DNA of 64,000 nt, from contig JANYHT010000016.1 in the NCBI GenBank assembly GCA_025358925.1, positions 62,001 through 126,000 of the forward strand, given 5' to 3'. The position numbers were made by a program, and so were the translations under genes. Shown piece after piece: positions 1-64,000 of this stretch. Under the pieces are notes generated by a model. It was not told the DNA's origin and made no database searches. It saw nothing but the letters and a program-made list of their open reading frames with translations. This DNA comes from Gemmatimonadaceae bacterium. Lineage in GTDB: Bacteria; Gemmatimonadota; Gemmatimonadetes; Gemmatimonadales; Gemmatimonadaceae. Numbering within the stretch: position 1 is the first letter of the stretch; the number at the start of each line of letters is the position of its first letter.

Positions 1-1412
1 GTAAGTGCGTCACTAAGTTGCGCCAACTGCAAGCGCGGGTCGCCATCGCCGAACTTTTCTTCCACCATGAGCTGCTCTGCGTAGTGCGCCCAACCGTCCT
101 GTCCGGATGACGGTTGCGGGAATGGATTAAGCCCAATCCAAATGCGTCGCACTTTACCCGGTGTGTGGCGCATGTACGTGGAGTGCAACCAGTGTCCCGG
201 CATCGCTTCGTGCGCGGCCGTGTTAACAAGCGACGCATAGTTGTAGCGCTCTAACCACGCTTCTTGCTGTGCCGGTGTCATGTCGGCGTTCGCGTCGGTG
301 ATGTAGAAAATGCTCTTCACCGGAACGCGCTCCAGCGGCGGCGACGCGTGCATGGAGGCAAAGCCCAAATCAAACGCTGGCGCTGGTGCGACTATTACTC
401 GTTCACCGATGGGAATCGTGGCCAACTTATGTGTCATTACAAAGTCGGTGAGTGAATCAACGAGGCGCTGTGTTGCCGAAACGACGGCGCCGCGCTGTGG
501 ATGGTTTCGTCGTACTTCGAGCCAAGTCCGCAATGGATCACGTCCCGGCGCGAGACGCGCGGCCGCGGCACGGAACTCGCGCTGCCCGTTGGCAAGTTCG
601 CGCTCGCCGAGTGCGACGAGGTCACCTAACGGCTCATCAATTAATTCTTCTGCGCGGTATCGTCGCGCGACGTTTGCACCACCAATCGTAAAATCGCCAC
701 TCGCCCTGGGCACAACATCGGTTTCAAGCCATGTCGCATAGGCGTCGACAAGTGGGTACGCGATGGTGATCGCGCGAACGAGCGAGTCCATGAGTGGCGT
801 GCGCTCCTGCGAGGCGAACGCGAGCCGCACGTCCTTCGCCAACATGTCTGATGCACCCCGCATCATGACCACGCCACGCTGCGCGAAGAGCCTGGGGGGA
901 TTCACAATGTTGGTACGAGCCGCGCCGAGCAGCTTGGGTACGTCTGACAATTTATGAATGATGTCTCGCATGCGGACCGGTGCGGGCGCATTCTCCATCG
1001 TCATCAAATTGTGGATGCCATCCGAAAGTGCGGACGCGTAAATCATCGGATTGCGACGCCAGTTTTGGAGTGTTTCCTGCTCCAACAACCAACCATCGAT
1101 AATCCCGTCAAGGATCTTCTGATCCACACGTTCGTCGATCGTGAGTTGCGCGTTCGCGAACGCGCGGAGTCGTGTCCGTGATCGTTTCAGCGCGGCAATT
1201 TCGCGCTGCACCGCCGGTGCGGAAAAATCGTCGAGCTGGTCGTCGTGGGTATGAATGCCGTTGCCGGCCGCGATGGACGGATGACGTTGCGCGAACTCAT
1301 CGAGATACGCGTCGACGAACAGTGCGAACGTATCGGACGAGTGCGGGGGAACCGCGGCGAGAGGAACAAGACAGCACGCGAGCAGGGCGATGGAAACGAG
1401 TCGGGAAGGCAT
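1..1412 (-). CDS. DUF885 family zinc peptidase-like exported protein, 3' end cut by window edge
   Basis: The gene reads leftward from an ATG at 1412 and leaves the window before its stop; about 470 residues are visible. Residues 1-20 are a signal peptide (SIALLACCLVPLAA). The DUF885 signature HEAMPGHWLH is at residues 401-410, giving the HExxxGH zinc-binding pair His401/His407 and Glu402 as catalytic base. GWAHYAEQLM follows at 440-449, with Glu446 the expected third ligand. DUF885 proteins are related to gluzincin metallopeptidases; the substrate is unknown. The signal peptide implies a periplasmic or surface role such as peptide degradation. It follows the 1557-2870 gene on the same strand after 144 bases holding a possible terminator, so it may have its own promoter. 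Family assignment is firm from the motifs; exact activity is inference. Confidence 0.9.
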   Translation of the reverse strand, partial: MPSRLVSIALLACCLVPLAAVPPHSSDTFALFVDAYLDEFAQRHPSIAAGNGIHTHDDQLDDFSAPAVQREIAALKRSRTRLRAFANAQLTIDERVDQKILDGIIDGWLLEQETLQNWRRNPMIYASALSDGIHNLMTMENAPAPVRMRDIIHKLSDVPKLLGAARTNIVNPPRLFAQRGVVMMRGASDMLAKDVRLAFASQERTPLMDSLVRAITIAYPLVDAYATWLETDVVPRASGDFTIGGANVARRYRAEELIDEPLGDLVALGERELANGQREFRAAAARLAPGRDPLRTWLEVRRNHPQRGAVVSATQRLVDSLTDFVMTHKLATIPIGERVIVAPAPAFDLGFASMHASPPLERVPVKSIFYITDANADMTPAQQEAWLERYNYASLVNTAAHEAMPGHWLHSTYMRHTPGKVRRIWIGLNPFPQPSSGQDGWAHYAEQLMVEEKFGDGDPRLQLAQLSDAL

Positions 1413-1500
1413 AAGGCGCAAAGTGCGGCCTGCACCATCACCTCGCAATTCGATTCACGGCATTTCGCATCGATATCGCGACACACATTGCTGAAACACA

Positions 1501-1532
1501 ACGGGACGAATCTCCGGAGAAATCCGCCCCGT
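1501..1532 (-). terminator. candidate hairpin terminator between two minus-strand genes
   Basis: The 32 bases form one interrupted palindrome (ACGGG pairs with CCCGT at the ends, then CG with CG, with three mismatches, and a CGGA loop). Read on the minus strand it is followed by TTGTGTTT, a weak T-rich tail. It lies after the stop of the 1557-2870 gene and before the DUF885 start. Confidence 0.4.
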
Positions 1533-1556
1533 GCAGATCAATCGCCTATTGCAGCT

Positions 1557-2870
1557 TCACTCACCCGGCGGACGGGGCTTTGCAGTGCGCTCAGCGGGTG
1601 CCGCAGCACCACCGGACGAACCGCTACTCGACGAACCGCTACTCGACGAACTGCCGCCACCTGAACCGCCGCTCGAATATCCCGCCGAAGATCCTGACGA
1701 ACGGCGTTCGGCAGACACGCCCGTCGGCGCTGATCGGTCGCGCGTATAACCTTGTCCTTTCACGGCGCGTCCCTGCGGCGTCACGGTGCCCGATCCATCG
1801 GGGCCACGCGTCACGATGATGACAGGTGTCTGTCCCCAATAATACCCATTGCCGTATCCGTAGCTCTGAGTGTAGCCGTATCGATTCCCAGCGCAATAAA
1901 GGCTGTTGATGTTCGAGGAGTAATAGCCATACGCAAACATGCGATCAAACGCAGCGTCGCAGCGCATGTCGAAGGAACTGGACAGCCCCCACGGTGACGT
2001 TCCGTACCCTCTGCGTGAACCGTACGCATCGGCATTAACCATACCGGCGTTTTGCAGGCGCGGTGTTGCCTTATCGAGGGCAAACGTTTCTGGGTACGAG
2101 AGCGCGACGACCAGATCGAGCGTGCGAGAAGGCAGACCACCGTCGGCCAGTGCGACGAGTGCTTTCGCGTTGAGGAAAAATCGCTGACCGAGCTCCGTTA
2201 GCCATGCTTCGGCAACTGGCGTGTCCACGTTTTTCGAGAGGTCAAGAATGTCGCTGTTGCGCATGGGCGCGGCCGCGATAAAGCGCGCCGTTTCTGTTGA
2301 AAATCCAAGCGTTGATTGCGTCGTGGAGGCCGTGTTACTGCTATCGAATGTGATGCGCACATTGGCCGCGTGAAAACGCATCGCGCGGATGCCCGCGTTG
2401 CCCCGCACGAAGACACCTTGCACCTGAATCCACTCGCCTTCCGGGGACATGCCAAATACACCACTGCCTTTCCGCGTCACGCCACCCGCGCACGTAAATT
2501 CAGAGCGGAGCAAGATTCGATTTCCATCGGCTGACCATGTTGCACTCTCCCAACCCGGGCATCCATCACGCGTGAGACTCGCACGTTGGCCCGTCGGGTT
2601 GAGAAAGTCCTGTGCGATGATTTTGCCGTTCGCGACGGATGCGATGGCGACGCCAGCGCCCACCGTCGACGGCACAACACACACCAAGTTCGAGGACGTC
2701 GGACCGTTGAGCGACACCGTCAGGGAATCGTTTGACGCCCAGCAGCCCAGCCACGGCTTCCAGCGCGCGTCCGTTGCTTGCGCGTGCAATCCCGACACGC
2801 TCGCGACGAGCAAGACGGTCAAGGCGCTCACACGCGAACTGCGCGTTCCAACAGAGAATCTGCTTCGCAT
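1557..2870 (-). CDS. secreted protein of unknown function with Gly/Ser-rich tail
   Basis: 437 codons with a signal peptide near residues 1-30 (VSALTVLLVASVSGLHA, cut after AQA). I do not recognise a named domain. The central part has about four Trp/Cys-containing blocks (WKPWLGCW near residue 40), then a Tyr/Gly-rich stretch at about 315-350 and a low-complexity Ser/Gly tail at about 390-425. It starts 10 bases after the stop of the beta-barrel gene 2881-3627 on the same strand, so both are probably in one transcript and both proteins are exported. The tail is coded by a short tandem repeat (1621-1650), so its length may vary between strains. The product could be a cell-surface or outer-membrane-associated protein; that is inference from export and tail only. 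Confidence 0.8.
   Translation of the reverse strand: MRSRFSVGTRSSRVSALTVLLVASVSGLHAQATDARWKPWLGCWASNDSLTVSLNGPTSSNLVCVVPSTVGAGVAIASVANGKIIAQDFLNPTGQRASLTRDGCPGWESATWSADGNRILLRSEFTCAGGVTRKGSGVFGMSPEGEWIQVQGVFVRGNAGIRAMRFHAANVRITFDSSNTASTTQSTLGFSTETARFIAAAPMRNSDILDLSKNVDTPVAEAWLTELGQRFFLNAKALVALADGGLPSRTLDLVVALSYPETFALDKATPRLQNAGMVNADAYGSRRGYGTSPWGLSSSFDMRCDAAFDRMFAYGYYSSNINSLYCAGNRYGYTQSYGYGNGYYWGQTPVIIVTRGPDGSGTVTPQGRAVKGQGYTRDRSAPTGVSAERRSSGSSAGYSSGGSGGGSSSSSGSSSSGSSGGAAAPAERTAKPRPPGE
1621..1650. repeat. 15-bp direct tandem repeat, two exact copies
   Basis: CCGCTACTCGACGAA occurs twice head to tail, flanked by a partial copy. It lies in frame inside the Gly/Ser tail of the 1557-2870 protein (five codons per unit), so slippage would change tail length without a frameshift. 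Confidence 0.85.
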
Positions 2871-2880
2871 GGCGTATCCC

Positions 2881-3627
2881 TCAGAAGCGAACGTTAAGGC
2901 CTGCCGTCACCGCAAGTGCCGACAAATCGATGTGATTAAATTTCTGAAAATCGTTGTTCATCTTGGCGCGCGACGCGTCGTACCGGGCCTCCGTCATAAC
3001 ACTGAGATTCGGCGTCAGCGAATAGTCCACCCCGGCTGCGCCATACACCATCGCCGCGAAGGCGTGCGATGACAGCGTCGAATGAAAAACATCAAAGGTT
3101 TTGAAGTCTACGAAATCGCCGCTCTGGCGATAGTCATAGGACATCACGCCTCCACCAGCGCTGACATACGGCGCGATTCTAGCCGGAATCCACGCCAATC
3201 GACCGAGGGTGCGACCGGGTGACGTGAGATAGTACTTGAGACCGAGCGTTATCGGCGTCCGACGAAACGACGTGGTCTGCTCGATCGGCTTGTCATTATT
3301 GTCGATCCAATCGCGAAACTCGGAGTTCGCTTTTCGGCTGCTGTACGCAACGCCAATTTGCACGTCCAATCGCTCCGCGACGCGAAGGCCGAGTTCGAGG
3401 CCGTATGCGCCGCCCAAGTAATCGCCGCGTCCGAGTGTGAGTCGTTGACTCGAAAACGCAAAGACATCGCTGCTGGCGGTTGGCTGCGCAACACCTCCGC
3501 GCAGTGACACCGTCACATGCGGTCGTCCAAAAAGAAAACCGTTGCCGGACTGGCCGTGCAGCGCGGTCGGCAGGGCAAGCGCACTTGCAAGCAAGGTGCG
3601 TGCAGCGAAACGGAATGGGGACGGCAT
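2881..3627 (-). CDS. outer-membrane beta-barrel protein
   Basis: An ATG at 3627 gives 248 residues beginning MPSPFRFAARTLLASALALP, a normal signal peptide ending near HGQ; longer frames upstream lack a signal and overlap the divergent gene. The mature part has alternating-residue strands typical of OmpA-like or OMP_b-brl barrels (LELGLRVAERLDVQIGVAYS, VDYSLTPNLSVMTEARYDA) and ends in LNVRF, the terminal aromatic residue recognised by the BAM machinery. It is the first gene of a minus-strand unit and is divergent from the AI-2E family gene. Function beyond an outer-membrane barrel cannot be read; autotransporter or porin roles are less likely given the small size. Confidence 0.85.
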   Translation of the reverse strand: MPSPFRFAARTLLASALALPTALHGQSGNGFLFGRPHVTVSLRGGVAQPTASSDVFAFSSQRLTLGRGDYLGGAYGLELGLRVAERLDVQIGVAYSSRKANSEFRDWIDNNDKPIEQTTSFRRTPITLGLKYYLTSPGRTLGRLAWIPARIAPYVSAGGGVMSYDYRQSGDFVDFKTFDVFHSTLSSHAFAAMVYGAAGVDYSLTPNLSVMTEARYDASRAKMNNDFQKFNHIDLSALAVTAGLNVRF

Positions 3628-3661
3628 TGTTTGCGGTTCTCGAGGCAAGGGTCGTCCTGCG

Positions 3662-4828
3662 ATGGCCGAACAGGTACACGGTCTTATAACGACGCAGATT
3701 GAAAAAGGTTCACGCGGAGCCGGTCCGCAAGGACGCACGGAAGGCGGTGGGCCGCTGGCGGACGTGGTGCCCCTCGCATACCGTGTCGAAGTGACTACTG
3801 ACATCGTTGATCGCCGAGCGCCTGGTACGCTCCCTTGGCTGCTGCGCGTACTGCTCGCCGTTTCTGCGCTGGTCATCATTGTGGCCGGCGTTCGCGTTGT
3901 CGCGCCTGTACTGAGCAGCTTTCTCGTCGCGCTATTGCTCGCGCAGGTACTCATCCCGATCACGCTCGCGCTGATGCGTCGAGGAGTGCCGCGCGCAATC
4001 GCCGTGACGATGACGATGCTGCTCGTGATCGGCGGTGGCGCCGCCGTTGCGTACTTCCTGGGCGGATCACTTGCGGAATTGTCAAAGCGACTCCCTGACT
4101 ACGGTCGCCAGCTCATTGTGCTGCGCGACGACGCGATGGCCCGACTGGTCACACTGGGCGTTGACCCAGCCATGTTGCAGCGCGAGGATGCCTTTGATCC
4201 AAAACCATTTCTGGGTGGCGCGGCGGCGGCGGTTGGTAAGTTGCTCGCCGAAGTCGGACATAGCTTTTTTGTTCTGTTGATCACGACACTGTTCTTGGTC
4301 GAATTCGCGGTGTTGTTTCCAACACTTGAAACGACGTCGACCACCGCGAGTGCGTCGCTGCACCGTTTCGCTGCGCTCACGAACGACATCCAGAAGTACA
4401 TCGGCATCAATGCGTTGGTGAATCTGCTGAGTGCCACCGCCCTGTTGATTGTCATGAGCGTGATGCACATCCCGTTTATCGCCACGTGGGTCGTGCTCGC
4501 GTTCTTGTTGGGATTTATTCCAACTCTCGGTGGTATTCTTGCGCTCATCCCGATGGCAGCGATCACGCTACTTGAACAGGGTGCGCAGCGCGCGCTGATT
4601 TTTACAGCGATCTACGGCGGCGTCAGTTTTCTCTTGGGCGAAGTGGTCAAGCCGAAGTTCATGCAACGCGGATTTGAAATTCCCATTATTGCTGTCTTCT
4701 TCGCGCTGGTGTTCTGGAATTTTGTGCTGGGACCGGTTGGCGTCGTGCTCGCCGTGCCGTTCACGATCGCGATGCGTCGGCTCTATCACGAATTTTCCGC
4801 GGACGTTGCGGCAATTGGTCGACGATAG
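3662..4828 (+). CDS. AI-2E/PerM family transporter-like membrane protein
   Basis: About 350 residues match the AI-2E (formerly UPF0118/PerM) family: an early pair of membrane helices (LLRVLLAVSALVIIVAGVRV), a soluble middle section, then a helical block ending in VFWNFVLGPVGVVLAVPFTI. The family's GFIPTLGG and FILGEVVKP-like blocks are visible as FIPTLGGILALIP and LLGEVVKPKFM. Family members export autoinducer-2 or act as ion antiporters; the substrate here is unknown. The start is uncertain: ATG 3662 gives a long polar leader, GTG 3764 or GTG 3791 would start nearer the first helix. The following kinase gene starts 7 bases after its stop, suggesting co-transcription. Confidence 0.88.
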   Translation: MAEQVHGLITTQIEKGSRGAGPQGRTEGGGPLADVVPLAYRVEVTTDIVDRRAPGTLPWLLRVLLAVSALVIIVAGVRVVAPVLSSFLVALLLAQVLIPITLALMRRGVPRAIAVTMTMLLVIGGGAAVAYFLGGSLAELSKRLPDYGRQLIVLRDDAMARLVTLGVDPAMLQREDAFDPKPFLGGAAAAVGKLLAEVGHSFFVLLITTLFLVEFAVLFPTLETTSTTASASLHRFAALTNDIQKYIGINALVNLLSATALLIVMSVMHIPFIATWVVLAFLLGFIPTLGGILALIPMAAITLLEQGAQRALIFTAIYGGVSFLLGEVVKPKFMQRGFEIPIIAVFFALVFWNFVLGPVGVVLAVPFTIAMRRLYHEFSADVAAIGRR

Positions 4829-4835
4829 GCATCCC

Positions 4836-6614
4836 ATGGTGACCAATGACGGCGACGAGCGCCGCCAACGCGGAATGCGACGACGCGCGGACCTTGCGCG
4901 GTGGTTCGATGCGCTGGTGCAACGCATGAACAGCGGTCGTTCGCTCGACGCGCTATCGGAGCTGGATTTGTGGCGCGCGCAATTGCTTACCGCACTGCTG
5001 CTCGTGGGTGGGATGGCGATGACGCTCGCGCTGGCGGTGTATCTGCGATTGGGGCAAACAGCGTTCGCGCTTTTTGATTTGTCGATCTATGTGTGCCTCC
5101 TGATCATCATGTCGTCGCGAACACTCAGCTTTCGCGCGCGGGCGTGGGTGATCGTTGCTGCCACCTTTCTTGTCGGTACGGCGTCGATGGTGCACATCGG
5201 CCCGCAGGCCGCGGGCATGATGTGGCTCTCCGCAGCGTCGCTCCTCGCGGCATTGCTGCTTGGCGTGACCGTCGCGATCTGCACTGTGGCGGCGCAGGCT
5301 GTCGTATTGCTTGCAATTTTTATTGCCATTCACGTCGGGCGCGTTGCGTGGGCGGCGTACATGCCGAACGAGGAGCTGCTCTTCATCATCGCCTCCGGCA
5401 ATTTCTTGGCATTGAGCGGCATGCTTGCGGCGGCCATCGGCGTGTTGTTGCGAGGTCTGGAACGCGAAGCGTCACTGCGTCAGGTGGCCGAAGCGAATTT
5501 GCGTCGCTCCCGACAGCTTGAAGCGCTCGGGACGCTCACCGGTGGTATTGCGCACGATGTAAACAATTTGCTCGTGCCGATTCTGCTGAATTCGCAATTG
5601 CTCGCACAAACCGAAACCGATCCGTTTCGTCGCCAGCTCTTTGCCGACGTGCGACTCTCGGCGGAGCGTGGACGCGATCTCGTGCGGCGCATGCTGGCGT
5701 TTGCGCGCGGGACCGATGCGGAGCAGACGTCAGTCGATGTGGTCGCCATGTTATTAGAGGTAGCACGCCTCATTCGTGCGACCGACGGACCGAGGATCAC
5801 CGTCGAGGTAAATGCGCGACCGCTGCCCCCCATTCGTGCCAACACGGCAGAGCTACATCAAGTGGTGATGAACCTGGCCACCAATGCGGTGCATGCGATG
5901 CCGCGAGGTGGCGCGCTGACGCTGTCGGTAGAACCTGAGGCGCCGCGCAGTGAGAGCGTCGTAATCGCCGTCACCGACACCGGGGACGGAATGGATTCGG
6001 CCGCGTTGGCACGTGTCTTCGAACCGTTTTTTACCACTAAGGCGCCGGGCAGAGGAACGGGGCTTGGGCTCGCCACCGTGCACCGACTCGTGTCGAGCAT
6101 GGGCGGTCGGATTGGCGTTGAAAGTGCGCTGACGGTCGGTACCACCGTGCGCGTCACACTCCCGGTGGCGCTTCCCGTCGAGCCGCTGCCAACGCCGCGC
6201 GTCACGCCATCGCCCGGTAAAGTGGATGCTGCGCCGACTCGCGTGCGTATCGTGCTCGTCGACGACGACGTTCCAGTGTTGGAGGCGACGCGTCGGTTGC
6301 TCTGCAGTTTGGGTCACGACGTCGTGGCGATGAGGAACGCCGACGACGCGGTGGCCGCGATTGCGCGCGATCCATTGATAGTCGACTTGTTGATCACTGA
6401 CTTTCGCATGCCGGGACGGAGCGGTGTTGAGCTTGCCGAATCCGTGCGCGGTATTCGATCCGACCTACCAATCGTGATTGCGAGCGGCTTTCCTGAGGCA
6501 ACCATTGATGCATGGAGCAGCACGCCGTTGCCCGTGATATTGTTGGCAAAACCGTTTGATCGCAGTACCCTCGCTCTCGCGATTACGGATGCACTGATGC
6601 AACGCGCTGGCTAA
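4836..6614 (+). CDS. membrane hybrid histidine kinase with C-terminal receiver domain
   Basis: 592 residues from ATG 4836. Five or six membrane helices fill residues 48-207. The dimerisation/phosphoacceptor box LGTLTGGIAHDVNNLL puts the phosphorylated His at 240, in the style of NtrB-like or PAS-hybrid kinases. The ATPase domain has the N box (NLATNAVHAM), G1 (DTGDGMD) and G2 (GRGTGLGLATVHR). A receiver domain follows from about residue 475, with acidic pocket VDDD, phosphoacceptor Asp522 in ITDFRMPG and Lys in LAKPF. It has no DNA-binding output domain and no partner regulator next door, so output must go to a separate protein or the receiver acts as a phosphate sink. Seven bases separate it from the upstream transporter gene, which might be its sensing partner (inference). 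Confidence 0.92.
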   Translation: MVTNDGDERRQRGMRRRADLARWFDALVQRMNSGRSLDALSELDLWRAQLLTALLLVGGMAMTLALAVYLRLGQTAFALFDLSIYVCLLIIMSSRTLSFRARAWVIVAATFLVGTASMVHIGPQAAGMMWLSAASLLAALLLGVTVAICTVAAQAVVLLAIFIAIHVGRVAWAAYMPNEELLFIIASGNFLALSGMLAAAIGVLLRGLEREASLRQVAEANLRRSRQLEALGTLTGGIAHDVNNLLVPILLNSQLLAQTETDPFRRQLFADVRLSAERGRDLVRRMLAFARGTDAEQTSVDVVAMLLEVARLIRATDGPRITVEVNARPLPPIRANTAELHQVVMNLATNAVHAMPRGGALTLSVEPEAPRSESVVIAVTDTGDGMDSAALARVFEPFFTTKAPGRGTGLGLATVHRLVSSMGGRIGVESALTVGTTVRVTLPVALPVEPLPTPRVTPSPGKVDAAPTRVRIVLVDDDVPVLEATRRLLCSLGHDVVAMRNADDAVAAIARDPLIVDLLITDFRMPGRSGVELAESVRGIRSDLPIVIASGFPEATIDAWSSTPLPVILLAKPFDRSTLALAITDALMQRAG

Positions 6615-6684
6615 TGTTGGGGATGCGGCGCCGCGCAAGTGAATGACAGCGCGCCCGTTTCCCCTCTCGAACTCTGAATTCGCC

Positions 6685-8601
6685 ATGGCGTTGCTGGGTA
6701 TGCAGGATGTGAGTATCGCGTTTGGAGGCCCGATGGTGCTCGATCGCGCGAGCTTCAGCATTGAACGCGGCGAACGTGTCTGCTTGCTGGGACGGAACGG
6801 CGCCGGTAAGAGCACAATTATGAAGTTGCTCGATGGGACGATGACGCCCGATGTAGGCGAGATCGTGCGCCAGAGTCGAGTGACCGTCACACGCCTTGAA
6901 CAAGATATTCCCAGCTCGCTCACCGGGTCGATTTTCGATGTTGTGGCCGAAGGACTTGGTCCGTCTGGGCTGTTGTTGGCGCAGTATCATCAGGCGAGCC
7001 AGCGCGTTGCGGCGGCACCGTCGGACAGCGCATTGCGCGACCTTGATCGATTGCATCATGCGCTTGACGCGGCCGATGCGTGGCAGATGCAAACGGCGGT
7101 CGACACCGTGCTCGAACATCTCGGCCTCGATGCGGATGCACCGGTTGCCTCGGCGTCCGGCGGGCGAAAGCGTCAAACGCTGCTGGCGCGCGCCCTCGTA
7201 CGTCAGCCCGACGTGTTACTGCTCGACGAACCAACAAACCATCTCGACATCGACGCCGTCGAATGGATGGAAACATTCCTGATCGATCGCGGCACCACAC
7301 TGGTTTTCGTCACACATGATCGCGCGTTTTTGCGACGACTCGCAACACGCATCGTCGAACTGGACCGCGGGAAGCTGGTAGATTGGGGCACGGACTACGA
7401 CACGTATTTGGATCGCAAGGATGCCGCGCTCGCCGCAGAAGCGCGCGAATGGGCGGAGTTCGATAAGAAACTGGCGAAAGAAGAAGTGTGGATTCGCACG
7501 GGAATACAGGCGCGTCGCACGCGGAATGAGGGGCGCGTGCGTTCACTCGAGGCGCTGCGTGTCGAACGCGGAGCGCGTCGAGAGCGCGCTGGCGCGGTGA
7601 AGTTGCAAGCGCAAGAAGCGGAGCGGTCTGGCAAGCTGGTAATGGAAGCGCGACAGGTTGGATTCTCGCGTGGGGCAAAAGTTATTGTGAAGGACGTCAC
7701 GACGACGATTACGCGTGGTGATCGCGTCGGATTGATTGGCCCGAATGGATCGGGAAAGACAACGCTGCTGCGGTTGCTGCTCGGCGAGCTCACGCCGCAT
7801 GTTGGCACGGTGCGCTTAGGCACGAACATCGAAGTCGCGTATTTCGATCAGCTGCGTGAGCAACTCGATCCGGATCGCAGTGTCTTTGACAGCGTGGCAG
7901 ACGGTGCCGATTTCGTGAACATCGGTGGTATTAGCAAACACGTGCATGGCTACTTGCAGGATTTTCTCTTCGCGCCGGATCGCGCACGCACACCCGTACG
8001 TGCGCTTTCCGGCGGCGAGCGCAACCGGTTGTTGTTGGCGCGACTCTTCACGCGTTCCTTCAACGTGTTGGTGCTCGACGAGCCAACCAACGATCTAGAT
8101 ATTGAAACACTCGACTTGCTTGAAGAGCTGCTGCTCGACTACGCCGGTACGCTGCTTGTGGTGAGTCATGACCGCGAGTTTCTTGATCACGTGGTGACCA
8201 GCACGTTGGTCTTGGAAGGCGGCGGTCGCGTCTGCGAGTACGTTGGCGGCTACACTGATTGGGTCCGACAGCGAAAATCGCCGTCGATGTCGACCGGGCG
8301 AATGCGCTCCGCGAGCACGACGCCTGTGTTGAAGACGCGTGAGGTTGTCGCGGTGCCAAAATTCGAGAAAAAGAGAAAATTATCGTATAAAGAAATCAGC
8401 GAACTTGCCGCGCTTCCTGCGCAGATTGACGCGCATGAGCGAGCGCGGGAGCAGCTGTACATTCGCCTTGCGGACCCAGCGGTGCTTCGGGACGGCGCGG
8501 CCATTACGGATGTCAATGCCCAGTTGGCGACGCTGGAGCGCACCATCTCGTCGCTGATCGAACGCTGGGAAGTATTGGAAATCGTCGCATCAGGCGGTTG
8601 A
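6685..8601 (+). CDS. uup: ABC-F family ATPase, Uup type
   Basis: 638 residues from ATG 6685 (an upstream in-frame ATG at 6643 adds only an atypical leader). Two ABC domains without membrane helices: Walker A GRNGAGKST and GPNGSGKTT, signatures ASGGRKRQ and LSGGERNR, Walker B LLLDEPTNHLDID and LVLDEPTNDLDIE. A charged linker (about residues 240-320) joins them. The C-terminal coiled-coil region with KLSYKEISELAALPAQI is the hallmark of the Uup branch. Uup-type proteins act on ribosomes and DNA replication intermediates; some ABC-F relatives give antibiotic protection, but the coiled coil argues for Uup. It is a free-standing plus-strand gene. Confidence 0.93.
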   Translation: MALLGMQDVSIAFGGPMVLDRASFSIERGERVCLLGRNGAGKSTIMKLLDGTMTPDVGEIVRQSRVTVTRLEQDIPSSLTGSIFDVVAEGLGPSGLLLAQYHQASQRVAAAPSDSALRDLDRLHHALDAADAWQMQTAVDTVLEHLGLDADAPVASASGGRKRQTLLARALVRQPDVLLLDEPTNHLDIDAVEWMETFLIDRGTTLVFVTHDRAFLRRLATRIVELDRGKLVDWGTDYDTYLDRKDAALAAEAREWAEFDKKLAKEEVWIRTGIQARRTRNEGRVRSLEALRVERGARRERAGAVKLQAQEAERSGKLVMEARQVGFSRGAKVIVKDVTTTITRGDRVGLIGPNGSGKTTLLRLLLGELTPHVGTVRLGTNIEVAYFDQLREQLDPDRSVFDSVADGADFVNIGGISKHVHGYLQDFLFAPDRARTPVRALSGGERNRLLLARLFTRSFNVLVLDEPTNDLDIETLDLLEELLLDYAGTLLVVSHDREFLDHVVTSTLVLEGGGRVCEYVGGYTDWVRQRKSPSMSTGRMRSASTTPVLKTREVVAVPKFEKKRKLSYKEISELAALPAQIDAHERAREQLYIRLADPAVLRDGAAITDVNAQLATLERTISSLIERWEVLEIVASGG

Positions 8602-8649
8602 GGCGCCGCCATTCGCGACGCAAGCGTCACATGTTTCTTGACGCGTCGG

Positions 8650-8683
8650 CCGCTGGGGATCACCTTCCTAGTGTGATCAGCGG
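8650..8683. other. bulged inverted repeat upstream of the CsgG-like operon
   Basis: CCGCTG-GGG-ATCAC at 8650-8663 can pair with GTGATCAGCGG at 8673-8683, with a GGG bulge and a short loop. It lies between the uup stop and the next start. There is no T-rich tail, so it could be an operator or a transcript-end hairpin. Confidence 0.3.
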
Positions 8684-8691
8684 TTAACCCA

Positions 8692-9708
8692 TTGCCGCTC
8701 CTGCGTCTCCTCGTGCCCGATGCCGTGCTCTCGAGTTCGCTTTCCGTCGTTCTGACCCGTCGTTTTCGAGCGCCATTGCTCGCCTGTGCCGGTTTGTTGC
8801 AAGCCTGCGCATCCGCCGGAGTGCGCGCTCCGCAGGTACCAGTGCGCACCGAGGGCGAGCCCTCGCTGGCCGCCGCTGTGGCGCGTGAGAAGGGAACCGG
8901 CGCAACGAGCGGTGCGCTTGGCGTCACGCCGTTTCGAATGACTGGTGGCAATGCCACGCTCACGGCGCTGGGATACGCAATTGCTGACCTGCTCACCACC
9001 GACCTCTCGCGCAGCGGGCAACTGCAGCTTGTCGAGCGCGCGCGCTTGGCTGACGTGCTCCAAGAGCTTGATCTGGCAAAAACAGGACGGGTTGATTCGG
9101 CGAGTGCCCCTCGCGCGGGAAAGCTACTGGGGGCTCGACGGTTGGTCTTCGGAACGCTGGACACGCTCGCCAAAGGAGAATTGCGCCTTTCTGTGCGCAT
9201 CGCCGACGTGGAGACCGGCACACTAAATCAAGCGCTTGATGCGCGCGCGCCGCTGGCCGACGTGCTGGACGCGGAGAAGGCGATGGCGTTTCGACTCTTT
9301 GATGCACTCGGAGTCACGCTCACGCCTGCGGAGCGCGCTCTTGTTGAGGCACGACCGACTGGCAGTTTGAAAGCGCTCAGTGCCTTCGGCCGTGGCGTCC
9401 AAGCCGAATTGGGCGGCGACCGTCGACGAGCACTCGATGAGTTTCAGCGTGCCGTTGGATTTGATCCGGCATTTCAAGCGGCCGGCGATCGCGCAGGGCA
9501 GATGAAAGTGCTCGCACAAGCCGCAGGCGAATCACCCACGCTGTTGCCGGGCGTACGAAAGATTGACGCACCGGTGGCGGGCACCATTGATCGCTTGAAT
9601 CGCCCACTTGACCTCATCACAAGTCTCACGCGACCACAAGGTGGCCCGGGCGATCCTGCGTTTCCGAGCAGCGTGGTCACCGTCGTCATCACGGTCAAGC
9701 GTCCGTGA
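8692..9708 (+). CDS. CsgG-like lipoprotein
   Basis: 338 residues from TTG 8692; GTG 8713 is a plausible alternative start, and both precede a lipoprotein signal ending LLQAC. The block GYAIADLLTTDLSRSGQLQL, VERARLADVLQELDL and GARRLVFGTL is the CsgG/FlgO-type fold seen in curli export and in stand-alone lipoproteins. After it comes a helical repeat (ALDEFQRAVGFDPAFQAA) resembling one TPR unit. CsgG forms the curli pore in other bacteria; here no curli subunit genes are next door, so a pore is not established. The stop overlaps the next start by 4 bases (GTGA), so it is the first gene of a three-gene operon (8692-13900). Confidence 0.8.
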   Translation: MPLLRLLVPDAVLSSSLSVVLTRRFRAPLLACAGLLQACASAGVRAPQVPVRTEGEPSLAAAVAREKGTGATSGALGVTPFRMTGGNATLTALGYAIADLLTTDLSRSGQLQLVERARLADVLQELDLAKTGRVDSASAPRAGKLLGARRLVFGTLDTLAKGELRLSVRIADVETGTLNQALDARAPLADVLDAEKAMAFRLFDALGVTLTPAERALVEARPTGSLKALSAFGRGVQAELGGDRRRALDEFQRAVGFDPAFQAAGDRAGQMKVLAQAAGESPTLLPGVRKIDAPVAGTIDRLNRPLDLITSLTRPQGGPGDPAFPSSVVTVVITVKRP

Positions 9709-10961
9709 TTGTCGATGTCGGTATCAGGCGACGCACCATGGTGCTTCCGAGTGCGCTCATTGGGACCTTGGTGTTTGCAGCCAATCCCGCTGCTGCGCGT
9801 GCGCAAGAACGATTGTTGGGTGACCATAGCATTGGTGCGGCAGCGCTCTTCGAATCTATTTCGTTTGGCGGCGCCGGCTTGCTTCAAGCAAATTTTGCTG
9901 GTCTCGATTCCTCGCGCATCACACGCGTACAGCAATTTGGACTGCCCGTTACGGTCGCGTCGCCTTTGGGCGGCGGATGGCGCGTCGATGTGACAACGCT
10001 TTATGCGTACGGCACGGTGACGTACACGGATCCGCAGGCATCGGGTGGAACGCGCACCGCCGCGTTGAATGGACTCAGCGATTTGCGTCTCCGCGCTTCT
10101 GGTCGTCTGCTAAACGATGCGGTGGTAATGACCGTCGGTGTGAATGCGCCCACGGGACGCACTGCACTCACTTCATCGCAGTTTAGTACGCTACGTATCC
10201 TGGCCGCACCTGCACTTGGTCTGGGCAGCTCTCCAGTCGGCGCCGGTCCGAGCGGAACACTCGGCGTTGTGTATGGTGCGCAAGCGGGTGCTTGGGGGCT
10301 CGCGATGGGTGGTTCATACGAATTCCGTGGCAGCTACCAACCAGTGGCGGCGCTCACCGCTGGTGCACCGTCTGCCGATTTTCGACCGGGCGGCGTGGTT
10401 CGCGCATCGCTTGGCGCTGATCGGGTCATTGGTCCTAACCGTTTAAGTCTGGCGTTCGCCGTCGATGCTTTTTCCGATGACAAATTGAAGAACAGCGCGA
10501 GCTCAACGTTGCCGTCGGCGACGGTTCGACTTGGTCCGGTATTTAGTTCGGATGCCCAACTCCAGATCGCCGCACCGCGATTCCGTGATCTGATTGTGTA
10601 TTCCGCATATCGCTGGCGCGCCCCATTTGCGCGCGACGGTCAGACCGTAACAGGCTCCAGCGGTCATTATTTTGAGGGAGGTGTGCGTGCCACGGTCCCC
10701 ATCTCGATGAACAACGATATGGTCTTCGCAACTGACGGTCGATGGCACACTGGACTCGGCGTGGACCAGGGATTGCCGACCACCGGCGTGAGGAGCGGCA
10801 GTGCCACGCTTGGATTCAACGCGCGCTTCGGTATGCTCGCCGTGCAACCGTACATTCGGGCGCAGGCAGGTTCTCTCATACAACGGGCGGCCCTCCTTAC
10901 CACCGGATCACAATCATTTGTTGGTGTGAGTAGTGGACTCGTTGTGGTTACCAAATTCTGA
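9705..10961 (+). CDS. outer-membrane beta-barrel protein, operon partner of the repeat lipoprotein
   Basis: 418 residues from GTG 9705, which overlaps the previous stop; ATG 9738 would give a tidier signal peptide (MVLPSALIGTLVFAANPAAA). The mature protein consists of many amphipathic strands (GGGWRVDVTTLYAYGTVTYT, LSLAFAVDAFSDDKL) and ends with VVVTKF, a terminal Phe as in barrels inserted by BAM. The VTVGVNAPTGRTAL section recalls FadL/transporter-like or MetA-pathway outer-membrane proteins, but I do not assign a family. It shares a one-base stop/start junction (TGATG) with the InlB-repeat lipoprotein gene downstream, a strong hint that the two products act together at the outer membrane. 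Confidence 0.8.
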   Translation: MIVDVGIRRRTMVLPSALIGTLVFAANPAAARAQERLLGDHSIGAAALFESISFGGAGLLQANFAGLDSSRITRVQQFGLPVTVASPLGGGWRVDVTTLYAYGTVTYTDPQASGGTRTAALNGLSDLRLRASGRLLNDAVVMTVGVNAPTGRTALTSSQFSTLRILAAPALGLGSSPVGAGPSGTLGVVYGAQAGAWGLAMGGSYEFRGSYQPVAALTAGAPSADFRPGGVVRASLGADRVIGPNRLSLAFAVDAFSDDKLKNSASSTLPSATVRLGPVFSSDAQLQIAAPRFRDLIVYSAYRWRAPFARDGQTVTGSSGHYFEGGVRATVPISMNNDMVFATDGRWHTGLGVDQGLPTTGVRSGSATLGFNARFGMLAVQPYIRAQAGSLIQRAALLTTGSQSFVGVSSGLVVVTKF

Positions 10962-13900
10962 TGCCCACATTCGCGCGTTTCCTCGTGGCCGCGTCGTGCG
11001 CGCTGCTCATCGCGGGCTGTGGCGACATCGCCAGACTTGTCACGCCAGGCTCGACGGCGAACGCCACGCCGGCGCGAGTTGCGTTCTCCGCATCGATCGC
11101 CAAGTCGGTCAGCACGGCGACTGACGTTGTCACGCTGAGAGTGGTCGCGTCGTATCTGCGAAAGGATGCGTCACATGTGACGATCGGATCGCAATCACTT
11201 CCGTTAGGCAGTGCAGAGACGCAGTCCGTTCCCATCCCAGTCGACGTGGCGGCGTGCTTGGCAGACCCCTTGCGTGATGTGGGCGCCAGCGACAACTCCT
11301 GTCCCGTTGTGCTCAATATCGCGCTCCTGCTAAACGGAATCGTCGTCGACGAACAAGTGATCGGACCTTTGCGTCTGACTCCAGGAGCGACAACAAGTGT
11401 TGCCGATCCCGTCACGTTATTCGATATCGCGTCGATTGATGTCTCGGTGAGCGATGGCCCCGTGCTCGCTCCGGGCGCGCAAGTCCCGGCCGTGCTTGGA
11501 CAAGTCGTCACGTTGGCCGCGAAGGTCAAGGATACGCGAAACGCGACAGTAGCGAATCGCAACGTGACGTGGTTGTCCGATGCGCCGAGTGTGGCAACGA
11601 TTGGCGCCAGCAGTGGCGTCATCACGACCGTTGGCGTGGGCGTAGCGCGCATGACGGCCACGACGGGCAATGTGAGCACGAGCGTCGCGCTGACTGTAGC
11701 GCGTCCTCCTGCCGCACTCACTATTTCGAGTAGTAGTAGTAGTGGAGCAGGCGTTGTACGTTCGACCCCTGCGGGGATTGATTGTCGTGTCGCGGGAGCC
11801 GTGGTCAGTGGTACGTGTGCGTTCACATTTCCGGGCGACGCTGCCGTGACGCTCACGTCCGTTGCCGACGTTGGCAGTCTGTTTACGATTTGGGGCGATG
11901 CCTGTGTTGGCGCGAGCGTGGGAACGAGCTGCCAAGTGGTTATGAGTCGGGCGCAGCAAGCGAGCGCGGTGTTTACCGCCATGCGGCGCGTGATCGTGTC
12001 GACAGGCACCGGTGACGGGCGCGGACGTGTGACCGGACCGCAAGGACTCGACTGTCGACTCAATGGTCCGAGTCTCAGCGGAACATGTGCCGTGGACGTT
12101 GCGGATGGGACAGGCGTCGTGCTCACCGCTGCGACCGAGCCTGGTGTGACCGGCGCTGCATCTCGTCAAGTATTTGGTGGTTGGTCTGGTGATTGCACCG
12201 GCACTGCGGCCAGTTGCGCGGTGTCCACGTCAGGTGCAGGCCGAACCGTGACAGCCGCATTTTTCGACGAAAAAACATTGTCGATCACGCTCGCCGGTAG
12301 CGGCGCTGGTCGGGTAACGTCCGCCGAAGGGATTGATTGCTTGCGCGCGAACAACGCGAGCAGCGGCATGTGCGCGCAAGCTGCATTGTACGGAAGCGTG
12401 ATGACCCTCAGCGCCGGCACGACTGATGCCCAGTCGGTCTTCGGCGGATGGGGTGGTGCCTGCGCGAGCGCGAGCGGCAACACGTGTACGACCACGCTCA
12501 CGCAAGCGCGCGCTGCGACCGCAACGTTTAACAAACGACAGGTCGCGCTGACGATGAATCTGTCAGGGTCGGGCGGCGGTAACGTGCTCGTCGACGGCGG
12601 TTCCGCATGTGTGCTTGCAACAGGACAAAACGCCACCACTTGCGTGCTGCTCTTCGATGTTGGCGCACGTATTACGATTGGCTGGTCCACAACAAGCGCG
12701 TCGCAGTTTGGCGGCTTCGCGGGTGACTGCAGCGGAACGAGTACGTGCACGCTCGACATGACGACGGCGCGCTCCCTCAACGCCTCATTCTCGCGTCGTC
12801 AAGTCACGCTCACGCTATCGCTCTCTGGCGCGGGCGCGGGATCAGTGCTCGTGAACGGCGCGAACGCGTGCACGCTCACGCTCGGACAGAACAGCGCCAC
12901 CTGCTCGCAATTAGTCGATATTGGTCGCGTTGTTTCGGTCAGCGGCACGCCAGCTGATGGCGCAACGTTTGGCGGACTTGGCGGCGATTGCCCGGGAGCT
13001 GATCCGTGCACCCTCACAATGAGCACCTCGCGTTCGGTGTCCGCGAGCTTCACACGCGCACAAGTTGCGGTCACCGTCAATCTCACCGGACTTGGTGCAG
13101 GGCAGGTGCAGCTTGGATCGAGCACGACCTGCAGCCTCGCGCTCTTGCAAGGCAACGCAACGTGCACACGTCTCGTCGACGTTGGAACGACGTTCACAAT
13201 CGGGGCAAGTCCACTCCCGGGATCCGTCTTTGCGGGATTTGGTACGCCGTGCGCGCCAGGCGTAAGCAGTTGCACATTCGTCGTCACCGCACCGCTCTCG
13301 ATCTCCGCGACATTCAATCGTTCCAAGGTGCCATTGACGATTCGGATCGGTGGTGGTGGATCTGGAACGGTTTTCGCCAATGGACTCTCATGCCCCGGAG
13401 ATACATCTCAGCAAGGTATTGTCACCTGCACGCAACAAGTGGACATCGGTACGGCGGTCGTAGTCTCCGCGTCGCCGAATTCGGGCTCGCTGTTTAACGG
13501 ATTCGGTGGTGATTGTGCGAGCACGACAAGTTGCAGTTTTACAATGCTGGCCGCCGCCAGCGTGAGTGTCACTTTTGTACCAGCAAGCCTGCCTGTGTCG
13601 GTGAGCATTTCCGGAAATGGACGCGGCAGTGTAAGCGTAGGGGGTACAACGTGTGCGTACGACCCTGCAGTGGGCGCACCGGCATGCACGCGGCAGGTCG
13701 CGTTTGGGAGTTCCATTACCATCAGTGCAACGCCCGGACCCGGTACCGTCATTGCCGCATTTGATGGACAGTGTCCATCGAGCGGGAACACGTGCACGAT
13801 TACGGTCACGTCGGCGCGTACCATCGGATTGAGCTTCACGCTGGCTACGTCCACAGCACCGCCTGCCCGAGATGATACCGAGCGATTACGAGAGCGGTAA
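10961..13900 (+). CDS. large lipoprotein with BIG2 domain and eight InlB-B-like repeats
   Basis: 979 residues. The signal peptide ends in LLIAGC with the lipidated Cys at 20. Residues about 160-250 form a BIG2-type Ig fold (NVTWLSDAPSVATIGASSGV). A short AGT-coded Ser run links it to eight repeats of about 85 residues with two to four Cys each, e.g. SITLAGSGAGRVTSAEGIDC and VFGGWGGACASASGNTC. The GSGxGxVxS...C...FxGWxGxC pattern is the divergent InlB B-repeat (Flg_new family), common in surface proteins that bind partners or host/matrix. Paired Cys suggest disulfide-stabilised modules outside the cytoplasm. It is the last gene of the operon; a terminator-like hairpin follows. Ligand is unknown. 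Confidence 0.87.
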   Translation: MPTFARFLVAASCALLIAGCGDIARLVTPGSTANATPARVAFSASIAKSVSTATDVVTLRVVASYLRKDASHVTIGSQSLPLGSAETQSVPIPVDVAACLADPLRDVGASDNSCPVVLNIALLLNGIVVDEQVIGPLRLTPGATTSVADPVTLFDIASIDVSVSDGPVLAPGAQVPAVLGQVVTLAAKVKDTRNATVANRNVTWLSDAPSVATIGASSGVITTVGVGVARMTATTGNVSTSVALTVARPPAALTISSSSSSGAGVVRSTPAGIDCRVAGAVVSGTCAFTFPGDAAVTLTSVADVGSLFTIWGDACVGASVGTSCQVVMSRAQQASAVFTAMRRVIVSTGTGDGRGRVTGPQGLDCRLNGPSLSGTCAVDVADGTGVVLTAATEPGVTGAASRQVFGGWSGDCTGTAASCAVSTSGAGRTVTAAFFDEKTLSITLAGSGAGRVTSAEGIDCLRANNASSGMCAQAALYGSVMTLSAGTTDAQSVFGGWGGACASASGNTCTTTLTQARAATATFNKRQVALTMNLSGSGGGNVLVDGGSACVLATGQNATTCVLLFDVGARITIGWSTTSASQFGGFAGDCSGTSTCTLDMTTARSLNASFSRRQVTLTLSLSGAGAGSVLVNGANACTLTLGQNSATCSQLVDIGRVVSVSGTPADGATFGGLGGDCPGADPCTLTMSTSRSVSASFTRAQVAVTVNLTGLGAGQVQLGSSTTCSLALLQGNATCTRLVDVGTTFTIGASPLPGSVFAGFGTPCAPGVSSCTFVVTAPLSISATFNRSKVPLTIRIGGGGSGTVFANGLSCPGDTSQQGIVTCTQQVDIGTAVVVSASPNSGSLFNGFGGDCASTTSCSFTMLAAASVSVTFVPASLPVSVSISGNGRGSVSVGGTTCAYDPAVGAPACTRQVAFGSSITISATPGPGTVIAAFDGQCPSSGNTCTITVTSARTIGLSFTLATSTAPPARDDTERLRER
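11729..11743. repeat. AGT trinucleotide repeat, five copies
   Basis: Five uninterrupted AGT units encode a Ser run in the linker between the BIG2 domain and the InlB-type repeats of the 10961-13900 lipoprotein. In-frame slippage would alter linker length. Confidence 0.9.
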
Positions 13901-13925
13901 CGACACAGCGCAGGCGTACAAAACA

Positions 13926-13958
13926 AGCCCCCTGGCAGCACGACGCTGACAGGGGGCT
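13926..13958 (-). terminator. strong hairpin terminator between convergent genes
   Basis: AGCCCCCTG at 13926-13934 pairs perfectly with CAGGGGGCT at 13950-13958, and the loop can pair further (CAGC/GCTG). On the minus strand it is followed by TGTTTTG, so it best fits the end of the CsgG-like gene 13988-14722; as a stem it may also stop the plus-strand operon ending at 13900. Confidence 0.8.
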
Positions 13959-13987
13959 CGCAACATCGTACTGCGTTACACGAACCC

Positions 13988-14722
13988 TTATTGCGACTTC
14001 TTGGTCAGCGAAGCCAAGCGCGATTGCATCATCGCCGATTCTGGTAATAACGCGACTGCCGACCGCATCTCTTTCGTTGCTTGCGCCGGATTCTTGCTGT
14101 CTTCCGCTTCTAGCGCGCGGCTCATCGCCATGAGCGCCTTAAACTGATTCGGATTGGCCGCCGCAGGCGTGGTGATGCTGGCGGTTTTCATCGCGGGCAG
14201 CTTCAGGCCTGCGTTCACCTTCGCGCCGAGCTGCATCACCATCTCCAGCAGTTTATCCGACTTGCCGCTCACCGTTTCGGTGTACTCAATCGCGGACGTC
14301 TCCGTATTTACCGCGCGCACGTCAATGCGCATGTTTTGCTTCGGGTCGATGACAAAGCTTCCCATCAACAAATGTCGCGCGCCAAGCGTCTTGCCAAGCT
14401 TCACGGCAGTCTCCTTGTCCACGCGGTCGCTATTCTGCAGATTCTGCTCTTCGATCAGCGACTGCAATCGATCACGTTCAACAACGCGAACACCCGCGTT
14501 TTGCGCGAGTTCGGTGATCAACATCTCGGCCATGCCTTTGCTCAACGGCGCGTAGGCGGCGTTATCGACTAGAGCGGAGTTGGTGAAGTACATCACCGCA
14601 ACGGTGGGGCGCGCATCGGCCGTTGCAGGACGTTGGGCGGAAAGTGGAAGTGCCGACGCAAGTGTAAGCGTCGACAACATCAGGCTTGACCAACGACGGC
14701 CAGCAACAAAAGCGACGGACAT
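13988..14722 (-). CDS. CsgG family periplasmic protein
   Basis: 244 residues from ATG 14722, with AGAGGTG as ribosome site. Signal peptide about residues 1-29 (LMLSTLTLASALPLSAQ) with no lipobox. The core matches the CsgG/curli-production-assembly fold: TVAVMYFTNSAL, LSKGMAEMLITELAQ, VRVVERDRLQSLIEEQ, LGARHLLMGSF and a beta section with DVRAVNTET. A short helical tail (residues 185-244) resembles a partial TPR. It is a second CsgG-like gene within 6 kb of the lipoprotein at 8692 but lies on the other strand, divergent from the Ser/Thr kinase gene. It could help assemble surface proteins or act as a periplasmic sensor; function is not established for this class. Confidence 0.85.
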   Translation of the reverse strand: MSVAFVAGRRWSSLMLSTLTLASALPLSAQRPATADARPTVAVMYFTNSALVDNAAYAPLSKGMAEMLITELAQNAGVRVVERDRLQSLIEEQNLQNSDRVDKETAVKLGKTLGARHLLMGSFVIDPKQNMRIDVRAVNTETSAIEYTETVSGKSDKLLEMVMQLGAKVNAGLKLPAMKTASITTPAAANPNQFKALMAMSRALEAEDSKNPAQATKEMRSAVALLPESAMMQSRLASLTKKSQ

Positions 14723-14812
14723 ACAGGCACCTCTCGGGTGGAATCGTCAACCAGCTCATATAACGTCGTGCCTCAATCGTCACGCCGTCAATAGTACGCC
14801 TTTTCACACGCC

Positions 14813-16522
14813 ATGCCCAAGACCTGTCCCGTTTGTGGTACCAGTTACACCGACACGAGCGTTTTTTGCCCCGCCGACGGCACCACGCTGCGGGCTGATG
14901 AAGCTGCTGGAGATCTAGTCGACAGTGTTATCGCCGACCGGTATCTCATCAAAAAACTGCTTGGTGAGGGCGGTATGGGTCGTGTGTACCTCGCGCAACA
15001 CGTGCGATTGCCCCAAATGGCCGCTATCAAGGTGTTGCATCCGGGCATGGTGAAAGACCAAGATGCGGTGGCACGGTTTAATCGCGAGGCGGCCAATGCC
15101 GCGAAAATCGAGCATGAACGCGTGGCCCGCGTGTTCGATTTCGGCGAGACGCGCGATGGCCTCGTCTATCTGGCTATGGAGTTCGTACCCGGGCGCACGT
15201 TGCGCGCAATCCTGGCCGACGAACCCCGACTGCCGCCCGCGCGCGCGGCAAACTTGGTCTATCAGATCGCGGAGGGGTTGGATGCGGCGCACAGAATTAG
15301 CATCGTTCATCGCGATCTCAAGCCCGACAACATTCTCGTCATTACCGACGAGCACGGGGTTGATCGCAGCAAGGTGGTCGACTTTGGCATCGCCAAGGCC
15401 GTGGACGGCGCGGAGACGCAATTAACGCGTACGGGCATGGTCGTAGGCACGCCGGAGTTCATGAGCCCGGAGCAGGTCCTTGGCGAACCCCTCGATGCGC
15501 GCAGCGATGTTTATGCGTTGGGACTACTTGCTTACCAGATGCTCACCGGCGTGCTGCCATTCTCGGCCACCACGCCAGAACGGAGCTTGACCGCGCGTCT
15601 GATCGAAGATCCGCGTCCGCTCAAAATCGCCGCGCCTGAAACTGATTGGCCGGCCGACTTACAAGCGGCGTTTGATCACGTGCTGGCCCGAGAGCCAAAT
15701 GATCGGACACCGTCGGCGATGGCGTTCGCTGATGCACTAGTAGGTGCAACGGAGGCTTGGACCGGCGCCTCAGTGATTCGCGGACGGACGCCAATGTCCA
15801 CAAGCGCAATTACGATGGCTGCCAACGCCATCAATCCGTCCTCGCTCATGCCGCCATTCGGCGCGAAAGCGACGATCTCGACGCCGACGATCAGGCCGAC
15901 AGGAAGAAAAAAATCTGCCGTGCTCCTCGGCATCGTAAGCACGGGTGTTCTCGCAGCGCTGGTGGTATTCATGCTGCAGAAGGGCTCCGGTAGTGCGACC
16001 TCTTCGACGCTGGTGGATAGCGCACAGCGCGCCGTCGCCGCGTTGAACGTGACTGCTCCCAGCGGCGCAAAATCATCCAATACTCTGCGGAGCAATGAGG
16101 CGCCAACTTCCCGCGTCCTGACGCCGAGTGCCGTCGCCCGCCCCGTGGGCGAAGTGGCACAACCATCAGGACCAGCAGGCACCGCCACGCCAACCACACC
16201 GGCCGGACTCAATGGCGGCGTCATCAGCCTTGACGCGCTCGAGGCGAAGCGCAAACTCGACGAGATTCGGACGAAACTCATCGATAACGCCGACGAGGCG
16301 TCGGCAGCAAAGCGCGTCCCAGAATTGCTTGACTTGATGAAACGACTCGCGTCCTCATCGGACAGTACGCTGGCGTGGATCGCGCTCGCCAACGCGTATG
16401 CCATGTCCGGACAGCCAGACGAGGCCTGTGGACCGGTAAAAAATGCCGCACGAACGGCGAGTGCGGGTCAGCAAACGATCGTGCGTAGCATGAACGCACT
16501 GTTACCAAACTGTCGTCCCTAA
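14813..16522 (+). CDS. membrane Ser/Thr protein kinase with N-terminal zinc-ribbon-like motif
   Basis: 569 residues. An N-terminal CPVC (Cys5, Cys8) and a third Cys19 resemble a zinc ribbon, though the usual fourth Cys is an Asp. The kinase domain spans about 44-310: Gly loop GEGGMGRV, Lys73 in AAIKVL, catalytic loop HRDLKPDN (166-173), DFG at 190-192 and the activation-segment motif TPEFMSPEQ. A single membrane helix follows at about 369-388 (LGIVSTGVLAALVVFML). The C-terminal 180 residues, predicted outside, hold a Pro/Thr linker and a helical segment (LEAKRKLDEIRTKLIDNADE). This is the PknB-like plan: cytosolic kinase, external sensor. It is flanked by a CsgG-like gene and a Big_1 lipoprotein gene, suggesting a role in envelope signalling (inference). 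Confidence 0.92.
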   Translation: MPKTCPVCGTSYTDTSVFCPADGTTLRADEAAGDLVDSVIADRYLIKKLLGEGGMGRVYLAQHVRLPQMAAIKVLHPGMVKDQDAVARFNREAANAAKIEHERVARVFDFGETRDGLVYLAMEFVPGRTLRAILADEPRLPPARAANLVYQIAEGLDAAHRISIVHRDLKPDNILVITDEHGVDRSKVVDFGIAKAVDGAETQLTRTGMVVGTPEFMSPEQVLGEPLDARSDVYALGLLAYQMLTGVLPFSATTPERSLTARLIEDPRPLKIAAPETDWPADLQAAFDHVLAREPNDRTPSAMAFADALVGATEAWTGASVIRGRTPMSTSAITMAANAINPSSLMPPFGAKATISTPTIRPTGRKKSAVLLGIVSTGVLAALVVFMLQKGSGSATSSTLVDSAQRAVAALNVTAPSGAKSSNTLRSNEAPTSRVLTPSAVARPVGEVAQPSGPAGTATPTTPAGLNGGVISLDALEAKRKLDEIRTKLIDNADEASAAKRVPELLDLMKRLASSSDSTLAWIALANAYAMSGQPDEACGPVKNAARTASAGQQTIVRSMNALLPNCRP

Positions 16523-16606
16523 CGTTTCCTATTGCCCCACTTGCCCGATTCCCGTCAGTAACGCGTCGTGCCAACACCGTCATGGCGTAATTCATGCGCT
16601 TACTGT

Positions 16607-16622
16607 TGTGTAAAGCGTCACA
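16607..16622. promoter_or_regulatory. CRP/FNR-family-like operator
   Basis: TGTGTAAAGCGTCACA differs from the classical TGTGA-N6-TCACA dyad at one base. Its centre (16614.5) lies about 60 bases before the start point expected from the candidate promoter at 16641-16668, the class I activation distance. No CRP-family gene is in the window, so the regulator is inferred. Confidence 0.5.
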
Positions 16623-16640
16623 AATAATGTTAACGCGTCC

Positions 16641-16668
16641 TTTACGTTGGGACGTGTGGCATTACACT
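16641..16668 (+). promoter_or_regulatory. candidate sigma-70-type promoter of the Big_1 lipoprotein gene
   Basis: TTTACG at 16641-16646 and TACACT at 16663-16668 are separated by 16 bases, each close to the housekeeping -35 and -10 consensus. The ATG of the gene is at 16740, leaving a leader of about 65 bases. Confidence 0.4.
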
Positions 16669-16739
16669 GTGATGCATCGCATTCCGAGTTTCGGGATACC
16701 CCTGTTTTCACGACCGGCGATCAGGTGGCCATTCAATCC

Positions 16740-18977
16740 ATGCCAATTCTAGTCCGAACGCGCATCGCGCTCTTCCTCGCTGCAGCGGCACTTGCGGCAC
16801 TCACTGCTTGCGGTGAAACCACCGTTAATGCACCCCTCGCGGCTGGTAGCGTTGCTGCTACGAATGCGATCACACTTACGGGTCCGGTAGGATCAACGCT
16901 GCCCGATCCTGTGCGCGTGACCGTACGAAGTACGGACAATCAGCCACTCGCTGGCGCGACGGTCACTTTTAGCGTCACGAGCGGCGGTGTGGCAGATCCC
17001 TCAAGTGCTGTCACCGACGCGAATGGTGTAGCGTTTACGAAGTGGACGCTTGGCCGCACCGCTGGTTCGAATGTGCTTACTGCCACGTCGGGTGGCGTGT
17101 CGGCCACGTTCACCGCCGTTGCGGGGGCCAGCAAAGCCGCGGCGGTTGCCGGCGTTACCGGTGATAACCAAAGTGCCGTTGCTGGAACGGCTGTTGCAAC
17201 CGCGCCAAGTGTCAAAGTCACTGACGCATTTAACAATCCCGTTGAGGGTGTTGCGGTCACGTTTACGGTGCTCAGCGGTGGCGGTCGCGTGACATCAGGC
17301 GTCGCACGCACGAACGCAGCCGGCGCGGCATCCGTCGGAAGCTGGATACTCGGCAACAGCACGGGTGTGCAGACCTTGGCGGCACGCGTCGAAGACGGGG
17401 GAGTCACCGCGAATCCAATCATTTTCACTGCGTCGGCAACGGCAGGTGGCCCCGCAACAGCGAGCGCGGCATCGGCCACGTCGCAGACGGCACCGGTCGG
17501 CGCATTTGTCACGACGCTGCCGAGTGTTCGCGTGAATGATGTGAACGGCAATCCAGTCGCAGCTGTGCCGGTGGCCTTCGCCATTACGTCTGGCGGCGGC
17601 ACGGTGACGGGCGGTTCGCAGCTGACGAACGCACAGGGTGTAGCGACGGTTGGAAGTTGGTTGCTTGGTACTACCGCAGGCGCGAACACTGTGACAGCGG
17701 TTGCAATCGGCGCCGGCAGTGTCGTTTTCACTGCATCGGGTTCTGCTGTTGCCGCATCGCAACTCGTTGCTTCGGCCGGAACCAATCAGCGCGCGCAGGT
17801 CAGCAAGGCCGTCGCAATCGCGCCGACCGTGATTGCGCGTGACATCTTCAACAATCCGGTGGCGGGTGTGGTGGTCACCTTCACCATTGGCACTGGCGGT
17901 GGCACCGTTGTGAGCGGACGCCAAGTCTCCGATGCGACAGGAACGGCAACGGTTGGAGCGTGGTTTTTGGGTGATTCCCCCGGCGCGAATTCACTCGTCG
18001 CCAGCGCGCCTGGCCTTACGTCGGTCACGTTTACCGCCACTGGCGATCCGGGTCGACCGGTTTCGTTGGTCGCGAATTCATCGATCGCCCAAAGCGCCGC
18101 AGCCGGAGCGATTGTCGGCGACTCGCCGAGCGTTGTTGTTCGTGATCAAGTGGGCAACCCCGTCTCGGGCGTTGTCGTCACGTTCACCGTGTCGGCCGGC
18201 GGTGGCACGGTTACCGGTTCGCCAGCCACAACGAATAGCGCCGGAGTTGCGACACTTACCTCGTGGACGTTGGGAACCACGGTCGGAACGAACACCGTGA
18301 CCGCAACTGCGACGGGCCTAACGAGCGTTGCATTCAACGCGACGGGAACGGCGGGTGCGGCGGCAACAGTCGTCATTGTTGCAGGCCAAAATCAGGTGGG
18401 TCTGCAAGGGACGAATGTTGTTACGCGGCCAAGCGTTCGTGTAGCTGATGTGAATGGAAACGCCGTCGCAGGTGCAACGGTGACATTTGCCGTGATCAAC
18501 GGCTCGGGAAGTGCCACTGGTCTGACGCAAACGACTGATGCATCGGGCAGTGCGACCGTCGGAAGCTGGACGCTCGGTATTGGCTCGCAAAACCAACTCA
18601 CGGCGGCGGTGAGTGGTCTGAATATTACCGGAAATCCAGTAACGTTTACGGCACAGTCGGCGACGCAGATCCGGTTGGTTTCAAATACACCCGGTCCTAT
18701 CGCACCAGGTGGAACGGTGAACGTATCGGTGCAGCTCGCAGATGCGGCTGGCGCTGCGGTACCGATTGCCGGCATCTCGATGACCATCGCAATCACCACG
18801 GGTGGAACGGCGGGCACGCTGAACGGCACGGGCAATTCGTTTTATTCGCTTTCGACGGATGCGAACGGTGCGATCACGTTCCCAACAGTGGTAACCGGCG
18901 CCGCGGGCACCCGTGGTTTCACGATCACGGGCAGTGGCTTGGCGTCAGCCGTTACAGCCATCATCACCTTTAATTGA
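16740..18977 (+). CDS. lipoprotein with seven tandem Ig-like (Big_1-type) domains
   Basis: 745 residues from ATG 16740; the signal peptide LALTAC-type ending (LAALTACGE, Cys at about residue 22) marks an outer-membrane lipoprotein, and starting earlier would bury it. Six repeats of about 95 residues share the Big_1 plan: a PSVxVxDxxGNPVxGVxVTF strand block, SGGGTV turn, TNAxGxATVGSW and a closing TVTATA strand; a seventh is divergent. Such chains form long rods exposing or spacing a surface function (invasin/intimin-like), but here there is no barrel in the same protein. The downstream barrel gene begins 11 bases after the stop and is the likely partner. A promoter and a CRP-like site precede the gene. 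Neither ligand nor role can be read. Confidence 0.88.
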   Translation: MPILVRTRIALFLAAAALAALTACGETTVNAPLAAGSVAATNAITLTGPVGSTLPDPVRVTVRSTDNQPLAGATVTFSVTSGGVADPSSAVTDANGVAFTKWTLGRTAGSNVLTATSGGVSATFTAVAGASKAAAVAGVTGDNQSAVAGTAVATAPSVKVTDAFNNPVEGVAVTFTVLSGGGRVTSGVARTNAAGAASVGSWILGNSTGVQTLAARVEDGGVTANPIIFTASATAGGPATASAASATSQTAPVGAFVTTLPSVRVNDVNGNPVAAVPVAFAITSGGGTVTGGSQLTNAQGVATVGSWLLGTTAGANTVTAVAIGAGSVVFTASGSAVAASQLVASAGTNQRAQVSKAVAIAPTVIARDIFNNPVAGVVVTFTIGTGGGTVVSGRQVSDATGTATVGAWFLGDSPGANSLVASAPGLTSVTFTATGDPGRPVSLVANSSIAQSAAAGAIVGDSPSVVVRDQVGNPVSGVVVTFTVSAGGGTVTGSPATTNSAGVATLTSWTLGTTVGTNTVTATATGLTSVAFNATGTAGAAATVVIVAGQNQVGLQGTNVVTRPSVRVADVNGNAVAGATVTFAVINGSGSATGLTQTTDASGSATVGSWTLGIGSQNQLTAAVSGLNITGNPVTFTAQSATQIRLVSNTPGPIAPGGTVNVSVQLADAAGAAVPIAGISMTIAITTGGTAGTLNGTGNSFYSLSTDANGAITFPTVVTGAAGTRGFTITGSGLASAVTAIITFN

Positions 18978-18988
18978 GAACCATCACC

Positions 18989-19669
18989 ATGAAACCTGAA
19001 TCGATGATGGCGATGGCTTCTGTGCGTCGCGCGTTCGCACGTGGGACGGCGTTGGTCGCGCTCGTTGGAGTGGCTGCGTCAGTTGCGCATGCCCAAGCCG
19101 TAACCGCGCCAAAACAGATCATGCAAGACAGCTGGCGCATCTCGGGCACGGCTGGTGCGTATGTGCCGCGATCCGCAATGATCGTCGGCGCGGACGGACG
19201 TAACACGCAACTCGGCGCGGCACCGAGTGTGTCGCTGGAACTGCAGTACTTGGCCAACCGCCGTATTTCGATTTACGCGAGCGGTGTCGGCGCATTTAGT
19301 ACACTCGCGACGGGGACAGCCATTCAACCCACGGCGGTGGGGCCGTCAAATAACGTGACGCTCATCGGCACGACAGGCGGTTTGGTGCTTGGATTGTTTG
19401 GCGATCGCTTTCAACCCACGGTGCGCATTGGCGGTGGATTGAAAGGCTATTTGTTCGATCTGAAGGGTGCCACCAATCAGTGGCGTCCGACGGGCGATTT
19501 TGGCGTTGGTTTTCGTGGCGCCGGCACCGGACCGATCGACATTTCCGCCGAAGTGCGGTATCTGCCGAGCACGTTTGATCAGGGCAAGTTGCCGTTGCGC
19601 GGCATCGTGCCGCAAGCGCAAGCACAAACGGATTTGATGTTTACGATTGGTGTGAGCATTCGACCGTAA
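18989..19669 (+). CDS. small outer-membrane beta-barrel protein, partner of the Big_1 lipoprotein
   Basis: 226 residues from ATG 18989 (a TTG at 18974 would overlap the previous stop). Signal peptide about residues 1-35 ending AHAQA. Strand-rich body with GAYVPRSAMIV, VSLELQYLANRRISIYASG and FDISAEVRYLP-like segments, as in OMP_b-brl proteins; it closes with IGVSIRP rather than a terminal aromatic. The tight spacing behind the Ig-repeat lipoprotein and the terminator after it mark a two-gene operon that repeats the lipoprotein/barrel pairing of 9705-13900 in the reverse order. A possible role is to anchor or display the lipoprotein (inference). Confidence 0.82.
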   Translation: MKPESMMAMASVRRAFARGTALVALVGVAASVAHAQAVTAPKQIMQDSWRISGTAGAYVPRSAMIVGADGRNTQLGAAPSVSLELQYLANRRISIYASGVGAFSTLATGTAIQPTAVGPSNNVTLIGTTGGLVLGLFGDRFQPTVRIGGGLKGYLFDLKGATNQWRPTGDFGVGFRGAGTGPIDISAEVRYLPSTFDQGKLPLRGIVPQAQAQTDLMFTIGVSIRP

Positions 19670-19688
19670 CGTGATGTTCGGATGACGT

Positions 19689-19729
19689 AACGACACGGGC
19701 ACTCGAACCTTGAGTGCTCGTGTTGCGTT
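19689..19729 (+). terminator. hairpin terminator after the Big_1 operon
   Basis: The arms 19689-19704 and 19712-19729 pair over GACACGGGCACTC / GAGTGCTCGTGTTGC with one or two mismatches around a GAACCTT loop region; a short ATT follows. It lies 20 bases after the stop of the barrel gene. Confidence 0.65.
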
Positions 19730-19794
19730 ATTCCCGTATACCGGACGTTCAATGCGAACGCAGGAGGAACTGATCAATGCTCCGGCCGTTCATT

Positions 19795-19842
19795 TAGTAT
19801 TCGCCATTCCGTATTCCCCATTCCGTAGTCCGCATTCCGCAG
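19795..19842. repeat. degenerate ATTCCG short tandem repeat
   Basis: The stretch is built from six to seven variants of a 7-8 base unit (ATTCGCC, ATTCCGT, ATTCCCC, ATTCCGTAG, TCCGC, ATTCCGC). It stands directly at the 5' end of the photolyase reading frame and contains an in-frame TAG at 19795-19797, separating a well-placed ATG from the conserved coding part. Confidence 0.8.
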
Positions 19843-21234
19843 ATTCTGTGGCTTCGTAACGACCTTCGCGTCGACGATCATGAGGCATTACAACGCGCGA
19901 TGCATTCTGGCGACGCTGTGGTGCCTGTATTCTGTGTTGACCCGCGACAGTTCGCACCATTGCCAAGCGGTGTGCCAAAGACGGGCGTCTTTCGCGCGCG
20001 GTTTCTTCTCGAGGCGCTCGCGGATTTACGTGCGAGCTTTCGCGCCATGGGCGGTGATCTCATTGTGCGCCATGGTCGACCAGAGGCAGTGCTTCCGGCA
20101 CTTGTGCGCGAGGTCGGTGCCCGTCGAGTACTGATGCACGAAGAGGTCGCATCAGAAGAAACGACGGTCGAAGCGGATGTGTCGACGTTGCTCGAAGGCA
20201 TGGGCGCCTCACTCGAAGGCGTGTGGGGACACACGTTGTATCACGCCGACGACTTGCCGTTTGATCTCGTTTCGTTGCCTGACGTATTCACGAAATTTCG
20301 CAATCGTGTTGAACGTGAGAGTGTGGTGCGCCCACCACGCACCGCACCGCGCCGCATCACGACGCCGGCCATCGAACCTGGAGTACTCCCCACACTAAAA
20401 TCACTGGGACTTCCACGTGTCGTTGACGATCCACGCACGTTGTTCCGCCCGGTTGGCGGCGAGACGGCGGCGCGCGCGCGTCTCGACCACTACCTCTGGA
20501 AGACGGACGGCATCCGGACGTACAAGGACACGCGAAACGGCATGCTGCACGTGGATGATTCAAGCAAACTCTCGCCATGGTTGGCCCTGGGTTGCCTCTC
20601 TCCGCGTCGCGTCTGGAGTGAGGTGCAGCGCTACGAACAGACACGTGCGAAAAACGAGAGCACCTACTGGTTGGTTTTTGAGCTGCTGTGGCGCGACTAT
20701 TTTCGTTTCGTAATGGCGCGCTTCGGTAATCAACTGTTCGCCGTCACCGGATTGCAGTCCTCTCGATTCCCTTGGCGATCACTACGCGATGCATCAACGC
20801 GTGCGGACTTTGCACGGTGGACCGCGGGTACCACGGGCTTCCCGATTGTCGACGCCGCGATGCGCGAACTGTCGGCATCAGGTTACACCAGCAATCGTGC
20901 GCGACAAAACGTCGCGAGTTTTCTGACCAAAAATCTGGGCATCGATTGGCGCCTCGGTGCCGAGTGGTTTGAGTCGTTGCTTGTGGATTACGACGTGTCG
21001 AGCAATTGGGGTAACTGGGCCTATGCAGCCGGCGTTGGAAATGATGCCCGCGGATTTCGGTTTTTCAATCTTCAGAAACAGAGCACCGAGTACGACCCGC
21101 TTGGTGAATTTGCGCGCCATTGGATTCCAGAGTTACGGACGGATAGTCGCACAGCGTATCCGACGCCAATGCTGGATCTCTTCGCCACGGCGAAAGCGAA
21201 CGAAGCACGCTACGAACGCGTTGCACGCGAGTAG
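19834..21234 (+). CDS. DASH-type cryptochrome/photolyase, start codon unclear
   Basis: The conserved N-terminus ILWLRNDLRVDDHEAL begins at about 19843; from there about 460 residues follow. The N-terminal alpha/beta domain carries the antenna region; DASH features are HTLYHADDLPF and LPDVFTKFRNRVE. The FAD domain includes SKLSPWLALGCLSPR, ELLWRDYFRF, the WRLGAEWFESLLVDYDVSSNWGNW region is split over 20940-21020, and the protein ends without the long DASH tail of eukaryotes. DASH proteins repair cyclobutane dimers, mainly in single-stranded DNA. The start is odd: the only candidates near the conserved part are ATT 19834, ATT 19843 and CTG 19846. A perfect ribosome site AGGAGGA (19762-19768) and ATG 19777 are in the same frame but a TAG at 19795 intervenes. 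Expression may therefore be reduced or lost. Confidence 0.88.
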   Translation: MPQILWLRNDLRVDDHEALQRAMHSGDAVVPVFCVDPRQFAPLPSGVPKTGVFRARFLLEALADLRASFRAMGGDLIVRHGRPEAVLPALVREVGARRVLMHEEVASEETTVEADVSTLLEGMGASLEGVWGHTLYHADDLPFDLVSLPDVFTKFRNRVERESVVRPPRTAPRRITTPAIEPGVLPTLKSLGLPRVVDDPRTLFRPVGGETAARARLDHYLWKTDGIRTYKDTRNGMLHVDDSSKLSPWLALGCLSPRRVWSEVQRYEQTRAKNESTYWLVFELLWRDYFRFVMARFGNQLFAVTGLQSSRFPWRSLRDASTRADFARWTAGTTGFPIVDAAMRELSASGYTSNRARQNVASFLTKNLGIDWRLGAEWFESLLVDYDVSSNWGNWAYAAGVGNDARGFRFFNLQKQSTEYDPLGEFARHWIPELRTDSRTAYPTPMLDLFATAKANEARYERVARE

Positions 21235-21263
21235 CACACGCTGTACGCGCATTGGAGGATGCG

Positions 21264-22088
21264 TTACTTCAGTGAAATGGGCTTGGCACCGTGCACATCA
21301 ATGCGCGCCATTCGACGCAGGTGCACCGAATCGGCAGCACCAACGAACGCGGCGTTGCCTTCGACACTCTCGAGCGCACGCTTCAGTTGCGTCAATCCGC
21401 CGCAGAGGTAGCGATTGCAGATGTTGGATCGCATGGCGCGCGGAAGCGCACACCCAGCGGTGGTGTGGTACACGCACGAGCCGCGATAATGGCGCGTGGG
21501 CAAATACGCCGCGTACGAGGCGAGAAGCGCGCCTTCGTTGGCCTCGGGATGCTGTTCGCGCACACGTGTGAGACTATCTGCTCGCAAAAATGCGTGATCT
21601 CCACCTGCGGTACAACATTCGCCGCGACACGTACCGCAACTCAGTCCGAGAATCGTCGCGGCGTCTGCGCGATCGCTCGGCGGCGGATCCATAGCGGCAA
21701 TGCTTTGCGCGGTCATCGCTGCGGCGTCGGACGTGGGCACTGTCGAAAAGACCGCTCGCAGACGCTCGGCCAATCGCGAGAGAAAAATTCGACGTGTGGC
21801 AGCGGGCAGCCGTGTAGTCTCGCGCGTGTTCGCCGGAATCACTCCGATAACGTCAACAGCACCCTCGGACGTCGCAGATGGCGACTGCGTGATCGCGGTC
21901 TGCGCTATCGCTTCGACCTGTTCGCGAATGCGTGCGTTGCGTTCTCGTTGTGCCGCAATGGGATGGTGCCCAAGCGCACGACGTTGCTCGACTGCCCTTG
22001 CTCCGTGTGGCCGCGCTGATGACATGGGTCGAAACTGCGCGGGTGCGACGTCACTGGGCAAGTGGGCATCAGCAGCGCCAGTTGCCAT
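21264..22088 (-). CDS. cysteine-rich protein with CxxCxxxCC cluster (YkgJ-like metal-binding type)
   Basis: 274 residues. The N-terminal half is Ala/Arg-rich without a recognisable fold and without a signal peptide. The C-terminal half carries CGTCRGECC (Cys151, 154, 158, 159) and single Cys at 205, 213, 224 and 229. This spacing resembles the YkgJ / UPF0153 group, small proteins thought to bind zinc or an iron-sulfur cluster. It starts 12 bases after the stop of the CzcA-like pump gene, so it is the last gene of the efflux unit and may be linked to metal handling (inference). It converges with the photolyase gene. An alternative is a stand-alone redox or oxygenase-maturation protein. Confidence 0.72.
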   Translation of the reverse strand: MATGAADAHLPSDVAPAQFRPMSSARPHGARAVEQRRALGHHPIAAQRERNARIREQVEAIAQTAITQSPSATSEGAVDVIGVIPANTRETTRLPAATRRIFLSRLAERLRAVFSTVPTSDAAAMTAQSIAAMDPPPSDRADAATILGLSCGTCRGECCTAGGDHAFLRADSLTRVREQHPEANEGALLASYAAYLPTRHYRGSCVYHTTAGCALPRAMRSNICNRYLCGGLTQLKRALESVEGNAAFVGAADSVHLRRMARIDVHGAKPISLK

Positions 22089-22100
22089 TCATCGTATGAG

Positions 22101-25100
22101 TCAGACTTCTAAATGATCGCCGGGTCGCGCCACCATCTCGTACAGCACTGGCATGAGAAACACGCTGATGAGCAAACGTGAGAAGAGTCCGCCGATGATC
22201 ACGAGCGCAAATGGTCGTTGTGAGTCGGTGCCGACGCCGGTCGCGATCGCGGCCGGGAGCAAGCCAAACGCCGCGACAAGCGCCGTCATCATGATTGGCC
22301 GTAAACGCAGTAGCGCGGCTTCGCGTGTCGCGCCCGCTATGGGCATTCCGTTTAATCGCAGCTCGTTTGCATAGGAGATATACACAACGGCGGTTTGCAC
22401 CGACACGCCAAAGAGTGCGAGAAATCCGATGCCGGATGACACGGAGAAATGCGTGCCGGTGAGCACGAGCGCTAGCATGCCACCGATGGGCCCCGAGAGC
22501 ACCACACCGATGAGCGTAATCACCGGAAACTTGAAGTTGTGGTACAGGAAGAAGAGGAGGAGAAAGATCAGCGCCACGGTGATCGGCAGCACCACCTGCA
22601 GCTGGGTGCGCGACGCGGTGTATTCCTCATATTCACCTCCCCATGCGGCGCGATACCCGGAAGGCATGGTGATTGTGTTCGCCACCTGCGCTTGTGCTTC
22701 TTGCACGGCGCCCGCAAGGTCGCGGCCTTCGACCGAATACTGAATACCGATATACCGACTGCTGTTCTGCCGATAAATAAACGACGCGCCGTTACTGATT
22801 TGCAACGTCGCCACTTCGCGCAACGGCACCTGACTGCCAGACGGAGTGGCCACGAGAATATTGCCAATCTGCTCAGGCGATTGTCGGAATTGCGGCTGCA
22901 GCCGAACCACCAGATCGAATGTTTGTTCTCCCTGTACAACCTGTGTGGCAGCGCTCCCGCCCACAGCCGCTTCGATGAGGCCATTGATCGTGGCCGCGCT
23001 GAGACCGTAGCGTGCCATTCGCGCCCGATCCATTTGTATCGTCAGTGCCGGTTGACCAAGTTCTTGCACAAGCGTCACATGCGTGATGCCACGGACGCGT
23101 TCCAGCACATGCTTCAGCTCAAGTCCTTTCGCCTGCAGCACGCTTAAATCCGCGCCAAATACTTTGACGTCGAGCGCGCTCTTGAGCCCAGTCTCAGCTT
23201 CGTCAACGGCGTCTTCGGCCGGTTGCGTGAAGTTGAACTGAATGCCAGGAAAGACTTTCAACTTTTCATTCACCCGTTCGGTGAGCGCCGCCTTCGTATG
23301 ATACGTGCCGGTCCACTCGTCGTAGGGTTTGAGCCCGACATAGAATTCGGCATTGAAGAATCCCGTTGGGTCGGTGCCAGCATCGTCTCGTCCGTGCTCC
23401 GATGCAACGGTAGTCACTTCGGGAAACGACGCAAGAATCTTTCGCACTTCCGGTACAATCTTGGACGACTCTTCAAACGAAATTGTGTACGGCATGGTTG
23501 CGCGTACCCACATCGCACCTTCGTCAAGCTTCGGCATAAACTCGCCGCCAACACGAAAGGCCAGTACGAGCGACGCCGCAAAGAGCACGACGCTTGCGCC
23601 TACTACCGTCGTACGATGCGCCAGGCTCCAGTCGAGCAGTGACTCATAGCGATCCTTGATCCACTCGAACGCCACGTTACGCCGCTCGCGTACGCCACCG
23701 CGCATGAACCAAGTGCACAGCACTGGCACCACAGTCAACGTGAGTAACAGTGCGCCAACGAGGGCAAAGATTGTGGTGTCAGCCATTGGTGAAAACAGTT
23801 TGCCTGAAGGGCCGTTCAGCACGTAGATGGGCAGAAACCCTGCAATAATCACCGCGGTCGCATAGACAATCGGTCGATCCACTTCCGCTGCTGCAGACGT
23901 GATGACTTCGCGCAACGAGTAGCTCGTCCCGTGTCGCTGCGCGAGCTGTCGATGAATATTCTCGACCATCACGACGGCGCCATCAACCAAAATACCAAAA
24001 TCAATCGCGCCAATTGATAGCAGGTTGGCCGGAATATGCCGCAAATCCAGACAGATGAACGCGAAGCACAACGCAAGCGGAATTGTGAGGGCGACAATCA
24101 GCCCGGATCGAAGATCCAACAGAAAAAACACCAACACCACGATCACCAGTACGATACCACGTACCAGATTGTCCTCAACCGTGCGCGTGGTCAATGCAAT
24201 CAGATCGCGCCGATTGTAAAACGTGTGAATTTTCACGTCCTTCGGCAACACGTGCTCGTTTAAGTCACGTGTCGTCGCCTCCACCTTTTCCAGCACAACC
24301 TGCGCCTGTTCGCCCGTGCGAAGTAGAATGATGCCCTCTACGGCATCATTCCGGTCATTGAATCCAAACTGACCGAGTCGCGGTGCCTGTCCAATTTCTA
24401 CGCGACCGACATCCTTCACCAAAATTGGCGTGCCGTTTTTCGTCGCGAGCACGACGTTGCCAATGTCCGCCAACGTGTTCACTCGGGCTAAGCCACGCAC
24501 GTAATAGAACTGCCCGCCTTCGCTGTAAAATCCGCCGCCTGCGTTGTTGTTATTCGCACTCAGCGCGGTGGTTACATCCGAAACGGCAAGTCCAGCGCCA
24601 GACAATTTGCTGGGATCCAACAACACCTGATACTCCATTGTCTCGCCGCCAAGTCCGCCCAAATCCGCGACGCCAGGCACCGCTTTATACGCCTTCGACA
24701 GCACCCAATTATTTATAATTTTCAGCTCCATCGCCGACCGATCGGAACTTTCCAGGACGTAACGGTAGACAAGCCCGGATGGTGAAAACAGCGGTTCGAT
24801 TCCGGCCGATACGCCGGTCGGCACGGTGACCCCAGGCAAATGCTCAAATGCGCGTTGCCGCGCAAAATACGGATCCGTGCCATCCTGAAACGTGAGCACG
24901 ACATGCGAAAGTCCGTACAGCGACACTGAGCGCACCACCTTTACCCGCTCAATGCCATTCATCTCGCGTTCAATCGGCAGTGTGACTAATCGTTCCACCT
25001 CCTCCGCCGCGTGACCAGGCCACGCTGTTGTGATCGCGACAAGGGGCGGCGAGAGGTCGGGATAGGCGTCAACTGGTAAGCGTAGAAACGACCACACGCC

Positions 25101-25244
25101 AACACCGATCAGCGTCAGCGCAAAAATCGCCACAAGAAACGGTTGGTTCAGCGCCGCACGCACCACGCGGTTCGCAACTGACGGTGCTCCAGCATGCGTA
25201 TTTGTTTCGCCGCTTTGCGGCGCCGCCGACGTAGGATCGCTCAT
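22101..25244 (-). CDS. heavy-metal RND efflux pump subunit, CzcA/CusA type
   Basis: 1047 residues with the RND plan: one N-terminal helix (PFLVAIFALTLIGVGVWSFL), a large periplasmic loop, six helices, a second loop and five helices. TM4 reads GAIDFGILVDGAVVMVENI, carrying the DFG..D..E signature of the heavy-metal (HME) branch rather than the DD motif of drug pumps. The protein takes up protons to drive export of divalent or monovalent metals through a tripartite channel. Start and stop overlap its neighbours by 4 bases (25241-25244), confirming an operon with the adaptor and outer-membrane genes. Which metal is moved (Co/Zn/Cd or Cu/Ag) cannot be decided here; the small His/Cys protein upstream agrees with a metal. 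Confidence 0.93.
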   Translation of the reverse strand: MSDPTSAAPQSGETNTHAGAPSVANRVVRAALNQPFLVAIFALTLIGVGVWSFLRLPVDAYPDLSPPLVAITTAWPGHAAEEVERLVTLPIEREMNGIERVKVVRSVSLYGLSHVVLTFQDGTDPYFARQRAFEHLPGVTVPTGVSAGIEPLFSPSGLVYRYVLESSDRSAMELKIINNWVLSKAYKAVPGVADLGGLGGETMEYQVLLDPSKLSGAGLAVSDVTTALSANNNNAGGGFYSEGGQFYYVRGLARVNTLADIGNVVLATKNGTPILVKDVGRVEIGQAPRLGQFGFNDRNDAVEGIILLRTGEQAQVVLEKVEATTRDLNEHVLPKDVKIHTFYNRRDLIALTTRTVEDNLVRGIVLVIVVLVFFLLDLRSGLIVALTIPLALCFAFICLDLRHIPANLLSIGAIDFGILVDGAVVMVENIHRQLAQRHGTSYSLREVITSAAAEVDRPIVYATAVIIAGFLPIYVLNGPSGKLFSPMADTTIFALVGALLLTLTVVPVLCTWFMRGGVRERRNVAFEWIKDRYESLLDWSLAHRTTVVGASVVLFAASLVLAFRVGGEFMPKLDEGAMWVRATMPYTISFEESSKIVPEVRKILASFPEVTTVASEHGRDDAGTDPTGFFNAEFYVGLKPYDEWTGTYHTKAALTERVNEKLKVFPGIQFNFTQPAEDAVDEAETGLKSALDVKVFGADLSVLQAKGLELKHVLERVRGITHVTLVQELGQPALTIQMDRARMARYGLSAATINGLIEAAVGGSAATQVVQGEQTFDLVVRLQPQFRQSPEQIGNILVATPSGSQVPLREVATLQISNGASFIYRQNSSRYIGIQYSVEGRDLAGAVQEAQAQVANTITMPSGYRAAWGGEYEEYTASRTQLQVVLPITVALIFLLLFFLYHNFKFPVITLIGVVLSGPIGGMLALVLTGTHFSVSSGIGFLALFGVSVQTAVVYISYANELRLNGMPIAGATREAALLRLRPIMMTALVAAFGLLPAAIATGVGTDSQRPFALVIIGGLFSRLLISVFLMPVLYEMVARPGDHLEV

Positions 25245-26428
25245 TGATGCTCCGCGAATTGCACGAAGAGCGCGCCGTTCGCCAAGACGTGCTCGCCGGT
25301 CTTCAACCCGTCGACTATCTCATAGCCCGTTTCCACCGCCGCACCCAACGTGACATGGCGCCGAGAGAATGTGCGGTCAGTATTCGCGATGAAAACGAAT
25401 GGCAAGTTGTCATCATCTCGCAGCACGGATGTCGCGGGCACGATGAGTCCCATGCGTTCTCGAATCGCATGAAAACGAACACGGACGAACATGTCGCGCT
25501 TGAGAAACTGCTGTGTATTCGGAACGAGGATGCGCACGGTCGTCGCGCGTGTCCCCGGATCGACAATCGATGCCACGAAATCAACGCGCCCCGCGATCGG
25601 AAATGGTGACACGTCGGTGAGGATGTCCACCAGTTCGCCCGCGCGCACCGTGCCGACATCGCTGCCGTAAACGCTGGCCATTACCCACATCGTCGACAAG
25701 TCCGCGATACTATACGCCAGTGTTGTTCCAGCTTGCAGCAACTGTCCTGGGTTAATCAACTTCTCCACAACCGTGCCCGGAATCGGCGCGCGAATCGCGC
25801 CTTCCAGTTGCGGCACGAGTTTGCCGTCATGTATCGCGGAAATGATGGTCTCGTCGATACCGATAGATCGCAACTGCTGCGCCGCGGCATCACGGTCAGC
25901 GAGGGCCGAGGCTGCATCCGTGCGCGCTTGGTCAAGGTCACTGCGCGCGAGCGCGTCGTTCGCGAACAGTTGCTCGTCGCGATCAAGAATGCGTTTAGCA
26001 TTTCGCGCTGCCCCTTCGGCTTTGCGGTAGCCCGCCACCGCAACGGCAAAATCTGGTGATGACACCGTCGCTAACGTTTGTCCGGCGGTGACGTGTGTGC
26101 CGAGCAATGCAACGAGCCGTACCACTGGACCAGAAATTGGCGAAATCACCTGCGTGCTGCGATCACCATTAAAGGCTACCGTTCCCGTTGCTTCAACGGT
26201 CGGTCGAAACGACGTGAGCGCCATCGTCACGATTTGCAGTCGTGCGCGCTGCGCGTCGGTAACGCGGAATCCGCTTGCTGCTGTGGCTGCGGAGACTGGC
26301 ACACTCGGTGCGGACTTCGAGCGATCGGTCGAACCTGAGGACTTGTCACCGCAGGCTGTCAATGCGCCGATGCTCAGGATCATTACAACGCGAGAGCGCG
26401 CCACGCGAACAACGACCGTCTTCTTCAC
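25241..26428 (-). CDS. periplasmic adaptor lipoprotein of the metal RND pump, CzcB/CusB type
   Basis: 395 residues. Lipoprotein signal ending LTACGDKS (Cys about residue 27) anchors it to a membrane. The barrel-sandwich/biotinyl-lipoyl half-motifs SGPVVRLVALLGTHVTAGQTL and GTVVEKLINPGQLLQAGTTL flank an alpha-hairpin (residues about 130-190, NAKRILDRDEQLFANDALAR). A beta-barrel domain follows (ADLSTMWVMASVYGSDVGTV). The fold is that of membrane fusion proteins joining the RND pump with the TolC-like channel. It overlaps both neighbours by 4 bases. No extra His/Met metal-binding N-terminal extension is seen, unlike some CusB proteins. Confidence 0.92.
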   Translation of the reverse strand: MKKTVVVRVARSRVVMILSIGALTACGDKSSGSTDRSKSAPSVPVSAATAASGFRVTDAQRARLQIVTMALTSFRPTVEATGTVAFNGDRSTQVISPISGPVVRLVALLGTHVTAGQTLATVSSPDFAVAVAGYRKAEGAARNAKRILDRDEQLFANDALARSDLDQARTDAASALADRDAAAQQLRSIGIDETIISAIHDGKLVPQLEGAIRAPIPGTVVEKLINPGQLLQAGTTLAYSIADLSTMWVMASVYGSDVGTVRAGELVDILTDVSPFPIAGRVDFVASIVDPGTRATTVRILVPNTQQFLKRDMFVRVRFHAIRERMGLIVPATSVLRDDDNLPFVFIANTDRTFSRRHVTLGAAVETGYEIVDGLKTGEHVLANGALFVQFAEHQ

Positions 26429-27726
26429 GGAATGCTCCGAGCAGAAAGAGTAGAGAGCGACGCGCCAGCAGCGCGCTCGAGATCTGAGCGAGACGAATTG
26501 GCCGCCGCGAGCGCGGTGGCATATTGGCTTTGTGCACTGAGCAGCGTGCGACGCGCATCCAAGACTTCGAGTGCCGAAAGACCACCTAAGCCGTAGCTCA
26601 CCGATGAGACCCGATAGGCTTCACGCGCTGCCGGCAGCAACGCGTCACGCAGAAACACCGCTTGGCGTAGTGCGGCATCAGCCGTTGCGTACGCGGCGCG
26701 CACGTCCTGCGCGACAGCGGCGCGCGCATCACGAAAGGTCGCCGCCAACTCGAGCTCGCGATGATGCGTTTCTGCAAAGTCGCCGCGCGTGTGCTGCCAC
26801 AAAAATACGGGAATTGGCATCGCGATCCCGACCGTAAAGACGATGCCAGACGTCGCAGCGAGATCGCGGCCCGCTCCGACCGTGAGGTCCGGCAGAATGG
26901 CGTTTTCGCGAACCAAAGCGCTGGTGGCCTTCGCGCCTCGCTGCTGCGCTTCGATGGTGCGTAACTCGGGACGCGTGCGAAGCGCAGCCGCTTCAATGGC
27001 GTCCAGTGCCGGAAGCTGCGTCGGAACATCGAGGGAATCGCTAGCAACGAGCGCCGCGCCCAACAGGCGACCGAGTGCGCGATTCAGAGCCGCATCAGCG
27101 TTGGCAATATCACGAGCGCTCGCAATCAGGTCGTTCGCTGCTTGGGCGACATCGACCTGTGCTTTGATGACGTCAAGGCGCGGTACGGATCCCGCATTAA
27201 AGCGAGCCTCGGTACGCTTCAAAAACTCCGTCGCGAATTCGCGTGATTGCAACAGGTCGCGTTGGTGCAGCCGCACCACCAATACTGAATCGTACAATCG
27301 ACCGGTTTGCGAAGCCACCTGTTGTTGCAACAACAGCAACGCCGATTCCGACGCTTCGATGTTTGCATTACCCACGCGATTACGTAGCCGCAGTTTATCG
27401 GGGAACGGAATGCCGCCATTCAACGCGATCGGGCGTTGCGGCGCTCCGCTCAATCGTCGAACAGTCGTGAGTGAATCGAGCGACGTCGTGAGCACGGGAT
27501 CGGCAATCGCGATGCCCTGCACGCGCTGCGCTCGCACTTGCAGCGTTTGCTCGCGCGCAATGTCGATTTGCGGATTCGCGCGAACGGCGAGCGCGATCGC
27601 TTGTTGTCGGGTGAGGTAGAGCGTATCGCCGACAGCCAATCGTGCCGGTCGTTGTTGCGCAGACGACGCGCCGCTAAGAGACAGTAGTCCCAGCATCAGC
27701 GCGAGCATCGTGACGGATGATCGCAT
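26425..27726 (-). CDS. outer-membrane efflux channel, TolC/CzcC type
   Basis: 433 residues with a signal peptide to about residue 23 (MLALMLGLLSLSGASSAQQ). Two OEP repeats are visible: the first opens LYLTRQQAIALAVRANPQID and the second LEAAALRTRPELRTIEAQ-like at about 245, each followed by long coiled helices; the end is SLSTLSARS-type. The ribosome site GAGG stands 9 bases before ATG 27726. As the first gene of the pump triple it would receive regulation from the hairpin region at 27784-27823. It forms the exit duct for the RND complex. The assignment as CzcC-like rather than TolC is by operon position. Confidence 0.9.
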   Translation of the reverse strand: MRSSVTMLALMLGLLSLSGASSAQQRPARLAVGDTLYLTRQQAIALAVRANPQIDIAREQTLQVRAQRVQGIAIADPVLTTSLDSLTTVRRLSGAPQRPIALNGGIPFPDKLRLRNRVGNANIEASESALLLLQQQVASQTGRLYDSVLVVRLHQRDLLQSREFATEFLKRTEARFNAGSVPRLDVIKAQVDVAQAANDLIASARDIANADAALNRALGRLLGAALVASDSLDVPTQLPALDAIEAAALRTRPELRTIEAQQRGAKATSALVRENAILPDLTVGAGRDLAATSGIVFTVGIAMPIPVFLWQHTRGDFAETHHRELELAATFRDARAAVAQDVRAAYATADAALRQAVFLRDALLPAAREAYRVSSVSYGLGGLSALEVLDARRTLLSAQSQYATALAAANSSRSDLERAAGASLSTLSARSIP

Positions 27727-27783
27727 AGCCAGCCTCAGTTGTGTCTGATGTCAGCGGCACGCGAGTGCGCACGCGACAGAGTA

Positions 27784-27823
27784 GCAACCTCCTCGATGAG
27801 GTTGCGCTGAATCAGCGCAACCT
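27784..27823. other. mutually exclusive inverted repeats before the metal efflux genes
   Basis: AGGTTGCGCTGA (27799-27810) and TCAGCGCAACCT (27812-27823) form a perfect 12-base dyad with a one-base centre. A third element GCAACCTC (27784-27791) pairs with GAGGTTGC (27798-27805) instead. In a minus-strand transcript the middle element could join either flank, as in attenuators. It overlaps the stop of the small gene 27812-28162 and precedes the channel gene by 58 bases. A DNA operator for a dimeric regulator is the alternative. Confidence 0.7.
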
Positions 27824-28162
27824 GGGTGGTGCTCGACTGGTGTTCGACGTGGGTGGATCACGCGCCGTCACGACGCCGACAAAAGTAATTGTCATTTGCC
27901 GCGGTGCGGCGGCCAAGGCGGGCGTAACATGCGTCGCGTTTACCGAGGCTTGCAGCGACCGCACCGAGCAGACGGCGCATGTGCTTTCATTGTGCATGCG
28001 CGCATGTCGCGTTCCGCGCTGCTCGGCGTGAATCACTGCCTGCCGACCATCGCGCTCCGCGAGCGGCGCGACTGCGACACCTACCTGAACGAGCAACATG
28101 AGCAACGCCGTACTCCGGCGTTGCCAATGCGCTACGCGACGCAGGAGGCGGTGCAAAGTCAT
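27812..28162 (-). CDS. small exported His/Cys-containing protein upstream of metal efflux genes
   Basis: 116 residues from ATG 28162. A hydrophobic stretch (STALLMLLVQVGVAVAPLAE, residues about 17-36) looks like a signal anchor. The middle has clustered ligands: His residues around 44-56 and HNESTCAVCSVRSLQA with CxxC at about 62-65. This resembles DUF2946-type small proteins that accompany metal pumps and may bind copper or another metal outside the cytoplasm. The tail is Pro/Arg-rich. It lies between the aldo/keto reductase (stop 28197, 34 bases upstream) and the pump channel gene on the same strand. Family is not certain and the C-terminal part has an unusual composition. Confidence 0.55.
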   Translation of the reverse strand: MTLHRLLRRVAHWQRRSTALLMLLVQVGVAVAPLAERDGRQAVIHAEQRGTRHARMHNESTCAVCSVRSLQASVNATHVTPALAAAPRQMTITFVGVVTARDPPTSNTSRAPPRLR

Positions 28163-28196
28163 CTGCTGAACAGTACGGCCTGCGTAGAGAAAGCGC

Positions 28197-29204
28197 TTAC
28201 TTGTCCACCAAACTGCGCATACCACCCGGATATCGCTCGCCACTTGCCGCGTCTCGCGGCAAGAGCTGCGCGAGTTGGGCAAGGTCCGCAGCGCTGAGTC
28301 CGATGTTTACCGCCTGCACATTTTCGTCGAGACGCTCCATGCGCGTGGTCCCTGGAATGGGCACCACATCTTCACCTCGCGACAGCACCCAGGCAAGCGC
28401 GAACTGCGCAGGCGTGCAGCCCTTCGATGCCGCCATTGCGACAACGGTATCCGCAAGCAAACGGTTGGCCGCAAAATGTTCCGCTTGAAAGCGCGGAGAA
28501 CTACGACGGTAGTCGCCCTGCGGAATGTCGTCCAACGATGCAAACCGTCCGGTCAGAAAGCCACGACCGAGTGGGCTGTACGGCACAATCCCGATGCCGA
28601 GTTCGCGCGCGACCGGAAACGCGTCGTCTTCCCAATCGCGTGTCCATAACGACCACTCCGACTGGAGGGCGCTGATCGGGTGCGTCGCGTGGGCGCGACG
28701 CAGGGTCGCGGGACCTGCCTCGGACAAGCCCAGATAACGCACCTTGCCCGCGTGGACTAAGTCAGCCATCGCGCCCACCGTGTCTTCAATGGGCACCGCT
28801 TTGTCGACGCGATGCTGATAGTACAGGTCGATCGTGTCGATGCCCAACCGACGCAAGGAGGCCTCGCACGAGGCGCGCACGTAATCGGGGTGGCCGTTCA
28901 CTCCACGACTCGTGGCGTTGGCGGCGTCGCGTACGATGCCGAATTTTGTTGCAACAATCGCCTCGTCGCGACGTCCACGTAGCGCGCGTCCAACCAACTG
29001 TTCATTCAGATGCGGACCGTAAATATCGGCTGTGTCGAGCAGTGTCACACCAATATCCAAGGCGTGATGAATGACCGCAATTGAGCGCGCGTCATCACGT
29101 GATGCTGCTGTCCCGTAGAACTCGGACATACCCATGCAACCGAGGCCAAGCGCAGAGACGCGCAAGCCTTGTTTGCCGAGCGAACGTGTGGGGCTAGCAA
29201 TCAT
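28197..29204 (-). CDS. aldo/keto reductase
   Basis: 335 residues of a TIM-barrel oxidoreductase. The family tetrad is present: Asp57 in LLDTADIYG, Tyr62, Lys87 in ATKFGIV and the His of YYQHRVD near 129. [11 protein letters not shown] and [13 protein letters not shown] are further AKR landmarks; the NADPH site is near [11 protein letters not shown]. This is the AKR13/YakC-like branch of NADPH-dependent aldehyde or ketone reductases. The start overlaps the stop of the peptidase gene by 4 bases (29201-29204), so they are translated together, though no shared pathway is evident. Substrate unknown. Confidence 0.93.
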
Positions 29205-31369
29205 GATTCGGCGACAGGAGTAGGGTGAGGGAAGACGGGCGCGAGGCCTAATTGCTGGAATAGGAACGCATACACGTCAGCCGTCTCTTCGATGCTCTTG
29301 GCGAGCGACGAACTGCCATGTCCCGACTTGGTCTCAACGCGAATGAGAACCGGGTTCTCACCGCAGTAGGCTGCTTGCAATCGCGCCGCAAACTTGAAGG
29401 AGTGCGCTGGCACCACGCGATCATCGTGATCGGCAGTCAGAATCATCGTGGCGGGATACGACACGCCGTCGCGCAATTGATGCAACGGCGAATATGCGGA
29501 GAGAAACGCAAAGTCTTCGGCACTATCGCTGGAACCGTAGTCGGCAATCCAGTTCCAGCCAATCGTGAATTTGTGAAAGCGGAGCATGTCCATGACTCCA
29601 ACGGCCGGGAGCGCGACCCGCACAAGATCGGGGCGCTGCGTCATGAGCGCGCCTACTAAGAGCCCGCCATTGGACCCCCCTTGAACGGCGAGTCGATCGG
29701 CGCGCGTGTAGCCGTTGACAATTAACCATTCGAGAATCGCGATGAAATCGTCAAAGACGTTTTGTTTCTTCTCGCGCATACCGGCCTTGTGCCAGGCTTC
29801 ACCGTATTCGCCGCCGCCGCGCAAGTTGCATTGCACAAAGACACCGCCCTGCTCAAGAAACGCCATGCGAAACGCGCTGAAAACGGGTGGGAGCGCGATA
29901 TTAAATCCACCGTACCCATACGCGAGCGTGGGATTGCTGCCGTCGAGCACGAGTCCGTGCTTTGCGACAATAAATGCCGGGATACGCGTACCGTCTTTGC
30001 TTGGCACGAAGACCTGTGTGGTTGCAAATTGTGTCGGATCAAACGGCAGCAGCTGTTCGCGAAAGAGCGTGCTCACGCCCGTCGCAATGTCGTAGCGATA
30101 CACCGTTGGCGGAGCGGTGAACGAGGTGAAGGTGTAAAACACCGACGTGGCATCAGGCTCGCCAGCGAAGCCCGTCGCCGATCCAATGGCCGGTAATACA
30201 ATCTCACGTTCAAAGTATCCGTCCCGCGTGTATACGTACGCACGCGTGGTCACGTCAAGCAGGTACGTGACAAAAATCCGCCCGCCTGCTGTGGTGACGC
30301 CGTCAAGTGGTTCGGCACGCTCAGGGATCACCGTTTGCCACGCCGTTTCAGCAATGTGTGCCAAGTCGATCTGCACAACTCGGCGGTTGGGTGCGTTGCG
30401 GTTTGTGACCACCAGCAGCGAAGTGCCGCTGTTATCGAGCACGTTCATCTCATCGTCGAACTCCGGCCAGATCGCGCGAAATGCCGTTTCGCCCAGCGAC
30501 AGATCCAGAATCGAAAAGGCCGTGCCATCTTTCCCTTGACCGCGATCGCTGACATACAACACGGCGAAGCGCTCGTCGTCCGTTGTCGAGAGATGATGAA
30601 ACCGCTGCGGGTTGGCGGCGTCGCGATACACCAGTCGATCGGCCGCTTGAGCGGTGCCAAGTGCGTGATAAAATACCTGGTGATCCTCATTCTTCGACGA
30701 ATACGATGATGCGTGTTGCGACGGAACGGGATAGCGACTGTAGAAGAACCCGTTGCCATGCCACGCCAAATCGGAGACTTTGACCCACTCCACGCGATCG
30801 GGTAATTCCGCGCGAGACTGCGTGTCGATGACGCGGATTTCCTGCCAGTCCGAGCCCGATACACTGACCATATACGCAAGACGATTTCCGTTGGCGTCAA
30901 ACGTCAATGCGCTCACACGCGTGGTGCTGTCGACCGATAGCACGTTCGGATCGAGTAGCACCTGCGGGGCTCCTTCTTCGCCCTCTTGCAAATAGTACAC
31001 GGCCTGATTTTGCAGCCCGTCATTTTTCGCAAAGAAAAACCGGTGCTTTTTCTGCGTTGGCGCTGAGATGCGCGGGTAATTCAGCAACTGCGTCAGTCGA
31101 TCTCGTAGTGCGTCACGGAACGGAATCTCTGCGAGGTAGCGAAATGTGACCCTATTTTGCGCGTCCACCCACGCTTCCGTCTCCTCGGACATATCGTCCT
31201 CAAGCCAGCGGTAGGGGTCAGCGATCGCGGTGCCGTGATAATCCTCGACGAGGTCATCGCGACGGGTTTTCGGGTAGCGAATGGGTGTTGCGGCAGATGG
31301 TGGGCGGTCGGACGGTGGCGTGGCGTTCACGAGTGCGGGCAGCGAGGGGTAGCGGCCGAGGTCGAGCAT
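29201..31369 (-). CDS. prolyl oligopeptidase (S9A family)
   Basis: 722 residues. The N-terminal beta-propeller (from [20 protein letters not shown] to about residue 420) precedes an alpha/beta-hydrolase domain. The nucleophile Ser is in [12 protein letters not shown], the Asp in [11 protein letters not shown] and the His in SGHGSSSL, the complete catalytic triad of prolyl oligopeptidases. The family cuts short proline-containing peptides after Pro. There is no signal peptide, so it is cytosolic or leaves by another route. The start is assigned at ATG 31369; the leader of about 30 residues before the domain is a little long, and a nearer start cannot be excluded. Confidence 0.94.
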
Positions 31370-31562
31370 CGGCTATCTTGCCAAGCTCTGTTGGAGTACG
31401 ATCAATCGCAACACTCCTGCCACTCGGCGCTGTTAGCCGAAGGCAGCGGCGATGCCACGTCGGTGCTGGTCGGGGGACTTCGCTCTCGTACCACGTCGTA
31501 GCCTCTCGCACCGATTTCTTTGGGCAATATCCCATCGAAATCGGACACGTAGCACCCTGATT

Positions 31563-31583
31563 GGGCCATACGGCGCTTGGCCC
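31563..31583 (+). other. small hairpin immediately before rplS
   Basis: GGGCCA (31563-31568) pairs with TGGCCC (31578-31583) around a nine-base loop. The stem ends one base before the purine-rich GAGAGA that serves rplS, whose ATG is at 31594. It could modulate initiation; several ribosomal protein genes have autoregulatory leaders, but I see no named L19 leader motif. Confidence 0.3.
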
Positions 31584-31593
31584 CGAGAGACAT

Positions 31594-31956
31594 ATGCATC
31601 CGTTTATCGAGACGCAGAAAGAGTGGATGAAGACCAACGTTCCGCCGTTCCGGCCGGGCGACACGGTGCGCGTCAACGTGCGCGTGAAAGAGGGCGATAA
31701 GGAACGTCAGCAAGCATTCGAAGGCGTCTGCATCGCCCGTCGTGGTGGCGGCGTCAGCGAGACCTTCACGGTTCGGAAGGTGTCCAACGGAGTCGGTGTC
31801 GAACGCATCTTTCCGCTACATAGCCCAATGATTGCCGACATCGTGGTCGTGCGTCGTGGTGTTGTGCGCCGGGCCAAGCTGTACTACCTCCGCGATGTGA
31901 CTGGTAAGGCCGCGCGTATTAAGGAACGCAAGGTTATCCGCACACCGAAGGCGTAG
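31594..31956 (+). CDS. rplS: 50S ribosomal protein L19
   Basis: 120 residues from ATG 31594, preceded by GAGAGA. The family landmarks are all there: [59 protein letters not shown] and the basic end [20 protein letters not shown]. Length matches usual L19 (about 115-120). L19 sits at the 30S-50S interface near bridge B8. The ribonuclease HII gene follows 24 bases later, the common rplS-rnhB pairing; trmD, often just upstream in other bacteria, is not here. Confidence 0.97.
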
Positions 31957-31980
31957 TTCCGAAGGCGAAACGTCACGCCC

Positions 31981-32655
31981 GTGGGTCGCTGGAGCCATCT
32001 AGAGCGCACCGCGCGTGCGCGGTATGGTCCGCTTATCGCTGGGGTTGATGAAGTTGGACGGGGCCCCCTCGCGGGCCCCGTTATCGCATGCGCGATTGTC
32101 ATGCCGCCCAACCGGCGCGCCATTGTCGGCGTGAACGATTCCAAGCAGCTCGACGCAAAAACGCGCGAACGACTTGCTGTACTCATCCGGCAACAGGCAC
32201 TCGCTTTTTCGCTGGGTGCGGCGTCCGCACGTGAAATTGATCGCATCAACATTTATCACGCGACCATCCTTGCCATGGCCCGCGCGCTCAAAGGCCTCGA
32301 AGCTCGGCTCGGCGCCGCACCCGATCATATTCTGATCGACGGGAAACCGTTGCGAACGCTCGGCGTGGTGCATTCGGCTGTCGTGAAAGGTGATGCCAAA
32401 TGTTATGGTATTGCGTGCGCGTCAATTGTAGCCAAGGTGACACGCGATCGACTGATGACATCGCTCGCGCGTCGCTATGAAGGCTTCGGATGGGAGCGCA
32501 ACGCTGGCTACGGCACGCCGCAACATCTCGCCGCCCTAGCGGCGCGTGGCCTCACGCCGCATCATCGACGTCGCTTCTGTCTTGACGAGCAAAACTCGCT
32601 GGACCTCGATGTTTTAGCCGTCGCCATCGACCACCTACCAACGGAATTCGTATGA
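31981..32655 (+). CDS. rnhB: ribonuclease HII
   Basis: 224 residues from GTG 31981. Catalytic residues of type 2 RNase H are visible: Asp23-Glu24 in AGVDEVGRGPLAGPV, Asp120 in HILIDGKPL and Asp156 in VAKVTRDRLM. The enzyme cuts the RNA strand of RNA/DNA hybrids and starts removal of single ribonucleotides from DNA. The VNDSKQLDAKTRERL block is the substrate-contact helix. It is followed by an SDR gene with a 4-base overlap, so the three genes rplS-rnhB-SDR form one unit. Confidence 0.96.
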   Translation: MGRWSHLERTARARYGPLIAGVDEVGRGPLAGPVIACAIVMPPNRRAIVGVNDSKQLDAKTRERLAVLIRQQALAFSLGAASAREIDRINIYHATILAMARALKGLEARLGAAPDHILIDGKPLRTLGVVHSAVVKGDAKCYGIACASIVAKVTRDRLMTSLARRYEGFGWERNAGYGTPQHLAALAARGLTPHHRRRFCLDEQNSLDLDVLAVAIDHLPTEFV

Positions 32656-33488
32656 CCGAATTAGACACGTCTGTGTTTCGTTCTGGCCTGCTCACGGGAC
32701 AAGTGGCTTTGATCACGGGTGGCGGAACTGGTATTGGATTTGGCGTGGCCGAACTGTTGGCGGAGCTCGGTGCACATGTGGTACTGGCCAGCAGGAAGCC
32801 AGAGAATCTCGAACGCGCGTGCGCGACGATCCGTGCAAGCGGCGGACTCGCAACTGCCGTTCCGCTTGACGTGCGGGACGCGGAGAAAGTGAAAGAAGCG
32901 GTGGACCACGTTGCACAAACGCACGGTCGTATTGATCTCCTCGTGAACAACGCGGCTGGAAATTTTTACGCGCCGAGCGCCACGCTGTCACCGAACGCGT
33001 GGAAGAGTGTCGTCGAAATTGATTTGTTCGGTACGTTCTATTGTTCTCAGGCGGTGTATCCGGTGATGGCGGCGCAGGGCGGGGGACGCATCGTCAGCAT
33101 ATCGATGACGCTGCACTATCGCGGCTGGCCGCTGATGGCGCATGCGACGGCTGCGAAGGCGGGTGTTGATGCGTTGACGCGCACGCTCGCGATGGAATGG
33201 GCGCCGCAAAAAATTCGGCTCAATGCGATCGCACCTGGGCCTATTCCCACTGAGGGTGTGAAGAAGGCATTTACGCCGCCTGCCGACAGTGGTGTCACCG
33301 ACATTTTTGCGGCAACGGAAGCACGCATGTCTGCATACGCAAAGAAGAGCATTCCCCTCGGTCGATGGGGCACGCCACGGGACGTTGCAAATATGGTTGC
33401 GTTTCTCGCGTCGCCAGCGGGGGATTGGGTGACCGGCGCGATCTTCGTTATCGATGGCGGTGAATGGTTGGCGAAACCACCGATGTAG
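32652..33488 (+). CDS. SDR oxidoreductase of 2,4-dienoyl-CoA reductase type
   Basis: 278 residues with a Rossmann fold: GGGTGIGFGVAELL cofactor loop at the N-terminus, LDVRD, NNAAGNFYAP (the NAGNF feature of peroxisomal DECR2) and APGPIPTEGVKKAF. The normal SDR YxxxK is absent: the segment reads AHATAAKAGVDALTR, keeping the Lys but with no Tyr at the usual place, as in 2,4-dienoyl-CoA reductases. These use NADPH to reduce the dienoyl-CoA made from unsaturated fatty acids. No other beta-oxidation genes are adjacent. Start overlaps rnhB by 4 bases. Reductase class is strong inference; the exact acyl substrate is not shown. Confidence 0.88.
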   Translation: MTELDTSVFRSGLLTGQVALITGGGTGIGFGVAELLAELGAHVVLASRKPENLERACATIRASGGLATAVPLDVRDAEKVKEAVDHVAQTHGRIDLLVNNAAGNFYAPSATLSPNAWKSVVEIDLFGTFYCSQAVYPVMAAQGGGRIVSISMTLHYRGWPLMAHATAAKAGVDALTRTLAMEWAPQKIRLNAIAPGPIPTEGVKKAFTPPADSGVTDIFAATEARMSAYAKKSIPLGRWGTPRDVANMVAFLASPAGDWVTGAIFVIDGGEWLAKPPM

Positions 33489-33515
33489 GCAGGTCTTGGG
33501 CGTAACGCGCTTTTG

Positions 33516-33529
33516 GTGATCATTCGCAC
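33516..33529. promoter_or_regulatory. possible third, imperfect CRP-like site
   Basis: GTGATCATTCGCAC has a GTGA half and a GCAC half six bases apart, one change from GTGA-N6-TCAC. It stands 33 bases before the next CRP-like site, in the leader region of the OmpA-like gene. Weak on its own. Confidence 0.25.
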
Positions 33530-33548
33530 ACTGAACTCGACAGGTCGC

Positions 33549-33562
33549 GTGATATGCATCAC
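33549..33562. promoter_or_regulatory. CRP-like operator, first of a pair
   Basis: GTGATATGCATCAC is GTGA-N6-TCAC, the core of CRP/FNR-family dyads. Its centre lies 40 bases from the next such site, about four helical turns. It is upstream of the OmpA/Pal-like gene (ATG 33736). Confidence 0.5.
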
Positions 33563-33588
33563 GGTTTTGTCGATTGTTTTTCATTCTG

Positions 33589-33602
33589 GTGACAAAGATC
33601 AC
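33589..33602. promoter_or_regulatory. CRP-like operator, second of a pair
   Basis: GTGACAAAGATCAC is again GTGA-N6-TCAC. It is nearer to the OmpA/Pal-like gene, 134 bases before the ATG; the rest of the 247-base intergenic stretch holds no gene that I can see. Confidence 0.5.
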
Positions 33603-33735
33603 GACATTCGATTTCGACGCCACGCAACTTCCTTCGCGTGGATCATGTGCAGTGAACGTGTCGCAAACGTTCTCGCACCTGACCCGACCTTAACTCGGCA
33701 TTTTGTCATTACCACGTATGAGAACAGGAGGACGT

Positions 33736-34401
33736 ATGCGACAGATTCGAAACTTTGCTATCGCGGCGCTGGCAGCATCAACTCTCGGTGCCTGTGCAAC
33801 GAAAGGCTTCGTTCGCCGTGGTCTTGACGAGCAGCGCGTGGCGTTGACGCAGGAACAGCTGGCTCGCGCTAACGGCGACAGCACGCTGCGCACAGACGTA
33901 AATGGAGTGCGGACGGACGTGGCATCGGTGCGTGCGGATATAGCGGCACTGCGCACGGAATTGTCGACATTGCGTACCGAGTTCGGCGCGAAAATCTCGA
34001 TGATCGAAGGTCAGATTACGTTCGCGCTCCCGGTACATTTCGGTTTTGATGCGGCCGCAGTGCGTCAGCAGGATGAAGCGGCGCTGGCGAAGTTTGCACA
34101 GGTTGCCGGAGCACATTACAAAGGTGCGACGATCACGATCGAAGGGTTCGCTGATCCTGCAGGTTCGGCGCAGTACAACGTGCAGTTGTCGCAGAAGCGC
34201 GCTGACGCTGTTCGCGAATACCTCGTCGGCAAGGGGCTCGACAATGCGAACCTGAAGACGGTCGGTTACGGGAAGGCTCGCTTGGTTCGCGCCGGAGCGA
34301 AGAAAGATGCACCGGGTGCCGAACTCAACCGTAGGGTGACGTTTGTCGTTGATGCGCCGTCGGAGACGACGGTGGCTGCACTGTCGGTTCGCCAGCCGTA
34401 G
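33736..34401 (+). CDS. OmpA/Pal-type outer-membrane lipoprotein with coiled-coil spacer
   Basis: 221 residues from ATG 33736, with an excellent ribosome site AGGAGG 8 bases before it. Lipoprotein signal ending STLGACATK, Cys at about residue 20. Residues about 40-90 repeat RTDVNGVRTDVASVRADIAA, a heptad coiled coil like Lpp. The C-terminal OmpA domain carries VHFGFDAAAVR, TIEGFADPAGSAQYNVQLSQ and RADAVREYLVGKG, the peptidoglycan-binding pattern (Asp/Arg contact diaminopimelate). The protein should tie the outer membrane to the wall. It stands alone between a CRP-like-site region and a hairpin at 34456-34486. The function class is firm; Pal as such would sit in a tol operon, which is absent here. 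Confidence 0.93.
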   Translation: MRQIRNFAIAALAASTLGACATKGFVRRGLDEQRVALTQEQLARANGDSTLRTDVNGVRTDVASVRADIAALRTELSTLRTEFGAKISMIEGQITFALPVHFGFDAAAVRQQDEAALAKFAQVAGAHYKGATITIEGFADPAGSAQYNVQLSQKRADAVREYLVGKGLDNANLKTVGYGKARLVRAGAKKDAPGAELNRRVTFVVDAPSETTVAALSVRQP

Positions 34402-34455
34402 TACTTTAACACGACAACTTTTTGGTGCCGATCGCGTAGGCATCGAATCGAAAAC

Positions 34456-34486
34456 AGTGACCGGTTCCGTGATGGAGTCGGTCACT
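34456..34486. terminator. hairpin after the OmpA-like gene
   Basis: AGTGACCG (34456-34463) pairs perfectly with CGGTCACT (34479-34486) around a 15-base loop. There is no clear T run on the plus strand; on the minus strand GTTTTCG follows. Probable transcript-end stem, otherwise an operator. Confidence 0.4.
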
Positions 34487-34580
34487 TCGCGTTCAAGCGC
34501 ACGCCAGACGCGTTATTATTCCAGCTGTGTCACAGCGCACGTGCCCGCGGGGCGCTGCGGGAACACACCTCAACTACGGC

Positions 34581-35840
34581 ATGACGCATACTCAAGCGTT
34601 CGTCGATCGACTCGTCCAACCGGAACACGCGCTACCGCCAATCGATATTGGCCATGACGTGTTGCCCCCTATGTTGCGGCCACAGGCGCAATTGGGTGTG
34701 CTCGACATCACCGAATGGTTTGGCGATACCAGCGGTGGTATTCGCACTTATTTGCTACAGAAAGCGCAGTATGTCGCGGCGCGGCCGTGGCTGAGGCAGG
34801 TGCTCACCGTGCCGGGTGTGCGTGACGCGATCACCGAAGAAGATGGCGTGCGCATGTATCGATTGCAGGGGCCGCCAATTCCGCGACAGAAGCCGTATCG
34901 CTTTATGCTGGCGACCCGTAGCGTTGCGAAGATCGTGCGACACGAACGTCCCGATATCATCGAGATTGGCAGTCCGTTCATTGTGCCGTGGATTGTCCGA
35001 CATGCGACGCGCAATCTCGATGTGCCGCTGATCTGTTTTTACCACTCGAATCTGCCTCGCATGTTTGCTCCGCGCGCGGGGAAGAATGGACGGGCGCGTC
35101 GTTTCGTATATCGCGCCTCGTGGCAATACATGCGTCGACTCGATCGTTTGTTTCCGCTCACGGTGGTGACCTCAGACTTTTCGGCGAACGATCTTGCGCG
35201 CGAAGGTATCACGCGTATTGCGAAGGTGCCCTTGGGTGTCGACCTCGCGCGTTTTACGCCACTCCGTCGTGATCACGCGGCGGAAACGCGCGCGCGGTAT
35301 GGATTGCCTGCGGGTCCGCTCGCAGGTTTTGTTGGTCGCTTTGCGAGTGAGAAAGAGTTGGACGTCGTGCTCGATGCGTGGGCCGAAGTAGAACGTCGCA
35401 CTGGCGCACGTCTCGCACTGGTCGGTACGGGTCCGCTTGAAGCGATGCTACGCGCACACCCGTATGGACCGCGTGTAATTTTTCTCCCGTTTCAATCTGA
35501 TCGTGAAACGCTCGCCGATCTGTTGGCTGCATTTGACGTGTACATCGCGCCAGGCAGCATCGAAACGTTTGGCTTATCGTCGCTCGAAGCGTTAGCCAGT
35601 GGAACACCGGTGTTGTCCGCCGATCAGGGCGGCGTATCCGAACAGGTGGCGCGCAGTGGCGCCGGTCGCACCTTTGAATCGGGTATTGCAGCGTCGCTCG
35701 CGGAACAAGCCACCGCGCTATTCAGCGACGATCTGCGCACACTCGGACATCTAGGTCGTGTGTACGCCGAAACTGAACACTCGTGGGACACGGTGTTCGA
35801 TCGGCTCTTCGCTGTGTATCGCGATGTCCTCGGTCGTTGA
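34581..35840 (+). CDS. GT4 family glycosyltransferase
   Basis: 419 residues from ATG 34581. Two Rossmann domains of the GT-B fold: the acceptor half begins LDITEWFGDTSGGIRTYLLQ, and the donor half shows VPLGVDLARFTP, GFVGRFASEKELDVVLDAW, GTGPLE and the E(x7)E block SIETFGLSSLEALASG. These mark retaining GT4 enzymes, near the mannosyltransferase MgtA/PimB-like group that use GDP- or UDP-sugars. It shares a 17-base overlap with the next gene, and the trio 34581-37724 appears translationally coupled. A role in a glycolipid or cell-surface glycan is inferred. Confidence 0.9.
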   Translation: MTHTQAFVDRLVQPEHALPPIDIGHDVLPPMLRPQAQLGVLDITEWFGDTSGGIRTYLLQKAQYVAARPWLRQVLTVPGVRDAITEEDGVRMYRLQGPPIPRQKPYRFMLATRSVAKIVRHERPDIIEIGSPFIVPWIVRHATRNLDVPLICFYHSNLPRMFAPRAGKNGRARRFVYRASWQYMRRLDRLFPLTVVTSDFSANDLAREGITRIAKVPLGVDLARFTPLRRDHAAETRARYGLPAGPLAGFVGRFASEKELDVVLDAWAEVERRTGARLALVGTGPLEAMLRAHPYGPRVIFLPFQSDRETLADLLAAFDVYIAPGSIETFGLSSLEALASGTPVLSADQGGVSEQVARSGAGRTFESGIAASLAEQATALFSDDLRTLGHLGRVYAETEHSWDTVFDRLFAVYRDVLGR

Positions 35841-36582
35841 GTCGTCGATTCGCGAAGGGTTGTTGGTTTCAATCCATGACGTAACGCCGGCACTCGAAGC
35901 ACCGGTGCGTGTGCTGTGGGCGCTGTGTCGTGCCAATGGCGTCACGCCGGCACTGCTGGTTGTACCCGATTGGCACGGCGCGTGGCCGCTTGAAGCACAT
36001 CCGAAGTTCGTCCAATGGCTGCACACGTGCGTGGCGGAGGGAGCCGAGATATTTTTACACGGTGAACGGCACGATGAGGTTGGATTGCCGCGCGCTTGGC
36101 GCGACGAGCTCCGCGCCGTTGGTCGTACAGCGAAAGAGGGCGAGTTTCTCACGCTGGACCACGCGGCAGCAACGGCTCGCATTGCGCGCGGCCTAGCGCG
36201 ATTCACGTCGCTCGCGCTGCAACCGATTGGATTTGTTCCGCCAGCGTGGCTCGCCCGTGACACGACGCACGATGTGGTGCGCGAGCAAGGGCTGCACGTG
36301 AGTGAAGACGCTGACGCCGTGCATGTTCATCGCGCGTCAACACCACTCGTGCGCGTGCGACTTGATGCGCCGGCCCTTCGCTGGAGCGGACGCACCACGC
36401 TGCGCGCCTGGGGATCGAGACTCACTGCCGCAGTGCGATGGCACACGTTGCGGCGCACGCCACTGGTCCGTCTCGCGCTGCATCCGCAAGATCTCGCGCA
36501 CCCCGTCACCGCTGCGTCGGTCGCGCAAGAAGTGAGGCGATGGACACGCGCGCGCCGTGTCATTCGCTATGAAAGTTTATGA
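35824..36582 (+). CDS. DUF2334-type polysaccharide deacetylase-like protein
   Basis: 252 residues from ATG 35824 inside the 3' end of the preceding gene. The DUF2334 metal triad appears as Asp in SIHDVTPALE and the two His of LHGERHDEVG; VPDWHGAWP and the His of LALHPQDLAHP complete the pocket. Related enzymes remove N-acetyl groups from sugars in a zinc-dependent way. No signal peptide, so a cytosolic glycolipid or nucleotide-linked precursor is the likely substrate. Placed between two GT4 genes, it may deacetylate the sugar added by the first, before the second acts (inference). It overlaps the next gene by 4 bases. Confidence 0.82.
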   Translation: MSSVVESSIREGLLVSIHDVTPALEAPVRVLWALCRANGVTPALLVVPDWHGAWPLEAHPKFVQWLHTCVAEGAEIFLHGERHDEVGLPRAWRDELRAVGRTAKEGEFLTLDHAAATARIARGLARFTSLALQPIGFVPPAWLARDTTHDVVREQGLHVSEDADAVHVHRASTPLVRVRLDAPALRWSGRTTLRAWGSRLTAAVRWHTLRRTPLVRLALHPQDLAHPVTAASVAQEVRRWTRARRVIRYESL

Positions 36583-37724
36583 CCTGCATCGACGCCAGCG
36601 CGCTCCGACTGGCGATTTTTTCCGATACCTATACGCCGCAAGTCAATGGTGTTGCGCGCACGCTCGAACGATTGACAGACGCAGTCAGTGAGCGAGGCGG
36701 CGTGGCGCAGATATTCACGGTCACCGATCCAGAATCGTCAACGCTCAGCCATGTGGTGCGATATCCCAGTGTTCCATTCTGGGCCTACAACCAAGTGCGC
36801 ATGGCTTGGCCGAGACAGCGTTCGGTGGAAATATCGTTGCGCGAGTTTGGTCCGACGTTGGTACATGCGGCCACGGAGTTTGGCGTTGGGCTCGCTGGTC
36901 GTACTGCGGCACGTTCGCTGCGCGTGCCGTTTGTCTCTTCGTATCACACCAGCTTCTCGGCGTATGCGAAGTTCTATCGGCTAGGGTTGCTTGCCGAGCC
37001 GGGGTGGAGCTTCATGCGTTGGTTTCACAACGCGGGGCTACGCACGTATTGCCCAACGCAAGCAATCGTTGACGAAGTGAACGCTGAAGGCTTTACGAAT
37101 ACGGCGGTGTGGTCACGCGGTGTGGACGGTGTACGGTTTTCACCGCGCTTTCGATCAAACGCATTACGCGCGCGCATCGGCGCTACCGACGACACGTTAG
37201 TGGTGATGTATGTTGGGCGCCTGGCGGCGGAGAAGGGACTGGATGTGGCGCTGCGCGCGCTGCGCATTGTGAATGACGCGCGGCCGGGGTGCATCCGATT
37301 TGTGGCTGTTGGTGACGGCCCGTACGAGGCCCAGGTGCGGGCGCAGGCACCGGCGGACAGTTGGTTACCTGGTAAACTGTTAGGTGATGCGCTGAGCGAG
37401 GCGTATGCCTCCGGCGACGTGTTTTTGTTTCCATCCACGACAGATACGTTCGGTAACGTGCTGCTCGAGGCGATGGCGTCGGGAATGCCGGTCGTGGGCG
37501 CCGATGTCGGCCCAACGCGTGAGCAGTTGGCGCCCGATCGCGGCTGGTTGGTCGCGCCCGGTGATGCGGCAGCATTTGCGGAGTCGTTGATCGCACTGGT
37601 CGATGATCGGGCGCGGTTGCGGGTGGCGCAGGAACAAGCGCTGGCCTTTGCGGCATCAAAGACGTGGGCGCAAGTGTGGGATACGTTGATTTGCGACTAC
37701 CTCACGCTGCATCGCCCTCGCTAG
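36579..37724 (+). CDS. GT4 family glycosyltransferase, MgtA-like
   Basis: 381 residues. N-terminal half: FSDTYTPQVNGVARTLERL is the GT4 start block shared with GDP-mannose-dependent alpha-mannosyltransferases, with SYHTSFSAYAKFY close to the acceptor loop. C-terminal half: WSRGVDGVRFSPRFR, YVGRLAAEKGLDVALRAL, GDGPYEAQV and FLFPSTTDTFGNVLLEAMAS with the conserved Glu pair. Enzymes of this type put mannose or another hexose on lipid acceptors. It is the third gene of the coupled trio and ends 35 bases before tRNA-Lys. The acceptor is not known. Confidence 0.91.
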   Translation: MTCIDASALRLAIFSDTYTPQVNGVARTLERLTDAVSERGGVAQIFTVTDPESSTLSHVVRYPSVPFWAYNQVRMAWPRQRSVEISLREFGPTLVHAATEFGVGLAGRTAARSLRVPFVSSYHTSFSAYAKFYRLGLLAEPGWSFMRWFHNAGLRTYCPTQAIVDEVNAEGFTNTAVWSRGVDGVRFSPRFRSNALRARIGATDDTLVVMYVGRLAAEKGLDVALRALRIVNDARPGCIRFVAVGDGPYEAQVRAQAPADSWLPGKLLGDALSEAYASGDVFLFPSTTDTFGNVLLEAMASGMPVVGADVGPTREQLAPDRGWLVAPGDAAAFAESLIALVDDRARLRVAQEQALAFAASKTWAQVWDTLICDYLTLHRPR

Positions 37725-37759
37725 ATTGTGCGTCGGTCACGGTGAGTGGTGGCCTAATC

Positions 37760-37832
37760 GCTCCGATAGCTCAGTTGGTAGAGCAGCGGCCTTTTAAGCC
37801 GTAGGTCCTGGGTTCGAGTCCCAGTCGGGGCA
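37760..37832 (+). tRNA. tRNA-Lys, anticodon TTT
   Basis: A 73-base cloverleaf: acceptor GCTCCGA pairs with TCGGGGC (one G-T), D loop AGCTCAGTTGGTAGAGC, anticodon stem GCGGC/GCCGT with loop CTTTTAA giving anticodon TTT, variable AGGTC and T arm CTGGGTTCGAGTCCCAG. Discriminator A; CCA is not encoded. Lys anticodon and the sequence match usual bacterial tRNA-Lys. Confidence 0.98.
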
Positions 37833-38288
37833 CTCTAGTGAAGGCTCTTCGTGTTTCCGGTGAATGTTTATTGGGGGACTTTTAGGAGAGGCGTCGGTCG
37901 AAAAGCAACGGCTGACCGCGAACGACGCGAATGTGAGGTCGAGCTGGATCCGGAATGATCGCGTGATGCCGGTATCGCACTGTTTTCATCTCAGAAACCG
38001 TGCAACACTATCTGCCGCTCTATACGCCACTCCGAACGGTACGCGGCTGAATCGCGGCCATCTGCAGATCGCATTTCGTAGCAAAGGAATCGTGCAATGC
38101 CAGTCTGCCGGTCGATACGCTTCCCGCTCGCCCACCGCCCCCATTCGCGCGGCATTTACCGAAGTTCCCGGATGAACGTTGCTTGATTTTCGTACATCGT
38201 GAGCGTTGTTCGCGCGTGCGTGCGACGGCGCATGGCCATTTTGGCGCGCCCGGTTGACCCGCGCGCCACGCTCGTCAAAGCTTCGCTG
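37833..38288. other. intergenic stretch without a convincing gene
   Basis: 456 bases between tRNA-Lys and the MscS gene. One 103-codon frame (37864-38175) exists but lacks a ribosome site and has none of the codon bias or motif content of its neighbours. No repeat, RNA motif or terminator was seen; the promoter for the MscS gene should lie in its right part. Confidence 0.6.
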
Positions 38289-39923
38289 ATGCACCCTCAC
38301 ACGACCAATCGCCTGGGTCTGATCACGCGACTCGCTGCCCTCGCCTGCTTGTCGTGCGTGATCGCCTCCGTCGGCCTCGCACAGTTCCCCAAGCTGAGCG
38401 CCAGCAAACCGACGGTCGACACGCCCTCCGGCGTAGTGGCACCCGATTCACCGCGTGCGTCAATGCAGGAGTTCTTGCGCTTCGCCAATGCAAACGCATG
38501 GACGGCGGCCGCCGAGTATCTCGAGGTGCCGTCGGCGGATCGTGGGAATGCGGCGTTGTTGGCGAAGCACCTCAAGGTCGTGCTCGACCAACGGCTCGCT
38601 CTCGATGTGCGGTCGCTGTCGCCTCTCGCGGTCGGCGATACGACCGATGGCGATCGCGAGGCTGATCGCGTTGGGACCATAGCGACCCTGGGTGGACGCG
38701 AAGAGGTAATTCGGCTGGTGCGCATGCCCAACGCGGTGCCGCCGCGCTGGGTCTTTGCGCAGGCCAGTGTGGGTAGAGTGGAAGTGTGGTACGAAAATCT
38801 CGGTGCGCCGTGGCTTCGAGATCGACTGCCGCCTGCGTTGATGCGCGAAGGGCCGTGGCACGTGTTCTACTGGCAGTGGATCGGACTCGCGCTTGCGCTC
38901 CCGGTGCTGGTGCTCGTTGCGTGGCTGGTGGGAGGACTGTTACGCACGGTGCTCACCCGCCTCGCGTCGCGCACCGCCACAGAATGGGACGACCTTTTAG
39001 TAAGGCATTTGCGCGGGCCCTTTCGCTTGTGGGTGGCTGCGGTCGCAGCAACGCCGGTGCTTGCCGTACTCGAACTGAACACGCGCCTCGCCGCGTTTGT
39101 GGACTCGACAACACGCGGACTGGTGCTGCTCGCACTTTTTTGGGCCGCGCTTCGCATCATTCGCCTGGTGCAATTGCGTTTCGAAAATGCGGTGTGGGTG
39201 AGCGGCGATAGTCAGCAGGCGCGCACACTCGTTCCCTTACTGGGCAACATTTTGCGCGTCACGCTCGGCATCATCGCCGTGCTTGTTGCGCTCTCACAAT
39301 TTGGCTATCCGGTTGGCACGCTCCTGGCCGGATTGGGTATCGGCGGTATTGCCGTCGCTTTGGCCGGACAAAAAACCGTTGAGCATTTGTTCGGGAGCAT
39401 TTCGCTTGCCGCAGATCGCGCATTTCGCGTGGGTGATTGGGTGCGCGCGGGAACAACGGAAGGGGTCATTGAGCGCATTGGTTTGCGATCGACAAGTTTT
39501 CGTACGAATGATCGTACGGTCGTGCGTATTCCCAACGGTCGATTAGCGGACGAACGTATTGAAACGTTCGGAGAACGCGACCGCATGTTTCTTAAGACGG
39601 ATCTTGATCTCACGTACGGGACAAGCGCGGCGCAAATTGATCACATGCGCGACGATATCGAAGCGCTGCTCCGCGCACATCCAAAAATCTGGTCTGAAGC
39701 GGTGCGCGTGCACGTGGTTGCCCTCACCGATTCGGCCATTCGCATGCGCGTGATGGCGTGGTTTGACACGCGTGATCACGCAGAGTTTTTGGGTATTCGC
39801 CACCGAATGTTGCTCGATTTCTTGCGTATTGTTCAACGCAACGGATCGAACGTTGCGTTCCCATCGCGCACGGTCTATCACGTGACGCAGGACGGGATCG
39901 CTCCTGTGCAAGGCAGCGACTAG
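38289..39923 (+). CDS. MscS family mechanosensitive channel with N-terminal periplasmic domain
   Basis: 544 residues from ATG 38289, where a signal peptide starts (LITRLAALACLSCVIASVGLAQ); an upstream ATG-like frame start at 38199 would hide it. Residues about 50-190 are soluble and periplasmic. Four or five helices follow (LALALPVLVLVAWLVGGLL onward). The pore-lining helix LLAGLGIGGIAVALAGQKTV and the following beta domain (FRVGDWVRAGTTEGVIERIG, TVVRIPNGRLADERIETF) identify MscS. The channel opens under membrane tension to let out solutes. The gene ends 9 bases before the sensor kinase start. The periplasmic domain could sense wall or osmotic state (inference). Confidence 0.92.
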   Translation: MHPHTTNRLGLITRLAALACLSCVIASVGLAQFPKLSASKPTVDTPSGVVAPDSPRASMQEFLRFANANAWTAAAEYLEVPSADRGNAALLAKHLKVVLDQRLALDVRSLSPLAVGDTTDGDREADRVGTIATLGGREEVIRLVRMPNAVPPRWVFAQASVGRVEVWYENLGAPWLRDRLPPALMREGPWHVFYWQWIGLALALPVLVLVAWLVGGLLRTVLTRLASRTATEWDDLLVRHLRGPFRLWVAAVAATPVLAVLELNTRLAAFVDSTTRGLVLLALFWAALRIIRLVQLRFENAVWVSGDSQQARTLVPLLGNILRVTLGIIAVLVALSQFGYPVGTLLAGLGIGGIAVALAGQKTVEHLFGSISLAADRAFRVGDWVRAGTTEGVIERIGLRSTSFRTNDRTVVRIPNGRLADERIETFGERDRMFLKTDLDLTYGTSAAQIDHMRDDIEALLRAHPKIWSEAVRVHVVALTDSAIRMRVMAWFDTRDHAEFLGIRHRMLLDFLRIVQRNGSNVAFPSRTVYHVTQDGIAPVQGSD

Positions 39924-39932
39924 TTTTCGGTC

Positions 39933-41765
39933 GTGATCCAGTCTGCCTCCACTCTGCTCGTCCCGTCGCCGATGCTCGCGACCGAGCTTGCCGCCGCGTT
40001 GCTGCAGGGCGCGATCACGACTGGCCTCGCGGTGCTTTGCGCCCATTTGTACACGCGCTATCACCGTCCATGGTTTGGGTGGTTCGCCGTGGCGTGGAGT
40101 ATGTACGTTGCGCGCTTACTGTGCATCCTCAGTTTTTTATCCAGTGGTGAGCGCGTTTGGCTGTATTGGCATCAAGTGACTACTGGCTGGACCGCCTTGG
40201 TGTTGCTGTGGGCGTCGCTCGTATTTTTGCGGCAACCGAAAGCACGCGCGTCCTACTTGTTGGTCGCGCTGTTTCCGCCGCTTTGGTCGTACATCGCGAT
40301 CTATCAACTTGATCAGTTCCTCTGGGCTGCTTTGCCTGCCGTCCTGTTTTTGAGTGGCGCAACCGCGTGGACTGGCTGGGTATTCTGGCGACATCATCGC
40401 ATCGTCGGCTCTCCGGGTGCGCAACTGTTGGCTGTCGCATTTGCCTTGTGGGGCCTGCACCATCTGGACTATCCGTTTCTTCGCGCACAGGGCGCGTGGA
40501 CGCCGTGGGGATACTACCTCGACATCGCGTTCGAGCTGCTGGTCGGTGCAGGGCTCGTGCTGTTAGTGCTCGACGATCTTGGTCGTGGTGTGCGCGCGCT
40601 GTCGGCGTTGTCGGGCGATTTGCATCGGCATGACGCGGGCGCGGATCCGCTGGACTTGCTGCTCTCACGTCCGCTCACGCTGCCCGGTGTGCGCGGCAGT
40701 GCGATGTATCTCTTCGACGGCGAAAGTATCCTCGACGGATCGACTGCGGCGCCTCGCACGAACAGCGGAACGAACGGGCGCTTTGTGCGCGGTGCCGGAA
40801 CGTGCGCCCTTTGGCAAGACACGCAACCACAGGACGCCGTTGCCGGTGCGCTTGCGCGCATGAGACTGACGCGTCGACCGCAAGTCGTTTCGGCATCCGG
40901 TGCGCAACCATTCGTTGCGGCGTTGCCGGTCAGCACGAGCAATCGACTGGTTGGTGCGCTTGTCATGTCGGGTGATGTGCGCAATCCGTTCACCGCGCTC
41001 GATGATGATTTTCTGCTTGCGTTAGGACAGCAAGTTGGCGCGGCGCTTGAACAGTCCACGCTGGATCGGCAATTAGCTACGCGTACATCGGCGCTCGAGC
41101 AATTGTCGACGCGTATGGTACGCCAGCACGAAGATGAACGTCGTCGCCTTTCACGCGAATTGCATGATGAAACTGCGCAGGTCTTTTCGGCCGTCAAGAT
41201 GCAGTTGGAGGGATTGCGACCAGTCCTTGCGCCCAACGCCAGTGGACGGCTTGATCGCCTGCTCGCGTTAGTGGACACGGGTATCCGCAGTATTCGTCAG
41301 GTGACGAGTGCGCTGCGACCCTCGTTGTTGGATGATCTTGGCTTACTGCCAGCACTACGGTCATTGGTGAACGACTTTGCCGAACGCAGCGGCATTCGGG
41401 CAACGCTGGACGCGCCGTCCACGTTGCCGCTCCTCACCGCCGATGCGGATCTCGCGCTCTTTCGTGCGCTGCAAGAAGCGCTGTCCAACGTGACGCGGCA
41501 TGCCGAAGCGCATGCGGTGCAGGTGGTGATCACGGTCGCGGAGGCGCGACTCCATTTGCACGTGCGCGATGATGGTCGCGGTTTTGCCTTGGCACGCGAC
41601 GGTCGCGTGCAGGAAACCGACGGCCGTATGGGGATGACCGGTATGCGTGAACGCCTGTTGGCGGTTGGCGGGCACGTGGCGGTGAGCAATCATGCGTTGC
41701 GAGGCGCAGAAGTACGAATCGACATTCCACTGGCTGAGTCGGCGCTCCCGCAGGTAAGTGCATGA
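39933..41765 (+). CDS. membrane sensor histidine kinase, NarX/LytS-like with GAF domain
   Basis: 610 residues from GTG 39933. Six or seven helices cover residues about 15-230 (LWASLVFLRQP, LWSYIAIYQLDQFLWAALPA, LLVGAGLVLLVLDDLG). A GAF-like domain lies at about 250-385. The HisKA_3 box EDERRRLSRELHDETAQ has phosphorylatable His411, followed by SIRQVTSALRPSLLDDLGLL. The HATPase domain contains ALSNVTRHAEAHAV, DDGRGFAL and GMTGMRERLLAVGG. This is the group that pairs with NarL-type regulators, and the regulator follows 24 bases later. Signal unknown; membrane part may sense a small molecule. The upstream MscS gene could be in the same unit. Confidence 0.92.
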   Translation: MIQSASTLLVPSPMLATELAAALLQGAITTGLAVLCAHLYTRYHRPWFGWFAVAWSMYVARLLCILSFLSSGERVWLYWHQVTTGWTALVLLWASLVFLRQPKARASYLLVALFPPLWSYIAIYQLDQFLWAALPAVLFLSGATAWTGWVFWRHHRIVGSPGAQLLAVAFALWGLHHLDYPFLRAQGAWTPWGYYLDIAFELLVGAGLVLLVLDDLGRGVRALSALSGDLHRHDAGADPLDLLLSRPLTLPGVRGSAMYLFDGESILDGSTAAPRTNSGTNGRFVRGAGTCALWQDTQPQDAVAGALARMRLTRRPQVVSASGAQPFVAALPVSTSNRLVGALVMSGDVRNPFTALDDDFLLALGQQVGAALEQSTLDRQLATRTSALEQLSTRMVRQHEDERRRLSRELHDETAQVFSAVKMQLEGLRPVLAPNASGRLDRLLALVDTGIRSIRQVTSALRPSLLDDLGLLPALRSLVNDFAERSGIRATLDAPSTLPLLTADADLALFRALQEALSNVTRHAEAHAVQVVITVAEARLHLHVRDDGRGFALARDGRVQETDGRMGMTGMRERLLAVGGHVAVSNHALRGAEVRIDIPLAESALPQVSA

Positions 41766-41789
41766 CGAGGCGCGTATGACGAGGCGCGT
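41762..41789. repeat. 14-bp tandem duplication at the kinase/regulator junction
   Basis: ATGACGAGGCGCGT occurs twice head to tail and runs directly into the ATG of the regulator gene. Each unit contains an ATG and a GAGG ribosome site. The first ATG overlaps the kinase stop (ATGA), and its own frame stops after five codons. Confidence 0.9.
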
Positions 41790-42440
41790 ATGAGCGTGCC
41801 CATTCGTGTCCTCGTGGCCGACGATCATGCACTCGTGCGCGAAGGAATTCGTCACGTGCTTGACGCAGAACCCGACATTGACGTGGTGGCCGAAGCCGCC
41901 AATGGTCGCGAGGCGGTTGAACTCGCGCTGCTTCATCGTCCCGATGTGGTCGTCCTCGACATCACGATGCCTGAGGAAACTGGACTGAAAGCCGCCGCGC
42001 GATTGCGCGAGCTCTTGCCGTCCGCACGTGTGTTGTTATTGAGCATGCACGAAAACATTGAGTACGTGCGTGAAGGCATGCGCATCGGAACTCACGGGTA
42101 TATCCTGAAAGACAGTGCGGGCGAAGAGTTGCGCGCGGCCATCCGCGCCATATTTGCCGGCGGTACTTTTTTCAGTCCCGCCGTGGTGCGCCGCTTATCG
42201 ACAACTGATCCCGTTGTAACGAGGCCGAACAGCTTGTTGGATTTGCTCACGCCGCGCGAGCGCGATGTGTTGGATGGTGTATCGCGCGGCTTGACGAATA
42301 AGGCGATTGCGGCGGAGTTGGGCATTAGTCGTCGGACGGTTGAGGCGCACCGCGAAAGTCTGATGCGCAAATTAGAGATTCACAACGTGGCAGGATTGAC
42401 GCGTTTCGCATTGGAAGCCGGATTCGCGCGCGAGGCGTAA
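41790..42440 (+). CDS. NarL/FixJ-type response regulator
   Basis: 216 residues from ATG 41790, with GAGG from the duplicated unit 8 bases before. Receiver domain 1-120: acidic pair DDH at 11-12, phosphoacceptor Asp57 in VLDITMPE, Ser/Thr in LLLSMHE and Lys in GYILKDSA. A LuxR-type helix-turn-helix occupies about 148-210 (LTPRERDVLDGVSRGLTNKA, IAAELGISRRTVEAHRESLM). It is the partner of the kinase at 39933. Targets are unknown; such regulators often act on respiration or stress genes. A terminator hairpin overlaps the stop. Confidence 0.95.
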   Translation: MSVPIRVLVADDHALVREGIRHVLDAEPDIDVVAEAANGREAVELALLHRPDVVVLDITMPEETGLKAAARLRELLPSARVLLLSMHENIEYVREGMRIGTHGYILKDSAGEELRAAIRAIFAGGTFFSPAVVRRLSTTDPVVTRPNSLLDLLTPRERDVLDGVSRGLTNKAIAAELGISRRTVEAHRESLMRKLEIHNVAGLTRFALEAGFAREA

Positions 42441-42459
42441 CGACGAACGACGTTACGCC
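42434..42459 (+). terminator. hairpin terminator of the two-component operon
   Basis: GGCGTAACG (42434-42442) pairs perfectly with CGTTACGCC (42451-42459) around an eight-base loop; it includes the stop codon of the regulator. TTCGTTG follows, a poor T tail. Confidence 0.55.
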
Positions 42460-42513
42460 TTCGTTGCGCCATCGACGGAGGAATGTGGTATGCTGTTGTG
42501 AAACTATAGGTCC

Positions 42514-43041
42514 ATGACACTACCGCTTTTGAAACGTCTCGGTGCACGCGATCGCGCGCTCTTTATGCGCATGGCGCTCGATGCACGGGACGCGCATCCA
42601 CTGCTGAGCTTTTGGAGAACGATCACGCACCTCGGCGGCGCGCGCGCTAGTATCGGCATCTCTGTGGCGTCGCTCGCGATCCCGACCGTTACCGTACGCA
42701 TTGCCTGGCACGCACTCCTCGTGCTCGGCCTTTCGCACGTGGTGGTGCACATCGTAAAGCGCGTGGCGGGACGCGAACGACCCACCGTCGCACTCGCGAT
42801 CACGTCCATCATTGCGGTACCGGATCGATTCTCATTTCCCAGCGGGCATGCCTGTGCTGCCATGTCCGTGGCGGTGGCCTTCGCGTGGGCGTTTCCGTTG
42901 CTCGCGGTACCGTTGCTGGTGTTGGCTCTGCTCGTCGGGTGCTCTCGGGTGACGCTGGGCGTGCATTATCCCGGCGATGTTGCGGTGGGACAAGCCATCG
43001 CGCTGATGTGTGCGTATCTCATGTTTGCCATCGTCATGTGA
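42514..43041 (+). CDS. PAP2 superfamily phosphatase, membrane type
   Basis: 175 residues with several helices. The phosphatidic acid phosphatase signature is complete: KRVAGRERP (Lys82, Arg89), PSGH at 109-112 and SRVTLGVHYPGDV with Arg145, His151 and Asp155 (nucleophile His151). Such enzymes remove phosphate from phosphatidate, undecaprenyl pyrophosphate or similar lipids at the outer face of the inner membrane. At 175 residues it resembles BcrC/LpxE/PgpB-like members; which lipid it uses is not decided. Neighbours give no hint. Confidence 0.93.
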   Translation: MTLPLLKRLGARDRALFMRMALDARDAHPLLSFWRTITHLGGARASIGISVASLAIPTVTVRIAWHALLVLGLSHVVVHIVKRVAGRERPTVALAITSIIAVPDRFSFPSGHACAAMSVAVAFAWAFPLLAVPLLVLALLVGCSRVTLGVHYPGDVAVGQAIALMCAYLMFAIVM

Positions 43042-43131
43042 TTGCGACGTGTGCGGCTGGTGTGTGACGCGAACACCGCGCGATCGTCAGCCGAATGGAT
43101 CCTCTCGTATTCACCATTTGGATTGCGCCCC

Positions 43132-43605
43132 ATGTTTCTTCCACAGACGATTGCTGCAGGCCGCGAGGAGACGACGGATAGTGCGGCGCCCGTGTCTTCA
43201 CGCCTGCAACTCTTGTCGTGTCGCATCGAACGCGCGCCGATCGCGACCTCACGGGTCACCGTCGAATGCGCTGCCCCTGGCGTGGTGCAGCACATTCGGT
43301 GCGTGCATCAAGGCTCTGCCTGTCCGGGCGGTGACTTGCGACTTGCCGCACTCGCGACGATGGACGCGGTGATGCAGGCCACAGGCGGTGAGCTCAAGCT
43401 CGAGTTGATCGGCGTCAAGCCATGTCGCGCATTCGACACGAATGTTGTCGTGGTTGCGGCGTTGGCCCATCACCATGGTGTGACAACGCGCATTGTCGGA
43501 ACCGCGTTGTCAGACGAAGATTTGTTGCTGGGCACCGCGCAGGCGACGCTGCACGCGGTGAATCGATTGGCTGCGCCGCTATTGCGGAGAGCGACTGACG
43601 CATAG
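43132..43605 (+). CDS. small protein resembling a LeuA regulatory (dimer) domain
   Basis: 157 residues from ATG 43132; a TTG at 43042 would add 30 residues and abut the previous stop. The block LKLELIGVKPCRAFDTNVVV, followed by GVTTRIVGTALSDEDLLLGT and AQATLHAVNRLAAPLL, resembles the C-terminal allosteric domain of 2-isopropylmalate and citramalate synthases (typically GRGVSTDIIEASARAYLNALN). The catalytic TIM barrel is missing altogether, so it would be a stand-alone ligand-binding protein. No leucine genes are adjacent. I regard the family call as tentative; it needs a profile search. The alternative is a protein of unknown fold. Confidence 0.5.
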   Translation: MFLPQTIAAGREETTDSAAPVSSRLQLLSCRIERAPIATSRVTVECAAPGVVQHIRCVHQGSACPGGDLRLAALATMDAVMQATGGELKLELIGVKPCRAFDTNVVVVAALAHHHGVTTRIVGTALSDEDLLLGTAQATLHAVNRLAAPLLRRATDA

Positions 43606-43650
43606 GTTGTTGCTTTGATCTGAACGCTTTCCCTTCCCGGTGCATCCGCG

Positions 43651-45129
43651 ATGCGACTCACCGCCGCCGCATTTTCGCGAACAGTTCTGGTGCTGCTGCT
43701 CACTGCCTGTCAGGCAGCACGCGGTCCAATCGCACCGGTACCCGCAGTGTCTGCGCTTCCGGCGGCGGTGGCGGCGGCCAATGCGAGGAGTGAATCGCGT
43801 ACCGCGCACGCGAAGCCCTCCACATCTGCGGCGCGCGTGGCGACAATCAACGTTGACGATGTTGCGGCAACTGCGGTCTCCGTGTTTGGCGACAGTGCAG
43901 CGCTCCACGCGTCAACGATAAACGTGGCGGACGCAGAACCTGTTTGGGACATTGACGTGCACCCGTATGAAGCGCACGAACGTGTCGCGCATTATGTGCA
44001 ATTGTTCACGACTGACGCGCGTGACCACTTCGTCGCCCGATTGTCGCGCGGCACGCGTTACGAACCAATGATTCGCGCGAAGCTCAAGGCCAGTGGCATG
44101 CCCGAGGATATGACGTATCTCGCGCTTATCGAAAGCGGATACGATCCCGATGCATACTCGCGATCGGCCGCGGTGGGTATGTGGCAGTTCATGACGAAGA
44201 CGGCGCGTGACGTCGGAATGCGCGTCGACTGGTGGGTGGACGAACGACGTGACCCGGCGCGCTCTACAGACGCCGCCATCCGATTCCTCGGCGACTTGCA
44301 ACGCAAATTTGGTTCATTGTATCTCGCTGCGGCCGCGTACAATGGCGGACCTGGACGCGTGTCGCGCGGATTGACGCGATACGCGGGGCAAATGGAAGGC
44401 ACTGAAGGCGAAGATCGATTCTTCGCGCTCGCGGAATACGATTACCTGCGCGTCGAAACGAAAAATTATGTCCCGCAACTCATCGCCGCCGCGCTTGTGG
44501 GGAAAAAGCCTGCGCGATACGGGATCGTGATCGATTCGCAGCCGCTGTTTGTGTACGACTCCGTGTTCGTGCCTGCGGGCACATCGTTGGCAGCCGTGGC
44601 GGCGGCGAGCGGCGGCACTAAGGTCGAATTACGCGATCTCAATCCATTTTTGCTGCGCGGCATGGCACCGCCGGACAACGGTCTTTGGCTGCGTGTTCCG
44701 CGAGGGCGCGCCGATCGGACACGAGCTGCCCTCGAAGCACTGCCAACGTCCGCGCGAGTTGGATACCGCAACGTGAACGTGAGCGGTAAGGTGACGACGC
44801 TGGCCGGTCTGGCAAAGTCGCACGGTGTCACACTTCGCGAAATCGCGTGGTACAATCCGGGACTCAAGACAAGGAAGGGTCGGCTGGCATCGGGACAATC
44901 GGTACGCGTGCCATCGGTGGACGCCATCGCCTTCGCGCGAGCCGTGCCCGATCCCGCCATTGAGCATTACGGAAGCGCGCCGGTGCGCCGTGTCTCGTCG
45001 GCAAAAAAGCGCACTTCGGCAAAACATGCAGTCGCCAAGAAGCGCACAAGCGCAAAGGAGCCGACCGCAAGCAAGCGGTCGGCTCCTGCGAAGCGATCAT
45101 TGTCAAAAAAGCACGCCAAAAAGCGCTAG
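43651..45129 (+). CDS. MltD-like lytic transglycosylase lipoprotein with LysM domain
   Basis: 492 residues. Signal peptide with lipobox LLTAC (Cys about 20). The SLT domain at about 130-270 has catalytic Glu161 in ALIESGYDPDAYS, then AAVGMWQFMTKTARDVGM and AAAAYNGGPGRVSRGLTRY, typical for GH23 family 1D enzymes. A LysM peptidoglycan-binding domain is at about 365-430 (LAGLAKSHGVTLREIAWYNP, GQSVRVPS). A Lys/Ala/Ser-rich tail (about 450-492) follows. The enzyme cuts glycan strands to 1,6-anhydromuropeptides in the periplasm. Its 3' end overlaps by 4 bases the convergent gene of a second transglycosylase. Confidence 0.94.
   Translation: MRLTAAAFSRTVLVLLLTACQAARGPIAPVPAVSALPAAVAAANARSESRTAHAKPSTSAARVATINVDDVAATAVSVFGDSAALHASTINVADAEPVWDIDVHPYEAHERVAHYVQLFTTDARDHFVARLSRGTRYEPMIRAKLKASGMPEDMTYLALIESGYDPDAYSRSAAVGMWQFMTKTARDVGMRVDWWVDERRDPARSTDAAIRFLGDLQRKFGSLYLAAAAYNGGPGRVSRGLTRYAGQMEGTEGEDRFFALAEYDYLRVETKNYVPQLIAAALVGKKPARYGIVIDSQPLFVYDSVFVPAGTSLAAVAAASGGTKVELRDLNPFLLRGMAPPDNGLWLRVPRGRADRTRAALEALPTSARVGYRNVNVSGKVTTLAGLAKSHGVTLREIAWYNPGLKTRKGRLASGQSVRVPSVDAIAFARAVPDPAIEHYGSAPVRRVSSAKKRTSAKHAVAKKRTSAKEPTASKRSAPAKRSLSKKHAKKR
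45057..45086. repeat. perfect 12-base inverted repeat inside the mltD-like gene tail
   Basis: GGAGCCGACCGC (45057-45068) and GCGGTCGGCTCC (45075-45086) are exact complements around AAGCAA. It falls in the Lys-rich tail and is in frame. No T run follows. It may be a stray terminator-like stem now read as coding sequence, or a transcript-stabilising hairpin near the end of the mRNA. Confidence 0.85.
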
Positions 45130-45905
45130 TCGAGTGTTCCCCGTCCGCGATAGCCCTTCATCACCATGCTCTCGTAGCCGTTCGCGGGATCATTTCCCAT
45201 GCTGAGGGCGCTTTGCACTGCCGCCGGGCCCCGATTGTACACCAGCAACGCAATGCGAAGATCGCCTTTGTAGTCGCGAATGAGTCCGCGTAAATACTTG
45301 AATCCAATGCGCAAGTTGATCTCGGGGTCAAGCAACTGTTCGCGCGAAACGTTGGGTTCATACTCACGGGCGGTGCCCAGCATGAGTTGCGTCAATCCCA
45401 TAGCGCCAGCGTGACTTTGCGCGCGAGGATCAAACACACTTTCAACACGCACCAAACGGAATCCAAGTTCTGGTTCAATACCTGCGGTCACGGCGGCGTC
45501 ATACACCTTCCGCGCAAGCTCCGGCTTCACGCGATAGCGAACGGAGTAGGTATAGATGCGATGCCAGCGATTGAGTGACTCTTTACGCTCTGCATCCTTG
45601 GGATCGAGCCCAAAGGGAAGCGACGGCAACGCGGCAACGGACTTTCGCTTCAGGACATCAGCGGCGGGCCTCCACGATGGCTCGATGGGAAGCGTGGCGA
45701 CAGGAACGGTGCGCAGCGACGTGGCGACGACGGCGGTGACGAGTGGATGCGGTGTTGGCTTTGGCGTGAGGAGCAACGCGAGCGCAAATACCGAAACCGA
45801 AGAAACAAACACCCGGGTCAAACGGCGTTTCCGAAAATGACGATGCATCCGCCGACGTCGTGCCCGCGCTTCCAAACTGGTAATGCTTGCGTTGATATCG
45901 TTCAT
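45126..45905 (-). CDS. lytic transglycosylase, SLT domain, membrane-anchored
   Basis: 259 residues. An Arg-rich cytosolic start precedes a single helix at 32-47 (VFVSSVSVFALALLL). The SLT domain occupies about 125-240: RLVRVESVFDPRAQS (catalytic Glu155), AGAMGLTQLMLGTAREYEPN, and LLVYNRGPAAVQSAL. A charged segment (KDAERKESLNRWHRIY) links them. Such GH23 enzymes trim peptidoglycan. It differs from the neighbouring MltD-like enzyme, and their convergent ends overlap by 4 bases. It starts 13 bases after the stop of moaC on the same strand. Confidence 0.92.
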   Translation of the reverse strand: MNDINASITSLEARARRRRMHRHFRKRRLTRVFVSSVSVFALALLLTPKPTPHPLVTAVVATSLRTVPVATLPIEPSWRPAADVLKRKSVAALPSLPFGLDPKDAERKESLNRWHRIYTYSVRYRVKPELARKVYDAAVTAGIEPELGFRLVRVESVFDPRAQSHAGAMGLTQLMLGTAREYEPNVSREQLLDPEINLRIGFKYLRGLIRDYKGDLRIALLVYNRGPAAVQSALSMGNDPANGYESMVMKGYRGRGTLD

Positions 45906-45918
45906 AGTACCTCACGCT

Positions 45919-46440
45919 TTAGCGACTCAGTGACGGCTCGATGCTGAAGTCCCCTTTCGTTCCGCCGCGCTTCTCGCGCAGCACGATCTCGGAAATCATC
46001 ATCGTCCGGTCAACCGCCTTGGCCATGTCGTAAATTGCCAACAAGGCCACCGATACAGCGGTCAACGCTTCCATCTCCACCCCGGTTTGGGCGGTGGTTC
46101 TGACAGACGCTTCCACCCGTACGCCGGGGAGTGCCTCATCGAGATTAACCCTCACGTCTACCCCGGACAACGGCAAAGGATGGCAGAGCGGAATAAGATC
46201 CGACGTGCGTTTTGCCGCTTGCATGCCTGCCAAGCGTGCAACGGGAACAACATCACCTTTGGCTAACGTGTTGTTCTGTATAGCGTTAAATGTATCTACC
46301 TGCATGCGAATGACCCCGCTTGCACGTGCCGTTCGGACGGAAAATGGCTTCTCTGAAACGTCCACCATTCGGAAGTTTCCAGCCGAGTCCACGTGTGAAA
46401 ACGCGTGCGCGGGGGTCAAATCCTCAGCGAACTCATCCAT
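45919..46440 (-). CDS. moaC: cyclic pyranopterin monophosphate synthase MoaC
   Basis: 173 residues. Family blocks: FRMVDVSEKPFSVRTARASG, LAGMQAAKRTSDLIPLCHPL, GVEMEALTAVSVALLAIYDM, AKAVDR and the end GGTKGDFS. MoaC with MoaA makes cyclic pyranopterin monophosphate from GTP, the first step of molybdenum cofactor synthesis. Other moa genes are not in the window, although a MOSC-domain protein is at 56172. It is transcribed with holB upstream (36 bases) and the transglycosylase downstream. Confidence 0.97.
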   Translation of the reverse strand: MDEFAEDLTPAHAFSHVDSAGNFRMVDVSEKPFSVRTARASGVIRMQVDTFNAIQNNTLAKGDVVPVARLAGMQAAKRTSDLIPLCHPLPLSGVDVRVNLDEALPGVRVEASVRTTAQTGVEMEALTAVSVALLAIYDMAKAVDRTMMISEIVLREKRGGTKGDFSIEPSLSR

Positions 46441-46476
46441 AAATCTTACCCTGTAGGTAGAGAGACGCGAACGAAC

Positions 46477-47565
46477 CTACGGCCGTAATGTGCGATGTAG
46501 TGATGCCAACAACGCTGCACTGAGGAGTAGTGGGCTGACATTGCCGTTCGCGCGAATCTTTGCCTGTTCGACATCAATGATCGCCATCGCTGCACGTCGT
46601 GCGTCGGACGTGTGACCCGACGCGACGAGTTGCTGTGATCGTGCATGGAGGAGCAGCGTCAGCGCGTCGAGTGCATCCGAGAACGCACCGCGAGCACCGG
46701 CAACACCTTGCCGTGCGGCAACCTTCACCCGCTCCGCCGTACCGGAGGGGGTCGATGGTTCGAGGGCGGCAGCCAACAAACGCTGCGCAGCCGCGAACGA
46801 CGCGACAGACGAATCGCTGCTCAGTAGTGCTCCGGGTGCGCCGCCAAGGGTCAGCGACAGATCGGTTAAGCGACCGGCAAAGCGGCGTTGTACGACAGGG
46901 TCGGCGAAAAATGCGGCCATGTCGACTTGAGACAACGGCGCGACGCGCACGGTGATCACACGCGACCGAACCGTCGGCAACAGTGCTCCGGGTTCACTGG
47001 TGGTGAGAATGATCGTCGTTCCGGGCGGCGGCTCTTCGAGCAACTTGAGAAACGCATTGGCCGCCTCATCCTTTCCTTCCTGGCTCACCATCCGTTCCGC
47101 ATCACCAATGACAAATACCGCGCGCTTGGCCATGGCTGGGCGCGTGGAAGCTCGTAGCACCACCGCGCGTGTCGTGGCGACGTAAATGCCGTCCGTTCCC
47201 GGCGGGGACGACCACAGACCCTCGGCCTCCATGCGGTCGGCGACGGCTTCGGCGAGGTCCGCCGCAACGTCGTCGGGTGTGGGATCGCTGTTTTTGAGGC
47301 TAGGGCGAGGAAAGAACCAACGCAAGTCTGGATGAACGCCGCGCAGGGCATAGCGGCAGTGCTGACAAGTGCCGCACGGCTCGTACCGGTGTTCGAGCTC
47401 CGCGCGCTCGCACAGCAATAGCTGCCCAAGCCAGAGGGCGAGGCGCTGTTTTCCAACGCCGCGTGGTCCCGAAAAGAGGAGGCTCGCGGGCAGTCGACCA
47501 TCGTGCCACGCCGAGGCAAGCCGTGCGCGAAGTGCGAGATGTCCGTACAGTGGTCGATGCGCCAT
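46477..47565 (-). CDS. holB: DNA polymerase III delta' subunit
   Basis: 362 residues from ATG 47565 (an upstream frame extension to 47679 has no ribosome site). AAA+ fold: SGPRGVGKQRLALWLG (residues 32-47) is a Walker-A-like loop; four Cys (52, 64, 67, 70; CGTCQHC) form the zinc module of clamp-loader subunits; VFVIGDAERM and NAFLKLLEEPPPGTT follow, then LPTVRSRV, where the usual SRC motif has Val. The C-terminal collar helices are at about 240-360. Delta' is part of the clamp loader that places the beta clamp on DNA. moaC follows on the same strand. Confidence 0.9.
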   Translation of the reverse strand: MAHRPLYGHLALRARLASAWHDGRLPASLLFSGPRGVGKQRLALWLGQLLLCERAELEHRYEPCGTCQHCRYALRGVHPDLRWFFPRPSLKNSDPTPDDVAADLAEAVADRMEAEGLWSSPPGTDGIYVATTRAVVLRASTRPAMAKRAVFVIGDAERMVSQEGKDEAANAFLKLLEEPPPGTTIILTTSEPGALLPTVRSRVITVRVAPLSQVDMAAFFADPVVQRRFAGRLTDLSLTLGGAPGALLSSDSSVASFAAAQRLLAAALEPSTPSGTAERVKVAARQGVAGARGAFSDALDALTLLLHARSQQLVASGHTSDARRAAMAIIDVEQAKIRANGNVSPLLLSAALLASLHRTLRP

Positions 47566-47673
47566 GCAGCGAATATGTCGGTCGTCGCGCACGGGGTGAA
47601 GGCGCGTGCGGCCTTTACTATGCGTGCGCTCGACGGGATACATTTGGTCGCGAACACTTTTCAGGAGCTGTCT

Positions 47674-48867
47674 ATGCAATTCTCCGCCGCTTCAATGGCC
47701 GCGCGCGCACGTACCGGCAGTGCTGCCACGGTGCTGGCGCTTCCCTGGCAACTGGCCGCTGTTGTTTTTGCCGCGACGAGTGTGATCGTCGGCCTGATCT
47801 GGGACATTTCGTGGCACATGACCATTGGTCGTGACACGTTCTGGACGCCCGCGCACTTGGCCATTTATACGGGCGGCGCCGTGGCCGGATTGGCGTGCGG
47901 TTACGAAGTATTACGTCGTACTTTTTTCGACCGTGCGCCGAGCAACGATGGCGTCACAGTGTGGCGCTGGTTTCACGGACCATTGGGCGGATGGCTCTGC
48001 ATTTGGGGGTCTGTGGCGATGCTCACATCCGCGCCCTTCGACAATTGGTGGCACGACGCGTACGGTCTGGACGTAAAAATCATCAGCCCTCCGCACACTC
48101 TGTTGGCACTTGGATTTCTCGCGATTCTTGCCGGCGCGCTCGTGTTTGCATTGGCCGAGCAGGCGCGCGAAGAAGCGCATGAGTCGTCGCCCGTGGAGTC
48201 GTCGGGCGTCGCGCCGTGGGTGGTGGCGTATACCAGCGGGTTGGTCTTGACGATGGTGTCAATCTTCGCGACCGAATACACCGATCGCGTGCTTATGCAC
48301 CGCGCACTGTTCTATCAAGTCTCCGCGTTGATTTTTCCGTTTGTCTTGGTCGCTGCGGCGCGGTCCACGCGTTTGCGATTTCCGGCCACAGCCACGGCCG
48401 TTGTCTACACGGTCGTGCGACTCGTGCAGTTGTGGGTGTTGCCGCTCTTTGAAGCGTCGCCAAAGTTAGGGCCGATTCGTCACGCGGTGGATCACATGGT
48501 GCCGCTGGACTTTCCGTTGCTGTTGATCGTACCGGCGATGGTTCTTGACCTGCTTATGCGTCGAACGGCGGCACGCGGTGCATGGTTTCGTGCAGGGTTG
48601 CTTGGCACTGCGTTTCTCGCGGTGTTCGCCGCGCTGCAGTGGCCGTTTGCCGATTTCATGTCAACTGCGGCATCGCGCAACGCGCTGTTTCGGTCCGACA
48701 ACTTTCCGTATATGATGCCTTCGGACAGTTGGCAAGTTCTCGGAAAGTTTTGGACGGAGCCCGCAGCGGAAACAGTTCGTGGTTTTGGCTACGCGCTCGT
48801 GATCGCGGTGCTATCGGCGCGTGCCGGACTCGGGTGGGGCAGTTGGTTGCGCTCGGTGCGCCGATGA
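47674..48867 (+). CDS. polytopic membrane protein of unknown function
   Basis: 397 residues from ATG 47674, with CAGGAG 8 bases before it; divergent from holB. About ten hydrophobic segments are spread over the whole length (LAAVVFAATSVIVGLIWDIS, AIYTGGAVAGLACGYEV, TLLALGFLAILAGALVFALA). Several His residues sit in or next to helices (WHMTIG, PAHLAIY, SPPHTLL, RHAVDHM), possible metal or haem ligands. I do not recognise the family. The next gene starts within its stop (ATGA, 48864-48867) and codes for a His/Met-rich anchored protein, so they are almost certainly one functional unit, perhaps in copper or haem handling (inference). Confidence 0.75.
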   Translation: MQFSAASMAARARTGSAATVLALPWQLAAVVFAATSVIVGLIWDISWHMTIGRDTFWTPAHLAIYTGGAVAGLACGYEVLRRTFFDRAPSNDGVTVWRWFHGPLGGWLCIWGSVAMLTSAPFDNWWHDAYGLDVKIISPPHTLLALGFLAILAGALVFALAEQAREEAHESSPVESSGVAPWVVAYTSGLVLTMVSIFATEYTDRVLMHRALFYQVSALIFPFVLVAAARSTRLRFPATATAVVYTVVRLVQLWVLPLFEASPKLGPIRHAVDHMVPLDFPLLLIVPAMVLDLLMRRTAARGAWFRAGLLGTAFLAVFAALQWPFADFMSTAASRNALFRSDNFPYMMPSDSWQVLGKFWTEPAAETVRGFGYALVIAVLSARAGLGWGSWLRSVRR

Positions 48868-50431
48868 TCGCGCGGTCTGTGCGACGGATCGCGTCACTCG
48901 CCTTGGTCGCGATCGGTTGGTGCGTGTTGAGCGCGCATGTGGGCACGCAGCAAGTCGTGATTGAAGGCACTGCGGGCGGATATCCGGTGCGCGTGATGAT
49001 CACGCCGCCTGGCGTCGTGCCAGCGCAAGTTGCCATCTTGGTGCGCGTGCTTGATGGAACGCCAACTCGTGTCTCGGTGCGCGCTGCACAATGGAACGTC
49101 GGACTGAAGGGCGCGCCGCCAGCAGAAGACGCTGCGCTTGTGCCGGGAGACCCCGGTGTGTGGTCGCATGATTTGTGGATCATGACGTCCAGCACGTACG
49201 CGGTGTACGTCGCGGTCGAAGGACCGGCCGGGAGTGGTTTGCTCGTTGTCCCTCTACAATCGACCGCGACACGCACGCTTGGCATGACGGGCGGTATGCG
49301 CGCACTGCTCTTGGTGTTGGGCGCACTCCTTGTGACCGGTGTGCTTACCATTGTTGGATCCGCGATCCGCGAAGGATCGTTGGCGCGGGGTGTCGAGCCT
49401 TCTCTCGCGCGTCGTCGTACCGCGCGCATCGCCATGGCCTCCACTGCGGGAGTTCTTGCGCTCGCGCTCTTTGGCGGATCGAAATGGTGGCACGCGGAGG
49501 AGGCTGACTATCGTCGTCGGTTGTATCGACCAATCGCGATCGAGACCACGGTCACAACGATTGATGCTGATCGTATACTCACGATTGCGGTCACGGATTC
49601 GTTGTGGCGCACAAATCGATTTGCACCACTCATGCCGGACCACGGCAAGTTGATGCATCTCTTTCTCATTCGGGCGGACGACAACAACGCGATGGCGCAC
49701 TTGCATCCGTTGCGCATTCAGGCTGACACCTTTGTTACGCGCGTGCCCGCGTTACCGCCGGGCAAGTATTGGTTATTTGGCGACGTCTTGTTTCAGAGCG
49801 GCACGCAGCGCACGCTCGTTGATACGATTGACTTGCCAGTAGCACCCGTCGTGGCGAACGAGACCCACGTTGCGTCGTTAGTTTCACGGGCCGCATCGAA
49901 CGTGGTGCCCGCATTCGATGTGGACGACGCGTGGCGTGTTGTGCAAGCCGCGCCACTCGGCGCCGCATCGATGTTAGCATCGGGCGGCAGTGCGACCCTC
50001 GCGGCGGATGCTCCGATAGTGGTGGGGCGAGATTTGCGGTTGGTTGCGACGCTGCACGATGCGAGTGGCGCGGCGTCAACGTTGGCACCATACATGGGGA
50101 TGGGCGGCCATGCGATGGTGTTGCGCCGCGATGGCGGCGTGTTCATGCATCTGCATCCGATGGGAAGCGCGAGCATGACCGCGCAATCGCAACTGATGCG
50201 ACGTGAGCGCGGCGATACGGCGATGCTTGATTCGGTGGCGATCGCACGTGCGACAAGCGCTGCCGACGCAGCGTCGCCGGTGGGGGCGAGTCATGCGACG
50301 CGCATGGACATCGCATCAACAGTGTCGTTCCCATTCGCCTTCCCAACCAACGGCGCATATCGCGTATTCGTGCAAGTGAAGCGTGGTGGCGTGATCGAAA
50401 CGGCGGCATTTGATGTAACGGTAGGCGCACC

Positions 50432-51414
<983 letters not shown>

Positions 51415-51452
51415 GTGCAGGGGGCACCGGTTAACCTTCAGTTTTTTCGTCG

Positions 51453-51466
51453 CGATGTGAACATCG
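51453..51466. promoter_or_regulatory. palindrome upstream of the riboswitch
   Basis: CGATGT-GA-ACATCG is a 6+6 base dyad with a two-base centre, about 40 bases before the aptamer. It could bind a repressor dimer near the promoter of the metY unit. No regulator gene is nearby. Confidence 0.3.
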
Positions 51467-51477
51467 GTACCGCACAT

Positions 51478-51514
51478 ACAAAACGGCCTGCGCCAATTTC
51501 TCGTCGCGGGCCGT
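51478..51514 (-). terminator. hairpin terminator after the small membrane protein gene
   Basis: ACGGCC (51483-51488) pairs with GGCCGT (51509-51514) and the stem extends with one mismatch. On the minus strand TTTTGTATG follows, a fair T tail. It separates the gene 51659-52033 from the metY unit. The bases 51515-51658 hold nothing else recognisable. Confidence 0.6.
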
Positions 51515-51658
51515 AGCACCACGACTTAGACGGATTGTCAGTGCCTCTGGCACTGGTACGCGGCCCGTCAAATCGGGGAAACTGCCGCGCACATGTCAGT
51601 ATCGAAGCTCAACCGCGAATGCGCAAGGGCCATGGTGATCTGCGCTCCATATGCGGTG

Positions 51659-52033
51659 TCAGAACGGCTTGTACACCGCCATGTAGACGGCGACTCCGGC
51701 CAAAAGCGGCAGGAAGAGGAGGAATGGTCTGGCGAGGGCGGGTCTGCGGTACGGCAACAACACGAGGCCGCTCAGTACAAGCCAGATGACCATCTTGACG
51801 GTCAGCCAGCCCGGGGGCGCACCGCGCACGAGGCCGAGTCGCGCCATCATACCGAAGCCGCCAAGGAGAATGAGAAATGAACCGACGCCGAAGAGCGTCG
51901 CGACCAAGCCGCGCGTACTCGTGTTGGTTCGTGTACCGCCATTCGCCGCGTGCACCGCGACGCCGCCGATCGCCACGAACAGCATGGCAATGCCGATTAC
52001 GTGAATAATTTCGTACAAGTCGCGAGAAAACAT
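51659..52033 (-). CDS. small four-helix membrane protein
   Basis: 124 residues from ATG 52033. Four hydrophobic segments: IIHVIGIAMLFVAIGGVAVH, LVATLFGVGSFLILLGGFGMM, VKMVIWLVLSGLVLLP and FLLFLPLLAGVAVYMAVY. A His in each of the first helix ends (IHVIG, AVHAA) is noticeable. The pattern is that of small integral membrane proteins related to CopD-like or DUF2214-type families, but I cannot name it. It starts 12 bases after the purK stop on the same strand, so it is the last gene of the purine unit. No functional link is evident. Confidence 0.78.
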   Translation of the reverse strand: MFSRDLYEIIHVIGIAMLFVAIGGVAVHAANGGTRTNTSTRGLVATLFGVGSFLILLGGFGMMARLGLVRGAPPGWLTVKMVIWLVLSGLVLLPYRRPALARPFLLFLPLLAGVAVYMAVYKPF

Positions 52034-52045
52034 GGCTGGTGGTGT

Positions 52046-53269
52046 TTAAGTGGACGAAGGCAGCGTTGCTTCATGAACATCAAAGTGTGCAATCGTTCCG
52101 GGCGAGAGCAGGCGATAACTGTGCAGCACGCGCGCAAGCGCCTGTTGTGCGTCGTCTCCTGTCGCAGAAAGATGACCCATCTTTCGTCCTGCGCGCGCCC
52201 CCGTTTTGCCGTACAAATGCAGGCGACTCGTCCGCACTGCGAGCGCGTCGATCACTGCAGGTGGCTCGTCTTGCAACCAGACGTCGCCTAACACGTTGAC
52301 GATGGCGCACGGGGTCAACATGTCGGTGCTGCCGAGTGGCAGGTTGCAGATCGCGCGCACGAGCTGTTCAAACTGACTGGTTGCGCTCCCACGTTCGCTA
52401 TGGTGATACGTGTTGTGCGGCCGCGGCGCGAGCTCGTTCACGAGTACTTGGCCATCGCATGTGACAAAACACTCCACCGCGAGCAGCCCGACAATACCAA
52501 TGTGTTCGGCGATTTGCGACGCTAATAGTTGCGCGCGTTTCGTCATCGTCACATCAATTGCCGCGGGTGTAACGGCCCACGTCAGGATGCCGTTCGTGTG
52601 GTGATTGCGAGACGGCGGATACACCGCCATTTCACCGGACGGGCAACGCGCCACGAGCACGGAAATTTCATAGTCGATATCCACGCGCTGTTCCACGACA
52701 CACGCGTGTGCCCCGAGTGCGTTCCACACGTCAGCGGCTAACGTCGGATCGGCGAGTCGCACTTGTCCACGTCCGTCGTATCCCCCATGCGTCGATTTCG
52801 CGATACTTGCGCCAAACAGCTGCACGGCGTTGGCAATGTCTTCGACTGAACGCGCGACCGCATATGCACCAAGCGGAAAGTGTTGCGTCCGCAGCCACTC
52901 CTTTTGACGAATGCGGTCTTGGATAATAAAGACGGCTTCGCGACCGGGGCGAACCGGTGCGTGTTGCGTTGCGGCATCTAACACATCTGGATGTATTTGT
53001 TCGATCTCGAGCGTAATCACATCACACTGTTTCGCGAGATCTATCGCCGCATCGACGTCCGTAAACGCCGCAGTAATTGTACGAGAAGCGATCGCGCGCG
53101 TTGCACAATGCGGATCGGGGTCAAGCACGTGGATATCGTAGCCCATGGAACGCGCGGCCAGTGCGGTCATGCGCCCAAGCTGTCCACCGCCGAGAAACCC
53201 AATGGTCGCGCCGGGAAGAATTGGTTCGAAATTCACGTTTTGATCACGACGGAATGGCATCGACGGCAT
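52046..53269 (-). CDS. purK: N5-carboxyaminoimidazole ribonucleotide synthase
   Basis: 407 residues in the ATP-grasp fold. Blocks: [42 protein letters not shown] (the usual ..TYEFE), [23 protein letters not shown] (glycine-rich loop), [20 protein letters not shown] and [11 protein letters not shown]. PurK uses ATP and bicarbonate to carboxylate aminoimidazole ribonucleotide in purine synthesis. Start is ATG 53269 or 53260; both overlap the 3' end of purE (53244). The pair purE-purK is the usual order. Confidence 0.97.
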
Positions 53270-53783
53270 TGATCGGGCGCATTAGCGCTTCTACCGCTTT
53301 TGCCGCCCGACGTTCGGTCAGTCGTTCGCGGAGCGTCACGTCGTGTGCGGCGAGTATCGACGCGGCAAACAGTGCAGCGTTCGCGGCGCCAGGTTTCCCG
53401 ATTGCAAACGTTGCAACTGGCACGCCGGCGGGCATCTGTACGATACTGAGCAAAGCGTCCATGCCGTTCAGTGGCGTTGCCACAATTGGCACGCCGAGTA
53501 CGGGCACTAACGTTTTCGCGGCGAGCATGCCTGGCAGATGTGCTGCGCCGCCAGCGCCAGCAATAATTGCGCGTAAGCCGCGTGACGCGGCCTGCTCGGC
53601 GTACGTGAACAGCCAGTCAGGCGTTCGATGCGCAGACACAACGCGCGCCTCATATGGTATGCGCAATTCAGCGAGAATTTCGAATGCGGGAGCCATGGTG
53701 TCTTGATCGCTGGCGCTGCCCATTACCACGCCAATGAGCGGCGTCGTGCCGACGATAGGTGGAGCAGTGTGCGTACTCGTCAT
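53244..53783 (-). CDS. purE: N5-carboxyaminoimidazole ribonucleotide mutase
   Basis: 179 residues. Typical class I PurE blocks: [14 protein letters not shown]-like [16 protein letters not shown] near residue 18, [73 protein letters not shown]. It moves the carboxyl group from N5 to C4 of the imidazole ring, the step after PurK. It overlaps the stop of the rhodanese gene by 4 bases (53780-53783). Confidence 0.97.
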
Positions 53784-54724
53784 GGCTTTTTTGGACCGAC
53801 GACCGGGAGCCGATCAGTGCCACTCCACTCTTGAAACGAGCCGTCAAACATCGTGGCGTCGTAGCCCATCAGTGTTGCAACAAACCAGAGTAAACTTGCC
53901 TGCTGGCCGATGTGGCAATACGTGACGACCGGTTTGCCGGCCGTGACACCGGCATCAAGAAAAAGCTTATGCAATTCTGTTGGCGCTTTAAACAAGCCAC
54001 CGGTGCTCACACTTGGGAACGGAATACTTACTGCTGTAGGTATGTGCCCAGGTCGCGGAAATCCGCCACCATCGCCGTTGTAAAATCGCGTGAGTCGCGC
54101 ATCCACCAGCGTGATGCGTGCATCGCGTGTTGCTTGTTCGACTTCGTCCATCGTCGCAATTAATGCATGCTGCGGATGCGGTGTGAAATGGGTCACCGAA
54201 GCTGACGATGCGGGCACGGTTGAGACGGCTCGCCCCTCGCTGCGCCACGTCTTGTATCCGCCGTCAAGCAACGACGTGCGATTCAGCGCGCCGAGGTAGG
54301 CGAGTGTCAGAAAGACGCGGGCGGCCGATTGCAGGGTGTCGTCGTGAGGTACGATGACAATGCGTGTTTTATCGCCGATACCGTTACTTTGGGCCCAAGT
54401 AGTGAGTTGTTCCACCGTGGGCAATTGTAATGACAACTTGCTTGCGCCGACCGGTGCGGAGATATCGGCCAGCGCAACGGGTCGCGCACCGGCAATGTGT
54501 CCGCTGTCGTATTGCGCACGCCGACCAACATGCAACACCACGAGGTCGCGGTCCTTCACATGCGATGCCAACCACGCTGTGGTGACTAACATGTTGGGGC
54601 GCGCGGCGCGCGCCGACGACGACGTCGCGATTGGTGTCGCTGCGGTGCGATGACAGGCAGTGGTCACCGCCACAACGCCAGCGAGCGCAGCGACGCAGGC
54701 GCGGTGCAGGGAACGAGCGTTCAT
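53780..54724 (-). CDS. two-domain rhodanese (sulfurtransferase) lipoprotein
   Basis: 314 residues. Signal with lipobox VTTAC (Cys24), so it is likely tied to a membrane on the outer side. First rhodanese domain about 45-165 ([20 protein letters not shown]) lacks the catalytic Cys; the second, about 190-305, has Cys270 in [15 protein letters not shown] with the CxxGxxA loop of thiosulfate/3-mercaptopyruvate sulfurtransferases. Exported rhodaneses are less common and may serve sulfur or cyanide detoxification. The stop overlaps purE by 4 bases; a link to purine synthesis is not apparent. Confidence 0.92.
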
Positions 54725-54804
54725 GGAGGTGTGGCAGTAGGGGAATGCGAGATCACGTTGCCAATACGATAGCCAATTTCGTGAATGCGCGGCAGTTTAG
54801 CGCT

Positions 54805-56175
54805 ATGACCAACTCCGGCACTTCGTCACGCACGCCAGAACCAGTCCGGTACGATGCGCGGCTTGGCACCTTTTCCGGCACGATGCTGGTGGTCGGCGGC
54901 ATCATCGGCTCCGGTATTTTCCTGTCGCCGTCAGTGGTGGCGCAACGAGTTGGCACGGCCTCGCTCACTCTAGGCGCGTGGGGGTTGGGAGCCATCATCG
55001 CGATTCTGGGTGGCTTCATATACGCGGAGCTCGGTGCGCGTCGCCCATTCGCCGGGGGCACGTATGTCTACCTGCGCGAAGCGTGGGGGCCGTTGCCAGC
55101 ATTTCTTTACGGGTGGGCGCTGTTTCTCATTATGGCCACGGGTGCAATTGCCGCCGTCGCGATGACCGGGTCAAGCTACCTCGCAACGATGCTTGGCCTT
55201 GGTTCGGAGGCCGCGAAGCCATTGGCCTTCGCGCTTATTGTGATACTCACGGTGATTAATGTGCTCGGTGTTCGTATCGGCGCGACCACCGGCAATGTGT
55301 TGACGGTGCTGAAGCTGTCGGCGATTGGCATGTTGATCATCGCGGCGTTTACGCTCGCGCCAGCGCATCAGCTACCTCCGGTCGTGCAGACAGCGCCGCT
55401 GCTGGTGCCGCGCGGCGGTTGGGCGGTAATGCTTGCTATGGGCGCCGCGCTTGTGCCGGTCTTGTTTTCATTTGGCGGTTGGCAACAAACCAACGCGGTG
55501 GCCGAAGAGTTGATGAATCCTGAGCGCACCTTGCCGCGTTCGTTGATTTTCGGCGTATTGATTGTTGCAGCAACGTATCTCTCCGTAAATGTGGCGTACT
55601 TACGCGCTCTTGGGGTTGAGGGTTTGGCACGCAGTCAGGCGCCGGCCGCTGATACCATGTTTGTGTATCTCGGTGCTGCTGGGAGGACGCTCATCACGTT
55701 CGGTATCGTAACTTCCACGATTGGATTTCTGAGTATGGTCATCCTCATGTCCGCACGCGTCTATCAAGCAATGGCTGCGGACGGACTATTTTTTACGAGC
55801 ATGGCGACGCTCAACCCGCGGACGCGGACGCCCGTTGCGGCGCTCATTGCGCAGGGTGTTGTTGCGCTGCTCTTGTTGCTTACGGGTACGTTTGGACAAC
55901 TGCTCGACTATGTGGTTTTCGCTGATTGGATTTTTTTTGGTGCGACGGCCGCCTCGTTATTTGTGCTGCGCGCGGCAGATGCGACGAGTGATCGCCGTCC
56001 AAAAACGCTGGTTCCGCTCCATCCGATCAGCACATTCATTTTCATTGCCGCCGCATTTTATGTCGTGCTTGGGTCGGTAACATCCAACCCCGGTAATGCC
56101 GCGCGCGGTGCAGGGCTGATCGCGCTGGGACTTCCCGTGTATGCGTATTGGAAACGCCGAAAGGGAGCCTCATGA
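54805..56175 (+). CDS. APC superfamily amino acid permease
   Basis: 456 residues from ATG 54805 with about 12 helices. The first helix holds the APC signature FSGTMLVVGGIIGSGIFLSP, followed by GALGAIIAILGGFIYAELG-like helix 2 and FAGGTYVYLREAWGPLPAF. Conserved ELMNPERTLPRSL (intracellular loop, EE-NP region) and FGQLLDYVVFADW-type later helices fit the amino acid/polyamine/organocation family. The substrate cannot be read. It is divergent from the rhodanese gene, and the MOSC gene follows with an ATGA overlap (56172-56175). Confidence 0.92.
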   Translation: MTNSGTSSRTPEPVRYDARLGTFSGTMLVVGGIIGSGIFLSPSVVAQRVGTASLTLGAWGLGAIIAILGGFIYAELGARRPFAGGTYVYLREAWGPLPAFLYGWALFLIMATGAIAAVAMTGSSYLATMLGLGSEAAKPLAFALIVILTVINVLGVRIGATTGNVLTVLKLSAIGMLIIAAFTLAPAHQLPPVVQTAPLLVPRGGWAVMLAMGAALVPVLFSFGGWQQTNAVAEELMNPERTLPRSLIFGVLIVAATYLSVNVAYLRALGVEGLARSQAPAADTMFVYLGAAGRTLITFGIVTSTIGFLSMVILMSARVYQAMAADGLFFTSMATLNPRTRTPVAALIAQGVVALLLLLTGTFGQLLDYVVFADWIFFGATAASLFVLRAADATSDRRPKTLVPLHPISTFIFIAAAFYVVLGSVTSNPGNAARGAGLIALGLPVYAYWKRRKGAS

Positions 56176-57032
56176 GCGCGAGCGTAGGCGCGCTGTTCGT
56201 CTATCCGCTGAAAAGCGCTGCGGGCATCGCGGTCGACGAGCTTACGTTCGACGCGCGAGGTCCGATCGGCGATCGACGATGGATGCTGGTCGACGAGAGC
56301 GGTATTGCGCTGACCCAGCGTGCGCTGCCGCGTCTCGCACTGGTCCAACCGTCATTTCTGACGCCTGACTGCAATGGCGCGATACGGCTGGATGTGGTTG
56401 CGACGAGCGGCATTGCGATTACACCGCCAACACATGGCGTCGCGCGCGACGTTCGAATTTGGGACGATGTTGTGCCGGTGTACGACGCCGGAGACCGTGC
56501 CGCCGAGTGGTGTTCGAACGTACTGCATGTTGCGTGTCGACTCGTGTTCTTAGCCGACGTTGCACATCGCCCGCTCAATGCGCGCTTCGCGGGTCCGCTT
56601 CCTGTAACGGGCAGAGAGACGACGTTATCGGACGGTGCACCGTTGCTACTGCTGGGGCAAGCCAGCATTGACGCATTGAACGAACGGCTGATCGCCGCCG
56701 CGACTCAGCCACTGACGCTATTTCGCTTCCGTCCAAATATCTTGGTGATTGGTACAACGGCGCACGAAGAGGACGAGTGGAGTGAAATTACAATCGGATC
56801 TGTGACAATTGGTGTGGGAGCGCCATGTGCGCGTTGTATGATCACCACGATTGATCCAGGCACCGCAGCGAGTGGTATCGAACCGCTTCGCACATTGGCG
56901 ACGTACCGACGTCACGCTGGTGGAGTGGTGTTTGGTGTGAACGCGACGGTCGGGCAAAGCACTGACGCTGCGCCACGTCGCTTGTGCGTCAATGATTCGA
57001 TTCATGTACGTGTTCGTAAAGCGTCGCCCTGA
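56172..57032 (+). CDS. MOSC domain-containing protein, YcbX/MARC-like
   Basis: 286 residues from ATG 56172. The N-terminal MOSC_N beta-barrel starts VGALFVYPLKSAAGIAVDEL and continues GPIGDRRWMLVDESGIALTQ. The MOSC part has FRPNILV and PCARCMITTIDPGTAA, the latter with the molybdenum-coordinating Cys (PCxRC). MOSC proteins such as YcbX and mammalian MARC reduce N-hydroxylated compounds using the molybdenum cofactor. No 2Fe-2S C-terminal domain is present, so electrons must come from another protein. It is coupled to the APC permease gene. moaC at 45919 supports cofactor synthesis in this organism. Confidence 0.92.
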   Translation: MSASVGALFVYPLKSAAGIAVDELTFDARGPIGDRRWMLVDESGIALTQRALPRLALVQPSFLTPDCNGAIRLDVVATSGIAITPPTHGVARDVRIWDDVVPVYDAGDRAAEWCSNVLHVACRLVFLADVAHRPLNARFAGPLPVTGRETTLSDGAPLLLLGQASIDALNERLIAAATQPLTLFRFRPNILVIGTTAHEEDEWSEITIGSVTIGVGAPCARCMITTIDPGTAASGIEPLRTLATYRRHAGGVVFGVNATVGQSTDAAPRRLCVNDSIHVRVRKASP

Positions 57033-57034
57033 CA

Positions 57035-58390
57035 TCAGCGCACTGGGAATGTCAGACGCACCGTGTTCGTCCCATTCTCTCGCGTGATCGAAAGGTCGCC
57101 GTGATGCGCCGTCGCGACCCAACGTACGATGGAAAGCCCAAGTCCTGTTGCATCACGCGCCGGCGATTCGGAGGGCAGCGCAAACGATGCGCCGGAGCTG
57201 GATACTTCCAGTGCGCACCGCGTTGTCACGCGATAACAGGAGACGATGACAGGCGATTCGTTGGTCCCATGTCGACACGCATTTTCAAGCAGTTCTAACA
57301 GCGCCTCTTGCAGAAGCGCGGCGTTGCCACGGATACTGACCGGCTCGGCAATTCCGATGGCAAGCGCACGACCCAGCGCGGTTGCGCGTGCGCGCATCAG
57401 GTCTGTGCATTCGAGCACGAGGCTGTCTAACTCAACGTCATCCTCGAGCCGGACCGGCTCACCGGTGCGCGCCTCGGCCAACAAAAACAGTTCGTCCACG
57501 CGACGACGCATTTGCTCCGCAGCCGTGCGAATGCGGCCCAACGTTGCCTGCATGCGATCGACACTCGGTACCGACGTGAGCTCGTACGCCGCCTCGCCGA
57601 GCACCAACGTGAGCGGCGTGCGAATTTGGTGCGCTGCCTCGCGCACAAATCCTCGATTGCGATGTTGCGCCTCCTCCAGACGTACCAGAAGCGCATTAAA
57701 CTCTTCCGCCAATGCGCTGACCTCATCGCGCGGCGTTGTCACGCGGAGCCGCTGCGACAGGTCTGATGGCGCAATAGCCGCGATGGCGTCCGCCAGTGAA
57801 GTCACCGGCAGTAAGGCTCGGCGTGCCAGCAGGTATCCGACAACCAGACTGACCAGCACGATGAGCGGGGACGTAATAGCAAGCACGATGCCGAGCAGTT
57901 GCGTGTCGCTCTCAATCCCTTCGGTGGACGCGAAAGCAATGGCCGTAATACGCTGCGTGCGCCCGCCCGTGAGCGCAATAGTTTTGCGTACGGCAGCTGC
58001 CTGATAGTCTGGCCCGTGGCCGTCAACGTCAAAGCGTTGTGCGTGCTGCCGACCGAACGTGCGTAGGATGCGCGTACTCGCCGAATCGACGTCAACAGCA
58101 GCGAGAAGCAAATCATGGTCGTCAATGAGCAAAAATGTGTCATCGTCGCGCGGCCACTCGGCTGCGACTTCACTGGCGATGTACGTGAGTGACGAATCTG
58201 GGGTGTCGCGCAGTTCCCGCTCGATGCGCACGAACACCGCGCGATTGATGGCGTCGAGCTTTGCATCAAGACGGCGTCGGGATTCACGGTTCAGGTAACC
58301 CAACGCGGCGGCCGCGAGGATGGCGAGGCCAACACCAAACGCCAACGCGAAACCCGCAGTCAGCCGAAGGCGGAGCCGACTAGTCGCCAT
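57035..58390 (-). CDS. sensor histidine kinase of the RND/PepSY operon
   Basis: 451 residues from ATG 58390, which overlaps the 3' end of the regulator gene by 11 bases. Two helices (11-32 and 166-188) enclose a periplasmic sensor of about 130 residues. HAMP about 190-240 (RRALLPVTSLADAIAAIAPS). Phosphorylated His254 is in GFVREAAHQIRTPLTLVLGE. N box LLELLENACRHG and the G box ATGLGLSIVRWVATAHHG follow. It belongs with OmpR-type regulators, and metal-sensing kinases of this kind (CzcS/CusS) often stand by RND pumps. The stop lies 3 bases from the convergent MOSC gene stop. Confidence 0.93.
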   Translation of the reverse strand: MATSRLRLRLTAGFALAFGVGLAILAAAALGYLNRESRRRLDAKLDAINRAVFVRIERELRDTPDSSLTYIASEVAAEWPRDDDTFLLIDDHDLLLAAVDVDSASTRILRTFGRQHAQRFDVDGHGPDYQAAAVRKTIALTGGRTQRITAIAFASTEGIESDTQLLGIVLAITSPLIVLVSLVVGYLLARRALLPVTSLADAIAAIAPSDLSQRLRVTTPRDEVSALAEEFNALLVRLEEAQHRNRGFVREAAHQIRTPLTLVLGEAAYELTSVPSVDRMQATLGRIRTAAEQMRRRVDELFLLAEARTGEPVRLEDDVELDSLVLECTDLMRARATALGRALAIGIAEPVSIRGNAALLQEALLELLENACRHGTNESPVIVSCYRVTTRCALEVSSSGASFALPSESPARDATGLGLSIVRWVATAHHGDLSITRENGTNTVRLTFPVR

Positions 58391-59069
58391 CCGCCGTAAT
58401 TCGATCGGATAGCATGTAGCCACTCCCGCGCACGGTGTGCATGAGGGGATCGAGGCCTTGACGATCTATCTTTCGACGCACGCGGCCGACGAGCACGTCG
58501 ACAGCGTTCGCTACGGGATCGAAATTGTCATCCCACACGTGCGCTAAGATGTGCGCACGCGTGAGTACGCGTCGTGGATTGCGCATCAAATACTCGAGCA
58601 ACGAAAATTCGCGTGCCGTGAGCACAATCTTTACGCCTGCGCGCTCGACGTCGTGCGTTGCCGGATCGAGGGTGAGGTCGGCGACACGTAGCAATGGCTC
58701 AAGTGTGACGGCCGGGCGGCGCGAAAGTGCGCGCAGGCGCGCCAGTAGTTCGCTGACTGCGAATGGTTTTGCCAAATAGTCGTCTGCGCCTGCATCGAGC
58801 CCGCGCACGCGATCATTCACTGCATTACGCGCCGTCAGCATCAATACGGGTGTGCGATCACCGCGCGCACGGAGCACTCGACAAACTTCAAACCCGTCAA
58901 CGTCTGGAAGTCCGAGGTCCAAGACGACGAGGTCATACGTACCCGCCGAGAGGTCGCGGAGTGCATCGACACCATTGACCGCTGCGTCAGCAGCCCATGC
59001 CGCTTCTCGAATGACGCGCACCAAGAACTCGCGCACTTCCGCGTCATCCTCTACCACCAAAACATGCAT
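58380..59069 (-). CDS. OmpR/PhoB-type response regulator of the RND/PepSY operon
   Basis: 229 residues. Receiver: EDD at 7-9, phosphoacceptor Asp51 in LVVLDLGLPD, Thr in MLTARNAV and Lys in YLAKPFAVSELLARLRAL. A winged-helix DNA-binding domain covers about 130-225 (LTAREFSLLEYLMRNPRRVL, VDVLVGRVRRKIDRQGLDPL, IHTVRGSGYML-like MHTVRGSGYML). It should control the pump genes in response to the kinase at 57035; binding sites were not identified. It begins 26 bases after the stop of the PepSY gene. Confidence 0.95.
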   Translation of the reverse strand: MHVLVVEDDAEVREFLVRVIREAAWAADAAVNGVDALRDLSAGTYDLVVLDLGLPDVDGFEVCRVLRARGDRTPVLMLTARNAVNDRVRGLDAGADDYLAKPFAVSELLARLRALSRRPAVTLEPLLRVADLTLDPATHDVERAGVKIVLTAREFSLLEYLMRNPRRVLTRAHILAHVWDDNFDPVANAVDVLVGRVRRKIDRQGLDPLMHTVRGSGYMLSDRITADGD

Positions 59070-59095
59070 GGGCTGTCAACTCCGCTGTGTCGCGT

Positions 59096-59494
59096 TTACG
59101 GCTTCTTCACCACAGCAGCAGCCGCTTTGGCCTTGGCTTTCGCAGCAGCGGCCTTATCGGCTTTGGCTTCCTTTGCCTCGTCGGCTGGCGTTTCATGTGT
59201 CACGGCGATCACGGCGCCCGTCGTGGCATCAACCGCTACTTCTTCGATGCCGGACTTACCCGCAACCTTGATGTCGAATGAATAGATCAACTTCTTCTTC
59301 TCAATCTCAATCTCCGCCGCCTGCACTTTGCCGTTTGGAACTTTGGAGAGGGCGGTTGCGGTCGCCACTTCGGGCGTGATCTTCGCTTGCTTGAGCAGGC
59401 CGGCCTTCTCTTCCTTCACCGTTGTGGTTTGCGCGCTGAGCGGTACCGCGGCGAGTGCGACGAGCGTTGCAGTGATAATGATTGTGCGATGCAT
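59096..59494 (-). CDS. PepSY domain periplasmic protein
   Basis: 132 residues from ATG 59494, with GGAG 8 bases before. Signal peptide MHRTIIITATLVALAAVPLSA. One PepSY-type domain: AGLLKQAKITPEVATATALS, then IEKKKLIYSFDIKV and VAVDATTGAVIAVTHE. The last 35 residues are Ala/Lys-rich, giving a positively charged tail. PepSY proteins are often found with two-component sensors and metal or wall functions, and may act as inhibitors or sensors. It lies between the RND pump gene (25 bases) and the regulator gene (26 bases) on the same strand, supporting a shared transcript. Confidence 0.88.
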   Translation of the reverse strand: MHRTIIITATLVALAAVPLSAQTTTVKEEKAGLLKQAKITPEVATATALSKVPNGKVQAAEIEIEKKKLIYSFDIKVAGKSGIEEVAVDATTGAVIAVTHETPADEAKEAKADKAAAAKAKAKAAAAVVKKP

Positions 59495-59519
59495 GATGTA
59501 ATCTCCGGACGAAGGAAAA

Positions 59520-62500
59520 TTATCCGACGGTGGGCAGGTGATACGCGCGCCCACGCACGGCAACAAGTAGTACGGGAACAACGAACAGTGTGATCGGTGT
59601 CGACAACGCCAGGCCGCCAATGACGGCCAACGCCAGTGGCTTTTGCAACTCACTGCCTGCACCGAGACCGAGTGCCAACGGCAGCAATCCGAACAGCGTG
59701 CACAGTGTCGTCATGAGAATCGGACGCAAGCGCACGCGTGCGGCCTCGCGAATGCCGGTCTCCAGATCAACGCCATCTGTCTGCATACGATGCCTCGTGA
59801 AATCGAGCAAGATGATACCGTTTTTCACGATCAAACCGATCAGCAGGATCAGTCCCATAAAACTGGACACGTTCAATGACGTCTTCGTGACAGACAGCAA
59901 CACCATCGCCCCCACGAACGATAATGGTGCGGCAAGAAGCACCACGAAGGGTTCGACGAACGATCGGAATTGGATAACCATGACGGCCATCACACTCACG
60001 GCAGCCAGGCCAAGCACAAGTAAAAGTGCGCCGAAGGCTTCTTGCTGACTCGCGTATCGGCCACCTAACTCAACGCGGATGCCAGCAGGGGCGGGGTATG
60101 CTGCGAGAATGGCCTTCACATCGTGAATTACTTCACTCAATGCACGGCGTTGAACGCCCGCTGTTACTGAAATAAGCTGCTGTTGATTCTCTCGCAGGTA
60201 CAAGCTGCGTACATCCGCCGTACTAAATGACGCGAGCGACGCCAATGCGCTACTGCGTCCCGTCTTGGCGGAGTAAATAGGTAGCGCGCCCAATCGGGAG
60301 GGATTAAACCGTACCGAATCGGGCGCGCGAACACGCACTGCCACGGATCGATCATCGAGACGAATGTCACCGGCCGCTACACCGAGTAGTGCTCCGCTCA
60401 CCAGTTTGCTTACATCTGCTGCGGTAAGGCCAAGCCGACTTGCTTCGCTGCTGCGAATGGCCATCGCCATCTCAGCACCTGGTTCGGCGATACCATTGTA
60501 AAAGTCTTCTAGCCCGTCCACTTTGCTGACTTTGTCCCCAAGCGTTGTCGCGTACGCTTCAAGTGCTTTGAGGTCTGCACCAAACAATTTGATTTCCATC
60601 GGACGTGCCGCTCCAGACAAATCGTCGAGCACATCCGAAAGAATTTGAATGAACTCGACGCGCGCGCGAGGCACGGCTTTTTCGACCTTTCCGCGGACTT
60701 CGTCCATCACCTCCGTGATACGACGCACTCGCCGCGACGGCGGCTGTAATCGTGCCACTACATCGCTCTTGTTCTGTTCCGTCGCGAAAAGCCCAAGCTC
60801 CGCTCCGGTACGTCGCGATGTGCCTGTCACTTCAGGTGTTTCGGCGAGAATCCGCTCGATAATGTGCAGCTGTCGATCGGTCTCCGCGAGCGCTGTGCCT
60901 CCGGGCGTTACGACATCGACGATAAACGACCCTTCGTCCATTTCTGGCAGAAAGCCGGTACCAACAAGACCGTACATGACAACGCCCGCGGCAACGAGCA
61001 GGAGCGCGGTCAGCATCATCATGCGCGAATGATGCAAGACCGATGTGAGGGCGCGCGCATAACGGTCAGAGAGCGTGTCCAGTGCGCCACCAATGCGCGC
61101 AAGCACACGGCGCGGCGCCACGTTGTTGTCGTGATCGGTGTCCGTGGCGCGAAGAAACTGATCGCTCAATAAGGGAATAATGGTGAGCGCGAGCGCGAGT
61201 GAGACGAGCACGCTGATGGTGAGCGTGAGTGAAAGCGCCGCAAAGAACTGACCCGGTACGCCTTGGAGGAGTCCGAGTGGCAAGAACACAACTACTGTGG
61301 TGATCGTGGATGATGTGACGGGGCCGATTAACTCTTGTACTGCTTCCCGAATGGCCGTCGTGCGATTCGGAGTAAAGCGCAAATGTCGTACAATATTTTC
61401 CGTAATGACTACGGCATCATCGATCACTAAGCCGATGGCAATCGCCATCGCGCCGAGGGTCATCAAGTTGAATGTTTGATTAAACAACCGCATGAGCAAT
61501 ACGGTGATCGCGAGCGTCAGCGGGATGGCGGTAGCGCTGATGGCGGTAATGCGCAAGTGACGCAGGAACAGCAACAACAGGATGACGGCTAACGCTGCGC
61601 CGATGAGCATTGCGTCACGCACGGACGTCACGGCGTCGCGCACGAGCGCCGCTTGATCATACACGGCCTTGAGGTGCACGCCCGGTGGCAGTGTCGGCGC
61701 AATTGCGGCGACCAGTCGTTCAACACTGTCCGCGACGGCCACGGTGTTGCCACCAACTTGCCGCGTGATGTTGAGTAGCGCGGCGGGCTTTCCATCACCG
61801 GAAATCACGCGCACGTGATCTTCGGTACCCGGAAGCACGGTGGCGAGATCGCGCACGCGCGTGTTCGGTGCCACAATGACGTTCGCGACGTCATCGATCG
61901 AGCGCGCTTCTTGTGCCGATACGACGAGATACTGTTTGTAGTCTTGCGCGACGCGTCCGACGGCGTCGACGGTGATGTTGCCGCGAATGGCCGTGGCAAG
62001 GTCGTCGTACGTCAAACCTGCTGCCGCGAGTCGCGTGGGATCGGCAATCACCTCGATCTCGCGAATATCCGTGCCCTGCACATCGACGCGACCGACGCCC
62101 GGCACACGTGACATCACCGGCTTGATTTGATAGCGCGCGATATCGTAGAGCGTGGCCGCGTCACCACCTTCCAGATTGTACGAAAGAATTGGGAAGAGCG
62201 ACGGTGTGAGACGTTCGATTTCCAGTGTCACACCGGCGGGCAAGTCACCGCGAATCTGCTCGACGCGCGTCCGCACCAGTTGCAGCGCGTACTGCATGTC
62301 GGTGTGTTGACTGAACGTGATGTTGACCTCGCTGGCACCGCGGATAGAATGCGATTGCACGCGCTCGACGCCTGGTACGATGCTGACAGCTTCTTCGATT
62401 GGCCGAGAGATGGCGAAGACCACTTGTCGCGCCCCTAACGACGTGCCTTGCGCGACGATCGTGATGCGCGGGAATGCCAACTCCGGATAGATCGCCGACG

Positions 62501-62636
62501 GCAATTTGAACGCCGACCACACGCCCGCCGCACTGAGGAGCGCCACCGTCAAGTACACGAATCGTTTTTGCGCGGACAGAATATCAAAGAGACTGCGGCG
62601 TGCGTTCGACGTGCGCGTTGGCTGACCCTCGCTCAC
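59520..62636 (-). CDS. RND efflux pump, AcrB/MdtB-like subunit
   Basis: 1038 residues with the RND plan (12 helices and two periplasmic loops). TM4 is AIAIGLVIDDAVVITENIVR, whose Asp-Asp pair is typical of the HAE drug/organic-compound branch, unlike the DFG type of the pump at 22101. ERVQSHSIRGASEVNITFSQ and GLILLIGLIVKNGIILLDF are further RND marks. It exports organic compounds or metals with a membrane-fusion protein and a TolC channel, whose genes lie upstream and overlap or abut it. The following PepSY and two-component genes suggest that the inducing signal may be periplasmic stress or metal. Confidence 0.93.
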   Translation of the reverse strand: MSEGQPTRTSNARRSLFDILSAQKRFVYLTVALLSAAGVWSAFKLPSAIYPELAFPRITIVAQGTSLGARQVVFAISRPIEEAVSIVPGVERVQSHSIRGASEVNITFSQHTDMQYALQLVRTRVEQIRGDLPAGVTLEIERLTPSLFPILSYNLEGGDAATLYDIARYQIKPVMSRVPGVGRVDVQGTDIREIEVIADPTRLAAAGLTYDDLATAIRGNITVDAVGRVAQDYKQYLVVSAQEARSIDDVANVIVAPNTRVRDLATVLPGTEDHVRVISGDGKPAALLNITRQVGGNTVAVADSVERLVAAIAPTLPPGVHLKAVYDQAALVRDAVTSVRDAMLIGAALAVILLLLFLRHLRITAISATAIPLTLAITVLLMRLFNQTFNLMTLGAMAIAIGLVIDDAVVITENIVRHLRFTPNRTTAIREAVQELIGPVTSSTITTVVVFLPLGLLQGVPGQFFAALSLTLTISVLVSLALALTIIPLLSDQFLRATDTDHDNNVAPRRVLARIGGALDTLSDRYARALTSVLHHSRMMMLTALLLVAAGVVMYGLVGTGFLPEMDEGSFIVDVVTPGGTALAETDRQLHIIERILAETPEVTGTSRRTGAELGLFATEQNKSDVVARLQPPSRRVRRITEVMDEVRGKVEKAVPRARVEFIQILSDVLDDLSGAARPMEIKLFGADLKALEAYATTLGDKVSKVDGLEDFYNGIAEPGAEMAMAIRSSEASRLGLTAADVSKLVSGALLGVAAGDIRLDDRSVAVRVRAPDSVRFNPSRLGALPIYSAKTGRSSALASLASFSTADVRSLYLRENQQQLISVTAGVQRRALSEVIHDVKAILAAYPAPAGIRVELGGRYASQQEAFGALLLVLGLAAVSVMAVMVIQFRSFVEPFVVLLAAPLSFVGAMVLLSVTKTSLNVSSFMGLILLIGLIVKNGIILLDFTRHRMQTDGVDLETGIREAARVRLRPILMTTLCTLFGLLPLALGLGAGSELQKPLALAVIGGLALSTPITLFVVPVLLVAVRGRAYHLPTVG

Positions 62637-63793
62637 GGCTTCGCTCGTAATACGCGCGCGCCGTCGTCGATGCCATATGCACCTTGCGCAACCACCACAT
62701 CACCTACGATGAGTCCTTCAGTGATCCATACTCGACGGCCGGCGCGCCCACCCACTTTCACGTCACGTGCGTGGGCGACACTTGCCGTATTCACGACAAA
62801 CACGCGAAAGCCCTCACCCGATGGAACGAGCGCAGCATCGGGTACCGTCAACGCGCCCGCGTGCGTTTGTACTTGAATCGTGCCAAACAGGGACTCGCCA
62901 AGTCGCAGCGTGCGTGATGGTGCCGACACAGCGACGCGCACAGCCACGCCACGATTGGCGCTGTCCACCGCCGCTGCAATATCGGTCACGCGGCCGCTCG
63001 CCACACGTGGAGCGTCAGTACTTGCACCATCGTGGAACGACACCGTATTGCCAATGCGTGCTCGCGACACATCGGCAGGTGACAGAAAGAGCACCACGTC
63101 GAGCGTGCTGGGGTCGGCAATTTCCACGAGTGGTTGGCCGGCGTCGACATTGGCGCCGAGCACCGCGTTGACGCGCGTGACGGCACCGTTGATCGGGGAC
63201 CGAACGTGCGCGAGCTCACGAACACGACGCGCGTTCAGGGCGTTCGCTCGTGCGGCGGCAAGGTCGGCCAGCGCGACATCGAGTTCTTTGCGCGGTGCGA
63301 CGCCAACGTCGACGAGACGCTGCGCGCGTGCGGCCGTGCGCTCAGCAGCAGTGAGCGCCGCTTCAGCGCTTGTGAGCGCCGCATCAAAGGCCGGCAATTC
63401 GAGCTCGACCAAGTTGGCGCCTGCTCGCACGCGATCGCCGACGGCAACGAGCACGCGAACCACGCGCGTTGGTGCAGGGGCCGACAGCAGCGCGACGTGC
63501 CCAACACGCGACGTGACGGTACCCATGTTGGAGAGTGTCTCAACGAACGCGCTTGCGTGAACAGTGTCGAGACTTGCGACGACCTCTCCTTTCGATACGG
63601 GATCGCTGGCCGACTTTCCTGTGCTATCAGTTGACGCGGTGGTGCTGGTTTTTGGTGCATCGTCAGGATCACCGCCCGCAGCCGTCTTATCCTTGCCGCC
63701 ACACGCGCACACGAGAAGCGCGGTCGCGAGTCCACACGACACCGACGTGACGCGCGCGTATTGAAACGCGAAGGGCTTACATTGAAACGTCAT
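62633..63793 (-). CDS. membrane fusion lipoprotein of the RND pump
   Basis: 386 residues. The signal ends with a lipobox (LLVCAC, Cys about 30), followed by a Thr/Ser/Asp-rich linker. Barrel-sandwich halves RVLVAVGDRVRAGANLVELE and NAVLGANVDAGQPLVEIADP flank a short alpha-hairpin (AALTAAERTAARAQRLVDVG), and a beta-barrel domain with VSFHDGASTDAPR follows. Its stop overlaps the pump start by 4 bases, and its own start overlaps the stop of the upstream channel gene by 4 bases (63790-63793). Confidence 0.92.
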   Translation of the reverse strand: MTFQCKPFAFQYARVTSVSCGLATALLVCACGGKDKTAAGGDPDDAPKTSTTASTDSTGKSASDPVSKGEVVASLDTVHASAFVETLSNMGTVTSRVGHVALLSAPAPTRVVRVLVAVGDRVRAGANLVELELPAFDAALTSAEAALTAAERTAARAQRLVDVGVAPRKELDVALADLAAARANALNARRVRELAHVRSPINGAVTRVNAVLGANVDAGQPLVEIADPSTLDVVLFLSPADVSRARIGNTVSFHDGASTDAPRVASGRVTDIAAAVDSANRGVAVRVAVSAPSRTLRLGESLFGTIQVQTHAGALTVPDAALVPSGEGFRVFVVNTASVAHARDVKVGGRAGRRVWITEGLIVGDVVVAQGAYGIDDGARVLRAKP

Positions 63794-64000
63794 GGTTGCG
63801 GAGTGACGGAGAGAGAAAGCAGGTGAACCAGCGCTGCGGCGTTGCGCGCAGCGGCAATATCCGCGAGGTATTGAGCGAGTGTTTCGCGTGCAGACCGCTG
63901 CGACTCGAGCACATTGGGCAATGTGGAGGCGCCCTCGCGATAGGCGAGCAGTGACAACGTTGCAACGCGATCCGCGCCCGCAACGAGTCTCGCCGATCGT
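63790..64000 (-). CDS. TolC-like outer-membrane efflux protein, C-terminal fragment at window edge
   Basis: Only the last 69 codons are inside the window. They read with AYREGASTLPNVLESQRSAR, ETLAQYLADIAAARNAAALV, ending in LSVTPQP, the coiled helix and end of an OEP domain. It is probably the first gene of this operon, with the order channel, adaptor, pump as in the Czc-like operon at 21-28 kb. Confidence 0.85.
   Translation of the reverse strand, partial: RSARLVAGADRVATLSLLAYREGASTLPNVLESQRSARETLAQYLADIAAARNAAALVHLLSLSVTPQP

Follow-up and report, generated by a model that had tools for sequence, protein, structure and literature searches.

The window (the whole 64,000-nt stretch of DNA analyzed here) contains a small gene at the head of a CzcC–CzcB–CzcA-type operon, and the junction between this gene and the following channel gene is quite probably the point at which a CutF/CruR-type arrest-peptide leader exerts control, coupled to translation as in CutF-cutO. 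A ribosome that pauses at the end of the leader probably turns on the pump, a principle with precedents in two copper-controlled systems of other bacteria. The leader, its motifs, their spacing and a covarying helix, which we designate helix C and which joins the end of the leader to the start of the channel gene, can all be read from the sequence.

All genes concerned lie on the minus strand (Table 1). The channel gene follows 85 nt downstream of the leader and is itself followed by the adaptor and pump genes. The pump protein contains DFGILVDGAVVMVEN, which fits DFGX3DGAX3VEN, the signature in TMH IV of HME1 and HME2 pumps for Zn, Co, Cd and Ni (PMC3637150). Membership of the CusA/CzcA family together with this motif places the pump in HME1/HME2 and suggests a divalent metal as its substrate; because the pump carries this signature, copper should not be assumed. 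Twelve bases after the pump stop lies a 274-aa gene (21264-22088, minus strand) with a Cys cluster (CGTCRGECC..., YkgJ-like by eye), which may be part of the operon. The only close relative with the operon is a sister species, a Gemmatimonadaceae MAG (G018) with a 92% identical channel; a contig search with the window protein alone gave a single match, in the sister MAG Gemmatimonadaceae bacterium JANYFO010000027.1.

Table 1. Features of the leader/channel junction and the operon (window coordinates)
Feature	Position	Strand	Basis or remark
Small leader gene, 116 aa	27812..28162	minus	ORF; start ATG 28162, stop TGA 27814-27812
CAVC, putative metal-binding CxxC motif	27968..27979	minus	44 residues before RAPP
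RAPP arrest motif codons CGA GCA CCA CCC	27824..27835	minus	Sequence; Pro codons 27829-27824
Helix C, 5′ arm (predicted)	27806..27829	minus	Proline codons, three tail codons, stop codon, following bases
Helix C, 3′ arm (predicted)	27729..27751	minus	Just upstream of channel start, SD included
Hairpin A	27823-27799	minus	AGGTTGCGCTGA/TCAGCGCAACCT, 12 bp, 1-nt loop; ~10-11 bp in practice
Hairpin B	27805-27784	minus	GCAACCTC/GAGGTTGC, 8 bp, 6-nt loop
Likely Shine-Dalgarno (SD) GAGG of channel gene	27734..27737	minus	Sequence; paired in both predicted folds
Outer-membrane channel gene (OEP/TolC, CzcC-like)	26425..27726	minus	Pfam OEP 7.7e-32
Periplasmic adaptor gene (HlyD_D23, CzcB/CusB-like)	25241..26428	minus	Pfam 9.5e-43; TIGR00999 145.9 bits, below cut-off
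CusA/CzcA-family heavy-metal RND pump	22101..25244	minus	TIGR00914 887 bits, above cut-off

The leader protein begins with a basic and hydrophobic stretch that looks signal-like by eye (MTLHRLLRRVAHWQRRSTALLMLLVQVGVAVAPLA) and ends in a ruler of CAVC, 44 residues, RAPP, RLR and the stop, which agrees with the motifs and spacing that define CruR. With its PP 4-5 residues from the end, it also lies within the size limits given for CutF-like proteins (<150 aa, PP within the last 15 residues); as further expected of such proteins, a gene follows on the same strand within 1000 nt, and a stem-loop is predicted over the next SD. Homologs occur in 99 of the 288 genomes of the order, and at 58 loci they stand directly before a related channel gene. 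The window leader shares the commonest geometry: 41 of 56 homologs have 44 residues between CxxC and RAPP, and 43 of 56 end exactly three residues after RAPP. Nine aligned leaders share one Gln, one His, both Cys and RAPP without exception. Pfam DUF2946 (PF11162) scores 15 bits (E=0.044) against the window leader and does not reach the gathering cut-off of 23.7, and an NCBIfam search gave no match for this protein. Some homologous leaders of the order exceed the DUF2946 cut-off, such as one (G240) with 24.6 bits that is linked to the window leader at E 2.9e-7. We regard the window leader as a divergent CutF/CruR-like (DUF2946-like), putatively exported protein on the basis of motif geometry, gene context and linked homologs, and not of the Pfam score. 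One leader before a channel gene (L012) keeps RAPP intact but has no CxxC, and may be a natural case in which the sensor half was lost. RAPP leaders are also present in other families of the class (L132, L133, L136, L143, L146, L151, L153, L158), some with a longer tail after RAPP and TAG or TAA stops.

Helix C was assessed with a swap test, in which 25 bases around the leader stop are paired with the bases before the channel start, either from the same locus or swapped between loci, after reducing clusters that are >80% identical to one member. Over 41 loci and with a wider 3′ arm, own pairs reach -19.7 kcal/mol versus -15.6 for swapped pairs, a value that none of 20000 permutations attains. 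For 40 non-redundant operons with the 3′ arm set to -30..-5, the energies are -17.0 and -12.0 kcal/mol (z -10). Any kinship left among the loci counts against this signal, because the arm of a close relative pairs too. The signal is lost when the 5′ arm is slid upstream or the 3′ arm is slid past the ATG. We can rule out a general property of gene junctions, as the effect is no more than -0.25 kcal/mol (z -0.6) at 61 ordinary same-strand junctions with similar gaps, drawn from the window and the genomes of the test set. An independent set of 16 loci, where the leader precedes a BBP2-like porin gene, gives z -3.9 and -4.8.

Alignment of ten sequences from a clade with short gaps points in the same direction: 90.8% of cells are paired, against 39-53% with the partner shifted by one column, and 2 of 12 pairs show compensatory changes. 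The stop arm of the window pairs with its own 3′ arm at -23.9 kcal/mol, ranking first among 40 five-prime arms and being reached by 1 of 1000 shuffles, while the arm of the sister species ranks second of 40 (3 of 1000 shuffles). Of the SD, positions -8 and -7 take part in pairing in 31-32 of the 40 predicted duplexes. Helix C is, at the level of these predictions, a conserved, covarying RNA element of leader/channel junctions. The conserved pairing is this longer one, which joins the stop region to the SD and the bases upstream of it and was absent from the original prediction. Near-perfect versions are seen in one genus (L006, L056, L073, L085; also L046 and L055) as a CCCAGAGAAT/ATTCTCTGGG helix with the SD inside.

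The proline codons of RAPP form part of the 5′ arm, and their codon usage is biased. At 33 non-redundant loci RAPP is followed by a three-residue tail; CCT encodes the first proline in 19 of them, versus 15 of 260 (6%) other prolines of these leaders (Fisher p=2e-12), and CCC encodes the second in 21. CCUCCC is complementary to SD sequences. This tendency towards CCU-CCC leads us to propose that the putative RAPP stall site doubles as an anti-SD across leaders. Placing background codons at the real proline pair costs ~1.1 kcal/mol on average (z -4.3). The RAPP codons alone give no own-versus-swap signal with the SD (z 0), as the CC-rich codons common to all loci would lead one to expect; the prolines together with the first tail codon do (z -4.0), this codon being needed for the signal. 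Slow codons at a stall site may account for part of the CCT bias, and the covariation of the prolines plus first tail codon with the SD argues that pairing contributes too. The window itself has CCA-CCC and not CCU-CCC, and its own test of synonymous choice is not significant. Our survey of freely accessible journal papers found no report of an order-wide stop/SD helix in such leaders, nor of proline codons acting as anti-SD in them.

Besides helix C, the site contains two smaller hairpins, A and B. On the plus strand, GCAACCT (27784-27790), AGGTTGC (27799-27805) and GCAACCT (27817-27823) follow each other, so that the minus-strand transcript reads AGGTTGC-GCTGATTCAGC-GCAACCT-CATCGAGG-AGGTTGC. 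As the original prediction had it, the central element can pair with either neighbor, giving mutually exclusive stems of 12 bp (somewhat fewer in practice) and 8 bp at a site that overlaps the stop of the small gene and precedes the channel gene. Hairpin A, a near-perfect 25-bp palindrome, starts at the codon after RAPP and carries the leader TGA at its apex. Perfect stems of >=12 bp with a loop <=1 occur once in the 64-kb window and not at all in three shuffles, whereas stems of >=8 bp with a loop <=8 occur 29 times versus 15-27 times in shuffles. Hairpin A is thus unusual for a sequence of 64 kb, and hairpin B by itself is ordinary. In the sister species, B is identical at 22 of 22 bases and A is broken, reading AGTTTGAGCTGATTCGGCGCAACCT. 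None of the other homologous operons compared has the A/B pair, and B was not found in more distant relatives. Hairpin A therefore appears, from this comparison, to be a feature of the window genome that is lost in the sister species. No intrinsic terminator (a hairpin followed by a U run) is present at 27784-27823. An Rfam search of the window gave no known RNA family at the site and, elsewhere, only tRNA and SAM_alpha. The SAM_alpha riboswitch (51351-51422, minus strand; 44.5 bits vs a gathering score of 36) lies in a Gemmatimonadaceae-like genome, while the family is named for Alphaproteobacteria; a putative 308-aa ORF (51358-50432) begins right at the end of this element.

From these features we infer that the ribosome stalls, that the SD is then released, which metal is sensed and in which direction the system responds. 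The leader would encode an exported metal-sensing peptide, on which the ribosome is expected to stall at RAPP with the first proline in the P site and the second in the A site. RAPP is the stall site in RAPP-type leaders (PMC10951233), and toeprinting of CruR placed the stall with the RAPP prolines in the P and A sites (PMC12992588). On free mRNA, the proline codons, tail codons and stop would pair with the SD region of the channel gene, keeping channel translation low. The leading edge of a ribosome usually lies ~15 bases from the P-site codon, and a stalled ribosome would thus reach the stop codon and bury the greater part of the 5′ arms of helix C and hairpin A. With the 5′ arm covered, the SD would become free and the channel gene translated, presumably carrying the adaptor and pump along through their overlapping genes. 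The stall would mean ON because the helix C lock holds the SD. Metal binding at the H/CxxC residues would probably prolong the stall, so that the pump is made with metal present; this direction is suggested by CutF, where metal does so (PMC9973294), and by the logic of an efflux pump.

With the footprint of a stalled ribosome masked at 40 loci, the predicted openness of the SD goes up from 0.37 to 0.48, whereas a control mask gives 0.37 (p=4e-5). For the window and its sister alone, the same mask does not open the SD (0.19 to 0.16 and 0.24 to 0.20, respectively), so that these models support SD release for the leader family and not for the window locus alone. Without a ribosome, hairpin A would offer the 5′ arm an alternative partner in the window genome: A excludes both B and C, while B nests inside C and is compatible with it. 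Forced folding of the window gives -54.9 kcal/mol for the A state and -52.6 for the B-plus-C state, with the SD paired in both; the predicted fold of the sister, which is without A, has B at 0.99 and C at about 0.6. Several findings speak against our preferred reading: besides the masking result for the window and its sister, the CCA-CCC codons and the sub-threshold Pfam score, the minimum of the free window RNA uses hairpin A and not B plus C, and the pump signature is divalent, whereas the characterized CutF/CruR leaders sense copper. A more speculative extension, which we consider possible but on balance doubtful, is that in this bacterial order the same six bases (CCU-CCC) encode the stall prolines, sit under the stalled ribosome and lock the next SD, the lock being the reader site, that the sensor serves a divalent-metal (Zn/Co/Cd/Ni) pump and not copper, and that the competing hairpin of the window sets a threshold.

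It is very probable that the pump is expressed in dependence on leader translation, through an arrest-peptide leader whose stop region is paired to the ribosome binding site of the channel gene. In this, the interpretation first given to the repeats stands; its specific three-part switch does not. Hairpins A and B are real and mutually exclusive in the window, but conservation of both pairings across relatives, the point on which that switch was to be judged, fails: A is broken in the only close relative, and the pair is absent from all other homologs. We therefore reject A/B as a conserved switch and hold it to be very improbable that it is the main regulatory element here. Even harder to credit is a DNA operator for a repressor. 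The palindrome would suit one, yet its place is within the operon, across a stop codon, and the sister does not keep it. The genome has a single copy of the 22-base dyad and only imperfect matches elsewhere, and the half-site of the palindrome is no commoner there than a reversed control (7 vs 8); the lack of a recurring dyad led us to reject this candidate as well.

Two further explanations retain the leader and assign it another role. Plain translational coupling, in which a terminating ribosome melts helix C and RAPP and metal have no regulatory role, or in which the peptide is a CzcI-like periplasmic modulator of the pump, seems unlikely to us, even though masking a terminating ribosome gives nearly the same SD opening as masking a stalled one (0.49 vs 0.48) and CzcI, a CutF-like protein without the PP motif, precedes czcCBA and quenches the pump (PMC10127602, PMC9973294). 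It leaves unaccounted for that RAPP, the 44-residue spacing and the three-residue tail are kept across the order, that RAPP is a demonstrated arrest motif (PMC10951233, PMC12992588), and that the same junction also stands before unrelated porin-like genes. Transcriptional control of the CruR type is, in our view, quite unlikely. Here, a stalled ribosome would block Rho, and metal would relieve the stall and let Rho end transcription before the channel gene, making helix C secondary. The same leader architecture does work in this way in Bordetella (PMC9426467), but the strong, position-specific covariation between stop region and SD points to translation, the excess of C over G in leader and junction is weak (+0.12 at most), and an efflux pump that metal switches off makes little physiological sense.

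Arrest-peptide control of the pump, as we propose it, has several relatives among known systems. CutF-cutO of Rhodobacter capsulatus likewise has a small, Sec-exported DUF2946-like leader, a Cys metal motif ~45 residues before a C-terminal proline motif, and a stem-loop that hides the next SD; OEP channel genes of RND pumps are the commonest neighbors of CutF-like genes (PMC9973294). CutF differs in having CxxxC and another proline motif, and in controlling a multicopper oxidase (PMC9973294), while the window leader has RAPP, a predicted stem that begins at the proline codons themselves, and a pump with a divalent-metal signature. CruR of Bordetella pertussis shares the order of CxxC, 45 residues, RAPP, three residues and stop, but its target is a TonB-dependent transporter, which it controls through Rho across a gap of 162 nt, and copper turns it off (PMC9426467); its RAPP is moreover encoded by frequent codons. 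SecM-secA and the RAPP-type monitors ApdA and ApdP also use an exported arrest peptide whose stalling opens an SD stem-loop, but they monitor protein export, control secretion genes and are without a metal-binding motif (PMC10951233, PMC10987492). CzcI of Cupriavidus metallidurans resembles the leader as a small exported protein encoded just before czcCBA; it lacks the C-terminal proline motif and is described as quenching the pump protein (PMC10127602). The main texts that we searched for Gemmatimonadota, PMC9973294 included, do not name the phylum.

Since the two studied leaders respond to copper in opposite ways, the connection between RNA and stall becomes the point of interest. The Gemmatimonadaceae-related set represents a large natural experiment, with dozens of junctions in which the peptide geometry is fixed and the covarying RNA lock changes fast, and exchanging arms between species would put the coupling step to a direct test. 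The set also brings to light leaders overlooked by present annotation (no NCBIfam match, a sub-threshold Pfam score) and adds porin-like genes as a second target class. At these loci, which include L038, L042, L046-L049, L053, L054, L057, L059, L069, L070 and others, a RAPP leader precedes an exported protein of 300-440 aa with a weak BBP2 (PF07642) match in place of the pump channel, and the same stop/SD pairing is predicted. The genus with the CCCAGAGAAT/ATTCTCTGGG helix has a very similar element before its channel gene and, in L046, before a porin-like gene; there, the control junction looks as if it had been copied whole.
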